NCBI GenBank assembly: GCA_017961235.1 | Contig: JAGCXQ010000031.1 | Location: 1 to 64,000, forward strand | Length of the DNA: 64,000 nucleotides | Origin: Clostridiales bacterium | GTDB taxonomy: Bacteria > Bacillota > Clostridia > Saccharofermentanales > Saccharofermentanaceae | Reading direction: 5' to 3' | In this document: in pieces, positions 1 through 64,000 of the stretch | How positions within the stretch are numbered: the stretch's first letter is position 1 | How the letters are laid out: each line of letters starts with the position of its first letter | The notes under the pieces: generated by a model | Database searches by the model: none | The model's input: only the letters and a program-made list of their open reading frames with translations | Told to the model about the DNA's origin: nothing | Program-made: the position numbers and the translations under genes

Positions 1-502
1 TAAGGATCACCTCATAAGGCATACCGAAGGAGGTCTTCGTATTCTGTGCCTCCGCGACAGCTTTCTTATAGTCTCCGCGGAATACCTTAACATGCGGCTC
101 GACACGCTCCCATGTAAGGCTCTTCGTCACGATGCCCTCTTTATACATCTCCGGTGTCGGATATGTCATATTACTGAAGTAGATGAGATATTTCGTCTTC
201 GTGATGACGACACGTACATTTCCATCGGATGCGCCAGATTCCCAGATCATGTTTTCCGCGATAAAGCGGTACGTATCCGGATCGATAGGGAAGTTTTCCT
301 TGGCCGCAACAGATTTATGCAGTCTTTCCATATGGTCTCCCCAGAAGAGCAGTACGCCCTCCTGAAACCTTACGGATTCATAGTAAGTGATCTCATCAGT
401 AGGGAGAAATAGCCGGGAGCCTTCCGGTGAATCAAACAGAACCTTATTTCCATTCAAAGAACAGTATTCTCCGATGTTTCCTTCCACCAGCGGATACGCC
501 AT
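1..502 (-). CDS. Class IV aminotransferase (branched-chain/D-amino acid type), C-terminus beyond left edge
   Basis: This is the first 167 codons of a PLP-dependent fold-type IV aminotransferase; the rest lies off the left edge. The start ATG at 502-500 has a GAAAGGGG ribosome site about 10 bases upstream. The N-terminal pattern fits the family: a leading strand that ends in YYESVRF, a GVLLFWGDHMERL segment (family signature: bulk hydrophobic-x-HxxRL, the Arg binding substrate or PLP phosphate), and a later VRVVIT strand. The PLP lysine would come later and is not visible. Substrate cannot be decided: IlvE-like, D-alanine aminotransferase-like and PabC-like members share these features. It runs divergently from argG across about 260 bases that hold the argG control region. 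Confidence 0.8.
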   Translation of the reverse strand, partial: MAYPLVEGNIGEYCSLNGNKVLFDSPEGSRLFLPTDEITYYESVRFQEGVLLFWGDHMERLHKSVAAKENFPIDPDTYRFIAENMIWESGASDGNVRVVITKTKYLIYFSNMTYPTPEMYKEGIVTKSLTWERVEPHVKVFRGDYKKAVAEAQNTKTSFGMPYEVIL

Positions 503-671
503 GCAACTTACCCCTTTCAAAAAATGCTGACTTTTATGCAGAAAATCCCCTGCATACCGTATAATTCTACTCTTTTATAGTGCTTTCGTAAACTCAAAAA
601 AAATCGTTATTTGCACAACGATTTATCTATTGAGTATTAATGAAGATATACATACAATAGATTTCGGAAAA

Positions 672-685
672 TGCATGAAAATCGG
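672..685 (+). promoter_or_regulatory. Possible second, weak ARG box upstream of the argG -35
   Basis: TGCATGAAAATCGG resembles the ArgR half-site pattern TGnATwwwwATnCA in its first half but degenerates in the second. It ends just before the -35 hexamer and lies about 60 bases upstream of the better box, a spacing that hexameric ArgR could bridge. It is a weak match on its own. Confidence 0.25.
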
Positions 686-687
686 TG

Positions 688-716
688 TTGACGTTCTCAA
701 TACTGTCTGCTAAAAT
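688..716 (+). promoter_or_regulatory. Sigma-A-type promoter of argG
   Basis: TTGACG at 688-693 and TAAAAT at 711-716 are separated by exactly 17 bases. Transcription would start near 723, giving a leader of about 37 bases before argG. Confidence 0.75.
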
Positions 717-733
717 GCGTTTATGCAAAATCG

Positions 734-747
734 TTAATAATTATTCA
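734..747 (+). promoter_or_regulatory. ArgR (ARG box) operator candidate at argG
   Basis: TTAATAATTATTCA matches the palindromic ARG box TGAATwwwwATTCA at 13 of 14 positions. It lies just downstream of the predicted transcription start and just before the argG ribosome site, where a bound arginine repressor would block initiation. No argR gene is in the window. Confidence 0.6.
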
Positions 748-759
748 TGGAGGTGCCTT

Positions 760-1974
760 ATGGCAAAGGAAAAATTCTTACTTGCGTATTCAGGCGGACT
801 GGATACATCCATCATCATCCCGTGGCTCCTGGAGAACTACGATTGTGAAGTAGTTGCTTACTGCGGTGAAGTAGGCGTAGGTGTCGATCACGATTACCTC
901 GAGAAAAAGGCTCTTAAGTGCGGCGCTATCAAGTGCATCATCGAAGATATCTCCGAAGAGTTCGTTTCCGACTTCGTATTCCCTACACTGAAGGCAAATG
1001 CAGTTTATGAGGGCAAGTACCTCCTCGGCACTTCCATGGCTCGTCCTGTAATCGCTAAGCACTTCGTTGAGGCAGCTCACGCGAACGGATGCACAACGAT
1101 CGTTCACGGCTGCACCGGTAAGGGTAACGATCAGGTCCGTTTCGAGCTTTCCATCAAGGCTCTGGATCCGGACATGAAGATCCTCGCTCCGTGGAGAATC
1201 TGGGACATCAAGTCTCGTGATGAAGAAATCGATTATGCAAATGCACGTGGCATCGAAGTTCCGGTTACTAAGGAAAACAACTACTCCAAGGATGAGAACC
1301 TCTGGCACCTCTCTCACGAGGGTATGGACCTCGAAGATCCGGCAAACGAGCCGAACCTCGATAAGATCCTGGAGCTCATGGTTTCTCCTGAAAAAGCACC
1401 TGACACACCGACTTACGTAACGATCAAGTTCGAAAAGGGTATCCCGGTAGAAGTTGACGGAAAGAAGATGTCCCCTGCCGATCTTCTCAGATACTGCAAC
1501 AAGGTTGCAGGCGCAAACGGCGTAGGTATCGCAGATATCGTTGAGAACCGTCTCGTTGGTATGAAGAGCCGTGGCGTTTATGAGACACCTGGCGGAACTC
1601 TTCTCTTCGCTGCACACCGTGAACTCGAGCTTCTCACAGTTGAGCGTGACACGATCCACTATAAGGATCTCGTAGCTCAGAAGTTCTCCGAGCTCGTATA
1701 CTACGGTCAGTGGTTCCACCCGCTCCGCGAGGCAATCTCCGCTTTCGTGGATAAGACACAGGAAGTCGTTACCGGTGAAGTCCGTATGAAGCTCTATAAG
1801 GGTAACTGCACACCGGCAGGCACCACTTCTCCGTTCTCTCTCTATGATCCGGAGATCGCTACATTCGAGGCAGACGACGTTTACAATCAGGCAGATGCAG
1901 GCGGATTCATCAACTGCTTCGGTCTCCCGATGAAGGTCAACGCGAAGATGAAGCAGAAGAACGGTCTTCTCTGA
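760..1974 (+). CDS. argG: Argininosuccinate synthase
   Basis: ArgG (404 residues, normal length) joins citrulline and aspartate with ATP to give argininosuccinate, the penultimate step of arginine synthesis in the cytosol. The N-type ATP pyrophosphatase loop SGGLDTS is at residues 11-17, and the [13 protein letters not shown] substrate segment is near 117-129. The frame is open upstream to 685, but the ATG at 760 is preceded by GGAGGT at 749-754 and gives the family's usual MxKxKxxLAYSGG start. It has its own promoter with an ARG-like box and is followed by an intrinsic terminator, so it is monocistronic. argH, for the next step, lies 6 kb away rather than adjacent. Confidence 0.98.
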
Positions 1975-2006
1975 TCTTCAGACAAGTTGAGTTAAATCAC
2001 ACGAAG

Positions 2007-2044
2007 AAGAGGCGGTTCCTGGTTTTCAGAAACCGCCTCTTTTG
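2007..2044 (+). terminator. Intrinsic terminator of argG
   Basis: An 11-bp perfect stem (AAGAGGCGGTT with AACCGCCTCTT) with a 13-base loop is followed by a short T-run. Confidence 0.9.
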
Positions 2045-2116
2045 ATATTCTATAGATAATAGGAACGAATTGTCCTGCCGATATTTCCTTGCAGGAAAAC
2101 ATTGGGAGCTAACAGT

Positions 2117-3160
2117 ATGTTTTGTCCAAATTGCAGAAAGATACTATCTGACGGATCAGCGTTTTGCAACTTCTGTGGCGCCAGATTTACATCCAATCAG
2201 CAGCCTCCTTCTCCGGCTGCTGCTATGCCACAGATGCAGGCACACACTTACATTCAGCCGCCATTACTGAATCCACAAACTGTAAATAGCCCTTCTTCCA
2301 CACATCCTCAGCCACAAGTCCTTCCGCAATATGGTCAGCCACAGCCCTTTTATCCGGCTGTTCCGCCGCCGCAGATCCAGACTCAGCAACAGTATTCTGT
2401 TCCGATGCAATATCCTGCTCAACCACAGTATGCTGTACAACAGCAGGTTCCCTTACAACCGCAGTATCCTGCTCAACCACATTATACTGTACAACAGCAG
2501 GTTTCCCTACAACCGCAGTATCCTGTTCAACCACAGTATCCAGGATACCAGCCGTATCCGGCTCCTTGGGGACAGCCGATGTATCAGCCGCCGAAACAAA
2601 AGAGTTACTTTAAAACAGGTAAAGTCTTTGAACGGCCGGGCAGTACTGATTCTGTTGTCGCCAGGATCATCATGGCCATAGTACTTTTCTTTCTTTCCTT
2701 TTCACCATTTATTGAAATGTTTGATGTTAGGCTCAATTTACACAGAGAGAAAGCAACTCCGGCTGATGTTATTAATGCGCTTATGTTCTCCGGATCTGAA
2801 GTTTCAAGTGAATCTTCTGAGTGGGGTATTATGATAATTCTCATAGCGATCATGATCATAGTTTTTTACTGTGGAGGGTTCTATCAGATAGCCGAAGGAA
2901 TTTACCGCATTGCAAATAATCGCAAAGGTGGGTACTGGCACTCAATTACTTGCGGATCATTATGGGTATTTCTGGGCAATCTTTGTGTTTTTCTGATTCT
3001 TCTTTTCCTTGTTGAACCAAAAGTAGAAGTTACTTTTTACATACTACAGATTTTGCTGGTCATTCATATGATAATCTGCTTCTCATTTTTCAATAAAACG
3101 GGAATATATCGACTGGTTCCTCTTTCCGAGCGTTTCAATTCACAAACTCCTAACACATGA
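2117..3160 (+). CDS. Zinc-ribbon protein with Pro/Gln/Tyr repeat linker and four membrane spans
   Basis: A 347-residue protein of unknown function. It starts with a short zinc ribbon (MFCPNC...CNFCG, four Cys in two CxxC pairs within residues 3-20). A proline/glutamine/tyrosine-rich linker follows to about residue 155, containing two 18-residue repeats and a partial third, then about four hydrophobic segments from residue 175 to 335. The ATG at 2117 follows GGGAG at 2104-2108; a TTG at 2102 is also in frame but has no better site. The layout is common in Clostridial proteins that carry an N-terminal zinc ribbon on a membrane domain. The last base of its stop codon region overlaps the leader of the GNAT gene, so the two are probably co-transcribed. 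Confidence 0.75.
   Translation: MFCPNCRKILSDGSAFCNFCGARFTSNQQPPSPAAAMPQMQAHTYIQPPLLNPQTVNSPSSTHPQPQVLPQYGQPQPFYPAVPPPQIQTQQQYSVPMQYPAQPQYAVQQQVPLQPQYPAQPHYTVQQQVSLQPQYPVQPQYPGYQPYPAPWGQPMYQPPKQKSYFKTGKVFERPGSTDSVVARIIMAIVLFFLSFSPFIEMFDVRLNLHREKATPADVINALMFSGSEVSSESSEWGIMIILIAIMIIVFYCGGFYQIAEGIYRIANNRKGGYWHSITCGSLWVFLGNLCVFLILLFLVEPKVEVTFYILQILLVIHMIICFSFFNKTGIYRLVPLSERFNSQTPNT
2408..2515 (+). repeat. Two tandem 54-bp coding repeats
   Basis: Two in-frame 54-bp units (2408-2461 and 2462-2515) encode QYPAQP(Q/H)Y(A/T)VQQQV(P/S)LQP, followed by a degenerate third start. The DNA is nearly identical, which suggests recent duplication or slippage. Confidence 0.85.
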
Positions 3161-3171
3161 GGTGTACCACA

Positions 3172-3618
3172 ATGGAATATAGACTGATGACAATTGACGA
3201 TTATGACGAGGTGTATAACATCTGGGTCGCCTGCCACAACGGGCTTAACAGCACTGACGATTCAAAAGAAGGCATCGAGAAATACCTAAAGCGAAACCCG
3301 ACCACTTCTTTTGTCGCCGTAGATGACGGGCATGTGGCCGGCGTGATACTCTGCGGTCATGACGGACGGCGCGGTTACATCCAGCATATGTCTGTTTCCC
3401 CGGATCACAGAAGGATGGGCATCGGCGGTAAACTTGTGGAGCTGGCACTTGATGCCCTGAATAAAGAAGGAATCAAGAAAGTTGCCCTTGTCGCCTTCAA
3501 AAGCAACGACCTGGGAAATGCATTCTGGGAAGCTCAGGGATTTACTTTACGTGAGGACCTCAATTACAGAAACAAGGCTCTGGTCGATCTGGAAATCATA
3601 GACACATATAAGAACTAA
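3172..3618 (+). CDS. GNAT-family N-acetyltransferase
   Basis: A 148-residue single-domain GNAT acetyltransferase, which would move an acetyl group from acetyl-CoA to an amine. The acetyl-CoA loop (motif A) is HRRMGIGGKL, close to the R/Q-x-x-G-x-G/A consensus, preceded by the beta-4 strand IQHMSVSP and followed later by the FWEAQGF element. Length and layout resemble the YpeA-like group, but the substrate is unknown. The ATG at 3172 is chosen because GAGGTG lies 8 bases upstream; an earlier ATG at 3157 overlaps the preceding stop and has no such site. Confidence 0.85.
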   Translation: MEYRLMTIDDYDEVYNIWVACHNGLNSTDDSKEGIEKYLKRNPTTSFVAVDDGHVAGVILCGHDGRRGYIQHMSVSPDHRRMGIGGKLVELALDALNKEGIKKVALVAFKSNDLGNAFWEAQGFTLREDLNYRNKALVDLEIIDTYKN

Positions 3619-3624
3619 AAACCA

Positions 3625-3661
3625 AAGAGGCTTTCCCTTGATCCTGGAAAGCCTCTTTTTC
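3625..3661 (+). terminator. Intrinsic terminator between convergent GNAT and TIR genes
   Basis: A 12-bp stem AAGAGGCTTTCC/GGAAAGCCTCTT with a 9-base loop is followed by TTTTT. It sits between convergent genes and may also serve the minus-strand gene. Confidence 0.9.
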
Positions 3662-3667
3662 ATTTGT

Positions 3668-6130
3668 TTATTTCAATCCGTATTTTGCTTTGATCCTATC
3701 ATTCGGCTGATACCCGGAAAGATAATCATCTGCTTTCCGTATCAGATCCTCATACTTTACCGGCAGAACAAGATAATAATCGTAATCATCGTCTTCCCTT
3801 TTATGTGAAACAACAGGGTGGCCTGTCGCCGCATCATAGCCGGACAGACGACAATCGTATATGCTGCCGATGCTTCTGAATCTTTCGTCGCATATCTCAA
3901 CATTTTTCTCCGTGGAGATATAATAATTTCCACCTTTTTCATCATAATAGAATGCATGGATAAATCCGTCGGCTTCGAAATTATTATTAACGGCTTCTGC
4001 GGAGGAGCTTCGATATATATACACCCGGCCGTCCCATAACTGGAAAGCCGCATAATCAGCATTCTCACATATGGTGACACTGTAGATCATTTCCGGACCG
4101 AACTCTGCCTTTTCCAAAACACGATCTTTCAACGCAGTTATTTCGGGCTCATCGGCCCATACTCCCCATGTAAGCTGTTCCGGAGTACCGGAATAAGGCG
4201 TCAGATAATCTGTTTTCCTAAAAGAAAAAGTATTGATCTGATCATCGCCGGTCTCGGAAAGATATATCGTTCCGTCCGCGTAGTCTTTCGCCCAGAACAT
4301 TTTCGTGTCGGCAACATCCGGATCAAAGAAACGGCTTTGACCATCCCGGATAAGATAACCACCGTCTTTAGAATCAAAAATCATGATCCCGTCAGGAGTA
4401 AGAGCACTTAATGAAAGGCCGGCATCGGCATCGATCGTTTTTATTACTTCCAGATTCCGGTTCAGAATGTAAATCTTTGTTTGATCATGTATTACAACAT
4501 CATCCCCAAAGACTTGAAATCCACTAAAGGCTTCCTTCCAATCAGCACGCTTTTCTTCTCCCGTTTCAAGATCTTTCAGCAATAATTTCTTTTCTGATGA
4601 GAATGAGTCATATAAACATAGCATGCTTTTTCCGTCCGATTGGTAGTCATAGATCCCGGAATGGTCAGTATAACGCCTTTCCACGCTTCCTGAAAGAAGA
4701 TCTGCAGAATAAATATATGTAGTTCCCGAATCATGATCGAAAATAAAGATCCATGCTTTATCCCCTTCGGGCGAGAAATAAACATAAATCGATGATCGGG
4801 CCGGAAGCTCTTCGGATGACATGTTCTTCCCAAGATCAAGCCTGCAGAGAACTTCTGTTCCCCGGAAAATACTTATCACATTATCGGCAATGGACGCATA
4901 TCCGTTTCCGAGCGGATCAAAAATGATCTTTTCATCCCCAATATCCAGCGTCTTTTCTTTTCCGGAAGCAAAATCAAGATAGGTATAGTTCTCGTCTTCT
5001 CTTTGAAATACGAATCCCCGGTCTCCATCAAAACCGGCATCCGCATATTGCGGTTCCTGATAACTCAGAAGGATCTTCCCGGAAGATATCTCAATAACAC
5101 TTCTTTCAAAGTTGAGACCTCTTACACAGACATATCCTCCCATCGGAGAGATATCAAACACAGATATTGCACCCTTGGACTGGATCATATCATCACTTGT
5201 AATGTGATCCGGAAGTTCATAGATCCCCAGGGCACTAGAAAGAGCTCTTAGAGAATTCTCACTGTAGTCATCTGATGCTTCATCAGGAAGAACACTTCTT
5301 GCTGCATATACAGCATCTTTCCGTCTGCCATCACGAAGAAGGTTCTCCGATACACCGGCCATCGAATCCGTATATTTCTGCTGTATGGTGTTTCTTTGTT
5401 CTTCGATCTCATTCTTCTGAGCTTGTAGTTCATCCTGCTGCCTGGAGATCTGGGATTTTTGTTTAGTGATACGTACGATAAAGAAAACGCAGACGGCAAT
5501 GATTGCAAGGAGCGCTGCAAATCCGACAAGGACACGGTTCCTTGCACGGGTATAGGTTTCTTTTCTATGTCTTTGCGAAAGCTCCTCGAAAGAGATTTTT
5601 TTGATCACTGCCATCAGGCGGACAACAGCAATATCGGTCTTCGCTTTGCGCTCTCTGTCAGACTCACCTCTACAGTCCGCCGCCAATGGTTCCTTGTATT
5701 GTTTGACCCGCACAGGACGGCCATCCGCGCCTAACTGGAACACTTCCTCATAGAGCAGGACTTCAGGAAAGGACGTCTCCGGTTCACCATCAGCAAGAAC
5801 CAGAAGTATATGTTTTCTGTCATTAATGCGAAGGAAAGCTTCGACCTCTTTCATACACCAGACAGACTCCAGGTATTGCGGAGAACAGACACAGATCAGA
5901 TATTTGGAATCCCAAAGGGCAGTTGTGATTGCTTCAGACAGATCATCGGCAACAGAGAGCTCTGTCTCATCACGAAAAACCCGTAAAGGTCTCGTTTTTC
6001 TGGTACTTTCGGCAATTTCCTTCGGCAGGCGGAAACTCTCCAGCTGATTCTGAAGACGCTCTGCTATCACACTGTCCGGCAGACAATGACGGTAACTGAT
6101 AAATGCATCGTAGCGAAACCTATTACCCAT
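3668..6130 (-). CDS. TIR domain - transmembrane - coiled coil - beta-propeller-like protein
   Basis: An 820-residue protein. Residues 5-150 form a TIR domain (YDAFISYRH start, RVFRDETEL box 2, then SPQYLESVWCMKE). E95 in the SxWCxxE element aligns with the catalytic glutamate of NAD-cleaving TIR domains. One membrane span is at 199-220 with basic residues just before it, followed by a Q/E-rich coiled coil (about 223-255). The remaining 560 residues carry repeated strand-turn segments like a WD40/YVTN-type propeller. Predicted topology puts the TIR domain inside and the propeller outside. Such proteins in Firmicutes have been viewed as signalling or defence proteins; its role here is unknown. 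The start at 6130 follows GGGGGAG. No obvious defence partner lies beside it. Confidence 0.8.
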   Translation of the reverse strand: MGNRFRYDAFISYRHCLPDSVIAERLQNQLESFRLPKEIAESTRKTRPLRVFRDETELSVADDLSEAITTALWDSKYLICVCSPQYLESVWCMKEVEAFLRINDRKHILLVLADGEPETSFPEVLLYEEVFQLGADGRPVRVKQYKEPLAADCRGESDRERKAKTDIAVVRLMAVIKKISFEELSQRHRKETYTRARNRVLVGFAALLAIIAVCVFFIVRITKQKSQISRQQDELQAQKNEIEEQRNTIQQKYTDSMAGVSENLLRDGRRKDAVYAARSVLPDEASDDYSENSLRALSSALGIYELPDHITSDDMIQSKGAISVFDISPMGGYVCVRGLNFERSVIEISSGKILLSYQEPQYADAGFDGDRGFVFQREDENYTYLDFASGKEKTLDIGDEKIIFDPLGNGYASIADNVISIFRGTEVLCRLDLGKNMSSEELPARSSIYVYFSPEGDKAWIFIFDHDSGTTYIYSADLLSGSVERRYTDHSGIYDYQSDGKSMLCLYDSFSSEKKLLLKDLETGEEKRADWKEAFSGFQVFGDDVVIHDQTKIYILNRNLEVIKTIDADAGLSLSALTPDGIMIFDSKDGGYLIRDGQSRFFDPDVADTKMFWAKDYADGTIYLSETGDDQINTFSFRKTDYLTPYSGTPEQLTWGVWADEPEITALKDRVLEKAEFGPEMIYSVTICENADYAAFQLWDGRVYIYRSSSAEAVNNNFEADGFIHAFYYDEKGGNYYISTEKNVEICDERFRSIGSIYDCRLSGYDAATGHPVVSHKREDDDYDYYLVLPVKYEDLIRKADDYLSGYQPNDRIKAKYGLK

Positions 6131-6169
6131 TTACTTCTCCCCCAATGTACCCAATACCATATCTTTAAC

Positions 6170-6199
6170 ATTGTATCTCATTGAAGAAGCGTATTGCAA
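6170..6199 (-). promoter_or_regulatory. Promoter candidate of the TIR gene
   Basis: On the minus strand, TTGCAA (6199-6194) and TACAAT (6175-6170) are 18 bases apart, about 40 bases ahead of the start codon. No terminator separates it from hydG upstream, so readthrough is also possible. Confidence 0.5.
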
Positions 6200-6222
6200 T
6201 GATTCGGAAAACGTCCCGCAAA

Positions 6223-7671
6223 TTAGAAACGGAAATCTCTGCTATTCGAGTTCTTGATCTCCTCGATATGCTTCGCACAGATCTCACGGACGTTATCCTT
6301 CGGGATCTTCTGGAGTTCCTTCTCGATCAGTGCCCAGCCGACCTTTTTCGTATCTTCAGAAGCATAATCGACGAGGAACTCAGCAAGAGTCATCAGCGCA
6401 TTCGGGTGGCAGCAATTAAGGATCTGGCCGCTCTTACAAAGGCTCATGAAGCGGTCTCCCGTACGGCCTTCTCTATAGCATGCCGTGCAGAACGACGGTA
6501 CGTGATCTGTCTCCATCAGCCATCTGACGACTTCATCCAGTGTTCTCTGGTCAGAAACGTCGAACTGCTCGGTATCTGTCGGACGCTCTTCTTCCGTATA
6601 GCCGCCGACGGATGTACGACTCGCACCACTGATCTGGGAAATACCCATCTTCAGGGCCTTCTCACGTACCTGCTGACTCTCACGTGTGGAGATGATCATA
6701 CCGGTATAAGGTACAGCCAAACGGATGCAGGCGATGATCTTTTCAAATGTCTGATCATCAATACCGCCGTCAAATTCGTTCGGATCGATATCGTCCGCAC
6801 GCTTTACACGCGGCACGCTGATCGTATGCGGACCGACGCCATGCACAGCCTCAAGATGCTCGGCGTGCATGATAAGACCTGCGAACTCATATTTATACAG
6901 TTCCAGTCCGAAAAGCACTCCCAGTCCGACGTCATCGATACCGCCCTCCATCGCGCGGTCCATGGCCTCGGTATGGTAGTTGTAGTCGTGCTTCGGTCCT
7001 GTCGGATGGAGTTTGAGGTAGCTGTCCTTATGGTATGTTTCCTGGAAGAGGATATAGGTTCCGATGCCGGCCTCTTTCAGTTTTCTGTAGTTCTCGACTG
7101 TTGTTGCAGCGATATTCACATTCACACGGCGGATATCACCGTTCTTGTGATGTACGCTGTAGATCGTATTGATGCACTCGAGGATATACTCGATCGGATT
7201 GTTCTTCGGATCCTCACCTGCTTCGATCGCCAGTCTCTTATGACCCATATCCTGAAGCGCGATAACTTCCTGACGGATCTCTTCCTGGGTGAGCTTCTTT
7301 CTCGGGATCGTCTTGTTCTTCGCATGGTACGGGCAATAGAGACATCCATTGATGCAGTAATTGGAGAGATAAAGCGGCGCGAAAAGCACTATTCTGTTTC
7401 CATAGTACGCCTGCTTGATCTCTTCTGCGATCTCAAACATCTTCTTGATACGCTCCGGATCTTCACAGGCCAGCAGCACAGACGCCTCCCTGTGGGTCAG
7501 AGCCGTTCCGTGCTCCGCTGCCTGAAGATTTCCAGGACGAGCCTTCTCGAGGATCGCATCGATCAGTTCGAAATTATTCTTATTTGCTTCGGCATATGCC
7601 AGAGTTTCCTTGATTTCTTCATCATTGATAAACTCATCGGCAATCAGCGATTTCGGGTCATACTTATACAT
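6223..7671 (-). CDS. hydG: [FeFe] hydrogenase H-cluster maturation radical SAM enzyme HydG
   Basis: HydG cleaves tyrosine by radical SAM chemistry to give the CO and cyanide ligands of the [FeFe]-hydrogenase H-cluster. The protein is 482 residues, close to the family's usual 470. The radical SAM cluster motif CX3CX2C is at C106, C110 and C113 (YCINGCLYC). The C-terminal region carries CTAC followed about 22 residues later by another Cys, the auxiliary-cluster motif that separates HydG from ThiH. The ATG at 7671 is chosen because GAAGGA, inside the last codons of the upstream gene, is correctly spaced; an upstream in-frame ATG at 7692 is less likely. It sits 4 bases after the regulator gene, so translation is likely coupled. 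hydE and hydF are not in the window. Confidence 0.97.
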   Translation of the reverse strand: MYKYDPKSLIADEFINDEEIKETLAYAEANKNNFELIDAILEKARPGNLQAAEHGTALTHREASVLLACEDPERIKKMFEIAEEIKQAYYGNRIVLFAPLYLSNYCINGCLYCPYHAKNKTIPRKKLTQEEIRQEVIALQDMGHKRLAIEAGEDPKNNPIEYILECINTIYSVHHKNGDIRRVNVNIAATTVENYRKLKEAGIGTYILFQETYHKDSYLKLHPTGPKHDYNYHTEAMDRAMEGGIDDVGLGVLFGLELYKYEFAGLIMHAEHLEAVHGVGPHTISVPRVKRADDIDPNEFDGGIDDQTFEKIIACIRLAVPYTGMIISTRESQQVREKALKMGISQISGASRTSVGGYTEEERPTDTEQFDVSDQRTLDEVVRWLMETDHVPSFCTACYREGRTGDRFMSLCKSGQILNCCHPNALMTLAEFLVDYASEDTKKVGWALIEKELQKIPKDNVREICAKHIEEIKNSNSRDFRF

Positions 7672-7675
7672 TTTC

Positions 7676-7939
7676 TTATCCTTCTTTCTCATCCTTAATG
7701 GCGGAATATGTGGTTTTTACGCTGATATTCGGGAGACTTCCGATCTTTCCGGAAAGTGTGGCGATATCATCCTGCGGTGCATCGATCACGACACTGATGA
7801 TGTTGATCTTTCTGTTTCTGTACGGGATACCCATTCGTCCGACGATATACTGACCATACTCATGCAAAAGAGCATTCAGCGTATTTGTATCTCCGCCTTC
7901 TTCAACGATCACACTGATAACAGCTACACGGTTTTCCAT
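7676..7939 (-). CDS. Putative iron-only hydrogenase system regulator (TM1266-like)
   Basis: An 87-residue ferredoxin-fold (ACT/NikR C-terminal-like) protein that matches the small family found beside hydrogenase maturation genes. Its features are the start RVAVISVIVEE, a central HEYGQYIVGRMGIPY and a late INIISVVIDAP strand. The family role as a regulator is inferred from genome context and structure; no DNA-binding segment is present. The start has AAAGGAG about 8 bases upstream. It leads a two-gene operon with hydG, behind a promoter and an attenuator-like leader. Confidence 0.85.
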   Translation of the reverse strand: MENRVAVISVIVEEGGDTNTLNALLHEYGQYIVGRMGIPYRNRKINIISVVIDAPQDDIATLSGKIGSLPNISVKTTYSAIKDEKEG

Positions 7940-8057
7940 AATGCTTCTCCTTTAAAACAAAAAAAATCACGCCAAAAAGCGTGACACGATCATAAGCACA
8001 GCAGTATCTTTCAGATAAATACCTTGCTATCAGCAGTGATTCCGCTTCCCCTTAGGC
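7940..8057 (-). promoter_or_regulatory. Attenuator-like 5' leader of the regulator-hydG operon
   Basis: The predicted transcript starts near 8057 and runs about 118 bases before the first start codon. It contains a GUAU...AUAC hairpin extended by AGCA/UGCU (about 8025-7995), then an intrinsic terminator (7984-7959). An early AAUCAC (8041-8036) is complementary to GUGAUU in the right arm of the terminator, which allows an alternative antiterminator pairing. I do not recognise a known riboswitch class and see no T-box sequence. Confidence 0.5.
7959..7984 (-). terminator. Intrinsic terminator inside the hydG-operon leader
   Basis: On the minus strand TCACGC, a six-base loop and GCGTGA are followed by eight T residues, ending about 20 bases before the first start codon. 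A terminator in this position implies conditional readthrough. Confidence 0.75.
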
Positions 8058-8063
8058 AAGTCA

Positions 8064-8091
8064 ATTATAGATCACAGGTCTTTTTTGTCAA
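8064..8091 (-). promoter_or_regulatory. Strong sigma-A promoter of the regulator-hydG operon
   Basis: On the minus strand, consensus TTGACA (8091-8086) and consensus TATAAT (8069-8064) are separated by 16 bases. Confidence 0.85.
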
Positions 8092-8195
8092 TACACATCT
8101 ATTTACTTATATAAGTTATCTTGCGAAGATACCTCGCAGCCGGGAATTGTGGTATCATAAACCAGTAAAAAAGTGATAAAGGCAGGGATTTACCT

Positions 8196-9560
8196 ATGGC
8201 TAAGAAAATGTGGGCAGGACGATTTGAGAAAGCGACCGATAAAGCGGTCAACGATTTTAACTCTTCTCTTCCTTTCGACTGCAGAATGTATAAGCAGGAT
8301 ATCGAGGGATCCGTCGCGCATAGCCAGATGCTTGCGAAACAGGGCATCATCTCGCAGGAGGATGCCGACAAAATCAAGGAAGGACTTCTCTCGATCCTCG
8401 ATGATATCGATTCCGGAAAACTAACCTTCGATTCCGATGCGGAAGATATCCATATGTTCATCGAAGAAGAACTCACCGACCGTATCGGCGATGCCGGAAA
8501 GCGCCTTCACACCGGACGATCCAGGAACGACCAGGTCGCTCTCGACCAGCGTCTCTATGCGGTCGATGAAGCCAAAGAGATCCAGTCTCTCCTCGGGCAG
8601 CTTCGCGATACACTCATCGATATCGCGAAGGAAAATACCGAGACATATATGCCCGGGTACACACACCTTCAGCGTGCACAGCCCATTACGTTCGCACACT
8701 ATCTGATGGCGTATATCCAGATGTTCGGCCGTGATATGGACCGTCTGGACGAGGCGATCGCCAGAACGAACATCTCTCCTTTAGGATCCGGTGCACTTGC
8801 CGGAACCACCTATCCGCTGGACAGACAGTTTGTCGCTGACCAGCTGGGCATGAATGGTGTCACCCTGAATTCTCTGGACGGCGTTGCTGACCGTGACTGG
8901 GCCATCGAGCTGGCATCGTTTGCATCGCTTCTTATGATGCACCTTTCCCGTCTTTCGGAAGAGATCATCCTGTACTCTTCTCAGGAATTCAAGTTCATCG
9001 AGCTCGATGATGCTTATTCTACCGGTTCTTCCATGATGCCCCAGAAAAAGAACCCGGACGTTGCCGAGCTTACCCGCGGTAAGACCGGCCGTGTCTATGG
9101 CGATCTCATTTCCCTTCTCGTTACCATGAAGGGCCTGCCGCTCACCTATAACAAGGACATGCAGGAAGTGCAGGAAGCGCTCTTCGACGTGATCGATACG
9201 ATCAAGGGTGTTCTCGTTCCCTTCACCGGCATGATCAAGACCATGAAGCTCAGAAAAGATAATATGGAAGCGGCCGCACTCGGCGGCTTCACCAATGCGA
9301 CCGACCTTGCAGACTATCTGGTAAGAAAAGGCATTCCTTTCAGATCTACACACGAGATCTCCGGCAAGCTCGTTCACTACTGCATCGAGCATGATACAAC
9401 GCTTGAGAAGCTCTCTCTTGACGAGTTCAGACAGTTCTCCGATCTGATCGAGGAAGATGTCTATGATGCGATCTCCCTTCAGACCTGTGTCAACAAGAGA
9501 ACGATCGTCGGTGCTCCGGCTCCGGAGACCGTGAAAGATGCACTCGATTCTCTGAGCTGA
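8196..9560 (+). CDS. argH: Argininosuccinate lyase
   Basis: ArgH (454 residues) splits argininosuccinate into arginine and fumarate. It starts with the typical KMWAGRF, contains TGRSRNDQVA (about residue 106) and has the fumarase/aspartase superfamily signature GSSMMPQKKNPD near residues 278-289, where the first Ser is the catalytic base. The N-terminus and length are normal. The ribosome site is weak (AAGGCAGGG). Upstream, only a poor promoter is visible (TATCAT at 8153-8158), and no clear ARG box. It is separated from argG by the TIR and hydG genes and ends at an intrinsic terminator. Confidence 0.98.
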   Translation: MAKKMWAGRFEKATDKAVNDFNSSLPFDCRMYKQDIEGSVAHSQMLAKQGIISQEDADKIKEGLLSILDDIDSGKLTFDSDAEDIHMFIEEELTDRIGDAGKRLHTGRSRNDQVALDQRLYAVDEAKEIQSLLGQLRDTLIDIAKENTETYMPGYTHLQRAQPITFAHYLMAYIQMFGRDMDRLDEAIARTNISPLGSGALAGTTYPLDRQFVADQLGMNGVTLNSLDGVADRDWAIELASFASLLMMHLSRLSEEIILYSSQEFKFIELDDAYSTGSSMMPQKKNPDVAELTRGKTGRVYGDLISLLVTMKGLPLTYNKDMQEVQEALFDVIDTIKGVLVPFTGMIKTMKLRKDNMEAAALGGFTNATDLADYLVRKGIPFRSTHEISGKLVHYCIEHDTTLEKLSLDEFRQFSDLIEEDVYDAISLQTCVNKRTIVGAPAPETVKDALDSLS

Positions 9561-9578
9561 TCGATATCTCTATAGAAA

Positions 9579-9660
9579 AGTGCTTTTGCCACTAAACAAA
9601 TAGAAAGGGTTCACTTTTTTGAAGTGAACCCTTTTCGTATATGCCTTGGTAAAAGCACTC
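9579..9660. repeat. Nested outer inverted repeat around the argH terminator
   Basis: AGTGCTTTTGCC on the left is complementary to GGTAAAAGCACT on the right with one G-T mismatch. The two arms enclose the 13-bp terminator hairpin, so the whole intergenic region could fold into a stepped double hairpin. Confidence 0.5.
9604..9636 (+). terminator. Intrinsic terminator of argH
   Basis: A 13-bp perfect stem AAAGGGTTCACTT/AAGTGAACCCTTT with a short loop lies between convergent genes. It is nested within a wider inverted repeat at 9579-9660. Confidence 0.85.
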
Positions 9661-9663
9661 TTC

Positions 9664-10668
9664 TTATCCAAGAAGCTCTTTCTTTTTCGCATCGAACTCT
9701 TCCTGGGTAAGCACGCCGGAATCGAGTAATTCTTTATACTCTTTCAGCATCTTGACTTTTGACGCTTCATCGGCAGCATCCGATCGTTCTTCAGAAGACT
9801 TGGGAAGCTCGATACCCATTGCCTTCGCTTCGCGTCTCTTTCGCATCTCTTCTGCACGTTGTCTGGCTTCTTCTCTTGACATTGAAGGCTTTTGCGGAGC
9901 CGGAGCAGGTACGCGGTGTGTGGCCGCACTGATATTCATATTTCTAAAGGCACCGGCAGCGGATCTTGTTTCTGTTACCGGATCATAGGTGTATTCGAGC
10001 ATTTCAGTGGCAGACTGACGAAGTATTACGATCTGCCAGATAGCAACAATAATAGTCATGATTGAAAATCCGAGTACAGCGACAACTGCCAATCCATAAA
10101 GGCCGGGCATAATTGCCATTATAACAGATGCCAGCATTCCGATCACGCTGATAAGATATACCGTTTTAAAAGATTCCCAGGAAGCAGACATGCCACTGCC
10201 GATCGCGTCAAAGCAGGTGATCATACCGGAACTGAACTTTAGAATAAAGGCAATGGATAAAGCCAATGAGACCAAATTAAATAGAGAGCTTGCACCGGAA
10301 CTTCTTCCGAGGAAACTGGATATAACAGAACAGACCTGATTACAGATATAAAGTACTCCCGCTGTACTTAGATCATCGTTAAACTTACCCATCGAACAGA
10401 TATTCACACCATAAATGATTGCAAGAACCAGCGAGATCACTGCGACGACAAGCAAAGCTTTAACTGCGCCCTCGACATCTGAATAACTATCCGCAGATCT
10501 TACACTCATTGTAATGATAAATGTGATCACCTGAAGGATGACATTCAGAACCGAAACGATAAAAAGAACATTCAGTTTATTTCCCAGAGCTGTCGTCCAT
10601 TCCTTGCGCTCTCTTGCAAGCGCGAGCTGTCGTTCATTTAATTGCGGTGAGCCTGAATAATTTGACAT
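9664..10668 (-). CDS. SHOCT-domain membrane protein
   Basis: A 334-residue protein of unknown function. The N-terminal 30 residues are polar, residues about 35-220 hold five or so hydrophobic spans, a charged R/E-rich helix (EEARQRAEEMRKRREA) follows, and the last 28 residues form a SHOCT motif (LLDSGVLTQEEFDAKKKELL), a short C-terminal helical pair found on many membrane proteins. The start at 10668 is chosen because GGGGG lies about 10 bases upstream; an ATG/GTG-type extension to 10692 has no site. It converges with argH and diverges from the GGDEF gene. Confidence 0.7.
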   Translation of the reverse strand: MSNYSGSPQLNERQLALARERKEWTTALGNKLNVLFIVSVLNVILQVITFIITMSVRSADSYSDVEGAVKALLVVAVISLVLAIIYGVNICSMGKFNDDLSTAGVLYICNQVCSVISSFLGRSSGASSLFNLVSLALSIAFILKFSSGMITCFDAIGSGMSASWESFKTVYLISVIGMLASVIMAIMPGLYGLAVVAVLGFSIMTIIVAIWQIVILRQSATEMLEYTYDPVTETRSAAGAFRNMNISAATHRVPAPAPQKPSMSREEARQRAEEMRKRREAKAMGIELPKSSEERSDAADEASKVKMLKEYKELLDSGVLTQEEFDAKKKELLG

Positions 10669-10770
10669 AAACCTGTACCCCCTATGCCCCAAATATTTAA
10701 CCCAATATCATTGTGTCATAAGAATATCCAAGAAGCAAGTGACGCGTATTCCTAAATATATCTTGCTAAT

Positions 10771-10800
10771 TTGGAATCCTTACGAAATAGATGATATAAT
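10771..10800 (+). promoter_or_regulatory. Promoter candidate of the GGDEF gene
   Basis: TTGGAA (10771-10776) and a consensus TATAAT (10795-10800) are 18 bases apart, about 40 bases upstream of the start. Confidence 0.65.
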
Positions 10801-10841
10801 CGCATCAAAGACATGCGGACTGACACTTGGAGGACATGACA

Positions 10842-12740
10842 TTGGCACGAAAAAAAATCGGACTTTTTATGAGTGAAATCACACAGGTTTTCCAGACATC
10901 CTGCGGTAAAGCCATTATCGACCTTGCTTCTCTTCGTGATCTGGATGTCGTCATCTTCGCCTCCTATGGTTCATATACTTCTCCATATGGACGAAATCTC
11001 CTATCTGAGATCGGAAAGAAAAACATCCTTCATATTCCGGATTACTCGGACTTTGAAGCCATCATCGCGCTTCCGGGTTCTTTTGACATCAAGGGAATGG
11101 ATAAGGAATTCTATGAGCTTGTACGGGCCAAGGCCACCTGCCCGGTGATCTGTCTTCAGACCGGTCATCCGGATTTCTATACGATCTCTATCGAGAACAA
11201 AAACTCCATGTATCAGATGACACGCCATTTTATTGACGTACATCACTTTACGGATATCTGTTATATGTCCGGTCCGTATCTACATAAAGATTCTCCCGAC
11301 AGACTCTCCGGCTTCGTTAGCGCCATGCGGGAAAGCGGTCTGCCGATCAGGTACAACACGATATTTGAGGGCAATTACTGGCGTAACCGCGGCGAAAGAG
11401 CGATCGACTTTTTCATGCAGGGACGTATCTCCTACCCGCAGGCCATTATCTGCGCGAATGATTATATGGCCCTGTCGATCTGTTCCGAGCTCAAAAAGCG
11501 CGGTGTTCGGGTACCTGACGATGTATGTGTATGCGGATTTGATGGAATCAAGGAAGGCGAAGATACCACTCCTTCTCTTACCACAGTCACCGTCCAGCCG
11601 GAGAAATATGCAGAAGCAGCTTTTAAGCTGATCGATGATCTCAAGGCCGGGAACCACCCATCTAAGACCATCACACTATCCGATGAGATCAACTTCCGCG
11701 CAAGCTGCGGTTGTGGGAAGCAGGTAATAAGCCGAGATGTCGATCAGATGTATCAGGTCATCGCCGAGGAAGAATTCCTGTTAAGAGAGTGCGGCCGCAT
11801 CACTGCAGATTACCAGAATACTCTGGATATTGAAAGTGTCCTTTCTGTCGCCACGTACTACTTCCATACACTTGGATGCAAAGACGGGTATATCTGTTAC
11901 TGCGATGAATCCGACCCTTGTTTCTCCTCGGAGATCCAGGAGAAACCTTTCACGGATAAGATGATACTTCTGCAGCGCATGCACGAAAAAGACCGCCGTC
12001 AGGCAGAAGCGATCAACAAGGAGTTTACACGTACCGAGCTTCTTCCTTCCGAGTTCTTCGACACGGATGCTCCGGGAGTATATATCGTATTCCCACTGTT
12101 TTATAAGAATAAAGACTACGGTTATCTTGTGTTAAATCCCGAAGCGGATCAGTGGCCAAATTCTCTGACATACACATATATCAGTACGCTTTCCACGGCC
12201 ATTGAGAATTGCTATTTCCAGAAGAAATTCAGCGGATTTGCAGAGATCAACAGATTGGCGCAGACGGATGAACTGACCGGTATATATAATCGAAGAGGTT
12301 TTGAAATCAGGCTTCAGGAACTTCTTTCCAGCGTTTCTGAAGACAAGATCATAAGTATCGCCAGTATCGACATGGATAACTTAAAGACCATCAACGATAT
12401 TTACGGACATTCAGAAGGTGATTTTTCGCTCAGCGAAATTGCCAATGTGATCCAGAAATGTCTTCGCGAGAAAGAATTCTGCGCCAGATTCGGTGGAGAT
12501 GAATTCTCCGCTGTGCTTGTTTCCGATAAGCCCGGCCGTGGAGAACAGTATGCCTGCCATGTGATCAGCATGCTGGATGAACTTGTAAAAGCGAACGGAA
12601 AACCTTTTAAGATCCATATCAGCATAGGTGTCTCCGATCTGAAAGGACGGGATACACAGCATATCGTAACTTGCATGCAGGAAGCGGACGATATCATGTA
12701 CGCGCATAAGAGAGCTTTTAAAGCGAATAATTCACATTGA
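10842..12740 (+). CDS. Diguanylate cyclase with N-terminal LacI-type ligand-binding domain
   Basis: A 632-residue soluble protein. Residues 1-285 match the periplasmic-binding-like effector domain of LacI/GalR regulators (KKIGLFMSEIT, AIICANDYMAL, VPDDVCVCGFDGI, LTTVTVQP), but the DNA-binding helix-turn-helix is absent. A middle region (about 290-470) looks GAF-like. The C-terminal 160 residues are a GGDEF domain with an intact RFGGDEF active site near 548-554, so c-di-GMP synthesis is expected. The inhibitory RxxD site reads REKE, so product inhibition may be lost. No membrane segment is seen, so a cytosolic ligand probably controls it. A TTG start at 10842 is preferred because GGAGG lies 8 bases upstream; ATG 10836 is only 2 bases from it. 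Confidence 0.85.
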   Translation: MARKKIGLFMSEITQVFQTSCGKAIIDLASLRDLDVVIFASYGSYTSPYGRNLLSEIGKKNILHIPDYSDFEAIIALPGSFDIKGMDKEFYELVRAKATCPVICLQTGHPDFYTISIENKNSMYQMTRHFIDVHHFTDICYMSGPYLHKDSPDRLSGFVSAMRESGLPIRYNTIFEGNYWRNRGERAIDFFMQGRISYPQAIICANDYMALSICSELKKRGVRVPDDVCVCGFDGIKEGEDTTPSLTTVTVQPEKYAEAAFKLIDDLKAGNHPSKTITLSDEINFRASCGCGKQVISRDVDQMYQVIAEEEFLLRECGRITADYQNTLDIESVLSVATYYFHTLGCKDGYICYCDESDPCFSSEIQEKPFTDKMILLQRMHEKDRRQAEAINKEFTRTELLPSEFFDTDAPGVYIVFPLFYKNKDYGYLVLNPEADQWPNSLTYTYISTLSTAIENCYFQKKFSGFAEINRLAQTDELTGIYNRRGFEIRLQELLSSVSEDKIISIASIDMDNLKTINDIYGHSEGDFSLSEIANVIQKCLREKEFCARFGGDEFSAVLVSDKPGRGEQYACHVISMLDELVKANGKPFKIHISIGVSDLKGRDTQHIVTCMQEADDIMYAHKRAFKANNSH

Positions 12741-15038
12741 TCCGGACGGCTGATTCCTTCTTCTCCGCATCGTAATTACCACGATCACAAACACGCTCAC
12801 CACACTTACTATGTACGATAGCACCCAGTAAACAGGTGTATGGAAGGATACCTCTACACGTCCGCTCACATTCTTCGGGAGCGGGATACGGATCCGGTTA
12901 TTATTTCCGTTTTGAATCTTTATCTTCCCTACGGAACTATCACGAGCACCGCTTATATCTGCCTTATAGTGGCTGTAATTCAGTAAGGGAAGATCCACAT
13001 AGGCGTTTTCCTTTGCATCAAAGGAGAAAGATATCTTCTCACCGTCTTTCGAGAAATCCGTGATCGATGCATCACCCGACACCTGATAAGTCCTGTCCAG
13101 ATCATAGATATCTGTACCCGAGAGCATATATTCATGATTACTGACATGGATCCAGTCAATATTCTCCGGACCTTTGAAGTCTGTTCTTCCATAAGAAATA
13201 TACTGTAAAAATCCGAACAGCGTTCCAAAGAGAACAAATACGGAAACAACGAAGATAGACGCTCTTTTCAGAAGCACGGAGGTCTCCTGCGATGAACTTT
13301 CGCTGAAGATCTCGCATATAGCAAGCGCTCCGAAAAGATCGGCAAATGCCAGCCATCTCCACGGGAACTGGATACTTGCAACAAAAGTATCGACCACCGG
13401 GATCTTCATCAGAAGGTCCCATGGGAAATATGCAGTACTCAGGAAAAGATAAAGAACGATAAACACGGTAAAAACAGTGAGTCTCTTCTTTCTATTCTTC
13501 GCGCGATCTTCCTTCTTCTTTGATCCGAAATACCAGAGAACGAAGATCAGCATCAGAAGGCATAAAAGCGGCATGGCAGCAATAATATATGTCGTATTCT
13601 TCCCGCTTCCGAATAAAGTCTCGATGCGAATACCGTTCGAACTCGGAAGGATCTGGAACTGATCGGAATTAAGGACCATCAGGTCATTTTGGAGTACCGT
13701 ATCAAGGAACGGAACGACAAATCCGAGATTCACGAGCAGAACAGCGATCGCTGATAAGATAAGTGATAGCAGACGCTTTGCCACAAATGTCCTCTTGGCA
13801 TATACAAGGAGAAATACCGTCAGTGCAAAGACTACCATCTCCGTTGTAAGGATATGTGAATTCAAAAGTCCGGTAAACCCGATCACAAAATGGATAAGAG
13901 ACTCTCTGAACTTGTCTTTATACAGATAATACACTGCGCATACAAGGAACGGCAGGAATGCGATCGCCAGGAATTCTCCTAATGCGGCACGTCTGTAAAT
14001 ATCAATGATCCGGTAAAGGATAAATATATATACGACCGATCCGGCAAAAGCACCCTTGCTTCCAAATACCTTCTTGAAACAATAATACGATGAAAATACC
14101 GTAAGGCAGTTGATAAGGATCACCATAAGGCGGTAGCAGCCCTCGATCGGAAGTCCGGCGATCGAAGCCAGTGCGGATGGATAAAGGAAAATGTCTCCAT
14201 AGCAGGCGCTGATCGGATATCCGTATCCGTGATACCAGGATGATTGCATCTTAGTAAATACAGTCCCATGCAGGATACTGTCTCTGGTTCCGAAAATGCG
14301 CATCACATGGAAATTCAGATCATGCGCGTTTCGGAAATAATACGGTGGCACAAGAACCGGAAGTGACAGAAGGACCACAGAAGCTGCAAGTATCAGATAT
14401 GTTTTCCGTTCATCCGGATTCTTAAAGAAACACAGGACGAATACATCGAAGATACCGCACAGGAAGATCCAAAGAAGGATAACGGAGACCGACTTTGCCG
14501 CCATAGGAGCACCATAGCTCACCCGGAAAAGATCTGTCCGGTAAATGGAAAAACCGGCTTCGTCCTTACACAAGACAGCAATGATAACAGGGTGATCCGC
14601 ATCCGTAACCGAAAACAAGATCTCCGACTGGGATGAACGGCTCTCCGGAACATTCGAAGCAAGGATACTCTTCTCCCCGCCTGCTAACAGTTCACAGATA
14701 ACGATGCCGTTATCATCCGTATGGCAGGAGTAGTCCACTTTAAGAACATAATTCCCGGCCGGTAATGAAAACTCCTTCGACTTCGTCGAGCTCTGTTTTC
14801 CCTTCAAATCAAGAAATACATCCTGCGGACGATCTTCACGATAAGCACCGGAGAAAGAAACCTCGGAAGGCTCACACAGAGCATCCTGGAAATACTCTTT
14901 CCCCAGTGTTTCAACAAATTCATACCGGTCACTTGTCTCCCCGTAATGAAGACTAAGTGCAAGAAAGCAAAAGAGAATCAGAAACTCAGCAAGAACGAGT
15001 GGTATCAGGATCTTCTTTTTCGGATTCTCTTTTATCAT
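12732..15038 (-). CDS. Large polytopic membrane protein, GT-C/YfhO-like
   Basis: A 768-residue membrane protein. One N-terminal span (about 10-30) is followed by an external beta-rich domain to about residue 175. Then come roughly ten spans to residue 640 and a C-terminal external beta-rich part ending in one more span. The first large loop after the second span carries HDLNFHVMRIFG, where an acidic residue follows the first span of the core, as in GT-C glycosyltransferases that use lipid-linked sugars. That fits YfhO-like and related enzymes, but specificity is unknown. Its stop overlaps the convergent GGDEF gene's stop by 9 bases. It is the last gene of a long minus-strand run. Confidence 0.6.
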   Translation of the reverse strand: MIKENPKKKILIPLVLAEFLILFCFLALSLHYGETSDRYEFVETLGKEYFQDALCEPSEVSFSGAYREDRPQDVFLDLKGKQSSTKSKEFSLPAGNYVLKVDYSCHTDDNGIVICELLAGGEKSILASNVPESRSSQSEILFSVTDADHPVIIAVLCKDEAGFSIYRTDLFRVSYGAPMAAKSVSVILLWIFLCGIFDVFVLCFFKNPDERKTYLILAASVVLLSLPVLVPPYYFRNAHDLNFHVMRIFGTRDSILHGTVFTKMQSSWYHGYGYPISACYGDIFLYPSALASIAGLPIEGCYRLMVILINCLTVFSSYYCFKKVFGSKGAFAGSVVYIFILYRIIDIYRRAALGEFLAIAFLPFLVCAVYYLYKDKFRESLIHFVIGFTGLLNSHILTTEMVVFALTVFLLVYAKRTFVAKRLLSLILSAIAVLLVNLGFVVPFLDTVLQNDLMVLNSDQFQILPSSNGIRIETLFGSGKNTTYIIAAMPLLCLLMLIFVLWYFGSKKKEDRAKNRKKRLTVFTVFIVLYLFLSTAYFPWDLLMKIPVVDTFVASIQFPWRWLAFADLFGALAICEIFSESSSQETSVLLKRASIFVVSVFVLFGTLFGFLQYISYGRTDFKGPENIDWIHVSNHEYMLSGTDIYDLDRTYQVSGDASITDFSKDGEKISFSFDAKENAYVDLPLLNYSHYKADISGARDSSVGKIKIQNGNNNRIRIPLPKNVSGRVEVSFHTPVYWVLSYIVSVVSVFVIVVITMRRRRNQPSGSM

Positions 15039-15045
15039 AACGGGA

Positions 15046-16404
15046 TCAGTTTCTCATACTGTGGATCGGAGCAGGAATACGTCCGCCACGGGAAATAAAG
15101 GCTTCAGAAGATGCTGTATTTACTTCCATGATCGGAGCATAACCCAGAAGGCCGCCAAACTCGACCTGATCGCCGACTTTCTTTCCGGGTACCGGAATCA
15201 CACGGACAGCGGTCGTCTTGTTATTAAAGGTTCCGAGCGCCATCTCATCCGCAATGATACCGGAGATCGTTGAAGCCGGTGTATCTCCCGGGATCGCGAT
15301 CATATCGAGACCTACCGAGCAGACGCATGTCATTGCTTCGAGTTTCTCCAGACGCAGGAAGCCTTTTTCCGCGACCTCGATCATACCTTCATCTTCGGAT
15401 ACCGGTATAAAAGCACCGGACAGGCCGCCGACAAAAGAACTTGCCATCGTGCCGCCCTTCTTCACCGCGTCATTTAACATCGCCAGTGCTGCAGTTGTTC
15501 CCCAGGCACCGCAGTGCTCCAGGCCGAACTCTTCAAGGATACGTCCGACGGAGTCACCGACGGCCGGCGTAGGTGCAAGAGAGAGATCGATGATTCCGAA
15601 AGGAACATTCAGTCTCTGGGAAGCTTCACGGGCAACCAGTTCACCTACACGCGTGATCTTAAATGCCGCCTTCTTGATCGTCTCGGCAACAACTCCGAGA
15701 TCTTCGCCCTTAACGGTTTCAAGGGCAGCCTTGATTACACCCGGGCCGGAAATACCGACATTGATGACACACTCCGGTTCACCGGGGCCAAGGAAGGCAC
15801 CCGCCATAAACGGGTTATCTTCCGGTGCATTGGCAAATACTACGAGTTTTGCACATCCGAGCGCATCTCTGTCTTTCGTTGCTTCCGCGGTCTGCTTGAT
15901 GATCTCACCCATATCACGGACAGCATCCATATTGATACCGGATCGTGTCGATGCGAGGTTGATCGAAGAGCAGACATTATCGGTAACCGAGAGAGCTTCC
16001 GGGATCGAGTCGATAAGACGCTTGTCGGAGATGGTATATCCCTTTTGCACCATCGCGGAGAAACCGCCGATAAAGTTTACACCGCACTCCTTCGCTGCAC
16101 GGTCCAGGGTCTTGGCGAACATGGTATAATCCTTCGCACCGGAAGCCGCCGCGACAATAGAGATCGGAGTAACGGAGATTCGTTTATTCACGATCGGGAC
16201 ACGGTACTTTTCCGTGATCTCTTCTCCGACTTTTACCAGATCCTTGGCATATTTAGTGATCTTATCATAGATCTTCTGACAGGACTTCTCCGGCGTGTCT
16301 GCCGCGCAATCCATCAGGTTGATGCCCATCGTTATCGTTCTTACGTCCAGATGCTGTTCCTGAAACATCCGTACGGTCTCTAATACTTCAAAATCCGTAA
16401 TCAT
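15046..16404 (-). CDS. PFL-family protein (DUF711/UPF0210)
   Basis: A 452-residue cytosolic protein that matches the DUF711 family along its whole length. It begins VLETVRMFQ and has typical internal segments [28 protein letters not shown] and [13 protein letters not shown]. The family is related to glycyl-radical pyruvate formate-lyases by fold, but no activity is established, and a glycyl-radical motif is not obvious. It follows the small ACT protein directly; these two genes are paired across Clostridia and other phyla, sometimes fused, which suggests that the ACT protein regulates it. Confidence 0.9.
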
Positions 16405-16467
16405 ACATTTACCTGCTTAATTCTTAGAATAATCTGCCGTCCTTTTTCCTATGCGGAAAAGAACTGA

Positions 16468-16758
16468 TCAGATGCGGTGCATCGCATAGAAAAGATCCGT
16501 ATGCTGGATGCGGATAGATACACCGATCTCCTCACCGACCTTATCGAGCTTCTCGGACAGTGCTTTCATATCCGACTTCGCTTTCTTCAGGTCCACGAGC
16601 ATGATCATCGTGAAGATGTCATCCAGGATCGTTTGTGTGATGTCATTGATATTGACGTCTTCCTCCGCCAGAAGCGCGGAGATCTTCGCGATGATTCCCA
16701 CCGCGTCACATCCGACGACCGTGATCACTGCCTTATTCTTATCTTTTTCAGTACTCAT
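16468..16758 (-). CDS. ACT-domain protein (UPF0237)
   Basis: A 96-residue stand-alone ACT domain (AVITVVGCDAVGIIAKISALLAEE at its core, with the G-x-D-x-x-G-I/V-I ligand-binding turn). ACT domains bind small molecules, often amino acids, and this family is the constant partner of DUF711. The ATG at 16758 has GGAG about 10 bases upstream; the frame is open further up to 16866 but that part overlaps the next gene and has no ribosome site. Confidence 0.88.
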   Translation of the reverse strand: MSTEKDKNKAVITVVGCDAVGIIAKISALLAEEDVNINDITQTILDDIFTMIMLVDLKKAKSDMKALSEKLDKVGEEIGVSIRIQHTDLFYAMHRI

Positions 16759-16777
16759 ATATGTTTCTCCTTTTTCA

Positions 16778-17512
16778 TTAGATGCGATATGTTTTATTGA
16801 TCTGGGCAAGTTCGAAATCCCAGTCACCACAGGCTCTCGCCTCCAGTTCGACGTCTTCTCTGTCATAGAACGGAACCAGGTGCGAAAGGATCGTTTTCTT
16901 TACGCGAAGTGCCTTGGCACAGGAATAGCACTCTTTCGGCGTAAGATGAAGCATATTCGGGCGTCTGGCTGCCTCTATCTCGCCGCAGTCCATGATCGCC
17001 AGATCCGCATCATCCATATAACCCGCAAAGAGCGAATCCACAGAAGCATCCGCAGTATAGACGAATACTTTTCCTTCATGCTCGACACGGATGCCGTAGC
17101 ACTCGACAGGGTGATTGGTACGGAAGAATCTGGCTTTCGCGCCGAAGAGCGGCAGCTCCGATTCATGGCCGATATACCCGATCTTATATCCCCAGTCATT
17201 GGTAAGAGAATGGATCACTCCTTCCGGAGTCTTTGGCGCGAAGATCGGAACATTTCTGAACTCCATGCCGTGCTTGGTATTCATATCGATGGCATACCGC
17301 ATCACCATCAGATCACTGTAGTGGTCCGCGTGAAGATGCGAGATCAGAATCGCATCCAGTCCGTTAAGCGGTACATGAAGCTGAAGATTGGAGAAAACAC
17401 CGCTTCCGCAGTCTATCAGCACTTTCTTGTCATTGATCGTAAGTAAATAACCGGACGCCGCCTGACCGGGGCCGGGATAACCGCCGCTGCAGCCTAAAAT
17501 CGTAACTTCCAT
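16778..17512 (-). CDS. MBL-fold metallo-hydrolase (RNase Z-like)
   Basis: A 244-residue metallo-beta-lactamase-fold hydrolase. It carries the metal motif HLHADH (near residue 58), IDCGSG earlier, the third-ligand region FRTNHPVECYGIR and a later YTADAS with the bridging Asp. This fits the group of single-domain enzymes annotated as RNase Z-like or metal-dependent hydrolases; the substrate is unknown. The ATG at 17512 gives the typical MEVTILGCSGGYP start and follows AAAGGAC. Confidence 0.85.
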   Translation of the reverse strand: MEVTILGCSGGYPGPGQAASGYLLTINDKKVLIDCGSGVFSNLQLHVPLNGLDAILISHLHADHYSDLMVMRYAIDMNTKHGMEFRNVPIFAPKTPEGVIHSLTNDWGYKIGYIGHESELPLFGAKARFFRTNHPVECYGIRVEHEGKVFVYTADASVDSLFAGYMDDADLAIMDCGEIEAARRPNMLHLTPKECYSCAKALRVKKTILSHLVPFYDREDVELEARACGDWDFELAQINKTYRI

Positions 17513-17561
17513 AATATTGTGTCCTTTTCTTCGGAATCGACACAATCATTTTACCATATAC

Positions 17562-19166
17562 TTAGGAAAATAGCTTATGCAAAAGCACTTCCGCCTGCCG
17601 GATCCCGTCGATGGCCGAGCTCATGATCCCGCCTGCATATCCTGCTCCTTCTCCTGCCGGATAGATACCGGACACATAGATACTCTCACCGTTTTCATCT
17701 CTTCGGATCCGGACCGGAGAGGAACTTCTGGTCTCGATCCCCGTAATAACGGCATCGGAGTCGTTAAAGCCTTTGATTCTCCTGTCAAGAAGGGTAAGGC
17801 CTTCATCCAGTGTTTCCGCAACAGCGGAAGGAAGGATGTCCCACAGGTTACTCATCGTAACTCCCGGTCGGTAGGATGGCTTCACTTTTCCCCATTCCGT
17901 TGTTTTCTTATGCTCGTGGAAATCCCCGACACGCTGGGCAGGCGCCAAATATCCGCCCGTTCCCGCACGGAAAGCCTTATCTTCGAGCTCTCTCTGGAAC
18001 ACGATCCCGGCATCCCAGGCATCACTTCCGAAGTCAGCTCCATCCACGCCCACAAGCATCGCGGAATTCGCATTCTCTTTATCTCTGGCATATTCGCTCA
18101 TGCCGTTCGTAACGACACCATTTTCTTCAGAGGAACCGCAGACGACTTCGCCGCCGGGGCACATACAGAAAGAATAGAGTTTTCTGCCCGTCGCTGTCGG
18201 CGTTACGACCTTATAATTCGCCGGATGCAGTATCTCACTCTCGAAGCATTCGCCGAACTGTGCCCGATCGATCTCACGCTGCAGATGCTCGATGCGGACG
18301 CCGACCGCAAATGGCTTCTGTTCCATCTTCACGCCCCTTGCGTCAAGCATATAGAACGTATCTCTCGCGCTATGTCCGATGGCCAGTACCAGAGCATCAC
18401 AAGGGATCGTAACCGGATCCTGATCCGAGTAGGAGGAAACATGAGTGATCGATGTGAGCGAGCCGTTCTCTACAGATATATCCGACAGTTTCCGCTCGAA
18501 AAGCACTTGCGCGCCGCGCTTGATCAGGTCCTGCCGCATATTTCGTATGACCACACGAAGATAGTCGGTCCCGATATGCGGATGGGCATCGTAAAGGATC
18601 GTCTTCGGCGCACCGTATTTCACAAATGTTCGAAGCACCAGATCTCTTCTGCCATCGGATACGCCGCTGAAGAGCTTTCCGTCGGAGAATGTTCCGGCAC
18701 CGCCTTCACCAAACTGGATATTCGAGCAGGTATCGAGGATCCCCTGTTCCTTAAGTCGCTGGACGTCCGAAGATCGGGTATCCACATCTCTTCCTCTTTC
18801 AATAAGGATCGGACGGAGCCCGGCTTCCACGAGTGCCGCAGCAGCGAACAGTCCGGCCGGGCCGGATCCGCTCACAACTACACGTTTCTTCTCTTCTACT
18901 TTGATCTTTAGATCAACAAGTGATGCCTCTTCCAGAAAGCTCTTCGGATCCTGGTCCGTGAATCTTGCATTGATAACTACGCGGATATCATCTTTATGCC
19001 GCGCATCGATCGATTTTTTCAGGAAATAGCAGTATTTCGGGAGCCTTTTTCTGGCTTTCTTTTCAAAGTAAGATCGCACATCGCGGTCATCCGTATAGGG
19101 GGATGAGATCTTCCGAAATCCTTCATAGGTCCGAAGCGGGATCGGCAGGGAGATATCAGTTTCCAT
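17562..19166 (-). CDS. FAD-dependent dehydrogenase (COG2509-type)
   Basis: A 534-residue flavoprotein. After an N-terminal alpha/beta domain (about 1-80) comes a Rossmann FAD site, VSGSGPAGLFAAAALVEAG, near residue 97, then FGEGGAGTFSDGKL and a C-terminal YPAGEGAGYAGGI FAD-contact motif. This layout is that of uncharacterised FAD-dependent dehydrogenases widespread in anaerobes. The start at 19166 follows GGAGG by 6 bases and overlaps the upstream gene by 11 bases, so translation is coupled. The substrate is unknown. Confidence 0.88.
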   Translation of the reverse strand: METDISLPIPLRTYEGFRKISSPYTDDRDVRSYFEKKARKRLPKYCYFLKKSIDARHKDDIRVVINARFTDQDPKSFLEEASLVDLKIKVEEKKRVVVSGSGPAGLFAAAALVEAGLRPILIERGRDVDTRSSDVQRLKEQGILDTCSNIQFGEGGAGTFSDGKLFSGVSDGRRDLVLRTFVKYGAPKTILYDAHPHIGTDYLRVVIRNMRQDLIKRGAQVLFERKLSDISVENGSLTSITHVSSYSDQDPVTIPCDALVLAIGHSARDTFYMLDARGVKMEQKPFAVGVRIEHLQREIDRAQFGECFESEILHPANYKVVTPTATGRKLYSFCMCPGGEVVCGSSEENGVVTNGMSEYARDKENANSAMLVGVDGADFGSDAWDAGIVFQRELEDKAFRAGTGGYLAPAQRVGDFHEHKKTTEWGKVKPSYRPGVTMSNLWDILPSAVAETLDEGLTLLDRRIKGFNDSDAVITGIETRSSSPVRIRRDENGESIYVSGIYPAGEGAGYAGGIMSSAIDGIRQAEVLLHKLFS

Positions 19167-20463
19167 CCTGTGCCTCCGTATTATCGGGAAGGAGCATGGC
19201 AGCAGATCTTCCGGCAAGGATTCCGGACGCAAATGCCCATGTCAGGTTATATCCGCCGCAGTCACCATCTACATCGAGCAGCTCACCACAGGCGAAAAGC
19301 CCGGGTACGAGTTTTGACTCCAGCGATTCTTCCGAGAACTCCGCGCAGTCAGCACCTCCGATAGTCGTCTGGGCCTGTTCGAGGGACCGTGTCCCGAGCA
19401 CCGTAAAATTCCATGAGCGCATCGTCGAAAGGATCTTCTTGATATCTCCATCCGTAAGTGTCGATACCGGAAGCGTCATCGGGCGCTCCAGCGCAGTCTT
19501 AAGAAGCATCGTGCCGATCTTCTGCGGCAGGATCGAAAGCAGGAACTGATCCGTCGGCCTTACTGCAAAGGTCTTCCGTCTTTCCTTCAGTTCTTCTTCG
19601 ATCCCCATGAGTGTCTGTTCATCAAAGAGGCGCAGTGATACCTTTACAGGCACCATCAGCCGGTCTTTTCTCATTCTTCGGGAAACCTCCCCGGAGACCT
19701 GAAGGACAGCCGGTCCGGATAATCCATAATCCGTGAAAAGCACTTCTCCATACTGTTCTGCGACGACATTCCCGTCCGCGGTAAGTGTCAGCTCACAGTC
19801 CAGACGAAGGCCTGACAGTGCTTTTGTAACAGAATTCTCAGTAAGAAGCTGAACGATCGACGGCTTCGGTGCAAAGACCTTATGACCCAGCTTCGACAGC
19901 CACTTATATCCGTCACCGGTGGTACCGCTGTAGGAAGCACAGGCTCCGCCACAGGCGACAATAAGAAGATCGGAAGAAAAGGTTCTTCCGTCCTCACAGG
20001 TGATCGTAAAAATGTCCTCTTTCACTACATCCGTAACCGAAGCATCCTGTGCGATCACGACATCCAGTTCATCCATCGCATAGCGGAAAGCATCCACAAC
20101 CGAAGCGGAGGTCTTGCTCATCGGGAAGAGCTTATCCCCTTCCGAGGTTGTAACGATACCGATCTCACTAAGGAAAGAGAGGCATGCCAAAGGCGTCACA
20201 TTAGACAGTACTTTACCGGGAAAGTCCGTCTCATGGCTGTGGAAATGCGACAGGGACATATCCTTATTTGACAGATTACAGCGTCCGTTACCGGTCGCAA
20301 GAACTTTCTTTCCGACACGCTCATTCTTTTCCAGAATGAGTACAGTTCCCTTCTCTTTTCCGGAAAGAAGGCGTATCTTCTGAAAAGCGATCGCTGCGGT
20401 CATACCGGAAGCACCGGCGCCGATAATGATCAGATCCCATCTTTTACGGTCAAGATTATCCAT
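19156..20463 (-). CDS. NAD(P)/FAD-dependent oxidoreductase (HI0933/YhiN/BaiN family)
   Basis: A 435-residue flavoprotein with the N-terminal FAD motif IIIGAGASGMTAA (about residue 11), the family element GKKVLATGNGRCNLSN near 55 and a C-terminal FACGELLDVDGDCGGYNLTWA that closes the FAD site. The family includes BaiN, an enoyl reductase of bile acid breakdown, but most members are uncharacterised. The ATG at 20463 is preferred because GAGAGA precedes it by 6 bases; ATG 20469 is the alternative. It overlaps the upstream CYTH gene by 8 bases. Confidence 0.9.
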   Translation of the reverse strand: MDNLDRKRWDLIIIGAGASGMTAAIAFQKIRLLSGKEKGTVLILEKNERVGKKVLATGNGRCNLSNKDMSLSHFHSHETDFPGKVLSNVTPLACLSFLSEIGIVTTSEGDKLFPMSKTSASVVDAFRYAMDELDVVIAQDASVTDVVKEDIFTITCEDGRTFSSDLLIVACGGACASYSGTTGDGYKWLSKLGHKVFAPKPSIVQLLTENSVTKALSGLRLDCELTLTADGNVVAEQYGEVLFTDYGLSGPAVLQVSGEVSRRMRKDRLMVPVKVSLRLFDEQTLMGIEEELKERRKTFAVRPTDQFLLSILPQKIGTMLLKTALERPMTLPVSTLTDGDIKKILSTMRSWNFTVLGTRSLEQAQTTIGGADCAEFSEESLESKLVPGLFACGELLDVDGDCGGYNLTWAFASGILAGRSAAMLLPDNTEAQDGN

Positions 20464-21133
20464 TCTCATTCTCTCTCATCAGCATCAGGCAGCGGGCATA
20501 TTTAGATACGGCAAGAGGTTTACAGTCCGCATGTTCACGGATCAGAAGTCCCAGTTCTTCGACAGGAGCGACATCTCCGGAAATAAGCTCGATCTCCATC
20601 TCGCAGATCGGACAGGATCTTTCGGAAGCGATGCAGGAACCGGTATCCAGGCAGATCTCGACAGTACTTCCAAGGAACTCTGCCGTGATCGTATGTCTTT
20701 TAAAAGCAGTTTTACAAACCGTTTCCAGTTCTTTTCCGGAAACCGGCACCAGCGCTGCCGCCAGGATCTCATAGGGATCTTTGGAGTCCTTCGCTTCCCG
20801 AAGAAAGAAATCAACATCAAATTCCGGCCGGTCCGTACTTACATTCCATTCACACTTAGATGTCAGCCCGGAAAAGCCTTCCGCGGAAAGATCACTTATC
20901 GGCATAGCGGGAGTTGTCTTGACCGTATGGATATACTCCTGGCCGAGCACATGGCGTATGCGCATGGAAGTGCGTGATTTATCAAGGATACGGTCTTTCG
21001 TATCCAGATACCGGTTCTCATACTCTTCCGTTTTCTCGGATCGTATTTCGACCGTTTTTCTGAACCACGGCTCATCAGATACTGCATACAAGGTTTCCGG
21101 ATCAGGGAAAGAAAGCTTTAACTCAGTTTCCAT
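20456..21133 (-). CDS. CYTH-domain protein (triphosphatase-like)
   Basis: A 225-residue CYTH protein. The METELKL start provides the ExExK triphosphate/metal-binding motif, and RYLDTKDRIL, SMRIRH and CEMEIELISG supply the alternating charged residues of the triphosphate tunnel. Known relatives hydrolyse inorganic triphosphate or act as class IV adenylate cyclases or thiamine triphosphatases; the likely activity is an inorganic triphosphatase. No CHAD domain follows. It is packed in the minus-strand run. Confidence 0.85.
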   Translation of the reverse strand: METELKLSFPDPETLYAVSDEPWFRKTVEIRSEKTEEYENRYLDTKDRILDKSRTSMRIRHVLGQEYIHTVKTTPAMPISDLSAEGFSGLTSKCEWNVSTDRPEFDVDFFLREAKDSKDPYEILAAALVPVSGKELETVCKTAFKRHTITAEFLGSTVEICLDTGSCIASERSCPICEMEIELISGDVAPVEELGLLIREHADCKPLAVSKYARCLMLMRENENG

Positions 21134-21148
21134 ACCGCCTCCAAAAAC

Positions 21149-22342
21149 TCAGATAGTGATCTCGCGAACACCGGCATTCGTAACTACACAGATGTTTTTC
21201 GAGCCGAAGAAGGAAACACGGAGCACCGGCTCATCGACATTGATCGTCGAGCTTACTTTCGCTCTGGAAAGATCGATCAGCATGATCTTCTCATCTACGG
21301 CAAATAAAGCGGAAGATCCGGAAACATCGAATCCGAGCACTTCATTACCCAGAGAGATCTCACCGGTCTTGCCTCCGTTAGAATTATAAACAGCCAGACG
21401 CAGAGGCTGCTCCACTCCATCTGAATACACCACAGCATATCCGCCATCAAAGGAATGTACGCTCTCTACACACGGGAAAGCAGGAGATACAAGATCACAT
21501 TTTCCGTTTCCGACGATAGCGACATCGCTGATTCCCGCTACTGCAACGCGTTCATTACTTAAGTACGCCAGAAGCGGCATACTGTCCGTAACCAGTGGCG
21601 AATAAAAAGCATTTTCTGAAGGGTGCGCGTTCGTTCTATCTTCCGGGATCGAGAACTGCTTAACATGCGGGATCATCTGGGATCCGTCAGTATCGACCAG
21701 AGAGACGGAAAGCGTACTTTCATTGGGAGAAAAAGCCAGCGAGATCGGATATCCGGACTCAAAGGAAGACCATTTCGCCAGGAAAGAACCGTCATTCTCC
21801 ATAATATACACACAGCCGAAAGAATCGCCATCTTCGATGATCAGCGCAGATAGACCGGATGGCGCCAGTGCAACATTCCCGATCTTACCTGTCATATGGG
21901 TGCTGAACTCCATTCCCTGTTCGGAGAAAAGCGCACACTGGAATCCTGCCGTATCCGCGATCATGGCATATGGCCCGCTCTTGATACATACGGGGCTGCT
22001 CATCTCCAGATCCACGCTATAGATCTCATTTCCGGAGATCGAAAGATAGGCGACACGCTTATTCGTGACCTTTAAGAGTCCATTCTGAAAGGGATAGAGC
22101 TGCTGCGCTTCCGTATATTCACAGTCAAAACCAGCGATCGCAGAGAGACGGAGCTGTTCACCCGCACCGCTCTTGGCAGCTACGTGATTACGGATCAGAT
22201 AGACCATGATAATAGAAACTACCGCTAAAAGGATACAAAGAACGACCAGGATCGGCGTAGAATACTTGTGGGTAAACTTGACGCGTTTCTGTTTTGGCTT
22301 CTGTTTCTGTATCGGTTCGTTTCTCTTCGTTTTCTCCGGCAT
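21149..22342 (-). CDS. Membrane-anchored beta-propeller protein (DUF5711-like)
   Basis: A 397-residue protein with a basic N-terminus, one span at about residues 29-51 and an external 340-residue domain of repeated hydrophobic strands with no enzyme motif. It resembles the DUF5711 group of propeller proteins in Clostridia. No function is known. It lies directly downstream of a DUF4340/GldG/ABC module with 13-base spacing, so it may belong to the same surface complex. Confidence 0.65.
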   Translation of the reverse strand: MPEKTKRNEPIQKQKPKQKRVKFTHKYSTPILVVLCILLAVVSIIMVYLIRNHVAAKSGAGEQLRLSAIAGFDCEYTEAQQLYPFQNGLLKVTNKRVAYLSISGNEIYSVDLEMSSPVCIKSGPYAMIADTAGFQCALFSEQGMEFSTHMTGKIGNVALAPSGLSALIIEDGDSFGCVYIMENDGSFLAKWSSFESGYPISLAFSPNESTLSVSLVDTDGSQMIPHVKQFSIPEDRTNAHPSENAFYSPLVTDSMPLLAYLSNERVAVAGISDVAIVGNGKCDLVSPAFPCVESVHSFDGGYAVVYSDGVEQPLRLAVYNSNGGKTGEISLGNEVLGFDVSGSSALFAVDEKIMLIDLSRAKVSSTINVDEPVLRVSFFGSKNICVVTNAGVREITI

Positions 22343-22355
22343 TTCCTATTCTCAC

Positions 22356-23840
22356 TTACGGACGGTCATAAATATTGTCTTTATTCTTTTTATCGATAGC
22401 TTCCGTTGCCAGGCAATATGCATCCCAGATACCGAAGTCGGACATGTCATAACCGTTATCTTTATATAATACGCTTCTATCTACAATAAATCCACTGTAT
22501 CGGCCATTGATGAAACAGTAGTACTCACTGTCTCCCAGCGGTACGAGCTTCAGGTCAATGATCTCACTGGTATTCTTTACCACATGGATAGTGGCCTCCA
22601 CATTCTTAAGTTCCGGCGATGCTTCATAGTCCACTCGGGAAACCGGCATATTAAAGATCGATCCAAAAAGCAGAAGTCCATAGCACTCGCCCTGCGACGA
22701 GTAGATCTTGGCATTTCTCTGATCCAGCTGGAACAGCGTATTTTCATTCTCGAAGGACATCGTTTTGTCCAGTCTGCAGTCCAAAACGAAAGAAGTATCC
22801 TTGATCGTGACCTCCACTTTCGATACATCATTCAGATATCCATGAATAACATACGAATCAATAAGATCGAACGAGCGCAGATTCATGCCCGGGAGCGTGG
22901 CCGGTGAAACGCGGAACGAATAAGGGGTATTGGAAGAAACCCCGTAATAATACCCGCCCAGTTCCATCGACAGCGACAGCTTGATCTCTTCGCCGTTATT
23001 CAGAAGAATGTCAAAAGTATATTCCGGATCATTCAGGCCATAAGATGCCATGTCCTCTTCTGCGATAGGCACATACTGGGAGATCTGGAGACGCAGCAGC
23101 GATGACAGAAGCGTCTTCATAGTACTATTCGCCTCTCTATCCATCGGATAGCTGACCTGATATCTCGCTTCGACCAGAACTCCGTTCACCTTATCCGGCA
23201 GCGGCTTTACTACCCAGCGGTCTTTGGTCGAAGCTCTCTCGAACGTGATCTGCTTAACATCTGATCTCTCAAGATTCAGAATACGGCGGTTAAGGAAGTC
23301 TTCGAATCTCGAGGAAAGCTTCTGATATAAAGAATAATCGGCTACATATACTTTATCCTCATTGCCCATCCGAGCATAGACTCCGTTTTTGGTGGAAAGA
23401 AGATCTCCTGCAGAATAGACGATGGTAGAACCATCCTTCTTCTCACACGAAACGGTGTAGGAAGGCGCATTAAAACCGTATTTCGCATCATCTCCCGGCT
23501 GCGCGTCAATACTGTTCCGGAATGAAAAATGAAGGATCTGATCCAGATAACCGTTCACTTCGGAGGAATTCAGCATCGAATCGGAAAACTCCCTGCCATT
23601 ATATGTGATCTTGGTTACCGCATGAGAATCATTGAACGTGAAAAGGATCTTATCCCCTTTCGCTCCTGTGACAGAAAGGCTTTTCAGCTCCTCCTGGTTA
23701 CACACATTGACTATATGATCCTGAAACTGCGAATCGATATTCTTTTTATCTATATGCTTCTTGATCAGAACAGCCGACAATATGATAACGAGTACCAGGA
23801 AGACTGCTGCAAGAATACCGAGTTTTTTCTGTTCCTTCAT
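22356..23840 (-). CDS. DUF4340-domain membrane-anchored protein
   Basis: A 494-residue protein with an N-terminal span (about 7-27) and a long external region. The family feature is a repeat of a DUF4340 unit: a strand pair, a YGLNDPEYTFDILLNNGEE-type segment near residue 268, and a second copy around residue 120 (YGFNAPSYTVSC). DUF4340 proteins usually sit downstream of GldG-type ABC modules, as here. The role is unknown; an accessory extracytoplasmic part of that transporter is the usual guess. Confidence 0.8.
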   Translation of the reverse strand: MKEQKKLGILAAVFLVLVIILSAVLIKKHIDKKNIDSQFQDHIVNVCNQEELKSLSVTGAKGDKILFTFNDSHAVTKITYNGREFSDSMLNSSEVNGYLDQILHFSFRNSIDAQPGDDAKYGFNAPSYTVSCEKKDGSTIVYSAGDLLSTKNGVYARMGNEDKVYVADYSLYQKLSSRFEDFLNRRILNLERSDVKQITFERASTKDRWVVKPLPDKVNGVLVEARYQVSYPMDREANSTMKTLLSSLLRLQISQYVPIAEEDMASYGLNDPEYTFDILLNNGEEIKLSLSMELGGYYYGVSSNTPYSFRVSPATLPGMNLRSFDLIDSYVIHGYLNDVSKVEVTIKDTSFVLDCRLDKTMSFENENTLFQLDQRNAKIYSSQGECYGLLLFGSIFNMPVSRVDYEASPELKNVEATIHVVKNTSEIIDLKLVPLGDSEYYCFINGRYSGFIVDRSVLYKDNGYDMSDFGIWDAYCLATEAIDKKNKDNIYDRP

Positions 23841-23851
23841 ACTTCAGTTCC

Positions 23852-25366
23852 TCACAGATGGCGTCTTCTCTGATATACGATAATTCCACAGGCCAGGCTT
23901 CCTACCGGAATCACGGTCATAACGATAAATGACCAGAGTGTTGCCGAGGAAGAGGAAAGCGGCTTAGACAAGGCATAGCTCGGGATCTTTCTCTGTGGAA
24001 TAAGAAGATCAAACTCGATCGGGCAGATCTCATGAACGAGCGACCGGATAAAGACAGCATTGTTATCATCAAGTGTTTTTCCGGAATAATAATCGTCCGA
24101 AGTAAATGTCTTCGTACCGATCGTGATCAGACAGGCCTTCTCGGAAGTACTGTCATCCACGGACCACAAAATGATCGGGTGCATACCTGCGGATACATCT
24201 GCATCGATCTGTGCATTCTGGAAATCTACCGAAGCAGAGGATGATGAAACGACCAGCGGAGATACATACACATCCTTCGGCAGGTCACGGAGAGCCTTGA
24301 TATAGCGGCAATTCTCAACGGAATACTCCCTCGGGATGGAGACGGTCTTGGCATATGCTTCCGTAGGATTGGCGATCGATCTGAACGGGTCCGATACATC
24401 TACCAGATGATCCAAATCATTCTCGTGAATGATGCCCGGATCCAGACTTACGCCCATACGCTTGGCAACATCATTAAGATTCGTGTATTCAGTAGTCTTA
24501 TTATCACTGAAGTCGCAGACGATCATGACTTTTCCGGCGTTATCCAGATATGTCTTCAGCTGTTCTTTTTCCACAAGTGAAAGATCCGACTTCGGCTGAA
24601 GGACCAAGAGAAGTTCGCAATCATCCGGGATCTTCGTTGCATCGCCTTTCAGCGTCAGCTCCGAGGTAACAAAACCAAGAGACATCAGGATATTATCCAG
24701 ATTCTTATGTGCCGGCAGGTCATGTCCGGCCAGATAGTAAGCATGCAGAGGACGTCCGGAAGTGACATAGACGATGTCCGTGGTAATGATACGTTCGATA
24801 TTATTTGCGATCGGCATTCCGACACCATAATACTGGGCAACTTCCTGATCATACTCGAAGCAGGCGTACGGATTAACTCCAACAAGCATATCATCGCATT
24901 TAACGACGTAGGTATTCTTCTGGAAATTATAAACATTATTCGGATCCAGCTGGGAAATAATAAACGGATCAACATCCGGATCGATATACTTCAGATCGAT
25001 CATCCCATCTGCTTTTGCCTCATAATCATCAAGAAGCGGAACAAAATATTCGCGCCATTCGAGAGTGCTGTCATTCTTATCAAAAAGTCCGATAATTTCA
25101 ACTTTCTTATTAAGAGACTTCAAATAATCAGATGTAATGGAACTAACAGAATTCGATCGTACGGAAGTAGAGTCAAATGTCAGTTTCTTATCCAGTGTCA
25201 TATCGATGATCAGGTTGAATACGATACAGATCGCAACAACTAATACAACGGAAACAATGGAGATGGACTTTAACGATTTAAAACGTTCATCGATCCTTAC
25301 CTTAGCCTTAGGCGATTTTCCGGGTCTCTCCTGGAGAATACTTTCTTTTGCGGTTTTCTTAGCCAT
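23852..25366 (-). CDS. GldG-family ABC-associated substrate-binding membrane protein
   Basis: A 504-residue protein with an N-terminal span (about 36-57), an external Rossmann-like region (typical features include SEYLKSLNKKVEIIGLFD-type text, then YYLAGHD and an ALNQPKSDLS-like loop) and a C-terminal span near the end (WSFIVMTVIPVGSLACGI). This is the GldG/ABC_transp_aux layout. In Bacteroidetes GldG works with GldF and GldA in gliding; in Firmicutes the same set occurs without gliding and its cargo is unknown. It is followed by DUF4340. Confidence 0.82.
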   Translation of the reverse strand: MAKKTAKESILQERPGKSPKAKVRIDERFKSLKSISIVSVVLVVAICIVFNLIIDMTLDKKLTFDSTSVRSNSVSSITSDYLKSLNKKVEIIGLFDKNDSTLEWREYFVPLLDDYEAKADGMIDLKYIDPDVDPFIISQLDPNNVYNFQKNTYVVKCDDMLVGVNPYACFEYDQEVAQYYGVGMPIANNIERIITTDIVYVTSGRPLHAYYLAGHDLPAHKNLDNILMSLGFVTSELTLKGDATKIPDDCELLLVLQPKSDLSLVEKEQLKTYLDNAGKVMIVCDFSDNKTTEYTNLNDVAKRMGVSLDPGIIHENDLDHLVDVSDPFRSIANPTEAYAKTVSIPREYSVENCRYIKALRDLPKDVYVSPLVVSSSSASVDFQNAQIDADVSAGMHPIILWSVDDSTSEKACLITIGTKTFTSDDYYSGKTLDDNNAVFIRSLVHEICPIEFDLLIPQRKIPSYALSKPLSSSSATLWSFIVMTVIPVGSLACGIIVYQRRRHL

Positions 25367-25383
25367 ACTCGTATCCCCCCTTC

Positions 25384-26166
25384 TCAGCTCTGCGTCCAGC
25401 GTTTCTTCTCAAGAACGCGGTAAGTAATATAGATGAATACCAGTGTGAAGCTCAGGCAGAAGATCAGCGGGACGATCTTAAACACACCTGATGTATAGCA
25501 GTTCGTCCGGTCAAAGGGATCGAACCAGGAGATCGCATTTCGAACATTCTCGCCGATCGAATAGATCGTCTGATCCGAAAGATGGAAGAGTTTCGTAAAC
25601 TTCAGGAAGGATTTTACGATACTGGAGATCGAGGACGCGATCGATGAGAGCATGTTCAGGAACAAAAGAATAACGAAACAGAATACAGCAGACATGATCT
25701 GGTTTTCTGTCATCGCAGACGTAAGCATGCCGATCGAAATAAAGAGAGCAGCTAGAACCATATATCCGAAGAGTGCTCCCCAGGCAGCTGCACTGACGAA
25801 TCCGGAAAGGATGACTGTGATGATCATGTGGCTGAAAACACTGATCAGCATCAGCGCCTGTAAAGAGAGAGCCGCCAGGAATTTGCCGACGACAGCATCC
25901 TTCATGGAAAAAGGCATCGTATAAAGAAGCACATCCGTACCATTCTTCTTTTCTTCCGCGAAAAGCCTCATGGTAATGATCGGGATCAGAATAATAAAGA
26001 AAGACCGAAGATAACTGATCTCAACAGAAATATTCACATAGGCAAATGTTGAAGTGATCATTCCCGTGAAGTAGTATCCGCTGATTATGCTCATGAGACA
26101 GATCGCGACCCATCCCACGGGATTTCGGAAGTAAGATAGAAACTCTCGTTTAAAAACTGCAAACAT
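25384..26166 (-). CDS. ABC transporter permease (GldF-like, ABC-2 type)
   Basis: A 260-residue ABC-2 permease with six predicted spans. It begins FAVFKREFLSYFRNPVGWVAI, an ABC-2 amphipathic start, and has the RLFAEEKKNGTDVLLYTMP coupling segment that is diagnostic of the GldF/NosY group. It pairs with the ATPase 13 bases upstream and with GldG downstream. Confidence 0.9.
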   Translation of the reverse strand: MFAVFKREFLSYFRNPVGWVAICLMSIISGYYFTGMITSTFAYVNISVEISYLRSFFIILIPIITMRLFAEEKKNGTDVLLYTMPFSMKDAVVGKFLAALSLQALMLISVFSHMIITVILSGFVSAAAWGALFGYMVLAALFISIGMLTSAMTENQIMSAVFCFVILLFLNMLSSIASSISSIVKSFLKFTKLFHLSDQTIYSIGENVRNAISWFDPFDRTNCYTSGVFKIVPLIFCLSFTLVFIYITYRVLEKKRWTQS

Positions 26167-26178
26167 ATCTTCTTCTCC

Positions 26179-27114
26179 TTATTTCTTAGGTGCAGTAATA
26201 TTCATGAAAACATCTTCCAGCGATGGCGCCATCGACCGGAATTCCAGAATCGGAACATGGATCCTCGCCAAAGCAAAGAAAATAGACTTTCTTACATCAA
26301 GACTGCCGTCTGCAGTAATATCGATCTGAAGAAGACCGTTCTTTTCAGACAGCGGAGCAATTGCCTTTACACCCGGTACTGCGCGAAGCGGCATCTGAAC
26401 CGAATTAAAGGAACCTTCCAGTGTGAGAAGGTAATGCGAACTGTCTTCGACCTTGGCAGACATCTCGATCGTTGGCGCATCCGCCACAATCTTTCCGTTA
26501 TTGATGATGATCACGCGGTCACAGATCGCCTGAACTTCAGAGAGAATATGCGAGCTGAAAATGATCGTGTGATTCTTGGAAAGCTGGGAAATAAGCTTAC
26601 GGATCTCTACTACCTGATTCGGGTCAAGGCCGACAGTCGGCTCATCGAGGATGATGACTTCCGGATTTCCGATCAGAGTCTGTGCAATACCGACACGCTG
26701 GCGGTAACCCTTTGACAGATTATGAATAAGTCTTCCGGAAACATTTCCGATATGGACCATTTTCATGACTTCCGAGATCTGTTTCTTCTTAACATCACGA
26801 GGAACCTTCTTCAGTTCGCTTATATACTCGAGATATTCATATACTGTCATATCCAGAAACAGCGGCGGGTGCTCCGGAAGATAACCGATATTCTTCTTGG
26901 CAAGTTCCGGCTGCTCCAGAATATCGTAACCATTGATTGTGACCTTGCCGCTTGTTGCGGAAAGATAACCGGTAATAATATTCATCGTCGTGGACTTTCC
27001 GGCACCGTTTGGTCCGAGGAAGCCGAGGATCTCACCCTGATCTACTGTAAAAGACACTCCTCCGAGTGCTTTTTTATCGCCGTAAAACTTCACCAGATTC
27101 GATATTTCTATCAT
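26179..27114 (-). CDS. ABC transporter ATP-binding protein (GldA-like)
   Basis: A 311-residue ATPase with Walker A GPNGAGKST (about residue 34), ABC signature LSKGYRQRVGIAQ, Walker B VIILDEPTVGLD and a switch His in FSSHILSEV. The C-terminal 80 residues form the regulatory extension seen in GldA/CcmA/DrrA-type exporters. It leads the transporter module ATPase-permease-GldG-DUF4340. Confidence 0.95.
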   Translation of the reverse strand: MIEISNLVKFYGDKKALGGVSFTVDQGEILGFLGPNGAGKSTTMNIITGYLSATSGKVTINGYDILEQPELAKKNIGYLPEHPPLFLDMTVYEYLEYISELKKVPRDVKKKQISEVMKMVHIGNVSGRLIHNLSKGYRQRVGIAQTLIGNPEVIILDEPTVGLDPNQVVEIRKLISQLSKNHTIIFSSHILSEVQAICDRVIIINNGKIVADAPTIEMSAKVEDSSHYLLTLEGSFNSVQMPLRAVPGVKAIAPLSEKNGLLQIDITADGSLDVRKSIFFALARIHVPILEFRSMAPSLEDVFMNITAPKK

Positions 27115-27183
27115 TTTACTGACCTCCGCATAATCTGCGAATACATTTTACCCTATAAAAACGTATTGATAAACCCGTAACCA

Positions 27184-27939
27184 TTAATCTTTTTCCGAAA
27201 CGATCTGCGTCGTAAAAACATGTCTTCCGCTCACCGCTTCGATACCGTCAACTATGATGTTTCCGTCCTCTTTCACACTGTAAAGGAGCACTTCCTCACC
27301 TGGATGAACTTCCGATGAATAATTGATCGTCAGTCCGCTGATCCTGTGCTCGTTCGGAATCAGCGAATAGCAGGCATCTTCGCTCCATGCGACATAATGG
27401 GTATTATTCACATGCATATTGCGGTCGATCTGGCTGTAATCCGCAAAGCGCTTAAATCTCGGTGCATTCTGACGCTTCTCGTCCAGGATCGGCGCGATCT
27501 TCTCCGCTTTCCGATCAGAAGGTCCGTGTGACTCAAATACACTCATCCCCTCGATCGAGGAAGGACGTACAGGACGATGATCTCCCTGATGAGCAATGAC
27601 CCAGACGGAAGTTGCCTTTCCGATTCTTCTTTTATCTTTATCGAAAATATCAAAATCTCTGTTGAAAAACAGTCTTTCAAACCCCTGAGACCACGTCCGA
27701 ATATAGATCTCATCTTTCCACTTCGGAATGACATCCATCTCCACTTTCATCCGAAGAAGCAGCCAGCAGACAGAAAGGCCGTCCATCACTTCTGCGCCGA
27801 ATCCGTGGCGATCCGCATCGAGGCATGCCGCTTCCTGAAGCATCGCGAAAAGAGAGTGATAATGAAGTCTGTCATGGATGTCCGTCTCCGGACCGATAAT
27901 AGTAAATCGATAGAGGTTTTCTTCCGGAATAAACTGCAT
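27184..27939 (-). CDS. Acyl-ACP thioesterase
   Basis: A 251-residue double hot-dog thioesterase that would release free fatty acids from acyl carrier protein. The N-terminal hot-dog has LLRMKVEM and RTWSQGFERLFFNRDF; the C-terminal hot-dog holds DRNMHVNNTHYVAW, the FatA/FatB-type active-site segment with Asn and His, followed by an Cys/Glu region (EDACYSL). Bacterial members act on various chain lengths. ATG 27939 is preferred over GTG 27945 because of AGAGG about 9 bases upstream. It starts just after the DUF6106-like gene's stop. Confidence 0.88.
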   Translation of the reverse strand: MQFIPEENLYRFTIIGPETDIHDRLHYHSLFAMLQEAACLDADRHGFGAEVMDGLSVCWLLLRMKVEMDVIPKWKDEIYIRTWSQGFERLFFNRDFDIFDKDKRRIGKATSVWVIAHQGDHRPVRPSSIEGMSVFESHGPSDRKAEKIAPILDEKRQNAPRFKRFADYSQIDRNMHVNNTHYVAWSEDACYSLIPNEHRISGLTINYSSEVHPGEEVLLYSVKEDGNIIVDGIEAVSGRHVFTTQIVSEKD

Positions 27940-27941
27940 GA

Positions 27942-28523
27942 TCACGCCTCTTTCTTCTTCGCATTGGATACCGGCTTAGAAGTCGGACGGTACATGGTAT
28001 TTCTGGGATTATATCGGAAGAATGCAGCCAGGAAACGCTCATCAGGCTCAATAATGACAAGCACCTTCTGTGTCCCCATCTTCGCTGCGATATACCATTC
28101 GTTCTCCTTATCGATGCCGGAAGCACAATATGCTCGAAGGGCATTTTTCTCAAACTCAGATACCGGATGCATCTCATCTTTGATCTTCGCGATCATGTCA
28201 AACTCCCGGATAGATCCGGAAAACAGATGTGCGCGGCGCTTCTTTCCGGAGATGACATCTACGGAAAACTCATCATTGACGACACTGTATTCATATTCTT
28301 TGACAATACCGGACACCATCAGATAACAGAAATAACCTATACCGAAAGAAAGCGAGACAGTTAAAAGAAACATATAAACCACGCCAAACAGAAGCGGGAT
28401 AAAGTTCACTAGAAGGATCGCCAGGATAGCAAGAATGACGAAAACGACCCGGCAGACCTTATCTTTTGCAGTAAGATGCTTGGCTACGATCTTTTCGATG
28501 ATCAAATCGTTATATAAACGCAT
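27942..28523 (-). CDS. Small two-span membrane protein (DUF6106-like)
   Basis: A 193-residue protein with two hydrophobic spans at about residues 25-75 and a soluble C-terminal part that reads like a PH-type strand set (YEYSVVNDEFSVDVI, REFDMIAKI). Similar proteins are annotated as DUF6106 in Lachnospiraceae and relatives; no function is known. The ATG at 28523 follows AAGGAG by 7 bases; an upstream ATG at 28541 overlaps the groEL terminator and is rejected. This is the first gene of the long minus-strand run. Confidence 0.65.
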   Translation of the reverse strand: MRLYNDLIIEKIVAKHLTAKDKVCRVVFVILAILAILLVNFIPLLFGVVYMFLLTVSLSFGIGYFCYLMVSGIVKEYEYSVVNDEFSVDVISGKKRRAHLFSGSIREFDMIAKIKDEMHPVSEFEKNALRAYCASGIDKENEWYIAAKMGTQKVLVIIEPDERFLAAFFRYNPRNTMYRPTSKPVSNAKKKEA

Positions 28524-28539
28524 GTGGATTCTCCTTAAC

Positions 28540-28575
28540 AAAAATAGAGGTCATGGATTGCGCCATGACCTCTAT
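28540..28575 (-). terminator. Intrinsic terminator of groES-groEL
   Basis: On the minus strand a 13-bp stem ATAGAGGTCATGG/CCATGACCTCTAT with a six-base loop is followed by TTTTTG. Confidence 0.9.
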
Positions 28576-28596
28576 ATTTTATCAGAAACAGGCTGA

Positions 28597-30530
<1,934 letters not shown>

Positions 30531-30549
30531 TCACCTCCAGTAAATTTAT

Positions 30550-30576
30550 TTAGCACTCAGCATATGCGAGTGCTAA
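30550..30576 (-). promoter_or_regulatory. CIRCE operator (HrcA binding site)
   Basis: TTAGCACTC-N9-GAGTGCTAA is a perfect copy of the consensus CIRCE inverted repeat. It lies between the promoter and groES, so HrcA should repress the operon until heat stress. hrcA itself is not in the window. Confidence 0.98.
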
Positions 30577-30586
30577 ATCAACTACT

Positions 30587-30614
30587 ACTATATCATTAAG
30601 TCAAAAGATGTCAA
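30587..30614 (-). promoter_or_regulatory. Sigma-A promoter of groES-groEL
   Basis: On the minus strand TTGACA (30614-30609) and TATAGT (30592-30587) are 16 bases apart, directly ahead of CIRCE. Confidence 0.85.
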
Positions 30615-30642
30615 TATCAAAGAAAGACAAAATCGAAAAAAA

Positions 30643-31893
30643 TTATGAATCGCCACTCTCTTTCTTAGGCGCCTTCGGGATCTCTTCTACAGGGTCAAAA
30701 TCAGATGTTTTACCATATAGGAACTCCTGAACGACCGGGATCATACCATTCCAGTCCGGACGGATACTCCATTCATTGGCGCGGACATCCGAGTACATTC
30801 CTGAGCGGAAGTATCCTTCGATCGGAATACCCATCTGCTGGATCTCCATATTCCGGACTTCCGGAAGGAAATCAAAAGCATAGTGCTTAATTTCCTTCTT
30901 GGAAATATTCGTTGCGATCATCGAAGCAATATCATCCATCGCAGACATCTTAGATGTCGTACTCAGATTCGAGAACTTCTTCAGAAGAGCATTTAAGACT
31001 TTGACCTGACGCTCAGAACGGCCATAAACACCATTACCCACCTCACGGATACGGCTATAAGCAACTGCCTGTCTTCCGTTCAGATGGATCATACCGGAAG
31101 TCGTGACTTTATATGTATCTTCAGGAACTCCAAGGATCTGGTTCTGCTCTGCGAGATTGGCATTGAGTCCGCCCGGTTCATGGAATACTTCAGATTTCGT
31201 TACTTCAAGATCGATACCGTCAACAGCATCGATTACTTTTTCCATATTATAGAAGTTTACGTACGCATAACCTTCCAGATCGATCCTCAGATGGTTCTCT
31301 ATAACGACAGATAACAGCTCCGGTCCGCCATAACTCATTGCCGCATTGATCTTCTGCGGTTTCGAGTGACCGGGAATATAGACATAACAGTCACGCTGGA
31401 TCGTAACGAGCTTGATCGTTCCCTCATTGTTATCCACACTCATGACCATGATGACATCCGCGAGGCTGCCGGTACCGTCATCGGTATATTTTCTGGAACG
31501 GCTATCGATACCGATCAGTAAGAAATTATGGATATCTTCATCTTCTACAGGCGGTATGCTTGTTTCCGAAGTGTACTGGGATATCTCTACTACAGAGCTT
31601 GACTCATTGATAAATGTCGGGTTCGTATCCGTCGGGATATACTCGATCTGATCCAGTACATGGTTCTCCCACTGTAATAACCAGATAACGATTCCACCAA
31701 CAATAATAGTAATTACCAGAAGGATCGGAAGGATAATACGAAGGAAGACCCGTTTAAACGTCCATGGCTTCTTAGTCTTCTTATTCTTAGAATGTACGAC
31801 TTTACCCTTTGCATTGATATGCTCGACATGTAATGGTTCCGGACGATTATTATTTGGCCTGCGGACCCCTTTTTCGTTCTTATGCTCTTTCAT
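30643..31893 (-). CDS. LCP (LytR-CpsA-Psr) family wall-polymer ligase
   Basis: A 416-residue LCP protein. The basic cytoplasmic head (about 1-47) is followed by one span (48-72) and an external LCP domain with LLIGIDSRSR, DVIMVMSVD, LVTIQRDCYVYIPG, KINAAMSYGG and the later AYSRIREVGNGVYGRSERQ, whose Arg residues bind pyrophosphate. LCP proteins move teichoic acid or other polymers from lipid carriers onto peptidoglycan. It stands in the same direction as the membrane module upstream. Confidence 0.93.
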   Translation of the reverse strand: MKEHKNEKGVRRPNNNRPEPLHVEHINAKGKVVHSKNKKTKKPWTFKRVFLRIILPILLVITIIVGGIVIWLLQWENHVLDQIEYIPTDTNPTFINESSSVVEISQYTSETSIPPVEDEDIHNFLLIGIDSRSRKYTDDGTGSLADVIMVMSVDNNEGTIKLVTIQRDCYVYIPGHSKPQKINAAMSYGGPELLSVVIENHLRIDLEGYAYVNFYNMEKVIDAVDGIDLEVTKSEVFHEPGGLNANLAEQNQILGVPEDTYKVTTSGMIHLNGRQAVAYSRIREVGNGVYGRSERQVKVLNALLKKFSNLSTTSKMSAMDDIASMIATNISKKEIKHYAFDFLPEVRNMEIQQMGIPIEGYFRSGMYSDVRANEWSIRPDWNGMIPVVQEFLYGKTSDFDPVEEIPKAPKKESGDS

Positions 31894-31995
31894 CTCATCT
31901 GTCCTTACTATTAATCCCAGTTCAATATATACGAAGGAATTATAATCCTATCCCCAAGAAAAACAATTACACTTTTGTCAGATTCTGTCACTACC

Positions 31996-32724
31996 TCATC
32001 CAACTGTCGCAGACGGCTCCGAAGTACCTTCCGTATCGGACGCAGACTCCGTGTTCTCTGTTTCTGCAGTGGTCTCCGAAGTAGGAGGATCCGATGGTGC
32101 CGCCGCATCATTTCCGCCGATCGAAACAGGAAGATAATCCAGGATCCCGACAATATATTCTTCCATCTTATACGTTCCTCTCTGCGTCCGGCTCTGGATA
32201 AAGTCATTGGCATGGAAGAACGTAACTGCACCGAAATAAGTGGTAACCGCAATTACGATCGCCAGAATAACGAGCTTGATCAAAAGCATGATCGTGATGC
32301 CGGAATTCTGGAAATAATCTGCAAGAGGAGTATTTCTACGGATCTTATTATCCGAGGATGCCGCCATGAACTCCGCGATGCGGAATCTCGGAGAATCGAT
32401 CTTCTCGAGGATAGTGTGTTTCATGGTAGATGCCGTATATTCATCAAGATTCTTCTCCGTAGGAGCAGAATCGTTGATCACCGGGAATCGTCCGGCAAGT
32501 TCATTTACATGATACTGAAGTGCGTCCGAAAAATAATAGATGACCTTCTCTTCAGACAGTTTCGCACGTTTATGATATGTATCGATAAATGCATCCACTA
32601 CACACATCTCCGCACGCGTCGTGTCACGGAGATTCTTGTATGCACAGCGGTAAGCAAAGGCCGCATACATATCGTAGAAAGTTTCAATATTCTCACGAGT
32701 CAGTTTTTCATTCCACATATCCAT
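31996..32724 (-). CDS. Membrane-tethered protein resembling sigma-70 region 2
   Basis: A 242-residue protein of unknown function. Residues about 9-80 resemble region 2 of ECF sigma factors: FYDMYAAFAYRCAYKN, then RAEMCVVDAFIDTYHKRA, in the place of the (A/E)ED-x-x-QExFL helix. No region 4 follows. Instead there is a charged linker, one membrane span (about 157-182) and a Ser/Thr/Glu-rich external tail. The start follows GGAGG by about 10 bases. It begins 4 bases after the sensor-MFS gene ends, so the three genes 31996-35334 form one unit. A role as anti-sigma-like or decoy protein is a guess; the resemblance was made by eye. Confidence 0.55.
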   Translation of the reverse strand: MDMWNEKLTRENIETFYDMYAAFAYRCAYKNLRDTTRAEMCVVDAFIDTYHKRAKLSEEKVIYYFSDALQYHVNELAGRFPVINDSAPTEKNLDEYTASTMKHTILEKIDSPRFRIAEFMAASSDNKIRRNTPLADYFQNSGITIMLLIKLVILAIVIAVTTYFGAVTFFHANDFIQSRTQRGTYKMEEYIVGILDYLPVSIGGNDAAAPSDPPTSETTAETENTESASDTEGTSEPSATVG

Positions 32725-32728
32725 GAAA

Positions 32729-34654
32729 TCACACCTCCCCGTTTCTGCCGGAAATACTCTGGCGCTGATTGCGTCTGCCGGCAGGCTTCTGAGAGGAGGA
32801 GTTATCCATCAGCATCAGAAGCGGATAGGAAGACGAAATTACAAACACGATCAGTGAAATGGCGATCATCGGAACACGGACGTTGGTAAATGCGTTTGCC
32901 ATGCCGAATGCGATCGCACCGATCATGGTTCCGCCGGTAAAAGCACGTGTAAGGATGACACGGGCGATCGGATGTTTATCATGACGGATAAGAGACTTAT
33001 AGTAGTCAAGATATCCGAATTGATGCAGACCCTGGGAAAGACCGAGGAATACGACACCGATAACAAGTACTTTTGCCGACGGAGAGAGGGCAAAGACCAG
33101 ATAACCGATGGAGCTGAGGATCGCGGAAAGTGTGATCCTTGCCTTATGGGAGAAGAAATCCTCAAACCAGATGGTCAGGATCTTCATGATCACTTCACCG
33201 CATACGACCGCGAGCATATAGTAGAAGGCGCATGTCGCAAGCGAAATACGTACCTTTTCCAGATAATCCGGAATAAATACCAGGAAGAAAGAAAGCTGAA
33301 TGCCCAGCGGGAATACAGTACTCCATGCAAAAGTACCTGACTTGGAGTTCTTAAGCGCATAGAAAAAGTTCGGAAGACGAACGATCGGTTCATTCGACGG
33401 AGGACAATGTCTTACGAAGTAAAGTACCTGGATCGCATCAACGAACAGGAAGAATGCGGAAACCATAAGAACGGTAAACAGTCCGAATCTCTCATACAGG
33501 ATACCGCAGATAACAGCGCCGACAGACATACCGAGAACATTACCGGTGTACTGGCACTGATGTACTTTTCTCTCGGAGAAATCCGTCTGACCGGTTCTCG
33601 ATGCCTGAAGACGGTATTCTCTTTGGAACTGGAATGTCATTCCCAGGAGGAATCCGATCGGCAGCTGCATGAATACCGTAACATATGCATTATCAATAAG
33701 ACCGCAGAGCAAGAGCAGCACAAATGCGATCACGACAGAAACGATCACCGCAAGACGTGAAGTCAGCTTACGGATCATGATGTCACGCATATGGACGAAT
33801 CTCCAGAAACCGAGAAGATATAAGAGGCAGGCCAGAACGATCCATGCCTGAAGAAGAACGGCATTATCCAGCGTTTCAGAAAGAGAATCCTTCAGATAAG
33901 ATGGGATAACGATCAGCGGCATAGAGCAGCCGACGCTGGAGAAAAATGCAATCAGGCGGAAAGTGGACATACCATACATTACCGCTCTCGGAACATTCTT
34001 ATCCGGCGGAGTGATCAACGTATCAAAGAGTCTTCTCATCTCTCCGTAGATGATCGCGATGGCCACAGAAATCGATATCATAGTAAAGATCCACGACAGA
34101 GACATACCATTCTCCGTCATGACAAAATCCGACTGAGGGATCATAACCTCCACGATACCGGAAGATGTTCCATCCTGACCGAGTACAGGTGCTACGGCAA
34201 CAACATACATAACATTCTCATATCTTCTATGAGTAACGATCATTTGCTGCTGTTCAAAAGACTCTGTATATTCTTCCCCTGCACCGGAGAGCACATACTG
34301 TTTTCCTTCATCATAAGTACGGTCAGAAGTATAAACGCGGAGAAATGAATTTCCCGCTTTTACAAAGACATTGACGGTGTACTGCTTCTGCCCGTCATAT
34401 TTCGGGTTCTCCAGCGGGAAGGCCATGCCATCGGATAAGTCCTGGGATGACAGTGCCACAGAAGATGCTGCCGCATAAGATGTCAGTGCCGTCTTTCTCT
34501 GGGACTGCAAAGTCGAACGATATACATTCGTTACAACGGAAGAAACAACAAACAGAACTACCAGCGAAGTGATCAGACAGAATCCGATCTGACTCGCAAT
34601 AGATTTTTTCCCTTTAGGGGCTTTGGTAAAATTCTCGATCAGGAAATCGTTCAT
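32729..34654 (-). CDS. Fusion of an extracytoplasmic sensor-like domain with an MFS-type transporter domain
   Basis: A 641-residue membrane protein. Span 1 (about 20-45) is followed by an external region of about 130 residues in Cache/PAS-like style (KTALTSYAAASSVALSS, then QYTVNVFVKAG, MYVVAVAPVLGQDG) and span 2 (about 185-205). From residue 220 to 615 come about twelve hydrophobic spans in MFS style, with loops such as MRRLFDTLITP and FFSHKARITLSAILSSIG. Cache domains usually feed kinases, cyclases or receptors, so a transporter-like output is unusual. It overlaps the start of the 34651 gene by 4 bases (ATGA) and precedes the sigma-like gene. Confidence 0.65.
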   Translation of the reverse strand: MNDFLIENFTKAPKGKKSIASQIGFCLITSLVVLFVVSSVVTNVYRSTLQSQRKTALTSYAAASSVALSSQDLSDGMAFPLENPKYDGQKQYTVNVFVKAGNSFLRVYTSDRTYDEGKQYVLSGAGEEYTESFEQQQMIVTHRRYENVMYVVAVAPVLGQDGTSSGIVEVMIPQSDFVMTENGMSLSWIFTMISISVAIAIIYGEMRRLFDTLITPPDKNVPRAVMYGMSTFRLIAFFSSVGCSMPLIVIPSYLKDSLSETLDNAVLLQAWIVLACLLYLLGFWRFVHMRDIMIRKLTSRLAVIVSVVIAFVLLLLCGLIDNAYVTVFMQLPIGFLLGMTFQFQREYRLQASRTGQTDFSERKVHQCQYTGNVLGMSVGAVICGILYERFGLFTVLMVSAFFLFVDAIQVLYFVRHCPPSNEPIVRLPNFFYALKNSKSGTFAWSTVFPLGIQLSFFLVFIPDYLEKVRISLATCAFYYMLAVVCGEVIMKILTIWFEDFFSHKARITLSAILSSIGYLVFALSPSAKVLVIGVVFLGLSQGLHQFGYLDYYKSLIRHDKHPIARVILTRAFTGGTMIGAIAFGMANAFTNVRVPMIAISLIVFVISSSYPLLMLMDNSSSQKPAGRRNQRQSISGRNGEV

Positions 34655-35334
34655 AGTGTCGCCTCCGTATTCTTCTTTGATACAAAACGGAGTATCGGCG
34701 GAACGATAAACTGCAGGGAGAATCCGGCAAGCGCTACGATCACAGCCACAATAACTGTCTTAAGGATCTTCGACTCAAGCTGGTTTCCCATTGTTTTCAT
34801 CGGCTTATACTGAGCGGAAAGCTCAAGTAGCGCAGAAACTTTTCCATCCTTATCCTTAATAGGAACAAGATAGTGGTAAATATTCGTATCGTTCATTTCA
34901 TAAGGTGTTCCCTCGGAAGTCAGCCATTCGGATACCGGGATCGATTTCGCGATCAGAAGATCTGAATCATTTCCGGTAAGCATATTAAGAGAACCATTTG
35001 TATATTCATATAAACCAAAGACCTGCGTCGTGTAATCATCCTCATTAATATCCATCAGCATATAAGGCAGAACCGAGCTGTATTTCTGAGCCGCCTTTGC
35101 AGAATCAGTTTTGATTTCTTCACCGGAAACAACAAGTGCAGCATTACCGGCATCATTCTGAATGCGCTGGATGAGAGTTTTCTGATGTTCTTTCTCAAAT
35201 CCGATACGCATATGATGGACAGCAAAGGATACCGAGACTACGACCAGCACAAGAGCAAAGAGGGAAAGAAAAACGATCTTAGCCACTTTTCCCGCTGCAT
35301 TTGACGCAGTTGAATTCTTATCTGAAACAGGCAT
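34651..35334 (-). CDS. Double-span, sensor-like membrane protein
   Basis: A 227-residue protein with a span at about residues 18-40, an external domain of about 140 residues and a second span at about 190-212. The external part resembles a single Cache module (GFEKEHQKTLIQRIQND as the long first helix, then a set of strands including LLELSAQYKPM). It has no signalling output domain. GAGGTG precedes the ATG at 35334; the reading frame stays open back through the two tRNA genes, which is not real coding. Its stop overlaps the next gene's start, so it may form a complex with the sensor-MFS protein. Confidence 0.6.
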   Translation of the reverse strand: MPVSDKNSTASNAAGKVAKIVFLSLFALVLVVVSVSFAVHHMRIGFEKEHQKTLIQRIQNDAGNAALVVSGEEIKTDSAKAAQKYSSVLPYMLMDINEDDYTTQVFGLYEYTNGSLNMLTGNDSDLLIAKSIPVSEWLTSEGTPYEMNDTNIYHYLVPIKDKDGKVSALLELSAQYKPMKTMGNQLESKILKTVIVAVIVALAGFSLQFIVPPILRFVSKKNTEATL

Positions 35335-35394
35335 CCTGTCACCTCGCGCATAAAAATACATATTAATTATATCGCATTGTTTCGTAAATGCAAA

Positions 35395-35425
35395 ATAAAA
35401 GGAGCTGTCAAAAAGACAACTCCTT
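35395..35425 (-). terminator. Intrinsic terminator after the tRNA pair
   Basis: On the minus strand AAGGAGTTGTC, a short loop and GACAGCTCCTT are followed by TTATTTT, starting 4 bases past the tRNA-fMet 3' end. Confidence 0.85.
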
Positions 35426-35428
35426 ATT

Positions 35429-35505
35429 TGGTTGCGGAGGCGGGACTCGAACCTCGCGACCTTCGGGTTATGAGCCCGACAAGCTACCAACTGCTCCACT
35501 CCGCG
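35429..35505 (-). tRNA. tRNA-fMet (CAT), initiator
   Basis: A 77-base cloverleaf with encoded CCA. The anticodon is CAT in a loop flanked by three G-C pairs (GGG/CCC), and position 1 C faces position 72 A unpaired; both are initiator features, so this is formyl-Met tRNA rather than elongator. Confidence 0.95.
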
Positions 35506-35522
35506 ATATATAACCAGGTATG

Positions 35523-35609
35523 TGGTGCTCGTGACCGGACTTGAACCGGTACGGGTTTTACCCCGACGGATTTTAAGTCCGTTGCGTCTGCCTATTCCGC
35601 CACACGAGC
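35523..35609 (-). tRNA. tRNA-Leu (TAA)
   Basis: An 87-base class II tRNA with a long variable arm, acceptor stem GCTCGTG/CACGAGC, anticodon TAA and encoded CCA. It is 17 bases upstream of tRNA-fMet on the same transcript. Confidence 0.95.
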
Positions 35610-35671
35610 AAGTCATTCCTTAGTGCCTATAAAGACTACCATTGATATTCTTATTTGTCAAACCCTCTTTT

Positions 35672-36295
35672 TTAGCCTGTAAATATAAGATCTTTTATCT
35701 TTTCAAACTTACTCTCTCCTATGCCCGGAACCTTCATAATGTCTTCCTTTGTTTCAAATCTTCCGTTCGTTTCACGATACGAGATTATTTTCTCAGCTGT
35801 CTTTGGTCCGATCCCCGGAAGCTGTGACAATTCAGAAACACCTGCATCATTTATATCAACTCTCTCCCCGTTCCCTCCCTTCACATCCTCATGAGCCGAT
35901 ATCTCTCCAATGGAAGGAACGGAGAGGTCTGCGTCATCTAAGTCTTCACCTATCCTCGGAATATATATACTTTGCGGACGATCGACCAGATACACTCTAT
36001 CTATATGTTCCGAATCAGCATCTTCCGTGAAGCCCCCGGCCTTTTCAATTAATTTATAAAGGTAAATATATTCTTCAATTTGGAACACTCCGGGATCTTT
36101 CACAGCGCCACCGATATAGACCGGATAGATCTTCTTCGTTTCTGTCTCTTCCGATATCTCAGAGACACCGGTTTCTTTACTCTCCTCCGACTCGATGACC
36201 AGCTTCTTTTCACGAGGTTTCAGGCAAGTCCAGGCACATACGGCGATGCCCAGGATCACGAGTACCGATGATATATACATTCTCCTTTTATCCAT
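35672..36295 (-). CDS. ComEA-type DNA-binding protein (SLBB + helix-hairpin-helix)
   Basis: A 207-residue protein with an N-terminal span (about 5-25), an acidic linker, an SLBB domain (VYIGGAVKDPGVF, about 58-110) and a C-terminal pair of helix-hairpin-helix motifs (LSQLPGIGPKTAEKIISYR and MKVPGIGESKFEKI). This is the complete ComEA layout: an outer-face DNA receptor that binds double-stranded DNA for uptake. No other com gene lies nearby, so use in competence is inferred from the family only. Confidence 0.9.
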   Translation of the reverse strand: MDKRRMYISSVLVILGIAVCAWTCLKPREKKLVIESEESKETGVSEISEETETKKIYPVYIGGAVKDPGVFQIEEYIYLYKLIEKAGGFTEDADSEHIDRVYLVDRPQSIYIPRIGEDLDDADLSVPSIGEISAHEDVKGGNGERVDINDAGVSELSQLPGIGPKTAEKIISYRETNGRFETKEDIMKVPGIGESKFEKIKDLIFTG

Positions 36296-36429
36296 ATTTG
36301 CACCTCTTGTCCGGACTTTTTCAAATAGTATAGGTTTTTAATTCAAATCTGCGCTCGACAAAACATCCTATCCTTTGCTTTTTTGACGGAAAACCGAAAG
36401 AAAATACCATCTTCTTTTGTGGTTTTTTC

Positions 36430-36458
36430 TTGCGGATTTTTACTATTTGAAATAAGAT
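36430..36458 (+). promoter_or_regulatory. Promoter candidate of the 950-residue protein gene
   Basis: TTGCGG (36430-36435) and TAAGAT (36453-36458) are 17 bases apart, about 40 bases upstream of the start codon. Confidence 0.5.
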
Positions 36459-36500
36459 ATAAAAGAGTTGTACTCGAATACAGTTTCGGAGGAATTATTA

Positions 36501-39353
36501 ATGCTTCGTGATCGAGATAATGACGGAAATGAAAGAGATCGTCTGATTCATGCTCCCGAGGAGGAATTTGACAACTCTGCTGAGCCGTCCGTATTTGGAA
36601 CTTATTATCGTTCTAACGGAGAGACCAAAGAACCACAGGAACGTTTATATTCCAATATGGGAAACACTGAGAATACTGATTCTTCGGATGATGAGGTTAA
36701 GCGGCCTCTCTTCCTCTCTTTTAAAGCAAATGATCCCGCTTCAAATGTATCTGAGGCTCTGCGTGAGCAGAATAATACATATACAGAACCAATAGAAGAT
36801 ACTGCTCCGCTGGAAGATCCAACTCTTTCCGATGAACAGATCTTTGATCCTCTCTCATCGGGAGATCAGTACTTTGATGCTTTCCCGGAAGATGATCCGC
36901 TAGCATCGGACAACAGCCCGCTGAATTCTTCTCCGGCTGCTTCTGCTCCGAAGTCTTCCATCATGGAAACCATGTATGCCAAAGAGGATTATCTGAGTAA
37001 TATTCCGAAATATGAGGTCGATAATTCTCTCGAGGACGAAATCAACGCAAGTCTCGGTGATGCGAATTTCTCGCCTTTCCAGCCTTTCGCCGCTTTCCGT
37101 CCTGCTGAACCGAAAGAAGAACCCAAGCCGGAACCGGAAACAAAACCGGAGCCGGTAGCTGAGGCAAAGCCTGTCGTAACACCGACACCTGCAGTTACCC
37201 CGGCACCTGCAGTTACTCCGGCACCTGTTGCTGAAACAAAGCCCGCAGAAGCTCCTGCTCCTGTTGTCGAGACAAAGCCTGTTGAGACTCCGGCAGCTGT
37301 TACCGAGACTAAACCCGTTGAAACACAGGAAGCTGTCAAAGCAGCACCGATCGAGCCCAAAGAAGCGGAAGCAGTTCAGCAAAAGCCTGCTGAAAACACT
37401 GCCGCTGAACCGATCACTGCACCTTCGGAAAACGTACCTGTTCCAGCCGCTCCAGCCACTCCAATCGCTCCAGCCACTCCAGCCGCTCCATCTTCCGTTG
37501 AAGCGCCCGCGGCAACTGAGCCAGTAGCAGAGACCAAGATCGAGAACGAAGTCAAAACTGAAACTCCTGTCGTTCCGGTAAATGCAGCGGAAGCAGTTTC
37601 TACTGAAACACCAAAAACTGAGACAGAAACTACAGAAGACAAAAAAACTGACGTCTCCACTTCTGAAGCTGCTGCAGATCAGAAGGAAGCATCAACAGAA
37701 TCCACATCGGATAGAAAAGATATGGAAGAAGATATCGATGCTTTCGCTCCATCTGCTCTATTGGCTGCTTCCTCCCTGCTTGATGATTCTTCGGTATCTA
37801 AGGAAAGTGATAAGACCAGCACGTTCTCTTCTAAAGATATCTACGCCAATGAAGCTTCACCTGTCATCAGTGTAGCCTCCATGACTGATAGTACAGATAC
37901 AGCAGAAGAGAAAAAAGAAACTGCATCCGAAGATACTTCTTCAATATACGATACCGCTCCTATCGAAGAGCCATCTATCGACGATAATACGGAAGACTAT
38001 GCATCGATCTACCGCGAGGGCGAAAAGGTCGTAGAAGATACTCCTGTATATTCTGCACCTCAGGTCCATCCGAATGTTTCCATCGCTTCCACTAACCTGG
38101 TACCAATCGACCGAGTATATAATCAGCCGAAGCGACCTGCTAAGAATGAGCAGGAAAACGATAAGGAAGTTAAGCAGAATCATCTTCTCTTCGGAGATGA
38201 AGATGAGAATGCATACCATCAGAGAAAACTTTCCGAGATGGAAAAGAATAAAAAAGAAAAGGAAGCGGCCGCTGCCGCAGCTGCTATTGCCGCTGCAAAT
38301 GCAACTGAGGTCACTGTTACCCCGACCTCTTCCAATCTGCGTCCGGGATCTTCTTACGGAAATAAGACGGAGGGCCGTCCGGCAGCAAATAAAGAAGCTT
38401 CCCCTGCCGCCAAGAAAGAGCCCGAGAAAGCCGCTCCTGCTGCTTCCAACAGCCAGCGTCCGGGTGCTGCTATGACCAGACCGGGAGCGGTTCCGGGAAT
38501 GAGCACCAGTGCACAGATCGCAAAGACACAGCATCATACATATACTGCAGCTGCACAGAGAGGTTCGATCACACCGGTTGAACAGCAGGGCCATGCCAAC
38601 GAAAGAAAACGCAGTGTCCTGAAGCCGCTGATCTTCGTTTGCATCGGTCTTCTCTGCCTGGGTGCTCTTGTATTCTGCTGGTTCCACTTCGATCTTGGAA
38701 AATCGCTGAAATCCGGTGGCAAGAAGTCGGAAGCAACGACTTATTCCGAGAAGGAGACCGAAGCAAGTAAGCAGACTAAGGTAATCACCGTATCGGATGA
38801 TTCTTCTGAAACGACTGAGGAGCCTACGACCACAACGACGGAAGAGCCGACAACGACAACCACGGAAGAGCCGACAACTACGACTACGGAAGAACCGACA
38901 ACTACGACTACGGAAGAACCGACAACGACAACGACCGAGGCCACAACTACTGAAACTACTACAACTGAGGCTCCGACTATTCCGACAGTCGTTCCTTCTG
39001 AGTATCCGGTGACATCCTTCTCTTATAAGATCACCAATGCGAAGGTATCCGGAAATAACTGTTCATTTGATTTGAAACTGACCAACAATGGTTCGAAGAC
39101 TTCTTCTCTGAATGCTTCTATCAAATCGATCACGATCAAGTTCAATACTTCTGTTACTATCACTGACGTAACTTGCACAAACTTTACTGTTGTGCCGAAA
39201 GAAGGCAAAAAGAATACCTTTGTCCTGTATCCGAACAGTGATGAAGCAATCGATAAGAAAGGATCCGTCATCGCTTCTATCGAAGGCGCCGGTACATCTC
39301 ACATCTCGACATTCACGATCAACGGTGTGTATATCGAATACAACAAGAAATAA
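36501..39353 (+). CDS. Large disordered single-span protein with Thr/Glu repeats and small external domain
   Basis: A 950-residue protein of unknown function. Residues 1-700 are acidic and low in hydrophobic content, with a Pro/Ala/Thr/Lys stretch at about 206-343 (TKPVE-, TPAPAV-type units) and an Ala-rich basic helix near 590. One span lies at about 707-728 after KRSVLKPL. Outside follows a Thr/Glu/Pro repeat (about 772-820) and a 120-residue C-terminal domain predicted as beta-sandwich (YKITNAKVSGNNCSFDLKL). The long N-terminal part would be cytoplasmic, which is unusual for a repeat-bearing surface protein. GGAGG precedes the ATG by 8 bases. It stands alone between terminators. Confidence 0.7.
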   Translation: MLRDRDNDGNERDRLIHAPEEEFDNSAEPSVFGTYYRSNGETKEPQERLYSNMGNTENTDSSDDEVKRPLFLSFKANDPASNVSEALREQNNTYTEPIEDTAPLEDPTLSDEQIFDPLSSGDQYFDAFPEDDPLASDNSPLNSSPAASAPKSSIMETMYAKEDYLSNIPKYEVDNSLEDEINASLGDANFSPFQPFAAFRPAEPKEEPKPEPETKPEPVAEAKPVVTPTPAVTPAPAVTPAPVAETKPAEAPAPVVETKPVETPAAVTETKPVETQEAVKAAPIEPKEAEAVQQKPAENTAAEPITAPSENVPVPAAPATPIAPATPAAPSSVEAPAATEPVAETKIENEVKTETPVVPVNAAEAVSTETPKTETETTEDKKTDVSTSEAAADQKEASTESTSDRKDMEEDIDAFAPSALLAASSLLDDSSVSKESDKTSTFSSKDIYANEASPVISVASMTDSTDTAEEKKETASEDTSSIYDTAPIEEPSIDDNTEDYASIYREGEKVVEDTPVYSAPQVHPNVSIASTNLVPIDRVYNQPKRPAKNEQENDKEVKQNHLLFGDEDENAYHQRKLSEMEKNKKEKEAAAAAAAIAAANATEVTVTPTSSNLRPGSSYGNKTEGRPAANKEASPAAKKEPEKAAPAASNSQRPGAAMTRPGAVPGMSTSAQIAKTQHHTYTAAAQRGSITPVEQQGHANERKRSVLKPLIFVCIGLLCLGALVFCWFHFDLGKSLKSGGKKSEATTYSEKETEASKQTKVITVSDDSSETTEEPTTTTTEEPTTTTTEEPTTTTTEEPTTTTTEEPTTTTTEATTTETTTTEAPTIPTVVPSEYPVTSFSYKITNAKVSGNNCSFDLKLTNNGSKTSSLNASIKSITIKFNTSVTITDVTCTNFTVVPKEGKKNTFVLYPNSDEAIDKKGSVIASIEGAGTSHISTFTINGVYIEYNKK
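38818..38940 (+). repeat. Tandem 24-bp coding repeat (EEPTTTTT units)
   Basis: About five 24-bp units encode EEPTTTTT with silent variation at third positions. It forms the external stalk between membrane span and C-terminal domain of the 950-residue protein. Repeat number may vary between strains. Confidence 0.85.
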
Positions 39354-39373
39354 TCGATATATCGGAATAGCAA

Positions 39374-39406
39374 AAAGCGCTGTCTCAGAAGACAGCGCTT
39401 TTTTAT
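39374..39406. terminator. Bidirectional terminator between convergent genes
   Basis: An 11-bp stem AAAGCGCTGTC/GACAGCGCTTT with a six-base loop is flanked by A-run and T-run, so it works for the 950-residue gene and for prfB. Confidence 0.9.
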
Positions 39407-39427
39407 TTCATCGAATATCTATTAATC

Positions 39428-40537
39428 TTACTTTTCAATCGTCATCCCGGAAAGGAACGCGTTGATAAAACCATCCAGGTTGCCGTTCATGACAGCATCT
39501 ACATTTACTTCTTCATACCCTGTACGGTGATCTTTTACGAGCGTGTACGGGCAGAATACGTAAGATCGGATCTGGCTGCCCCAAGCGATGTCCATCTGAA
39601 CACCCTTAAGGTCTTCGATCTTCTCCATATGTGCCGCCATCGCCAGAGCATAGAGTTTTGCTTTGAGCATATTCATCGCAGTCTCTTTATTCTGCATCTG
39701 GGAACGCTCTGCCTGACAAGCAACAACGCATCCTGTCGGAATATGCGTCAGTCGTACAGCAGAGTCGGTACGGTTAACGTGCTGACCACCTTTACCTGTT
39801 GCACGGTAAGTATCTACACGGACATCTGCCATATCGATCTTGATATCGATCGTATCATCGAGTTCCGGCATAACTTCGCAGGATGCAAAGGATGTATGTC
39901 TTCTTGCAGAAGAGTCAAAAGGAGAAATACGTACCAGACGATGAACTCCGATCTCAGATCGTAGGAAACCATATGCGTTTTCACCGGTGATCATCATGGA
40001 AACACTCTTGATACCGGCTTCATCGCCATCCAGATACTCGAGTTCTTTGATCTCAAATTCATGATCCTGCGCCCAGTGCGTGTACATTCTGTAAAGCATG
40101 CTTACCCAGTCCTGAGCTTCTGTTCCACCGGCACCGGCATGCAGTGTCAGGATCGCATTATTCTTATCATATTCACCGGTAAGAAGTGTCTCGAGACGCA
40201 TCTTTTCAAAAGATGTCTTAAACTTCTCGACACCTTCGGTCGCTTCCGCAAGAACATCGGTATCCTCTGCCTCATTTCCGAGTTCACAGAGAACAAGCAG
40301 ATCTTCACGGGAAGATGCAAGATCCTCGAAAGACTTGATGCGCTTCTGCAGTCTCTTCATCTTCGTCTGCTCTTTCTGCGCACGTTCTACATCATTCCAG
40401 TAATCCGGCTCCTGTGATCTGGCTTCCAGCTCAGATACCTGATCGCTTACCTGCTTGATGTGCAGAGCATCACGGAGAAGATCGATCTTCTCTTCATATC
40501 CTTCCAGTTCCAGACGTAAATTGTCGAATTCAAGCAT
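39428..40537 (-). CDS. prfB: Peptide chain release factor 2
   Basis: RF2 (369 residues) ends translation at UGA and UAA. It has the GAGGTEAQDW segment, the RF2-type codon-recognition tripeptide SPF (RISPFDSSARRH) and the catalytic GGQ in GKGGQHVNRTDSAVRL. The whole protein is in one frame: there is no internal UGA frameshift site near codon 25 as in E. coli and many Firmicutes. Its ATG shares one base with the stop of the aminotransferase gene (TAATG), so translation is coupled and there is no room for an extra upstream exon. Confidence 0.97.
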   Translation of the reverse strand: MLEFDNLRLELEGYEEKIDLLRDALHIKQVSDQVSELEARSQEPDYWNDVERAQKEQTKMKRLQKRIKSFEDLASSREDLLVLCELGNEAEDTDVLAEATEGVEKFKTSFEKMRLETLLTGEYDKNNAILTLHAGAGGTEAQDWVSMLYRMYTHWAQDHEFEIKELEYLDGDEAGIKSVSMMITGENAYGFLRSEIGVHRLVRISPFDSSARRHTSFASCEVMPELDDTIDIKIDMADVRVDTYRATGKGGQHVNRTDSAVRLTHIPTGCVVACQAERSQMQNKETAMNMLKAKLYALAMAAHMEKIEDLKGVQMDIAWGSQIRSYVFCPYTLVKDHRTGYEEVNVDAVMNGNLDGFINAFLSGMTIEK

Positions 40538-41733
40538 TACTCTTTACTCCCATCTTTTAACTCAGATACAAACTCTTTCAGTCTTCTCATCGCTTCCTGA
40601 ATATTCTCCAGAGAAGCCGCATAACTGATTCTTACATGTCCTTCGCCGCATTTTCCAAAAGCACTTCCCGGTACGATCGCTACCTTTTTCTCCATGAGGA
40701 ATTTCTCACAGAACTCTTCACAGGTAAGACCCAGGCCTTCGATGCTCGGGAAAGCATAAAATGCACCGGTCGGTTCAAAGCAGGTCAGGCCCGCTTCCCT
40801 TAAGCCATTGATAATGACTCTTCTTCTTCTGTTATACTCTGCACGCATCTCTTCGACTTCCTTATCGCCGTTTCTACATGCTTCAATAACTGCATACTGC
40901 GCAGTCGTCGGAGAGCACATGATACAGTACTGGTGCACTTTATTCATCGCAGCGACCAGAGGAGCCGGGCCGGCCATATAGCCGACACGCCATCCTGTCA
41001 TCGCAAAAGATTTGGAAAAACCGTTGACGACGATCGTTCTGTCATACAGTTCCGGGAAGTTGGCGATCGATGCCGGCTTCTCACCTGTATAGCTTAATTC
41101 GGAGTAAAGTTCATCCGAAACGACAAAGACATCCGGATGACGAACAAGTACATCTTTGATCTTAGAAAGATCATCGTATGACATCGTCGCACCGGTCGGA
41201 TTCCCAGGATAACCGAGGATAATATACTTCGTCTTATCTGTGATCGCTGCTTCCAGGGCTTCCGGAGTCAGCTTATACTGATCTTCCTCTTTTGTCTCGA
41301 TCACGACGGGAACACCGTGTGCCAGAGTAACTGTCGCTTTATAAGCTACGAAGCAAGGTTCCAGGATAATGACCTCATCACCCGGATCGATCAGGGCTCT
41401 GGCGATCAGATCAAGTGCTTCACTTCCGCCAACTGTTACCAGGATCTGTGTCTTCGGATCATATTTCAGTTCGAATCTTCTCTCCAGATATTCGGAGATC
41501 GCCTTACGGACTTCTATATATCCCTGATTCGGCGAGTAGTGCGTATATCCGTCTTCCAGCGAGAAAATACCCGCTTCACGGATATTCCAGGGAGTAACAA
41601 AGTCCGGTTCACCGATGGAAAGGGAGATCACCTCACCTTTCATCTCATTCGCCAGATCAAAGAACCGGCGGATCGCAGACGGCGCTATATTGTTGACTAC
41701 TGTCGATATTTTGCTTTGATAATCGATTTCCAT
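40537..41733 (-). CDS. Class I/II aminotransferase (aspartate aminotransferase-like)
   Basis: A 398-residue PLP fold-type I enzyme. It has ISLSIGEPDFVTP near the N-terminus, the PLP-contact YPGNPTGATMS, the internal-aldimine Lys in NGFSKSFAMTGWRVGY and a C-terminal HVRISYA with the carboxylate-binding Arg. Relatives act on aspartate, aromatic amino acids or N-acetyl-LL-diaminopimelate, and the exact substrate cannot be read here. An Lrp-type regulator gene precedes it by 26 bases, a pairing common in Clostridia. Confidence 0.9.
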   Translation of the reverse strand: MEIDYQSKISTVVNNIAPSAIRRFFDLANEMKGEVISLSIGEPDFVTPWNIREAGIFSLEDGYTHYSPNQGYIEVRKAISEYLERRFELKYDPKTQILVTVGGSEALDLIARALIDPGDEVIILEPCFVAYKATVTLAHGVPVVIETKEEDQYKLTPEALEAAITDKTKYIILGYPGNPTGATMSYDDLSKIKDVLVRHPDVFVVSDELYSELSYTGEKPASIANFPELYDRTIVVNGFSKSFAMTGWRVGYMAGPAPLVAAMNKVHQYCIMCSPTTAQYAVIEACRNGDKEVEEMRAEYNRRRRVIINGLREAGLTCFEPTGAFYAFPSIEGLGLTCEEFCEKFLMEKKVAIVPGSAFGKCGEGHVRISYAASLENIQEAMRRLKEFVSELKDGSKE

Positions 41734-41759
41734 GGATCCTCTTTCCTCTCAGCAATATC

Positions 41760-42248
41760 TCACAGCACGATCGCTTCACGGTCGTCCGTCTGTTTCTGTG
41801 TAAACAGTGTACCGTTGCTCTTATACTTTTTCAGGATGAAATGCGTCGATGTGGACAGCACACCTTCCAGAGGCGCGATCTTCTCGGATACGAAGTTTGC
41901 GACTTCACGGAGTGTGGAATCTTCAATGATCAGCATCAGATCGAAACCGCCGGACATCAGATAACAGGAAGAAACCTGCGGATAGCGGTAGAACTGGCTG
42001 GCGATCTTGTCGAAGCCCTGGTTTCTCTGCGGAGTGATGCGTACCTCGATCAGCGCGGTAACTTCTTCTCTCTCCGTCTTTTCCCAGTTGATCATGGTGT
42101 TATAGCCAAGGATCACGTTCTCTTTCTTACAGGCTTCCAGTTCAGATACGATCTCTTCTGCAGATGCATTGAGCATCACGGCCAGATCTTCCACTTTGAT
42201 CCTTGCATTATGTTCTACCAGTTTTAATAATTCAATACGGTTAACCAT
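41760..42248 (-). CDS. Lrp/AsnC-family transcriptional regulator
   Basis: A 162-residue regulator. Residues 1-55 form the winged helix (LLKLVEHNARIKVEDLAVML is the first half) and residues 65-140 the RAM/AsnC ligand domain (ALIEVRITPQRNQGF, VSSCYLMSGGFDLMLII, EGVLSTSTHFIL). Such proteins sense amino acids. The likely targets are the adjacent aminotransferase and its own promoter. GGAGG is about 9 bases before the ATG. No binding site can be defined by eye. Confidence 0.9.
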   Translation of the reverse strand: MVNRIELLKLVEHNARIKVEDLAVMLNASAEEIVSELEACKKENVILGYNTMINWEKTEREEVTALIEVRITPQRNQGFDKIASQFYRYPQVSSCYLMSGGFDLMLIIEDSTLREVANFVSEKIAPLEGVLSTSTHFILKKYKSNGTLFTQKQTDDREAIVL

Positions 42249-42341
42249 CTTCGCTTCCTCCGAGCAAAATCACTTCTGCTATTCTACCACAACGATTTAT
42301 ATAATGCGTATAAACTAAACTACAAGTATTAGAAAATACAG

Positions 42342-42376
42342 AAGATGGGCCACCTTAAGTAAAGATGGCCCATCTT
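42342..42376 (-). terminator. Terminator of the malic enzyme gene
   Basis: A stem AAGATGGGCCA/TGGCCCATCTT with a 13-base loop lies just after the malic enzyme stop; the T-run is interrupted, so it is weaker than others. Confidence 0.65.
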
Positions 42377-42395
42377 TGGATCTTTATTTACGTAT

Positions 42396-43568
42396 TCAGA
42401 TACGAGCTACGCCGCTCTTTCTTGCAGCCTCGGCAACAGCCTCAGCAACAGCCTTGCCAACACGCGGATCGAAAGCATCCGGGAGGATGTACTCAGGATT
42501 GAGTTCTTCATCAGAAACAACACCTGCGATAGCGTTTGCAGCAGCGATCTTCATCTCATCGTTGATATCAGAAGCACGTACATCAAGAGCACCACGGAAG
42601 ATACCCGGGAAAGCAAGTACGTTGTTTACCTGGTTCGGGAAGTCGGAACGGCCTGTAGCCATAACAGCAACACCGGCCTTCTTTGCCTCATCCGGCAGGA
42701 TCTCAGGTGTCGGGTTTGCACAAGCAAATACGATCGGATCCTTTGCCATGGTAGCTACCATCTCAGCAGTCAGTACGCCCGGAGCAGAAACACCGATGAA
42801 TACGTCTGCACCAACGATAACGTCCTTGAGGGAACCCTTCTTCATCTTCTGGTTTGTGATAGCAGCGATCTCTTCCTTCGCGGAGTTGAGCTTCTCACGT
42901 CCCTGATAAATAGCACCTGTTCTGTCGCAGAGAACAACGTCCTTCAGGCCACGGGAGATCAGGAGCTTGGTGATAGCTGTAGCAGCAGCACCTGCGCCGT
43001 TTACAACAACAGAGATCTCTTCGATCTTCTTACCTACGATCTTAAGAGCGTTGGTAAGACCAGCCAGTGTGATAACAGCTGTACCGTGCTGGTCATCGTG
43101 GAAGATCGGGATATCGCATCTTTCCTTCAGCTTCTTCTCGATCTCGAAGCATCTCGGAGCGGAGATATCCTCGAGGTTAACGCCGCCAAAAGAACCAGCC
43201 AGAAGAGCTACTGTGTTAACGATCTCGTCAACATCCTTGGAACGGATGCACAGCGGGAAAGCATCAACATCGCCGAAAGCCTTAAACAGTGCGCACTTAC
43301 CTTCCATAACCGGCATACCGGCTTCCGGTCCGATATCACCCAGACCGAGAACTGCTGTACCATCGGTAACAACAGCTACGAGGTTGTGACGGCGTGTATA
43401 TTTATAGGAGAGATCGACATTCTCGGAGATCTCGAGGCACGGTTCAGCAACACCAGGTGTATATGCAACAGACAGATCGTGCTTGGAAGCAACAGGAGCA
43501 CGTGTGATGACTTCGATTTTACCTTTCCACTCAGCATGCTTCTGAATGGCTTCTTGTTTAATATCCAT
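42396..43568 (-). CDS. NAD(P)-dependent malic enzyme
   Basis: A 390-residue short-form malic enzyme that oxidatively decarboxylates malate to pyruvate. It shows SVAYTPGVAEPC near the start, GLGDIGPEAGMPVMEGK, the metal/substrate segment FHDDQHGTAVI and the Rossmann motif VVNGAGAAATAI. There is no C-terminal phosphotransacetylase-like domain, so it is the single-domain type usual in Clostridia. It is monocistronic with its own promoter and terminator. Confidence 0.96.
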   Translation of the reverse strand: MDIKQEAIQKHAEWKGKIEVITRAPVASKHDLSVAYTPGVAEPCLEISENVDLSYKYTRRHNLVAVVTDGTAVLGLGDIGPEAGMPVMEGKCALFKAFGDVDAFPLCIRSKDVDEIVNTVALLAGSFGGVNLEDISAPRCFEIEKKLKERCDIPIFHDDQHGTAVITLAGLTNALKIVGKKIEEISVVVNGAGAAATAITKLLISRGLKDVVLCDRTGAIYQGREKLNSAKEEIAAITNQKMKKGSLKDVIVGADVFIGVSAPGVLTAEMVATMAKDPIVFACANPTPEILPDEAKKAGVAVMATGRSDFPNQVNNVLAFPGIFRGALDVRASDINDEMKIAAANAIAGVVSDEELNPEYILPDAFDPRVGKAVAEAVAEAARKSGVARI

Positions 43569-43599
43569 AATTCAATCCTCCACAAGTGATTTTTCTAGA

Positions 43600-43628
43600 A
43601 CATAACAATAATAGGGAATCCTTGTCAA
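43600..43628 (-). promoter_or_regulatory. Promoter of the malic enzyme gene
   Basis: On the minus strand TTGACA (43628-43623) and TTATGT (43605-43600) are 17 bases apart, about 35 bases before the start codon. Confidence 0.65.
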
Positions 43629-43680
43629 AATTGCAATTATTTATTTCAACAAAGATACCTATTAAATAGAAAAGATTAGC

Positions 43681-43701
43681 GGCATTTTGTCATATGATGC
43701 C
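43681..43701 (-). terminator. Weak hairpin after the 43.7-kb membrane protein gene
   Basis: GGCAT/ATGCC, extended by neighbouring G-C pairs with a bulge, is followed on the minus strand by TCTTTTCT. It may end the hydrogenase-like operon but is a poor terminator. Confidence 0.35.
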
Positions 43702-43713
43702 GGCAAATGAAAA

Positions 43714-44460
43714 TTATTCGTGCTTGATCGCAGTGAGAATATGAAACCTCGAACCCATATTTCTGAAGATCGCAAGAACGATATAGGTCCGTAAGAACGC
43801 CTCCACGAGGAACATACCGGTCGAACCTGCCGAAAGCGTCTGGGCAATGATGAAATGGATCGCAGTATAGACCATCGAAATGATCACCAGTTCCAGGAAA
43901 ATGGAGAACTTATGTCCCCTGGTCTTCTGCGCGCTGATCAGCGAAGCTTTATAGACATCCATCTTATCAAAGAGCACCAGTCCCGGACGGGCATAGAATG
44001 CCGGTATGGCAAAAAGATAAATGAACGGGAAAATACCGAGCGCCAGAAGTCCCGGGATACAGAGCGTAGCCGAATACAGGATCAGCCACCAGATACGGGT
44101 AAAATAGATCTTCGGCGCTTTTGAGAACGGCACTTTTCTAAGATCGCAGACATACATCGTGAAGTAGAAAAGCCCGACCAGATGCATGAATGCAATATAC
44201 AGGAAAAAGCAGCCGACATAGATAAGATTGTCCGCGGAAATGACCGTCCGGAGCGGATGTGCATCGTAATAGGTAACATAATCCTCGGCTTTGCTCAGAT
44301 CGTCCATCCAATAAGCAAACTGGGAAAAATCAGGATCTCCGGGCGGAAATCTCAAAAACATAAAAGAAACTCCCCATGCGAAAAGGAGGAGCAGCACTGC
44401 TGCCCACCTTTTGCTCAGAGAGTCCACTTGAAACGATGAAAAAGGTTTATTGAGGATCAT
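43714..44460 (-). CDS. Polytopic membrane protein of unknown function
   Basis: A 248-residue membrane protein with about five spans (residues 18-38, 78-105, 128-160, 185-208 and one near 215-235) and short loops rich in Tyr and Asp. The arrangement is like YesL/DUF624 or glycerophosphoryl-diester-type membrane domains, but I do not recognise a family. It follows the 2Fe-2S protein gene by 23 bases in the same direction and may be its last operon partner. Confidence 0.5.
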   Translation of the reverse strand: MILNKPFSSFQVDSLSKRWAAVLLLLFAWGVSFMFLRFPPGDPDFSQFAYWMDDLSKAEDYVTYYDAHPLRTVISADNLIYVGCFFLYIAFMHLVGLFYFTMYVCDLRKVPFSKAPKIYFTRIWWLILYSATLCIPGLLALGIFPFIYLFAIPAFYARPGLVLFDKMDVYKASLISAQKTRGHKFSIFLELVIISMVYTAIHFIIAQTLSAGSTGMFLVEAFLRTYIVLAIFRNMGSRFHILTAIKHE

Positions 44461-44483
44461 ATACGCCCCTCAAACTCCAAACC

Positions 44484-44849
44484 TTACAGATTAGCTGTAG
44501 CGATCGTAAGATCTTCGCAAACCTGACCGTTAACGATATGCTCAGCAACCATGCGCTTTGCCTTGTTAGCATCCATCTTGATGTATGTAACTTTGGAACC
44601 GTCAGCCTCAACAACTTCAACGATCGGCTCATACTTGCAAAGACCGATGCAGCCTGTCATCGTAACAGCAACATCCTCGATACCTCTGGTCTTCAGCTCT
44701 TCAACGATAGCTGTCATAACCGGACGGGCACCAGCTGCGATACCGCATGTAGCCATACCGACAACGATACGCTTGCCAGCTTCAGATCTGGCGGACATAT
44801 CAGACTTTGCCTTGTTCTTGATTGCTTCGAGTTCTGCTAATGATTTCAT
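44484..44849 (-). CDS. 2Fe-2S thioredoxin-like ferredoxin protein (HndB/NuoE-like)
   Basis: A 121-residue thioredoxin-like [2Fe-2S] protein. It has ATCGIAAGARPV with the first cysteine and TGCIGLCKYEP with the other pair, the pattern of small HndB-type subunits and of NuoE C-terminal domains in [FeFe] hydrogenase complexes. It would carry electrons in the cytosol. It comes 2 bases after the HATPase gene. No NuoF or catalytic HydA subunit follows in the window. Confidence 0.87.
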   Translation of the reverse strand: MKSLAELEAIKNKAKSDMSARSEAGKRIVVGMATCGIAAGARPVMTAIVEELKTRGIEDVAVTMTGCIGLCKYEPIVEVVEADGSKVTYIKMDANKAKRMVAEHIVNGQVCEDLTIATANL

Positions 44850-44851
44850 AC

Positions 44852-45406
44852 TTATAAACCTCCAAGTATTAATTCTTGTTGTTCGCGATAATAATCACAC
44901 AAAAACAAATATATCTCCGGTTCCTGAAGGGACATCCCATCAAGTTTTTCCTTGATCTCCCTGGTGTCGATCACGGATTCTCCGTTCAGATCATGTTTAA
45001 AGATCACGATAAAATCGCATGTCTTTTCACAGGAGCCGACCAAAGCCGCCAGAGATTCTCCCACATCTCCCAAAGGAAGACAATCGATCGACGAAGGCAC
45101 GAGAGTTGCAACAACTTCAGTTCCTTCACCGAGTTTGCTCGAGATCTCCAGACTCCCACCTGTGAGCTCGCACAATTCCTTCAGAAGCGGAATACCCAGT
45201 CCGACTTTTCGTGTACTTCTCGTCGTGGCAAAAGGATCTGTAACCTTCGCAACGAACTCATCACTCATACCGCAGCCGTTATCAATAAACGATATCACCA
45301 GACGGTCTTCTTTCGATATCATGTCGATCTTCAGAGTTACCAGCGAAGCGCCGGCTCTCGTCGAATTCGTAAGGATATCCAGAATATGAAGTGATAATTC
45401 TCTCAA
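44852..45406 (-). CDS. HATPase-domain protein (histidine kinase-like ATPase)
   Basis: A 184-residue GHKL ATPase domain without any sensor or phospho-acceptor domain. It has an N-box-like LHILDILTNSTRAGAS, G1 box IDNGCGMS, TRKVGLGIPLLKEL as G2 and EGTEVVATLV. Proteins of this kind occur beside sensory [FeFe] hydrogenases. The last 60 residues are extra and may bind partners. It sits between PHP and 2Fe-2S genes in the cluster. Confidence 0.83.
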   Translation of the reverse strand: MRELSLHILDILTNSTRAGASLVTLKIDMISKEDRLVISFIDNGCGMSDEFVAKVTDPFATTRSTRKVGLGIPLLKELCELTGGSLEISSKLGEGTEVVATLVPSSIDCLPLGDVGESLAALVGSCEKTCDFIVIFKHDLNGESVIDTREIKEKLDGMSLQEPEIYLFLCDYYREQQELILGGL

Positions 45407-45489
45407 AAGTTCTCCCCTGTCACCGACTGGAAATACAGCCGGAAAAGCACTTCAGTTCTATATTTGTTATTGTCAACGTGCCTATTATA

Positions 45490-46248
45490 TCACTTTCTCA
45501 TCAAATCCCGCAATGCATTGACAAATGTCTTGGCATCCATATCCGGGTTTTTTTCGAGAGGAAGTTTCAGAGAGTATCCGGGATCCGCAATATCAGGCAG
45601 CTGATGGGCATCAGAATCCTGAATATAGTGATAACCGGCAAGTTCCGGATGCTTATCCCAGAACTCCGGAAGGATACACCGGCGGCTGACCTCGAGAAGA
45701 CGTCCCTTCCACTCTTCCGGGACCGTACCAAGGGATGCGACCATACTGTAGGAGTCCTTGTCGATGTGAGCCGGGATCGCTGCCGCTCCCATCTGATCGA
45801 GTTTCTCATACAGCTCGATCATGGATACATCCGATCCGGTCGAAAGAAGATACGGCAGTTCCTCGACGATCTCGTCGTCATCATTCATCACATACTGGTT
45901 ACCAAAGATCTCGACTCTGTTTTTGATCTTCGGACGGTGTTCCGTCCAGTATGACTCAAAATCCTGAGCGGTCGGAAGATCCGGGAAAAGACAGAGAACA
46001 TGAAAACCTTCGGCGACCTCCACTTCCATGCCGGGGATCACAAGAGGTGCTTTTCCATGCTCATTTTTCAGAAATTCGGCGCACTTCATCGCCGCTTCAC
46101 AGTTTCTGGCCGAGCAGTGGTCCGTGATCGCGATAACATCCAGTCCGTTCAAAAGGGCCATAGAAACCATATTCCCCGGCGTCATATCGTTCTCGGCGCA
46201 TGGGGAAACGGCAGAATGCATATGAAGATCACATACAAAAATGGCCAT
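45490..46248 (-). CDS. PHP-domain phosphoesterase
   Basis: A 252-residue PHP-fold metal phosphoesterase: DLHMHSAVSPCA (metal motif HxH), AITDHCSARN, IPGMEVEVAEGFHVLCLF, PAHIDKDS and the final SDAHQLPDI. All metal ligands are present, so it should be active; the substrate is unknown. PHP proteins like it accompany sensory [FeFe] hydrogenase clusters in Clostridia. Confidence 0.9.
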   Translation of the reverse strand: MAIFVCDLHMHSAVSPCAENDMTPGNMVSMALLNGLDVIAITDHCSARNCEAAMKCAEFLKNEHGKAPLVIPGMEVEVAEGFHVLCLFPDLPTAQDFESYWTEHRPKIKNRVEIFGNQYVMNDDDEIVEELPYLLSTGSDVSMIELYEKLDQMGAAAIPAHIDKDSYSMVASLGTVPEEWKGRLLEVSRRCILPEFWDKHPELAGYHYIQDSDAHQLPDIADPGYSLKLPLEKNPDMDAKTFVNALRDLMRK

Positions 46249-46259
46249 TTTTCGAAGAA

Positions 46260-46607
46260 TCAGACCTCCTGTGCATCAAAGATCCCGTTAAGAACAGCAC
46301 AGGCGGTATATGTATCCATCCCGGTCGTACAGACACAGATCTCTTCTGCTTTTGCCTTATCAAGAACAGCGTCCTGAAGAACGACATCCTCGGTCAGAAT
46401 GACCAGCGGGCACTCATTTAGGGAAGCCACGGCAATAACATTCATGCTGTTCAGGATCGTAAACCAGCACTCATCGCTCTGAAGATGCGCCATAACATGG
46501 CTCAGCATATCTCCGGCATAGCCCTTTTTCACTTCGGCATCCGGGCGGAAAACATCCGTTAACACTTTAAGATCCATCGCTGCGATTATTTCAGATACAG
46601 TTCTCAT
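46260..46607 (-). CDS. DRTGG-domain protein 1
   Basis: A 115-residue protein (starts VSEIIAAMDLKVLTDVFRPDAEV, typical of DRTGG domains). These domains, first seen beside CBS domains and HPr kinase/phosphatase, may bind nucleotides. This is one of two paralogues in the cluster; it lies 30 bases after the hydrogenase-like gene and 12 bases before the PHP gene. Confidence 0.8.
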   Translation of the reverse strand: MRTVSEIIAAMDLKVLTDVFRPDAEVKKGYAGDMLSHVMAHLQSDECWFTILNSMNVIAVASLNECPLVILTEDVVLQDAVLDKAKAEEICVCTTGMDTYTACAVLNGIFDAQEV

Positions 46608-46637
46608 AAAAATCTTTTTTCCGGATATACTACCGGA

Positions 46638-47963
46638 TCACTCCTTCTTCATTCTCTTCTGGCGGATAATACAGTTATTGATGTTTGCTCTTCCCTGGAC
46701 GATATCCTCCGCCATAGCGGCACATGATGGTGCACCACAGGCTCCGCAGTCCAGCTGCGGAAGTGTCGCTAAGATCTCATCGATCTGTTCATACTTCGTC
46801 ATCGCCTCACCGATATTCTCCGACAGGCGCATCGCGTGGTTCTCAGGAAGCGGAAGCTCCCATACCTGCGGAATAATATCTTCTTCACGTACGATCAGCT
46901 GCGGGAACAGCTGCTTCTCCAGATAAAAATCGTGGACATGCTCACGAAGCTTCGCCACGGCAGCAAAGCGGTTCATGACCGTAAGCGGTCCGCCGATACA
47001 TCCGCCAAAGCAGCAGGTCGCCTCGACATATGCGATCTTCTTGATATTATCGCGGTCGATCTCTTCGAGGATATCGATCACGTTTTCGATACCATCGACA
47101 GACAGATAATTATCGATCTTCATGCCGGTGGATTCACCGCCGATTGCCGCGCACTGGAGTCCTTCCGGCTCGGAAATGCGGATCGCCCTCTCCTCTTCAT
47201 GCGTCAGTGTATCATGGTGCTCGATCTTATTCAGAAGCGATCTGAGCTGCGGATACACATCATGCGTACCGACACAGGTCGAGATCAGGGACTTCTTTTT
47301 CCACAGAGGATTAATGACCGAGGTAACTCTTGCAGGGCATGGCGCGATATAGCAGATATAGATCAGGGACTTCTTGATCTGCAGTTTCTGGCACAGATAA
47401 TCGATCGCATACTGCGCGGTCAGTTCCAAAGGAGAATCCAGCGTGACCAGATGCGAGATCAGGGCACGGTACTTCATCTGGATCAGACGAACAACGACAG
47501 GGCATGTCGTAGAAATCATCGGGAAGATCTCGCTTTTCTCGTCATCCGTCATCTTCTCCGCTGCCGCCTGTTTCTCTATGAGCATCTGTCTGGCGGCAGA
47601 TACATATCCGGAATACCCGATGGACTCGTCAAATACATAGTCAAAGCCCATCTGACGCACGCATTTCATAACATCGATCCTGGATGCGCTGTTTTCAAAC
47701 TGCGAGAATATCGCAGGACTCACGATCGCCACCTTTACTTTACCGCTGGCAGCAGCAAGACGCTCTTCCAGCGTATCCGTTACGGCGATCTTGGCATGGT
47801 AGGGGCATATACGGATACACTGCGCGCAGTCGATACAGCGGATATCGTAGATCGTCGCTTTTCCGCCGCGCACACGGATCGCCTGCGTCGGGCACCCTTT
47901 ACTGCAGGTGGTACATCCGACACACAGATCCCCTATCAATGAAACACTGTGTAATTTCTTCAC
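46638..47963 (-). CDS. Divergent [FeFe]-hydrogenase-like Fe-S protein (putative sensory hydrogenase)
   Basis: A 441-residue protein. Two 4Fe-4S ferredoxin motifs are near the N-terminus (C14, C17, C20, C24 and C43, C46, C49, C53), then an H-cluster-type domain with L1 STTCP (C154), L2 APCPAR (C209) and L3 TCCFGGC (C318, C322), so the four cysteines that hold the [4Fe-4S] part of the H-cluster remain. The proton-relay cysteine of TSCCP is T153, the L2 Met is Ala and Lys is Arg, so catalysis may be weak or absent. A C-terminal CGACGAPSC (C406-C414) plus C431 adds another cluster. The pattern fits the group C/D sensory hydrogenases found with PHP, DRTGG and HATPase genes. Confidence 0.85.
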   Translation of the reverse strand: MKKLHSVSLIGDLCVGCTTCSKGCPTQAIRVRGGKATIYDIRCIDCAQCIRICPYHAKIAVTDTLEERLAAASGKVKVAIVSPAIFSQFENSASRIDVMKCVRQMGFDYVFDESIGYSGYVSAARQMLIEKQAAAEKMTDDEKSEIFPMISTTCPVVVRLIQMKYRALISHLVTLDSPLELTAQYAIDYLCQKLQIKKSLIYICYIAPCPARVTSVINPLWKKKSLISTCVGTHDVYPQLRSLLNKIEHHDTLTHEEERAIRISEPEGLQCAAIGGESTGMKIDNYLSVDGIENVIDILEEIDRDNIKKIAYVEATCCFGGCIGGPLTVMNRFAAVAKLREHVHDFYLEKQLFPQLIVREEDIIPQVWELPLPENHAMRLSENIGEAMTKYEQIDEILATLPQLDCGACGAPSCAAMAEDIVQGRANINNCIIRQKRMKKE

Positions 47964-48011
47964 GGTTATTTCTCCGTTATTCTGAGGAAGGCAGCTTAAG
48001 CCATCCTGCTA

Positions 48012-48434
48012 TTACGTAAAGTTGATGACCATCGTCACGCAGGTGCCTTCACCGACTTTCGTCTTGATGTTCAGGTCATCACAGTTCTTCTTAATATTCG
48101 GAAGACCCATACCGGCGCCAAATCCCATCTCTCGAGCAAGATCGGGAGCGGTGGACCAGCCGGCTACCATCGCCTGATCTATATCAGGAATACCCGGGCC
48201 ATGGTCTTCGATCACGATTACGACTTTATCCGGATGAACGGTGACCTCGGCCATGCCGCCATGACCATGGATAACGGCATTGATCTCCGCCTCATACATG
48301 GCAATTGAAGCTCGCTTGATGTCCTCCGCCCTGACGCCCAGTCTCGAAAGCGATTTCTTCATCGAGCTGCTGGCCTCTCCGGCGTGCGTAAAATCGTTGG
48401 CTCTTATCTCATACTGGCGTACTAACGGTTCTAT
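48012..48434 (-). CDS. RsbW-like anti-sigma/serine kinase ATPase domain protein, apparent AUA start
   Basis: A 140-residue GHKL ATPase like anti-sigma factors of the RsbW/SpoIIAB group. N-box ASIAMYEAEINAVIHG, G1 EDHGPGIPD and G2 FGAGMGLPNIKKN are present. The family N-terminus (YEIRANDFTHAGEASS) begins straight after an ATA codon at 48434-48432. That codon follows AAAGGAGG by 7 bases and overlaps the previous gene's stop as ATAG. No ATG, GTG or TTG lies in frame between it and Met 25 of this product. The other option, ATG 48485, lies inside the previous gene without a ribosome site. Confidence 0.8.
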   Translation of the reverse strand: MEPLVRQYEIRANDFTHAGEASSSMKKSLSRLGVRAEDIKRASIAMYEAEINAVIHGHGGMAEVTVHPDKVVIVIEDHGPGIPDIDQAMVAGWSTAPDLAREMGFGAGMGLPNIKKNCDDLNIKTKVGEGTCVTMVINFT

Positions 48435-48787
48435 ACGGCAGCCTCCTTTCCACGAAGACCTGCCTCGTAGAGAAGTCCGCAGCATGTAAACATAGAAAGC
48501 GGAGATGTCATCAGTCCGATACCTTTTTCCGCCGCCAATTCCTGCATCGTCTCATCCGGGACCTTGCCGCGCACGAAGATGATCACCTTTACATCGAGCA
48601 TCTCGGCGGTACGGATCGTCTGCGGATTCACAAGACCGGTGATCATGATCTGACTGTCATCACTTGAGAAAGCCATAACATCACTCATCAGGTCCGAACC
48701 ACAGGCGATCTTCAGGTCTTCCTCGAAACTGTCTGTCTTTACCAGGATCTTCGCATTAAGAAGATCTGCACAATCACAAACTCTCAT
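48431..48787 (-). CDS. DRTGG-domain protein 2
   Basis: A 118-residue DRTGG-type domain protein (CDCADLLNAKILVKTDSF, GSDLMSDVMAFSSDD, then VIIFVRGKVPDETMQ). It resembles the 46260 protein in length and layout but the two are clearly diverged. It is the first gene of the hydrogenase-like cluster, and its end overlaps the RsbW-like gene by 4 bases. Confidence 0.75.
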   Translation of the reverse strand: MRVCDCADLLNAKILVKTDSFEEDLKIACGSDLMSDVMAFSSDDSQIMITGLVNPQTIRTAEMLDVKVIIFVRGKVPDETMQELAAEKGIGLMTSPLSMFTCCGLLYEAGLRGKEAAV

Positions 48788-48912
48788 AAATGACCTCCTA
48801 CACCATACGGGCAGCAGAACGGGAACATCCTAGCATGCCCTCGGCGTCTCTGCCTCGCAGTATTTATGAACTATTATGTTAATTATATTATTATCTAGGT
48901 ATTTGTGCTACA

Positions 48913-48929
48913 GAATTTCGTGTAAATTC
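48913..48929. promoter_or_regulatory. Palindrome in the divergent region before glutamine synthetase
   Basis: GAATTT-N5-AAATTC is a perfect inverted repeat between the DRTGG gene and the glutamine synthetase gene. It could be an operator. It does not match the GlnR/TnrA site TGTNAN7TNACA. Confidence 0.4.
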
Positions 48930-49006
48930 TCTATAACGGATGTGCGGTCGAAAAAGAATTTAATGGTATAATAACGCTGATTTTATAAATGGAAGGGGCA
49001 ACCACC

Positions 49007-50917
49007 ATGATGAACTTTCGAATCTATCCGAATCTTCTGTACCTGCTGCCGCCTGAAACACATAATACGGCAGACCTCGAGCGCACCCTCGGCGAGCACC
49101 CTGAAATCAAGTTCGTATCCTTTGTAGGCATCGACCTTGCGGGTAATGACACCGACGAAAAGATCCCGATCAGCAACTTTATCGACAACCTTCAGGGATA
49201 CTTAAGCGGATGCGTAGTACAGACCGATGGTTCCTCCGTTGAACTTCCCGGTATCGCCACATTAAATGACGGCCGCGTCGATTTCGAACCGGACTTAAAA
49301 GTCATGTGGTTCATCGATTATAACTATGAACATCTTGATCCGGAAAACGGACTTCCGATCGGAACACTCCGTATCCCGTCCTTCCTTATCCATAACGGCG
49401 ACAAAGTATGTTCCCGTTCGATCCTCAAGCGCTGCTCGGACAGATTCGCATCCGAGCTGGAGCGCTACTTAAGAGAATATCCCGCACTTCCTGAAGAGCT
49501 GGGATTCACTATCGATGAACTTGACCGCGTCGAGCTCACCACAGCTACAGAACTCGAGTTCTGGGTAAGCTCCCCGGAAGAAAAGATCAACACAAGAGTC
49601 CTCTCCACTTCCCAGAGTCTGAAAGAACAGTACTGGAAGAGAACGAAGGGTGTCGTACGTACCGCTCTCGAACAGTCCGTCATGCTCCTGCAGCTTTACG
49701 GATTTGAGCCGGAGATGGGCCACAAGGAAGTCGGCGGTGTAAAAGCACACCTTTCCGATGCAGGTGATTTCCACAACATCATGGAGCAGCTCGAGATCGA
49801 CTGGCACTACTCCAATGCGCTCCAGGCGGCGGACTATGAGCTTCTCGCCCGTATCTTCATCAAAGAGATCTTCCGTATGCACGGTCTGGAAGTAAGCTTC
49901 TGCGCGAAGCCTCTCCCGGGTGTTGCCGGTTCCGGTGAGCACACGCACGTTAATGCCGTTGCTTTCCTGAAAGACGGACATAAGGTCAACCTCTTCAGCC
50001 CAAAGGACATGAAGAAAGACTTCCTCGGTACGATCGGCTGGGGTGCTCTTATGGGCTTCATGAAGCACTACGAACTGATCAATCCTTTCATCTCGGTAAC
50101 CACAGACGCTTTCCTTCGTCTGCAGCCGGGTTACGAGGCACCGACCCATGCGGTCGCATCCCTCGGCCAGGATATCAATACTCCGTCCCGTAACCGTTCT
50201 GTACTCCTCGGTCTGATCAGAAACTCTGACAGCGCCGTTCAGACACGTTTCGAGATCCGCTCCCCTAACCCGCACACGAATACATATCTTTGCCTGTCTG
50301 CTGCATACCAGTGCATGCTCGACGGTATCGAATATGCCGTCACTTCCGGTCATTCCACTTCCGAACTCGAAAAAGAGTTCTGCAAGGGATACGGCGAGGA
50401 CGCGGATTATCTGGAGAAAGACAGAGTCTACCGCTGTGAGGAAGATATCTTCACACGTTACACCACAGAGGAGCGTGACCGTCTCTTCGGTACCCCGCCG
50501 GCGACAGTATATGATTCCCTGCGCCGTCTGCTCCATGCAGATGACATGCTTCCGATCCTCTGCGCAGGAGATGTCTTCAGCGATCAGCTGATCTCCTCTT
50601 ATGCACATGCGATGCTTGACCGCTGGCAGATGGAGCTCTCCGAGCGTATCATCCCGACGAACCTGTCCCAGATCAGAAATATCGTTCCGTTCCATGATCC
50701 GGACTGCAGCTATGATGTCGCTCTGTGGAAAGAGATCGATGAGATCCGTAACCGTCTCGCGAAAGATAATTCCGAATATGTCTCCATCTTCAAGGAGATC
50801 CGCCTGTCCATCGATGCGAAGAACCTGAAGGAATTAAGCAAGCTCCAGCAGGAGATGAACAAACTGATGAACAAGATGACGACCCTGTATGCAGAGTACG
50901 GTGCTAATCAGATCTGA
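49007..50917 (+). CDS. Glutamine synthetase (large form)
   Basis: A 636-residue glutamine synthetase that makes glutamine from glutamate, ammonia and ATP. The catalytic core shows ELTTATELEFWV (metal Glu), KPLPGVAGSGEHTHVNA (the substrate and metal loop), INTPSRNRSVL and the FEIRSPNPHTNTYL active-site segment. It is longer than GlnA type I (about 445), with an N-terminal portion and a C-terminal helical extension of about 150 residues; the class is nearer to the large Clostridial type than to GSIII. The ATG at 49007 follows GAAGGGG by 8 bases; ATG 48989 is upstream of that site. It is monocistronic. Confidence 0.88.
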   Translation: MMNFRIYPNLLYLLPPETHNTADLERTLGEHPEIKFVSFVGIDLAGNDTDEKIPISNFIDNLQGYLSGCVVQTDGSSVELPGIATLNDGRVDFEPDLKVMWFIDYNYEHLDPENGLPIGTLRIPSFLIHNGDKVCSRSILKRCSDRFASELERYLREYPALPEELGFTIDELDRVELTTATELEFWVSSPEEKINTRVLSTSQSLKEQYWKRTKGVVRTALEQSVMLLQLYGFEPEMGHKEVGGVKAHLSDAGDFHNIMEQLEIDWHYSNALQAADYELLARIFIKEIFRMHGLEVSFCAKPLPGVAGSGEHTHVNAVAFLKDGHKVNLFSPKDMKKDFLGTIGWGALMGFMKHYELINPFISVTTDAFLRLQPGYEAPTHAVASLGQDINTPSRNRSVLLGLIRNSDSAVQTRFEIRSPNPHTNTYLCLSAAYQCMLDGIEYAVTSGHSTSELEKEFCKGYGEDADYLEKDRVYRCEEDIFTRYTTEERDRLFGTPPATVYDSLRRLLHADDMLPILCAGDVFSDQLISSYAHAMLDRWQMELSERIIPTNLSQIRNIVPFHDPDCSYDVALWKEIDEIRNRLAKDNSEYVSIFKEIRLSIDAKNLKELSKLQQEMNKLMNKMTTLYAEYGANQI

Positions 50918-50935
50918 TCACAAATCAAGACATAC

Positions 50936-50971
50936 AAAAAGGACCGGTTCCATATTGAGCCGGTCCTTTTT
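50936..50971. terminator. Bidirectional terminator after glutamine synthetase
   Basis: A 15-bp stem AAAAAGGACCGGTTC/GAGCCGGTCCTTTTT with one wobble/mismatch at the top, A5 and T5 on each side, serves both convergent genes. Confidence 0.9.
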
Positions 50972-50991
50972 CATATGTATAAATTTATCAA

Positions 50992-51549
50992 TTACTTAGG
51001 CTGGGAGTCCTCATCGACCTTCGCACAAGCTGCCGGAAGGTTGCCGAATACGAACTGTTCAAGCTCCTTGGAATACCCGTAAAGAATACCCGGACGGGAA
51101 GCATCCAGCATCGTCTTCAGGTTACCGATAGCATCTGTAGCCGGAGTCTTCTTTGTAAAAGGACCCGTACGCGATGTGCAGACGATATGCATCTCGCCGG
51201 ATCTGTCAATGATACGTACCTGATGCTCTTTTCCGGTCGGAATGAGATTCATGCTCTCCTTGATCACATATGCATATACCCAGATAATATCGCGGGCAGG
51301 AATACAGTGGAAGCATCCTTCACTTAAATAGCAGACCGCTGTCGGAGTAAATACCGCTCTTTTCATCACGATTTCAGCTGACTCGAATTCCTGATTCAGT
51401 TTTGCCAGTTCTTCCGGCATAAAGCTGTTCCACTCTTCGATCGATCTCGCATATGCCTTCTTATTCAGATGACCCTGCTTGATCTTACCAATCTGCGCAA
51501 CCTTCGCCGCAATCGCCGGATACTGCGCAATAGCATCATTCATGTCCAT
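50992..51549 (-). CDS. Conserved protein of unknown function, PH-like
   Basis: A 185-residue soluble protein. Residues 1-50 are helical, and the rest consists of short strands (FTPTAVCYLSEGCFHCIPARDIIWVYAY, HQVRIIDRSGEMHIV) like a PH-type barrel. No catalytic motif is seen and I do not recognise a family. GGAGGAG precedes the ATG. It converges with glutamine synthetase. Confidence 0.6.
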   Translation of the reverse strand: MDMNDAIAQYPAIAAKVAQIGKIKQGHLNKKAYARSIEEWNSFMPEELAKLNQEFESAEIVMKRAVFTPTAVCYLSEGCFHCIPARDIIWVYAYVIKESMNLIPTGKEHQVRIIDRSGEMHIVCTSRTGPFTKKTPATDAIGNLKTMLDASRPGILYGYSKELEQFVFGNLPAACAKVDEDSQPK

Positions 51550-51646
51550 ACTCTTCTCCTCCTTGGAATCAAAAAATGATCTCTCAACAGTTAATTATTC
51601 TATCATTAAGACAGACGGAATTTCTAAATGAATTGTCACAAAATGA

Positions 51647-52876
51647 TCAGAAAATGCGGATCACGCTCAGCACATTATCGAAGTTCTGAAGACCGATCGC
51701 GAGCTTCGCTTCATTCAGATCACCGTCTTTTCCGAGGATCACGGCCTTCTCACCTTCCGCCTCATAGACACAGGGCTGGCAGGAGATCTCCGGGAATGCT
51801 TCTTCGATCTGATCATCAGATACGGAATCCGGAAGACGAAGAAGAACGGAAACTCTATGCTCTTCGATCGGAACAAGAACCGGTTTCTCGGATTCGTACC
51901 AGGAAGCCACATGTGCATTTCTGGACTGATGCTCGATCGCATCCATGACATCTCCGACGACCGCAGATGCTGTCGCAAGCTTACCGGCACCCTGTCCGTA
52001 GAACATAACATCACCGACCGCATTACCTGTTACCATGATGGCGTTAAAGACATCGTTTGCACATGCGAGCGGATGAGTCTTAGAAACCAGATGCGGCGCC
52101 ACATAGGCAAAAGCGCCGCTTCCACCGTTTTCGAAAATAGCGAGAAGCTTGATCGAGGCATTCATTTCCTTCGCATATTCCATATCCTTTGTGGTGATCG
52201 ATGTGATACCGACAGTAAAGAGCTTGGTCGGATCGACATATGCGCCGTCAAGAGCGATAGTACTTAAGATCGCGATCTTTCTCTGGGCATCGATACCATC
52301 GACATCAGCAGAAGGATTCTGCTCCGCATAGCCCATCGACTGCGCTTCTTTAAGAGCAGCATCAAAATCAGAGCCGTTTTCCGCCATCTGGGAAAGGATA
52401 TAGTTTGTGGTACCGTTGACGATACCGGCGATACGCTCGATCTTATTTCCTGCCAGGCATCTGTGCATCGGACGGATGATCGGGATACCGCCGCCGACAG
52501 CTGCTTCGAAGATATAATTGCAGTGGTTCGCATGTGCCAGCTGCATCAGCTCGACACCATGTGTAGATACCAGTTCTTTATTTGAAGTTACTACTGTCTT
52601 TCCGGAAGAGAGCGCCTGCTTGGTATATTCATAAGCGATCCTCGCGCCGCCGATGGTCTCGACCACCACAGAGATCTCCGGATCATCGAAAACTTCTTCT
52701 TTCTTATTGGTTACCAGTGCGGCAAAAGGACTATCCGGGAATTCACGGATATCAAGGATCTTCTTTACGTGGAGTTCTTCTCCGAGACGCTCTGCGATCC
52801 TATCTTTATTCATCTCGATGACTTCGGCAACACCGCAGCCAACAACACCAAATCCCAATATTGCAATGCTTTTCAT
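51647..52876 (-). CDS. hom: Homoserine dehydrogenase
   Basis: A 409-residue enzyme that reduces aspartate semialdehyde to homoserine on the way to threonine and methionine. It starts KSIAILGFGVVGCGVAEV (NAD(P) loop), has EAAVGGGIPIIRPM, NGTTNYIL and GYAEQNPSADVDG in the catalytic region and a C-terminal ACT domain (RVSVLLRLP). The ATG at 52876 follows GGGAG by 9 bases. The ACT protein gene ends 5 bases upstream; this pair is common in Clostridia. Confidence 0.97.
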   Translation of the reverse strand: MKSIAILGFGVVGCGVAEVIEMNKDRIAERLGEELHVKKILDIREFPDSPFAALVTNKKEEVFDDPEISVVVETIGGARIAYEYTKQALSSGKTVVTSNKELVSTHGVELMQLAHANHCNYIFEAAVGGGIPIIRPMHRCLAGNKIERIAGIVNGTTNYILSQMAENGSDFDAALKEAQSMGYAEQNPSADVDGIDAQRKIAILSTIALDGAYVDPTKLFTVGITSITTKDMEYAKEMNASIKLLAIFENGGSGAFAYVAPHLVSKTHPLACANDVFNAIMVTGNAVGDVMFYGQGAGKLATASAVVGDVMDAIEHQSRNAHVASWYESEKPVLVPIEEHRVSVLLRLPDSVSDDQIEEAFPEISCQPCVYEAEGEKAVILGKDGDLNEAKLAIGLQNFDNVLSVIRIF

Positions 52877-52881
52877 ATATA

Positions 52882-53325
52882 TCACTCCCTGGCCATGATT
52901 CTGCAGGATCGAACTCCCGGTATTTTCTCTACTTCATTGATAAGCGCATCAATGGAACACGTCATGCGGTCCGTCTCCATTGAGACAGAAACATCCGCGA
53001 GTCCATTGATCGGTATATTCTGATTGATCGTAAGGATATTTCCCTTGGCAAAAGCGATGCACTGGATAATACCGGCAAGGATACCCGGGAAATTCTCGAC
53101 AGCGACGATAAGCGTCACGATCTTCCCCTGAGAGGTCTCGTAAAACGGCATTACCGCATCTTTATACTTGTAATAAGCGGATCTGGAAAGGCTGACCATC
53201 TTGACCGCTTCGTTTACCGAAACAGCCTTACCGGAATTCAGAAGCCTCTTGGCCTCCATTACCTTTACAAATACTTCAGGCAAAACGTCTGCTTTTACCA
53301 GTAAATAATCGTTACTTTCAGACAT
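52882..53325 (-). CDS. ACT-domain protein (UPF0735/PheB-type)
   Basis: A 147-residue protein with an N-terminal helix-turn-helix-like segment (VNEAVKMVSLSRSAYYKYKD) and a C-terminal ACT domain (GKIVTLIVAVENFPGILAGI). Proteins of this family lie beside hom or pheA and are thought to regulate amino acid metabolism. The ATG at 53325 (MSESNDYLLV) has GAGG 6 bases upstream; the frame is open to 53391 with no site. Confidence 0.9.
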   Translation of the reverse strand: MSESNDYLLVKADVLPEVFVKVMEAKRLLNSGKAVSVNEAVKMVSLSRSAYYKYKDAVMPFYETSQGKIVTLIVAVENFPGILAGIIQCIAFAKGNILTINQNIPINGLADVSVSMETDRMTCSIDALINEVEKIPGVRSCRIMARE

Positions 53326-53404
53326 AACCATCCTCGTATCGGAGTAGATTATTTGCAGCGAGGTGTCCACAGCACGCGAACACTTGTGCATGACAGAAAG
53401 TATA

Positions 53405-53995
53405 TCACGACTCCTTTAAAATGGCAAGCATCGAGCGCAGCGCCTTTCCACGATGGCTGATCGCGTTCTTCTCCTCGTCGGAGATCTCGGCCGTCGTCTT
53501 CCCGATCTCCGGCACAAAGAAGATCGGATCATAGCCGAAACCATTCTCACCTCTCGGTGCATCAAGAAGTACTCCGTCGCACTGCTCTTTAACGACGAAA
53601 TGGGATCCATCCGGGCGAACCACTGCGATCGCACAGACAAAGTGCGCGGTCCAATTCTCCTTCGGAACATCTTTCAGCATCTCCCAGATCTTCTCAAACT
53701 TCTCCTGATAGGTGGAGTCCTCTCCACAGAAACGGGAGGAATAGATGCCCGGTGCGCCATCAAGTGCATCGATGCACAGACCCGAATCATCCGCCATGAC
53801 ATAGCCACCGACCTGCTTCTGGATCGTACTTGCTTTGATCAGGGCATTTCCTTCAAAAGAATCCGCATCCTCAACGATATCCGTATGGATGCCGATGCTC
53901 TCCATGCCGACGATCTCGAAAGGAAATCCGTCGAGGATCTCCTTGATCTCATGGATCTTATCCTTATTCTTACTTGCTACCAGAAAACGTTCCAT
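53405..53995 (-). CDS. RdgB/HAM1-family non-canonical purine NTP pyrophosphatase
   Basis: A 196-residue pyrophosphatase that removes XTP and dITP from the nucleotide pool. It has the N-terminal SKNKDKIHEI, the metal/base segment ADDSGLCIDALDGAPGIYSSRF and FGYDPIFFVPE. It lies 14 bases after the RsmF-type gene's neighbouring start, in the same direction. Length is normal. Confidence 0.95.
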   Translation of the reverse strand: MERFLVASKNKDKIHEIKEILDGFPFEIVGMESIGIHTDIVEDADSFEGNALIKASTIQKQVGGYVMADDSGLCIDALDGAPGIYSSRFCGEDSTYQEKFEKIWEMLKDVPKENWTAHFVCAIAVVRPDGSHFVVKEQCDGVLLDAPRGENGFGYDPIFFVPEIGKTTAEISDEEKNAISHRGKALRSMLAILKES

Positions 53996-54009
53996 ATATT
54001 CTCTCCTTA

Positions 54010-55449
54010 TTACATTAATCTCCAGGCTTTCGGATACAGATTCTTCAGTACCCCTCCGGTGACCTTCGCAAATCCTAGAGGAAGGCCCTCTACCGCTACA
54101 ACGATATACTCTCCCTGATCGAGCATCTCCGTCTCCTGATCTTCCAGCATGATCGTCTCACAGCGCAGATACCGGAGAAGCCGCTCATCGTCTCTTCCTA
54201 AGGAAAAGAACCTTGAAGAACGGATATTCTCTACAGGAAGTTCCAGAGCCAGCGCCTGCGACGGGATAAAGGTCCGTCCTTTCGCCGTCTCTTTGATCTC
54301 TCCCGGAAAATCACCCATCTTTACGACTTTGAGTCCGGAAAAGAGCTTTTCCGACAGCGGGAGCATGTGTACCTTATCCTTATGTAGAATAAAGTCCGTA
54401 CGGATCCGGTCAATATATGAAGAAGCCGATTCCTCTGTAAGAAGGCCCTTCATGAAGTCTTCGAAGCATTCTCTTGCTTTGACGAAAACGAACTGGGAAG
54501 ATCCCGGATTCTTCGTGGTCTTTCTCGGATCGTCCTCAGCGCTGGCCTCTGAAGAACTCTTTCGAAGGTGTACACAGAAATGTCCTTCTCCCTCTGTCTT
54601 ATGCGGCCAGATACGCATCATGCCCTCGTCATCGTGCGTCACGCCGGGAAGATCGCGATGCGGGATGATCTCGTATTCCGGATGATTGGACAGGAATGCA
54701 TGGATACGATCTTCATTCTCCGCTTCTCCAAAGGTACAGGTCGAATAAACGATACATCCTCCGGGCTTAAGCATCTCATGCGCATATTCCAGAATATTGC
54801 TCTGGATCGGCACGCAGCTCGAAGGACCGAACTTCTCCCAGCTCTTCGGTGCAAATGGGTCTCTTCGGAACATTCCTTCGCCGGAGCATGGTGCATCGAT
54901 GATGATCCGGTCAAAAAAGGAACGGAATGTCTTGACCATATGTGCCGGATCTTCATTTAAGATCACGACATTATCCGCGCCACACCTCTCCAGATTACGA
55001 AGAAGCGCACGGGAACGCTCGGCATTGATCTCATTGGCGATCAGGAGCCCCTCGCCCTTCAGGTCTTCCGCTATACGGGTCGCTTTACCTCCGGGGGCAG
55101 CACACATATCGAGGATATACTCTCCGGGCTTCGTTCCTAGTACAGATGCGGGAAGCATTGCGGACGGTTCCTGGATATAATAGGCGCCCGCGTGATAATA
55201 CGGATCTTTTCCCAAAGATACATCCGGCGTATAAAATCCCCCGTCGCACCAGGCAACCGGATCTCCTGAAAGATCCATATCCTTCATGTAGTCGTTATAT
55301 GAATCAGAACCGATCTTCAGCCGGTTCCACCTAATGCCGTGGACAGGTGCTTTTTCATAGGACGCAAAGAAATCGGCCTCCTCGGAAAGGCGGCCTTTCT
55401 CTTCAAAGTACGTATGCATTCTGGATGTAAAAGCTTCCGGCAGTTTCAT
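54010..55449 (-). CDS. RsmF-like 16S rRNA (cytosine-C5)-methyltransferase
   Basis: A 479-residue NOL1/NOP2/Sun-type RNA m5C methyltransferase. It has a SAM-binding CAAPGGKATRIAEDL, a DAPCSGEGMFRRDP segment with the resolving Cys and, later, STCTFGEAENE with the catalytic Cys. The C-terminal 150 residues look like the extra PUA-like part of the RsmF/YebU group. It overlaps the peptidase gene by 4 bases, so translation is coupled. Confidence 0.9.
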   Translation of the reverse strand: MKLPEAFTSRMHTYFEEKGRLSEEADFFASYEKAPVHGIRWNRLKIGSDSYNDYMKDMDLSGDPVAWCDGGFYTPDVSLGKDPYYHAGAYYIQEPSAMLPASVLGTKPGEYILDMCAAPGGKATRIAEDLKGEGLLIANEINAERSRALLRNLERCGADNVVILNEDPAHMVKTFRSFFDRIIIDAPCSGEGMFRRDPFAPKSWEKFGPSSCVPIQSNILEYAHEMLKPGGCIVYSTCTFGEAENEDRIHAFLSNHPEYEIIPHRDLPGVTHDDEGMMRIWPHKTEGEGHFCVHLRKSSSEASAEDDPRKTTKNPGSSQFVFVKARECFEDFMKGLLTEESASSYIDRIRTDFILHKDKVHMLPLSEKLFSGLKVVKMGDFPGEIKETAKGRTFIPSQALALELPVENIRSSRFFSLGRDDERLLRYLRCETIMLEDQETEMLDQGEYIVVAVEGLPLGFAKVTGGVLKNLYPKAWRLM

Positions 55450-57149
55450 AGATCGAGATAATCACACACCTGATATGCGATCTTCTTCATAACATCCAGC
55501 GAGAACGGTGACTCCAGACCCGCGGACTCCACAAGGTCGATCAGCGTCTTGGTGCCGCCTGCCGCGCAGAGATGCTCATAGATCGTCATGGCTTTCTTTC
55601 TGTTCTTTCTGGAGATGCTCCAGATCTGAAGTGCACATACCTGCGCCAGACAGTAATCGATATAGTAGAACGGAGAGGTAAAGATATGTTCCTTCTTCAT
55701 CCAGGCACCGCCCAGTTCATAGAACTCATCGCCATCATAATCGATATCCGGCTGATACTTCTTCTCCAGTTCTCTCCATGCGGTATGACGCTCTGCCGGA
55801 GTCATATCCGGATTGCTATATACGACATGCTGGTACTCATCCACGAGACATCCGTAAGGAAGGAACAGGATCGCCAGCGTCATATGCTGCTGACGGTATG
55901 CATCCGCATTGTCCCCGAAGAACATCTCCATGTAAGGATATGTCATATACTCCATCGCAGTGGAGTGGATCTCGCAGGCCTCAAGCGTCGGTGACAGACA
56001 CTCGATAAACTGGGACGAGTCGATGCTTCGAAGCGCCGCATAGGCGTGTCCGGACTCATGTACCATCGTCGCCACGTCATCTGCTGTATGATTGGCATTC
56101 ATGAGAATAAACGGAATACCATAGTCCAGAAGGCTCGCGCAGTATCCGCCGGTCGCCTTATTCTGTCTGGAGAAAAGATCCATAAAGTCATGGTCTCCGA
56201 GCACTTCGAAGAAACTCGGTTTCTTATCGAACATCTTGGCGAACATCTTTGATCCTGTCTGAAAGTATTCCTCCTGCGGGATCTCCGGAGTCGGGTTTCC
56301 GTTTACAAAGAGGCATGGCAGATCGTAGTAAAGAAGCTTATCCAGATCGAGACGGTTCTTCTGAAGCCGTCTGATCTCGGAAGTGATCGGCACGATATAC
56401 TTCACGACATTATCCCGGAATTCTTTTACTTTCGCCGGATCATAGTCATATCTTTCCATACGCTTATAGCCAAGCTCGACAAAGTCTTTAAACCCAAGTT
56501 TTCTGGCGATCTGTGTACGGATGCGGACCATGTTGTCATAGATCTCGTCAAATTTCGCTTTCTGGCCGGCATAGTAATCGGATACAGCCTTATGTGCCTT
56601 CTTTCTTACCTCTCTGTCTGTTGACTCGAGGTATGGCGTCATCGTGGAGATCGTATGATGTGTCCCCTTAAAGACGATATCCGCTTCCGAAAGGATCTGG
56701 CTGTAGTCATTCTCGAGAGAACTCTCCTCGGCAAGATCTTCGAGGACCTCGGAATTAACGATCTCACGCTGGTTCTGGGTCTTTCGGAAGATCATCTCAC
56801 CGAATCTCTCTTCGAGTTCCGTTCTGATCTCCGAATGAAGGAGTGCCGTATAGACAGTCGCGGACAGATCGGAGATGACCGGATAGTTCTCATCGAAGAA
56901 ATCCATCTCATCATTCCAGAACTGATCTGCTGTATTTAAGTCATGCCGGATCATGCAGATCGTATATGCCGTGTCAAAAGCACTCATTTCGCGCTGAAAT
57001 GCCATGATGGCTGTCTCAGCCGCTTCGGGTTCACGGGCCGCCATCAGCTTTAATCTCGTGCTCATCGCACATTCACGGAACTGTTCCACCGAGGGACGGA
57101 CGTACTCGATCTCCGAGAACTTCGGCATTTTCATATTTTCATCCGGCAT
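55446..57149 (-). CDS. M3-family oligoendopeptidase (PepF-like)
   Basis: A 567-residue zinc peptidase of family M3, which cuts short peptides in the cytosol. The zinc motif is HESGHAYAAL with the third ligand in EIHSTAMEY; the HPSY-like and FYYIDYCLAQVCALQIW regions near the C-terminus are typical. The start follows AGGAGAG by about 9 bases. No signal peptide is present. Confidence 0.93.
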   Translation of the reverse strand: MPDENMKMPKFSEIEYVRPSVEQFRECAMSTRLKLMAAREPEAAETAIMAFQREMSAFDTAYTICMIRHDLNTADQFWNDEMDFFDENYPVISDLSATVYTALLHSEIRTELEERFGEMIFRKTQNQREIVNSEVLEDLAEESSLENDYSQILSEADIVFKGTHHTISTMTPYLESTDREVRKKAHKAVSDYYAGQKAKFDEIYDNMVRIRTQIARKLGFKDFVELGYKRMERYDYDPAKVKEFRDNVVKYIVPITSEIRRLQKNRLDLDKLLYYDLPCLFVNGNPTPEIPQEEYFQTGSKMFAKMFDKKPSFFEVLGDHDFMDLFSRQNKATGGYCASLLDYGIPFILMNANHTADDVATMVHESGHAYAALRSIDSSQFIECLSPTLEACEIHSTAMEYMTYPYMEMFFGDNADAYRQQHMTLAILFLPYGCLVDEYQHVVYSNPDMTPAERHTAWRELEKKYQPDIDYDGDEFYELGGAWMKKEHIFTSPFYYIDYCLAQVCALQIWSISRKNRKKAMTIYEHLCAAGGTKTLIDLVESAGLESPFSLDVMKKIAYQVCDYLDL

Positions 57150-57182
57150 TTTTCTTCTCTCCTATTATTCCCTAACTGAGAA

Positions 57183-58916
57183 TCACATCTGTTCAACGAC
57201 CGGGATACCCAGCAGGTATGTACCGGCTTCGATAGCATCGCAAACGGCCTCGCAGAGCGCAAGTCTCGCAGTCTTAAGCTCCGCATCGTCTCCGCCTAAG
57301 ATCGAGCAGTTGTTGTAGAAGCGGTTGAAGCTTCTTGCGATCTGGGCAACGGCTCTGGATACCATGAACGGCTCATTGCTGGAGGCGGCCTTCTTTATTG
57401 CTTCCGGAAGATCTGCGATCATCTTCACACAGGCAAATTCCTCATCGCCACTGAGCATATTCAGAAGATCACTTCCCGATCCTGCCGGTGTGAAGCCCTG
57501 CTCTTTCGCTTTTCTCAGGATCGAGCGTGTACGTGCATATGTGTAGATAAGATACGGTGCGGTATCTCCCTCGAAGTCGAGCATCGTATCCCAGGAGAAT
57601 ACGATATCTCTTTCTCTTCCGGCCTTGACGTAGGTGTAGATGACCGCACCCAGTCCGACTTTCTCGGCGATCGCTTTCAGCTCATCATCGGACAGATCCG
57701 AGTTTCTCTGCTCGGCATTGGCCTTGATGAGCTCATATGTCTTCGCGACACTCTCATTGAGAAGATCCTCGAGAGTAACGATATTTCCTTCACGTGTACT
57801 GAACTTCATGTTCTGGAACTTAACAAGGCCGAATCCGACGTGCTCGCAGTTCTTCGCGAAAGGCATGCCCGCCTTCTCAAGTACGGCAAAGACCTGCTGG
57901 AAATGAAGCGCCTGCGGCATACCGACAACATAGATGTTCTTGTCGAAGTGATACGTATCGTAACGGTATTTGGCGGCCGCGAGGTCACGGGACGCGTAGA
58001 TCGTGGTTCCGTCAGACTTTAAGATGATGCACGGCGGAAGCTTCTTCTCGTCGAGCATAACGACCTGAGCGCCTTCGCTCTCTACGAGAAGGCCCTTTTC
58101 GCGGAGCATGTCAACGATTCCCGGGATGAGGTTGCTGTAGTAGCTCTCACCGTTATAGTTATCAAAGGATACGCCCATTCTGTCATAGAGCTTATTGAAT
58201 TCTTTGAGGGAGAGGTCACGGAAACGTGTCCAGAGCGCCACTTCCTCCTCACAGCCGTCTTCGAGCTTTTTGAAGTTCTCTCTGGCGACGGTGGTAAGGT
58301 TTTCGTCTTTCTTCTCTTCTTCATGGAACTTCACGTAGATACGCAGAAGCTCGGCGATAGCGTCCTTTTCAAGCGCTTCTTCGTCGCCCCAGAGACGGAA
58401 AGCCGTGATCAGCTTACCGAACTGCGTGCCGTAATCGCCGAGATGGTTCATACGGACGACCTTATAACCCAGCTTCTCATATATGCGGGAAAGTGAGTGG
58501 CCGAGGATCGTGGTAAAAGCGTGGCCTACATGGAACGGCTTCGCGATGTTCGGGGAGGAATACTCGATGATAACGGTCTTGCCGGATCCTTCCTCCGACT
58601 GGCCGAAAGATGTGCCCTTCTCGATCACCTCGCTCAGAACTTCCTTGGCAAAAGCACCTCTATCCACGAAGAAATTAAGATACGGTCCTTTTGCTTCCAC
58701 CATAGAAAGCCATGGCTCACTGAGCTTATCACTGGAAGAAAGATCCGAAGCGATCATGTTCGGTGCTTTTCGCATCGTCTTCGCCAGAGCGAAGCACGGG
58801 AAGGCAAAATCACCCATATCTTCCTGCGGAGGTATCTCGATCAGACGGTTTACGCTCTCCAGATCCATCTCCGTCAATTCTGATACTTTTTTCGCCACAG
58901 CCAGTCTAAAATCCAT
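57183..58916 (-). CDS. argS: Arginyl-tRNA synthetase
   Basis: A 577-residue class I synthetase. The N-terminal Arg-tRNA add-1 domain is followed by the HIGH motif (HVGHAFTT, after SSPNIAKPF), the KMSKS-like region with FSTREGN, and the C-terminal anticodon-binding DALR domain ending AGTYLLGIPVVEQM. The upstream region carries TATAAT on the minus strand and an AT-rich start but no T-box, so control by tRNA is not indicated. Confidence 0.97.
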   Translation of the reverse strand: MDFRLAVAKKVSELTEMDLESVNRLIEIPPQEDMGDFAFPCFALAKTMRKAPNMIASDLSSSDKLSEPWLSMVEAKGPYLNFFVDRGAFAKEVLSEVIEKGTSFGQSEEGSGKTVIIEYSSPNIAKPFHVGHAFTTILGHSLSRIYEKLGYKVVRMNHLGDYGTQFGKLITAFRLWGDEEALEKDAIAELLRIYVKFHEEEKKDENLTTVARENFKKLEDGCEEEVALWTRFRDLSLKEFNKLYDRMGVSFDNYNGESYYSNLIPGIVDMLREKGLLVESEGAQVVMLDEKKLPPCIILKSDGTTIYASRDLAAAKYRYDTYHFDKNIYVVGMPQALHFQQVFAVLEKAGMPFAKNCEHVGFGLVKFQNMKFSTREGNIVTLEDLLNESVAKTYELIKANAEQRNSDLSDDELKAIAEKVGLGAVIYTYVKAGRERDIVFSWDTMLDFEGDTAPYLIYTYARTRSILRKAKEQGFTPAGSGSDLLNMLSGDEEFACVKMIADLPEAIKKAASSNEPFMVSRAVAQIARSFNRFYNNCSILGGDDAELKTARLALCEAVCDAIEAGTYLLGIPVVEQM

Positions 58917-59042
58917 GTTTTTAACACCTATCTTTCTTGATTCTTATCATTTCAATAACATTCGTCCGTATATTATACTATATAATCAGCATTTGTGATA
59001 TGATAGGTTCTAATTTGAAATGACGTAAACAGGGGGCTTTTT

Positions 59043-60002
59043 ATGTTTGCCTATATATTTGATACCAGATACATGTACTTGATCGGGCCGTTTTTTACCC
59101 TGCTGCTTACGTTTATCTCGATCCGCCACCAGAATAAGAGACTTCCTTCCGACGGAGGAAGAGCTTTTGCCGTAGATGGCGCCTCCGCCAAAGGAAAACC
59201 GACATCGGCCGGCGTGATCTTCATCTCCTGCATGTTCGTAGGTGTCGGTCTTTTCTCCCATGTCACCTGGCAGTATGCACTTCTTTATGCCTGTGCGATG
59301 GCTGCAATGATCTGCGGATACTTAGATGACAAGAACCCATGGTCTGCGACGAAAAAAGGACTGACAGACGTTATTATCGCTGTCGCTTCCGGAACTCTGG
59401 CATCTTTCCTGTTCCCGCTTGAGATCGACATATTCCTTCTTAAGACCTCGATCGAGATCCCGCAGCCGCTTTATATCTTCCTGGCATCCGTACTCGTATG
59501 GGTATCGATCAATTTTGCCAATGCATCCGACGGTGTCGATGGACTCTGCGGAAACCTCACGATGGTCTCCACGGTAACGTTCTTTGCCATGAGTATCATG
59601 ACGAAGCGCTTCTCCATGATGAACAATGTCATGCTTTATCTTTGCATCGTTCTTCTCGTGTATCTGTGGTACAACTGCCATCCGAGCACACTTCTTATGG
59701 GTGACTCCGGATCTCAGGCAATCGGCGTCTTCCTTGCTTTCTTCGCGATGGCAACAGGTAATCCTCTGTCGTATATCATCATCTGCCTGCCGCTCGTTCT
59801 CGACGGCGGTTCCTCCCTCTTTAAGCTGGCAGTATGCCGCGTGACGAAAAAGAAGTTCATGAGTAAGATAAGAACCCCTCTTCACGACCACTGCAGAAAA
59901 GAGTGGAGCTGGCCGAATCAGATGGTCACAGAAAGATTCACCCTCATTCATATCATGATTGAGGGCGCGTATCTTATCTTATTATATTTCTCTCTTTATT
60001 AA
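59043..60002 (+). CDS. MraY-like UDP-GlcNAc/MurNAc-pentapeptide phosphotransferase family protein
   Basis: A 319-residue protein with about ten spans. It has NASDGVDGLCGN and MGDSGSQAIG, the metal/Asp motifs of the MraY/WecA/TagO family, and PLHDHCRKEWSWPNQMVTERF, which resembles the MraY motif PLHHHFE..GWSE. It would join UDP-sugar phosphate to undecaprenyl phosphate. Unlike usual mraY it is not among cell-division and wall (dcw) genes, so it may be a second copy or the only mraY displaced. A GGGGGC ribosome site precedes the ATG. Confidence 0.85.
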   Translation: MFAYIFDTRYMYLIGPFFTLLLTFISIRHQNKRLPSDGGRAFAVDGASAKGKPTSAGVIFISCMFVGVGLFSHVTWQYALLYACAMAAMICGYLDDKNPWSATKKGLTDVIIAVASGTLASFLFPLEIDIFLLKTSIEIPQPLYIFLASVLVWVSINFANASDGVDGLCGNLTMVSTVTFFAMSIMTKRFSMMNNVMLYLCIVLLVYLWYNCHPSTLLMGDSGSQAIGVFLAFFAMATGNPLSYIIICLPLVLDGGSSLFKLAVCRVTKKKFMSKIRTPLHDHCRKEWSWPNQMVTERFTLIHIMIEGAYLILLYFSLY

Positions 60003-60014
60003 TTCCGGGAAGTA

Positions 60015-60806
60015 TCAGAAATCCAGGAAATCCTCATCTACCGACTCGGATGTATCTTCACGAAGATCCATCTTCTCTTTATAGTCATCTTCAAGGATAG
60101 TCTCTTTAAACTCCTCTTTTTCCTTGATCCGCTTCATGAGCGGTCTGTCTTCAAACGGATTGACTGCAAGCTCGGAAATATCCACCATGGTATCATCATC
60201 TGAAGACTGAGACGCTTCTGCAGGGACAGATGTTTCCTGTTCTTTCTCTGATTCAGAATCAGCACCGATCGGAGGCATCTTAAATCCGGTATCCGGGTAA
60301 GCCATGCGGTCGATCTGCTCATCGATAGATAGCTCTTCTTCTGCCTGTGCAGCCTGTCTCTGAGCCTCTTTCTCCGCTTCTTCCGCCGAAGCAGCATCTT
60401 TTCTGGCCTGGGCCTTATCTTTCGCAGCCTGGATCGCTTTCTTCATTTCCTCGGTAGCGATCTTCTTTTCTTCTTCTTCTTTCTTCTTTGCGAGTTCTTC
60501 ACGCTCACGGCAGAGGCGTCTCAACTCCTCAGCGCGCTGGCGTTCTTTCTCTTTCGCACGGCGGATCTCTTCATTAGCAACCTCAAGTCCGAGTCTCTGA
60601 AGTTCCTCCTGCTCAGGAGAAAGCGCAGGCTTCTGCGCCAGTTCCATAACACTCTTCTTTTCCTTCTCCTGCACGGATACAGTAACTTCCAGTTTTTTCG
60701 CCGATGGCGGAGTAAAATCCGAAGCCGCATCCAGGATCTCCTGCATATCCGGCAGTTTGATCATAGACTCGAATTTATATTTTCTTTCTTTTTTCTCTTC
60801 ACTCAT
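60015..60806 (-). CDS. Acidic coiled-coil protein, unknown
   Basis: A 263-residue protein of unknown function. Residues 60-170 are a strong coiled coil rich in Lys, Glu, Arg and Ala; the flanks are acidic, with motifs such as SIDEQIDRMAYPDTGFKMPPIG and an acidic end. It has no membrane segment. It lies 15 bases downstream of the PP2C gene and is likely part of the same operon, perhaps an adaptor. Confidence 0.6.
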   Translation of the reverse strand: MSEEKKERKYKFESMIKLPDMQEILDAASDFTPPSAKKLEVTVSVQEKEKKSVMELAQKPALSPEQEELQRLGLEVANEEIRRAKEKERQRAEELRRLCREREELAKKKEEEEKKIATEEMKKAIQAAKDKAQARKDAASAEEAEKEAQRQAAQAEEELSIDEQIDRMAYPDTGFKMPPIGADSESEKEQETSVPAEASQSSDDDTMVDISELAVNPFEDRPLMKRIKEKEEFKETILEDDYKEKMDLREDTSESVDEDFLDF

Positions 60807-60821
60807 GATCCATCCCCCAAA

Positions 60822-61991
60822 TCAGATCAGTTTCAATATCAATAGGATGACCGTTACTAAAAATGCACCGGTCATAAGCAGAAATGCCCACAGCGGAACC
60901 ATCTTGGGTGCTATATCAGATGATGGTTTCTGCACTTCAGGCGCTCCGGCTTTTTCCCCGTTATCTGCCGGAATCTGCTTCTTTTCCTCATTCTTTTTCT
61001 CGCTCGTTTCTACATTTTCTGTAGAAGGAGCCGCTGTCTCTTTCTTCTCTTCCGGTTCATCCTCGGAAGGCGCCGCTCCTGCCGGCGGTAACGGTTTACC
61101 GCTGCTTAATGCCGATAGGATCTCCTGCGCATGTTTTACTTTCGGTATCCACTCCATCTGTACAGCACGGATCGTATCCTCGTGATTTCTCTGGAATTTT
61201 GCTTTCGCATCTTTCATCGAAGAGAAATCAGGAGCAGCTGTCTCCGGCAGATAGAGAATACCTACGGAAGCATCATCGGTATTCTGACCTGCGCCGATCA
61301 CGAATTCCTTGATCGTAGAAGCCAGCTCCTCTTCCGCCTGTTCTTTTCCCTTGGAAGCAAGCTCCGCAAGACGTGCTACGACCGGACGGACAAGCTGCGT
61401 GGAAGAGTCATAGACCATCTCCTCGACGCCATCCGACATCAGTACAAAAGCATGCGTCTCATCCGTTGTCGAACGAATGAAACGGAGATATTCCTGGGCA
61501 TTCGGGAACGTAATGAAGTATGTGGATGACGCATTCTCACCATTAGACGGAAGCGTCAGCGGAGATACGCCGTGCGATGAGACGCGGCAGATCAGTCCGT
61601 CTCCGATATGACCTGCAAGTACGAGGTCTCCTTTGACTGCAACAAAAAGCAGCGTACAGGAAAGTCTTTCCAGTCCGTCGAGCTGATGCTCCACAAGAAG
61701 ATCCGCCATCGAAGAATGCACGGCTGTTACCAGAAGGCTTCTCGACAGACTCTCCCTGTTTTCAAAATAGAATGCATCGAAGTGGTCACAAAGAAGGTTA
61801 GCGATACAATCTACTGCGCACTTGGAGCCGAAACGTGCATGCGTATATTTCGATCCGCCGGCGCCATCGGATACACAGACAACAGAAACACCATTGCGGG
61901 AAAGCGTGCAGGACGCATCTTCACAGGGTGTGCCACGGTTTATATGCTTATTTCCAATAAGCGAAACATTAACGAGTACGGGTTCTGCCAT
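60822..61991 (-). CDS. PP2C-family Ser/Thr phosphatase with C-terminal membrane anchor
   Basis: A 389-residue PPM phosphatase. The metal-binding residues are in CEDASC, VSDGAGGSKY, HIGDGLICRV and LMSDGVEEMVY. After about residue 265 follow a Pro/Glu/Lys-rich linker and one C-terminal span (about 366-388), so the catalytic part is held at the membrane on the cytoplasmic side. It lies between the vWA gene and the coiled-coil gene. The three-gene order kinase-vWA-PP2C resembles the TerY-P triad. Confidence 0.9.
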   Translation of the reverse strand: MAEPVLVNVSLIGNKHINRGTPCEDASCTLSRNGVSVVCVSDGAGGSKYTHARFGSKCAVDCIANLLCDHFDAFYFENRESLSRSLLVTAVHSSMADLLVEHQLDGLERLSCTLLFVAVKGDLVLAGHIGDGLICRVSSHGVSPLTLPSNGENASSTYFITFPNAQEYLRFIRSTTDETHAFVLMSDGVEEMVYDSSTQLVRPVVARLAELASKGKEQAEEELASTIKEFVIGAGQNTDDASVGILYLPETAAPDFSSMKDAKAKFQRNHEDTIRAVQMEWIPKVKHAQEILSALSSGKPLPPAGAAPSEDEPEEKKETAAPSTENVETSEKKNEEKKQIPADNGEKAGAPEVQKPSSDIAPKMVPLWAFLLMTGAFLVTVILLILKLI

Positions 61992-61994
61992 CGG

Positions 61995-62735
61995 TTACTG
62001 ATTCTCCTGAATTGCTTTGAAGAAGTCATCCATAGCCATGGCATTTCCTTCCGGTTCTGTATTGAGATTATAAAGAGCATCGTTACTCATGCTGTTCGAT
62101 ACGACGGAAGAACTACTCGAGCCGAGGAATGCGAAGAGCTTTCCGAACTGCGCGGTGCTGATGGAGATCGGCTTTTCTCTTTTGCCGGACAGACGCTGGA
62201 GCATCGGGAAATCCGCACTGCTGCCTACGCCGATATTAAACACGACGAGCTTATCGTTATCTTCCAGCTCACGGACAGCTTCGATCGCCTTTTCCATATT
62301 CTCTACGGCATTCGGGCCCTGCGGAGCACCATCGGTAATAACAACCAGCCAAGGCTGATAGTACTTGATGCCCATCTCCTTGTAGCCTTCTTTTCTCGCA
62401 TTCAGAAGTTCGAGCGCCGTAAGGATTCCTTCACCGATCGGCGTAAGGCTCGTTGTCGCCTGAAGACGCGGGATCGAAGAATCTTTACCGGTTTTTCCGA
62501 ACGGAAGGAAAATATCTACCGAACCGCCGAATGTGATGATAGCAATATCGGCAGACGATCTCGTCTCCTCATTATCACGGATAGAAGCAAAAAAGCTCTG
62601 CAGACCGTCATTTAACTGCTCGATCGGATATCCGGTCATCGAACCGCTGATATCCAGGCAGAAACAGATCGGCAGCCTTCTTCTTGTGCTGCTTCCGAAA
62701 TCCGATTTTGAAAAACCACCAACTTCATTACTCAT
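61995..62735 (-). CDS. vWA-domain protein (TerY-like)
   Basis: A 246-residue von Willebrand factor A domain with a complete MIDAS: D28, S30 and S32 in CLDISGSM, a Thr in the second loop (TSLTPIG) and an Asp in VITDGAPQGP. It is a cytosolic single-domain protein of TerY type. The gene starts MSNEVGGF after GGAGGATATA and ends 3 bases before PP2C. Confidence 0.9.
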   Translation of the reverse strand: MSNEVGGFSKSDFGSSTRRRLPICFCLDISGSMTGYPIEQLNDGLQSFFASIRDNEETRSSADIAIITFGGSVDIFLPFGKTGKDSSIPRLQATTSLTPIGEGILTALELLNARKEGYKEMGIKYYQPWLVVITDGAPQGPNAVENMEKAIEAVRELEDNDKLVVFNIGVGSSADFPMLQRLSGKREKPISISTAQFGKLFAFLGSSSSSVVSNSMSNDALYNLNTEPEGNAMAMDDFFKAIQENQ

Positions 62736-62768
62736 ACTATATCCTCCAAGATGATCCCTTCATACGGA

Positions 62769-64000
62769 TCATTTATGTCTATTTCCGAAAAATCTTCCGA
62801 ACCCGGACTTTCGTGCCTGTGGCGCTTCTTCCGGTGTCTTGGTTTCTTCCGGTTTTTTATTTGAATTAGGCGAAGCCATCGCATTCATCCTGTTCACCAG
62901 CGCACTTGCCTGTGACGGATTATTCGTCGCCGGCTTGATCGCTCGCTCCGGCGGGGGCTGTGTGGAGCCCTTAAAGGAAGGATGACTCGATTCCACTTTC
63001 TTCTTCGGTTCCGATGGCGCCTGATCGAGATGCATCTGTGCCGCATACTGATTGCGCGCTTCTTCTGAATTCATATTCGAATTCATGACCGCTTCGCGGA
63101 TACTCATCTTACCTGTACGCTTTACAGGCGGCGCCATTTCCTTCACATAATACGGGAATACGCGATAGACCTCTTCATCCTTGTACTCATGGGCTTCGAG
63201 CTTATCTCTGTATTCAGCGATCGCACAAGTCCAGTCGAGTGCATCAAAGAGTTCTCCATCGGCAAAAGCTCTGACAAACATATCCTTGAGTGTCGGAGTC
63301 AGCGCATCCCAGATCTTATCGTAACCGCCGTACGGGATCCTCTCGTTCTGGGAATTATCCACCGTATAAGGGAAAGAATGCGCTTCCATCTCATCTCTTA
63401 ACATCTCCAGGCCGTTTCTCTGTGCATAGGGGTGCTGGCCGCAGAAAAGCATGGAAAATACTAAGATGGAGATGGAATAGTCTTCATCCTGTGGACGGCG
63501 GAGGAAAGTAACGAAAGACTTGCCCCACAGTTCCGGGCGGGTAAATTCTTCTGTTCCTACAGGACACGGAAGGTCCTGATACTGGACGCTATCCATATCG
63601 ATCAGATACAGGCGGTCCTCGTTTTCGATCATGGCATTTTTCAGCTGGATATCACCGACAAGTACGCCGTGCAGATGCAGATAATTCATCACATACAGGA
63701 AAGAGAGCGTGGATTCCACGACCTGAAGTCTGGTCCATGCCGGGAAATACTTCTCCATCGCATCCGGGCCGTCAAAGGCTCTGCTGATCGTAGTACCGGA
63801 AGCCTTGCGCATCATATATCCGACAGGAATATGATTTCGCGAGAAAAGAAGGCGGCACGGCCAGCAGATATTATCGGTCTCCAGCTCAAGGGATCTCATC
63901 TTCATCAGCTTATACCAGCGGAGTGGGGTGATTCCTCCGCGATGATATACTTTTGCGACCCATTGTTCGTGCTGAGTACAGAATACGAGGCCCTCGGCAC
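62769..64000 (-). CDS. Protein-kinase-fold protein of the vWA-PP2C triad, start beyond right edge
   Basis: At least 410 residues. The reading frame is open to the right edge, so the 5' end is missing; the ATG near 63905 is only internal. The N-lobe (WVAKVYH, then LVFC) is visible at the edge. The catalytic loop is HGVLVGDIQLKNAMI and the metal-binding segment LIDMDSVQY, so D and N are kept but the HRD Arg is not canonical; this is typical of kinases of vWA-PP2C triads. The C-terminal 150 residues are disordered and rich in Pro, Ser and Asn. It should phosphorylate Ser/Thr of partners that PP2C resets. Confidence 0.85.
   Translation of the reverse strand, partial: AEGLVFCTQHEQWVAKVYHRGGITPLRWYKLMKMRSLELETDNICWPCRLLFSRNHIPVGYMMRKASGTTISRAFDGPDAMEKYFPAWTRLQVVESTLSFLYVMNYLHLHGVLVGDIQLKNAMIENEDRLYLIDMDSVQYQDLPCPVGTEEFTRPELWGKSFVTFLRRPQDEDYSISILVFSMLFCGQHPYAQRNGLEMLRDEMEAHSFPYTVDNSQNERIPYGGYDKIWDALTPTLKDMFVRAFADGELFDALDWTCAIAEYRDKLEAHEYKDEEVYRVFPYYVKEMAPPVKRTGKMSIREAVMNSNMNSEEARNQYAAQMHLDQAPSEPKKKVESSHPSFKGSTQPPPERAIKPATNNPSQASALVNRMNAMASPNSNKKPEETKTPEEAPQARKSGFGRFFGNRHK

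Follow-up and report, generated by a model that had tools for sequence, protein, structure and literature searches.

A vWA–PP2C–kinase operon with an acidic fourth gene is a core locus of one bacterial family and a candidate membrane-associated phosphorylation switch

The window analysed here, a 64,000-nt stretch of contig C5 from assembly G000, closes with four open reading frames on the minus strand (60015–64000) that encode, in this order, a protein with a Ser/Thr kinase fold, a vWA protein, a PP2C-type phosphatase and an acidic, highly charged fourth protein. A sequence-only reading of the window had described the first three as a kinase, a MIDAS-complete vWA protein and a membrane-anchored phosphatase, adjacent and in one direction, a description borne out by the reading frames, Pfam matches and invariant residues given below. 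Because the genes are separated by only 33 (kinase–vWA), 3 (vWA–PP2C) and 15 bases (PP2C–fourth gene), they are likely carried on one transcript. A promoter-like TTGTTA-17-TATAAT, recognised by consensus match only, lies in the 90 bases between the kinase gene and lysA, and a convergent glycosyltransferase-4 gene also neighbours the operon.

The kinase gene is cut by the edge of the window, which holds residues 199–607 (62769–64000, minus strand). The parent contig runs on past 64000, and the sequence retrieved there leaves the frame open and intact, giving a protein of 605–607 aa without the frameshift that had been feared beyond the edge. Two starts are available, GTG 64592 and ATG 64586; the latter is the more probable, since a GGGGG-type stretch resembling a ribosome site precedes it and members of the genus start with M-A-(D/N)-F. 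Pfam Pkinase matches the protein below threshold (E 3e-6), and AlphaFold2 with VIA-align predicts a protein-kinase fold over residues about 182–478 (Z up to 18.9). Its catalytic loop reads GDIQLKN, with xGD in place of HRD (63636–63656, minus strand), and at its metal site DMDS replaces DFG (63588–63599, minus strand); K214, G313-D314, N319, D332 and D334 are invariant in all 61 family loci. The C-terminal tail of the kinase ends in a membrane span in 17 of 61 family genomes, and most of the remaining tails finish with a basic-aromatic peptide, for example KKKFFGLF. With tail spans in only these 17, membrane attachment of the kinase in the present genome is something we infer. No zinc ribbon was found in the tail: Pkinase is the protein's only Pfam match, the tail is predicted to be disordered, and it contains 0–2 cysteines across the 61 genomes. 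Nor did Pfam return a C-terminal OB-fold, residues 486–607 being modelled at pLDDT <50.

The vWA protein (246 aa; 61995–62735, minus strand) is TerY/YegL-like, matches Pfam VWA at E 4e-15 and is the most conserved member of the set, with 65–97% identity to the other aligned sequences. Its MIDAS motif, DxSxS..T..D, is invariant in 61/61 family loci (DxSxS at 62640–62654, minus strand). The phosphatase (389 aa; 60822–61991, minus strand; Pfam PP2C_2, E 7e-37) has its metal-site acids intact; they are kept in 59–60 of 60 family members and are present in every sequence that reaches them. As these active-site residues are essentially invariant in the family, kinase, vWA protein and phosphatase all look competent. 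The C-terminal membrane span of the phosphatase (60825–60899, minus strand; VPLWAFLLMTGAFLVTVILLILKLI), which the sequence-only reading had picked out, is real: it has a hydropathy of 2.8 and recurs in 59 of 60 phosphatases of the family (a contig end truncates the other one), whereas E. coli PphC and the six PP2Cs compared from other Bacillota, seven outside proteins in all, lack it.

The fourth protein (263 aa; 60015–60806, minus strand) has a net charge of -25. It carries an N-terminal conserved motif, KYxF..xxVxxPDIxxIxxAASDF (60714–60782, minus strand), and a C-terminal acidic-aromatic motif, DEDFLDF (60018–60038, minus strand), which is DDFSEFL-like in many relatives. Across the family the protein is consistently acidic (median net charge -19) and ranges from 114 to 384 aa, varying in its charged middle and conserved at its short ends; the N-terminal block is conserved, and a C-terminal DDFxEFL or DFLDF motif is found in most genomes. 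One copy of the N-terminus is present in each of 62 good-quality family genomes and in none of 44 sister-family genomes of the order. The highly charged gene that had been noticed behind the phosphatase gene is an obligate fourth member of the set.

The kinase shows the same distribution. It is present in 108 of 115 family genomes, including all 62 of good quality, as a single copy each, and is absent from the 44 good-quality sister-family genomes (0/44). Neighbourhood comparison shows that the order and strand of the four genes are kept across five genera, with gaps of a few bases, a degree of synteny far beyond chance. Among 61 inspected loci the kinase gene adjoins the vWA gene in every case and the PP2C gene is directly next in 60; in the 61st it comes after an inserted cassette. 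ORF calling recovered the fourth gene in 58. The three apparent gaps are artefacts of ORF calling or contigs: one is a contig end, one is the G052 locus, where the gene lies beyond the cassette, and the third is G047, where a charged ORF with fourth-gene-like sequence follows the PP2C gene and the motif went uncalled. The cassette in G052 (L159, 9805–15436) resembles response regulator, sensor and ABC transporter genes and splits vWA from PP2C, with all four genes kept. Upstream, the neighbour is lysA in 36 and mutS in 24 of the 60 readable loci. In a tree of the kinase the family sequences group as one clade (support 91/96), within which subclades resemble genera. Universal, single-copy and syntenic, the operon has the pattern of a core locus passed on vertically, and low dN/dS indicates purifying selection. 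Outside the family, clear kinase relatives occur in only about four other members of the class, and close relatives of the vWA protein in 6 of 397 genomes elsewhere in Bacillota. Searches of phage, plasmid and viral contigs returned only distant vWA matches (<=42% identity). A scan of genome contigs matched only two near-identical species, and the names of two near relatives, uncultured Clostridiales RUG251 and Mageeibacillus sp. UBA3781, point to Clostridia of the rumen or gut, perhaps Saccharofermentanaceae.

What kind of system is this? The sequence-only reading had proposed a triad of the TerY-P type, and homology to E. coli YegL (35% identity to the vWA protein), YegI (28%, kinase) and PphC (27%, phosphatase) supports it: by sequence comparison, the set is homologous to YegL–PphC(YegK)–YegI and to TerY-P triads and belongs with the vWA–PP2C–kinase triads. 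In E. coli, too, a vWA protein, a PP2C and an atypical kinase with the motifs GD..N and D.D are encoded together. PMC13232886 describes a membrane-bound, autophosphorylating YegI that is dephosphorylated by its own phosphatase PphC (citing Rajagopalan et al.), and says that no condition promoting yegI/pphC expression has been defined; the kinase described here would share such anchoring. There are differences as well. PphC lacks a membrane span, YegI has its kinase domain at the N-terminus, with no PIN domain before it, and a C-terminal HHH match, and the yeg set has a different gene order and no charged fourth gene. TerY-P triads (Anantharaman et al. 2012; CoCoNuT-associated; Gao et al. 2020) likewise bring together a TerY-like MIDAS vWA protein, a PP2C and a Ser/Thr kinase, but their kinases as described (PMC11090510) carry a zinc ribbon or OB-fold at the C-terminus and have restriction or Ter genes for neighbours, whereas the family set lacks a zinc ribbon, has no detected OB-fold, occupies a fixed core locus and includes a fourth gene.

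The N-terminal part of the kinase, which lies entirely beyond the window edge, sets the family further apart. Residues 1–150 are predicted to form a PIN-fold domain, with pLDDT mostly >90. Since a structure search with the full-length model returns kinases only, the kinase domain filling the list, we folded the N-domain alone. Its best Foldseek matches are PIN domains (probability 0.99, E 0.007), and each of the top twelve VIA-align rows is either a PIN domain or a ribosome-assembly chain of Utp24 (PIN) type (Z 8.0–8.6 over 113–123 residues). Profile-profile comparison of family-only N-domains with the PIN domains of relatives gives a weak match (E 0.003, probability 10%), so that the case for PIN descent is carried mainly by the predicted fold and by an intermediate sequence, L099; a better profile-profile score was biased, as the alignment used (A4) contained two PIN-bearing relatives. 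Searching PDB sequences with a profile of the relatives' PIN domains returned nothing useful.

At the equivalent position, rare relatives of the kinase from other Bacillota match Pfam PIN_4 or PIN_12, and they keep the four PIN acids in 7/7, 6/7, 6/7 and 5/7 cases. In the family only the first acid, D19, is kept (D in 59/61, E in 2/61); the E, D and D positions retain their acid in 0/61, 0/61 and 3/61 kinases, respectively. Conserved instead are F52 (61/61), K53 (56/61), H56 (57/61) and R121 (59/61), the last charge-reversed, and close pairs show purifying selection on the N-domain (dN/dS about 0.02–0.12). Imagine that the domain were still a nuclease, and the operon a phospho-gated RNase toxin held in check by kinase and phosphatase. 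The predicted PIN fold would fit, as would the fusion of the same kinase to PIN domains with most acids kept in L098, L113, L114, L115 and L117. However, replacement of three acids and conservation of R121 make this scenario highly improbable. With three of the four catalytic acids lost, the modelled N-domain probably does not act as an RNase and serves instead as a pseudo-PIN module for sensing or docking.

The sporadic sets in other Bacillota (L098, L113, L114, L115, L116 and L117) have the closest kinase domains found, PIN-like N-domains and vWA and PP2C neighbours. They differ from the family set in that their PIN acids are mostly intact, their phosphatases have no span, no charged partner was seen and they are rare; in addition, zinc-finger CxxC motifs follow the kinase in most of them (L115a and L117 excepted), unlike the cysteine-poor tails of the family. 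The fusions of PIN and kinase, usually then a zinc finger, lie at L098 5533–10682, L113 4786–9236, L114 1282–5591, L115 3801–10936 and L117 6361–9707, in each case adjoining vWA and PP2C genes. The sequence-only reading had named kinase relatives occurring only outside vWA/PP2C contexts as grounds for rejecting the triad; in other Bacillota the opposite is mostly seen. The literature searched contained no description of such a fusion, which, together with its neighbours, is possibly a kinase-gated RNase defence module. Two further loci bear mention: in L099 (6105–9139) a TIR-domain gene lies directly ahead of a related kinase and vWA pair, and in L118 (5842–17282) a vWA/PP2C/kinase set lies near TerD genes, an instance within the phylum of a triad in genuine Ter context.

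Might the family operon itself be an anti-phage or stress-defence module, resembling those of CoCoNuT loci or the stand-alone form of TerY-P that Gao et al. tested? It comprises the same three domain families, TerY-P has been called a defence add-on (PMC11090510), and the rare Bacillota relatives have recombinase- or HTH-like genes (L098, L117), the TIR gene or TerD as neighbours. Against this, the operon is universal, single-copy and syntenic in five genera, unlike patchy defence islands, and has neither an effector gene nor a zinc ribbon. Neither TerD nor TerC, whose genes had been noted as missing from the window, was found in the whole assembly (87% complete), and TerD occurs in 1 of 81 family genomes searched. 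Neither PADLOC nor NCBIfam assigned the triad to a named family. The PADLOC TerY model also fails to match the vWA protein, but it is an insensitive model that scores E. coli YegL itself at only E 0.03. In all, the family operon lacks the tested features of TerY-P defence and Ter systems, that is mobile context, zinc ribbon and TerD/TerC, and we regard a defence role as unlikely. The triad homology of the earlier reading stands; its link to Ter stress and phage defence is not supported here.

We favour, at a probability of roughly 60%, a different reading: the four genes specify a membrane-associated Ser/Thr phosphorylation switch, probably with a housekeeping function, related to TerY-P and YegLKI and fixed as a core set of the family. 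The kinase would sense or dock through its PIN-fold domain and, by homology to YegI and PphC, probably forms a phospho-cycle with the tail-anchored phosphatase, which would reset phosphorylation at the membrane. vWA MIDAS domains often mediate metal-dependent protein contacts, and the intact MIDAS therefore makes it likely that the vWA protein assembles kinase, phosphatase and client in this way. Strict co-inheritance makes the fourth protein the best candidate for a dedicated substrate or adaptor, most likely passing on the phosphorylation state, although it could serve another partner.

One alternative would have the operon act in cell-envelope or division control, with the fourth protein acting as a tether close to the membrane and not as a substrate of the kinase. 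The anchored phosphatase, the many kinases ending in a span or basic-aromatic peptide, the fixed location beside lysA and the glycosyltransferase gene, and the architecture of the fourth protein would all suit such a role, but the gene neighbours may be chance and ten other kinase-domain matches in the genome could fill it. We consider this version improbable too, if a little less so than defence.

How might a phosphorylation switch of this kind have become fixed? Tentatively, and at somewhat less than even odds, a single domestication at the root of the family turned a conflict-type PIN-kinase/vWA/PP2C module into an indispensable membrane signalling system: the nuclease domain would have become a pseudo-enzyme sensor, the phosphatase would have gained its anchor, and a new, largely disordered partner would have become the output. 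That change ran from defence to housekeeping is what we infer from few outside relatives. Most known vWA–PP2C–kinase triads come from defence or tellurite loci of patchy occurrence, or from E. coli; what is new, and notable, is the fixation of one across a family together with a fourth gene. With a dedicated fourth protein as a ready candidate substrate or adaptor, the targets and purpose of TerY-P kinases become directly testable. The ten further kinase-domain matches in G000 lie on contigs C6, C8, C40 and C53; PP2C genes are close to most of them and FHA domains to some.
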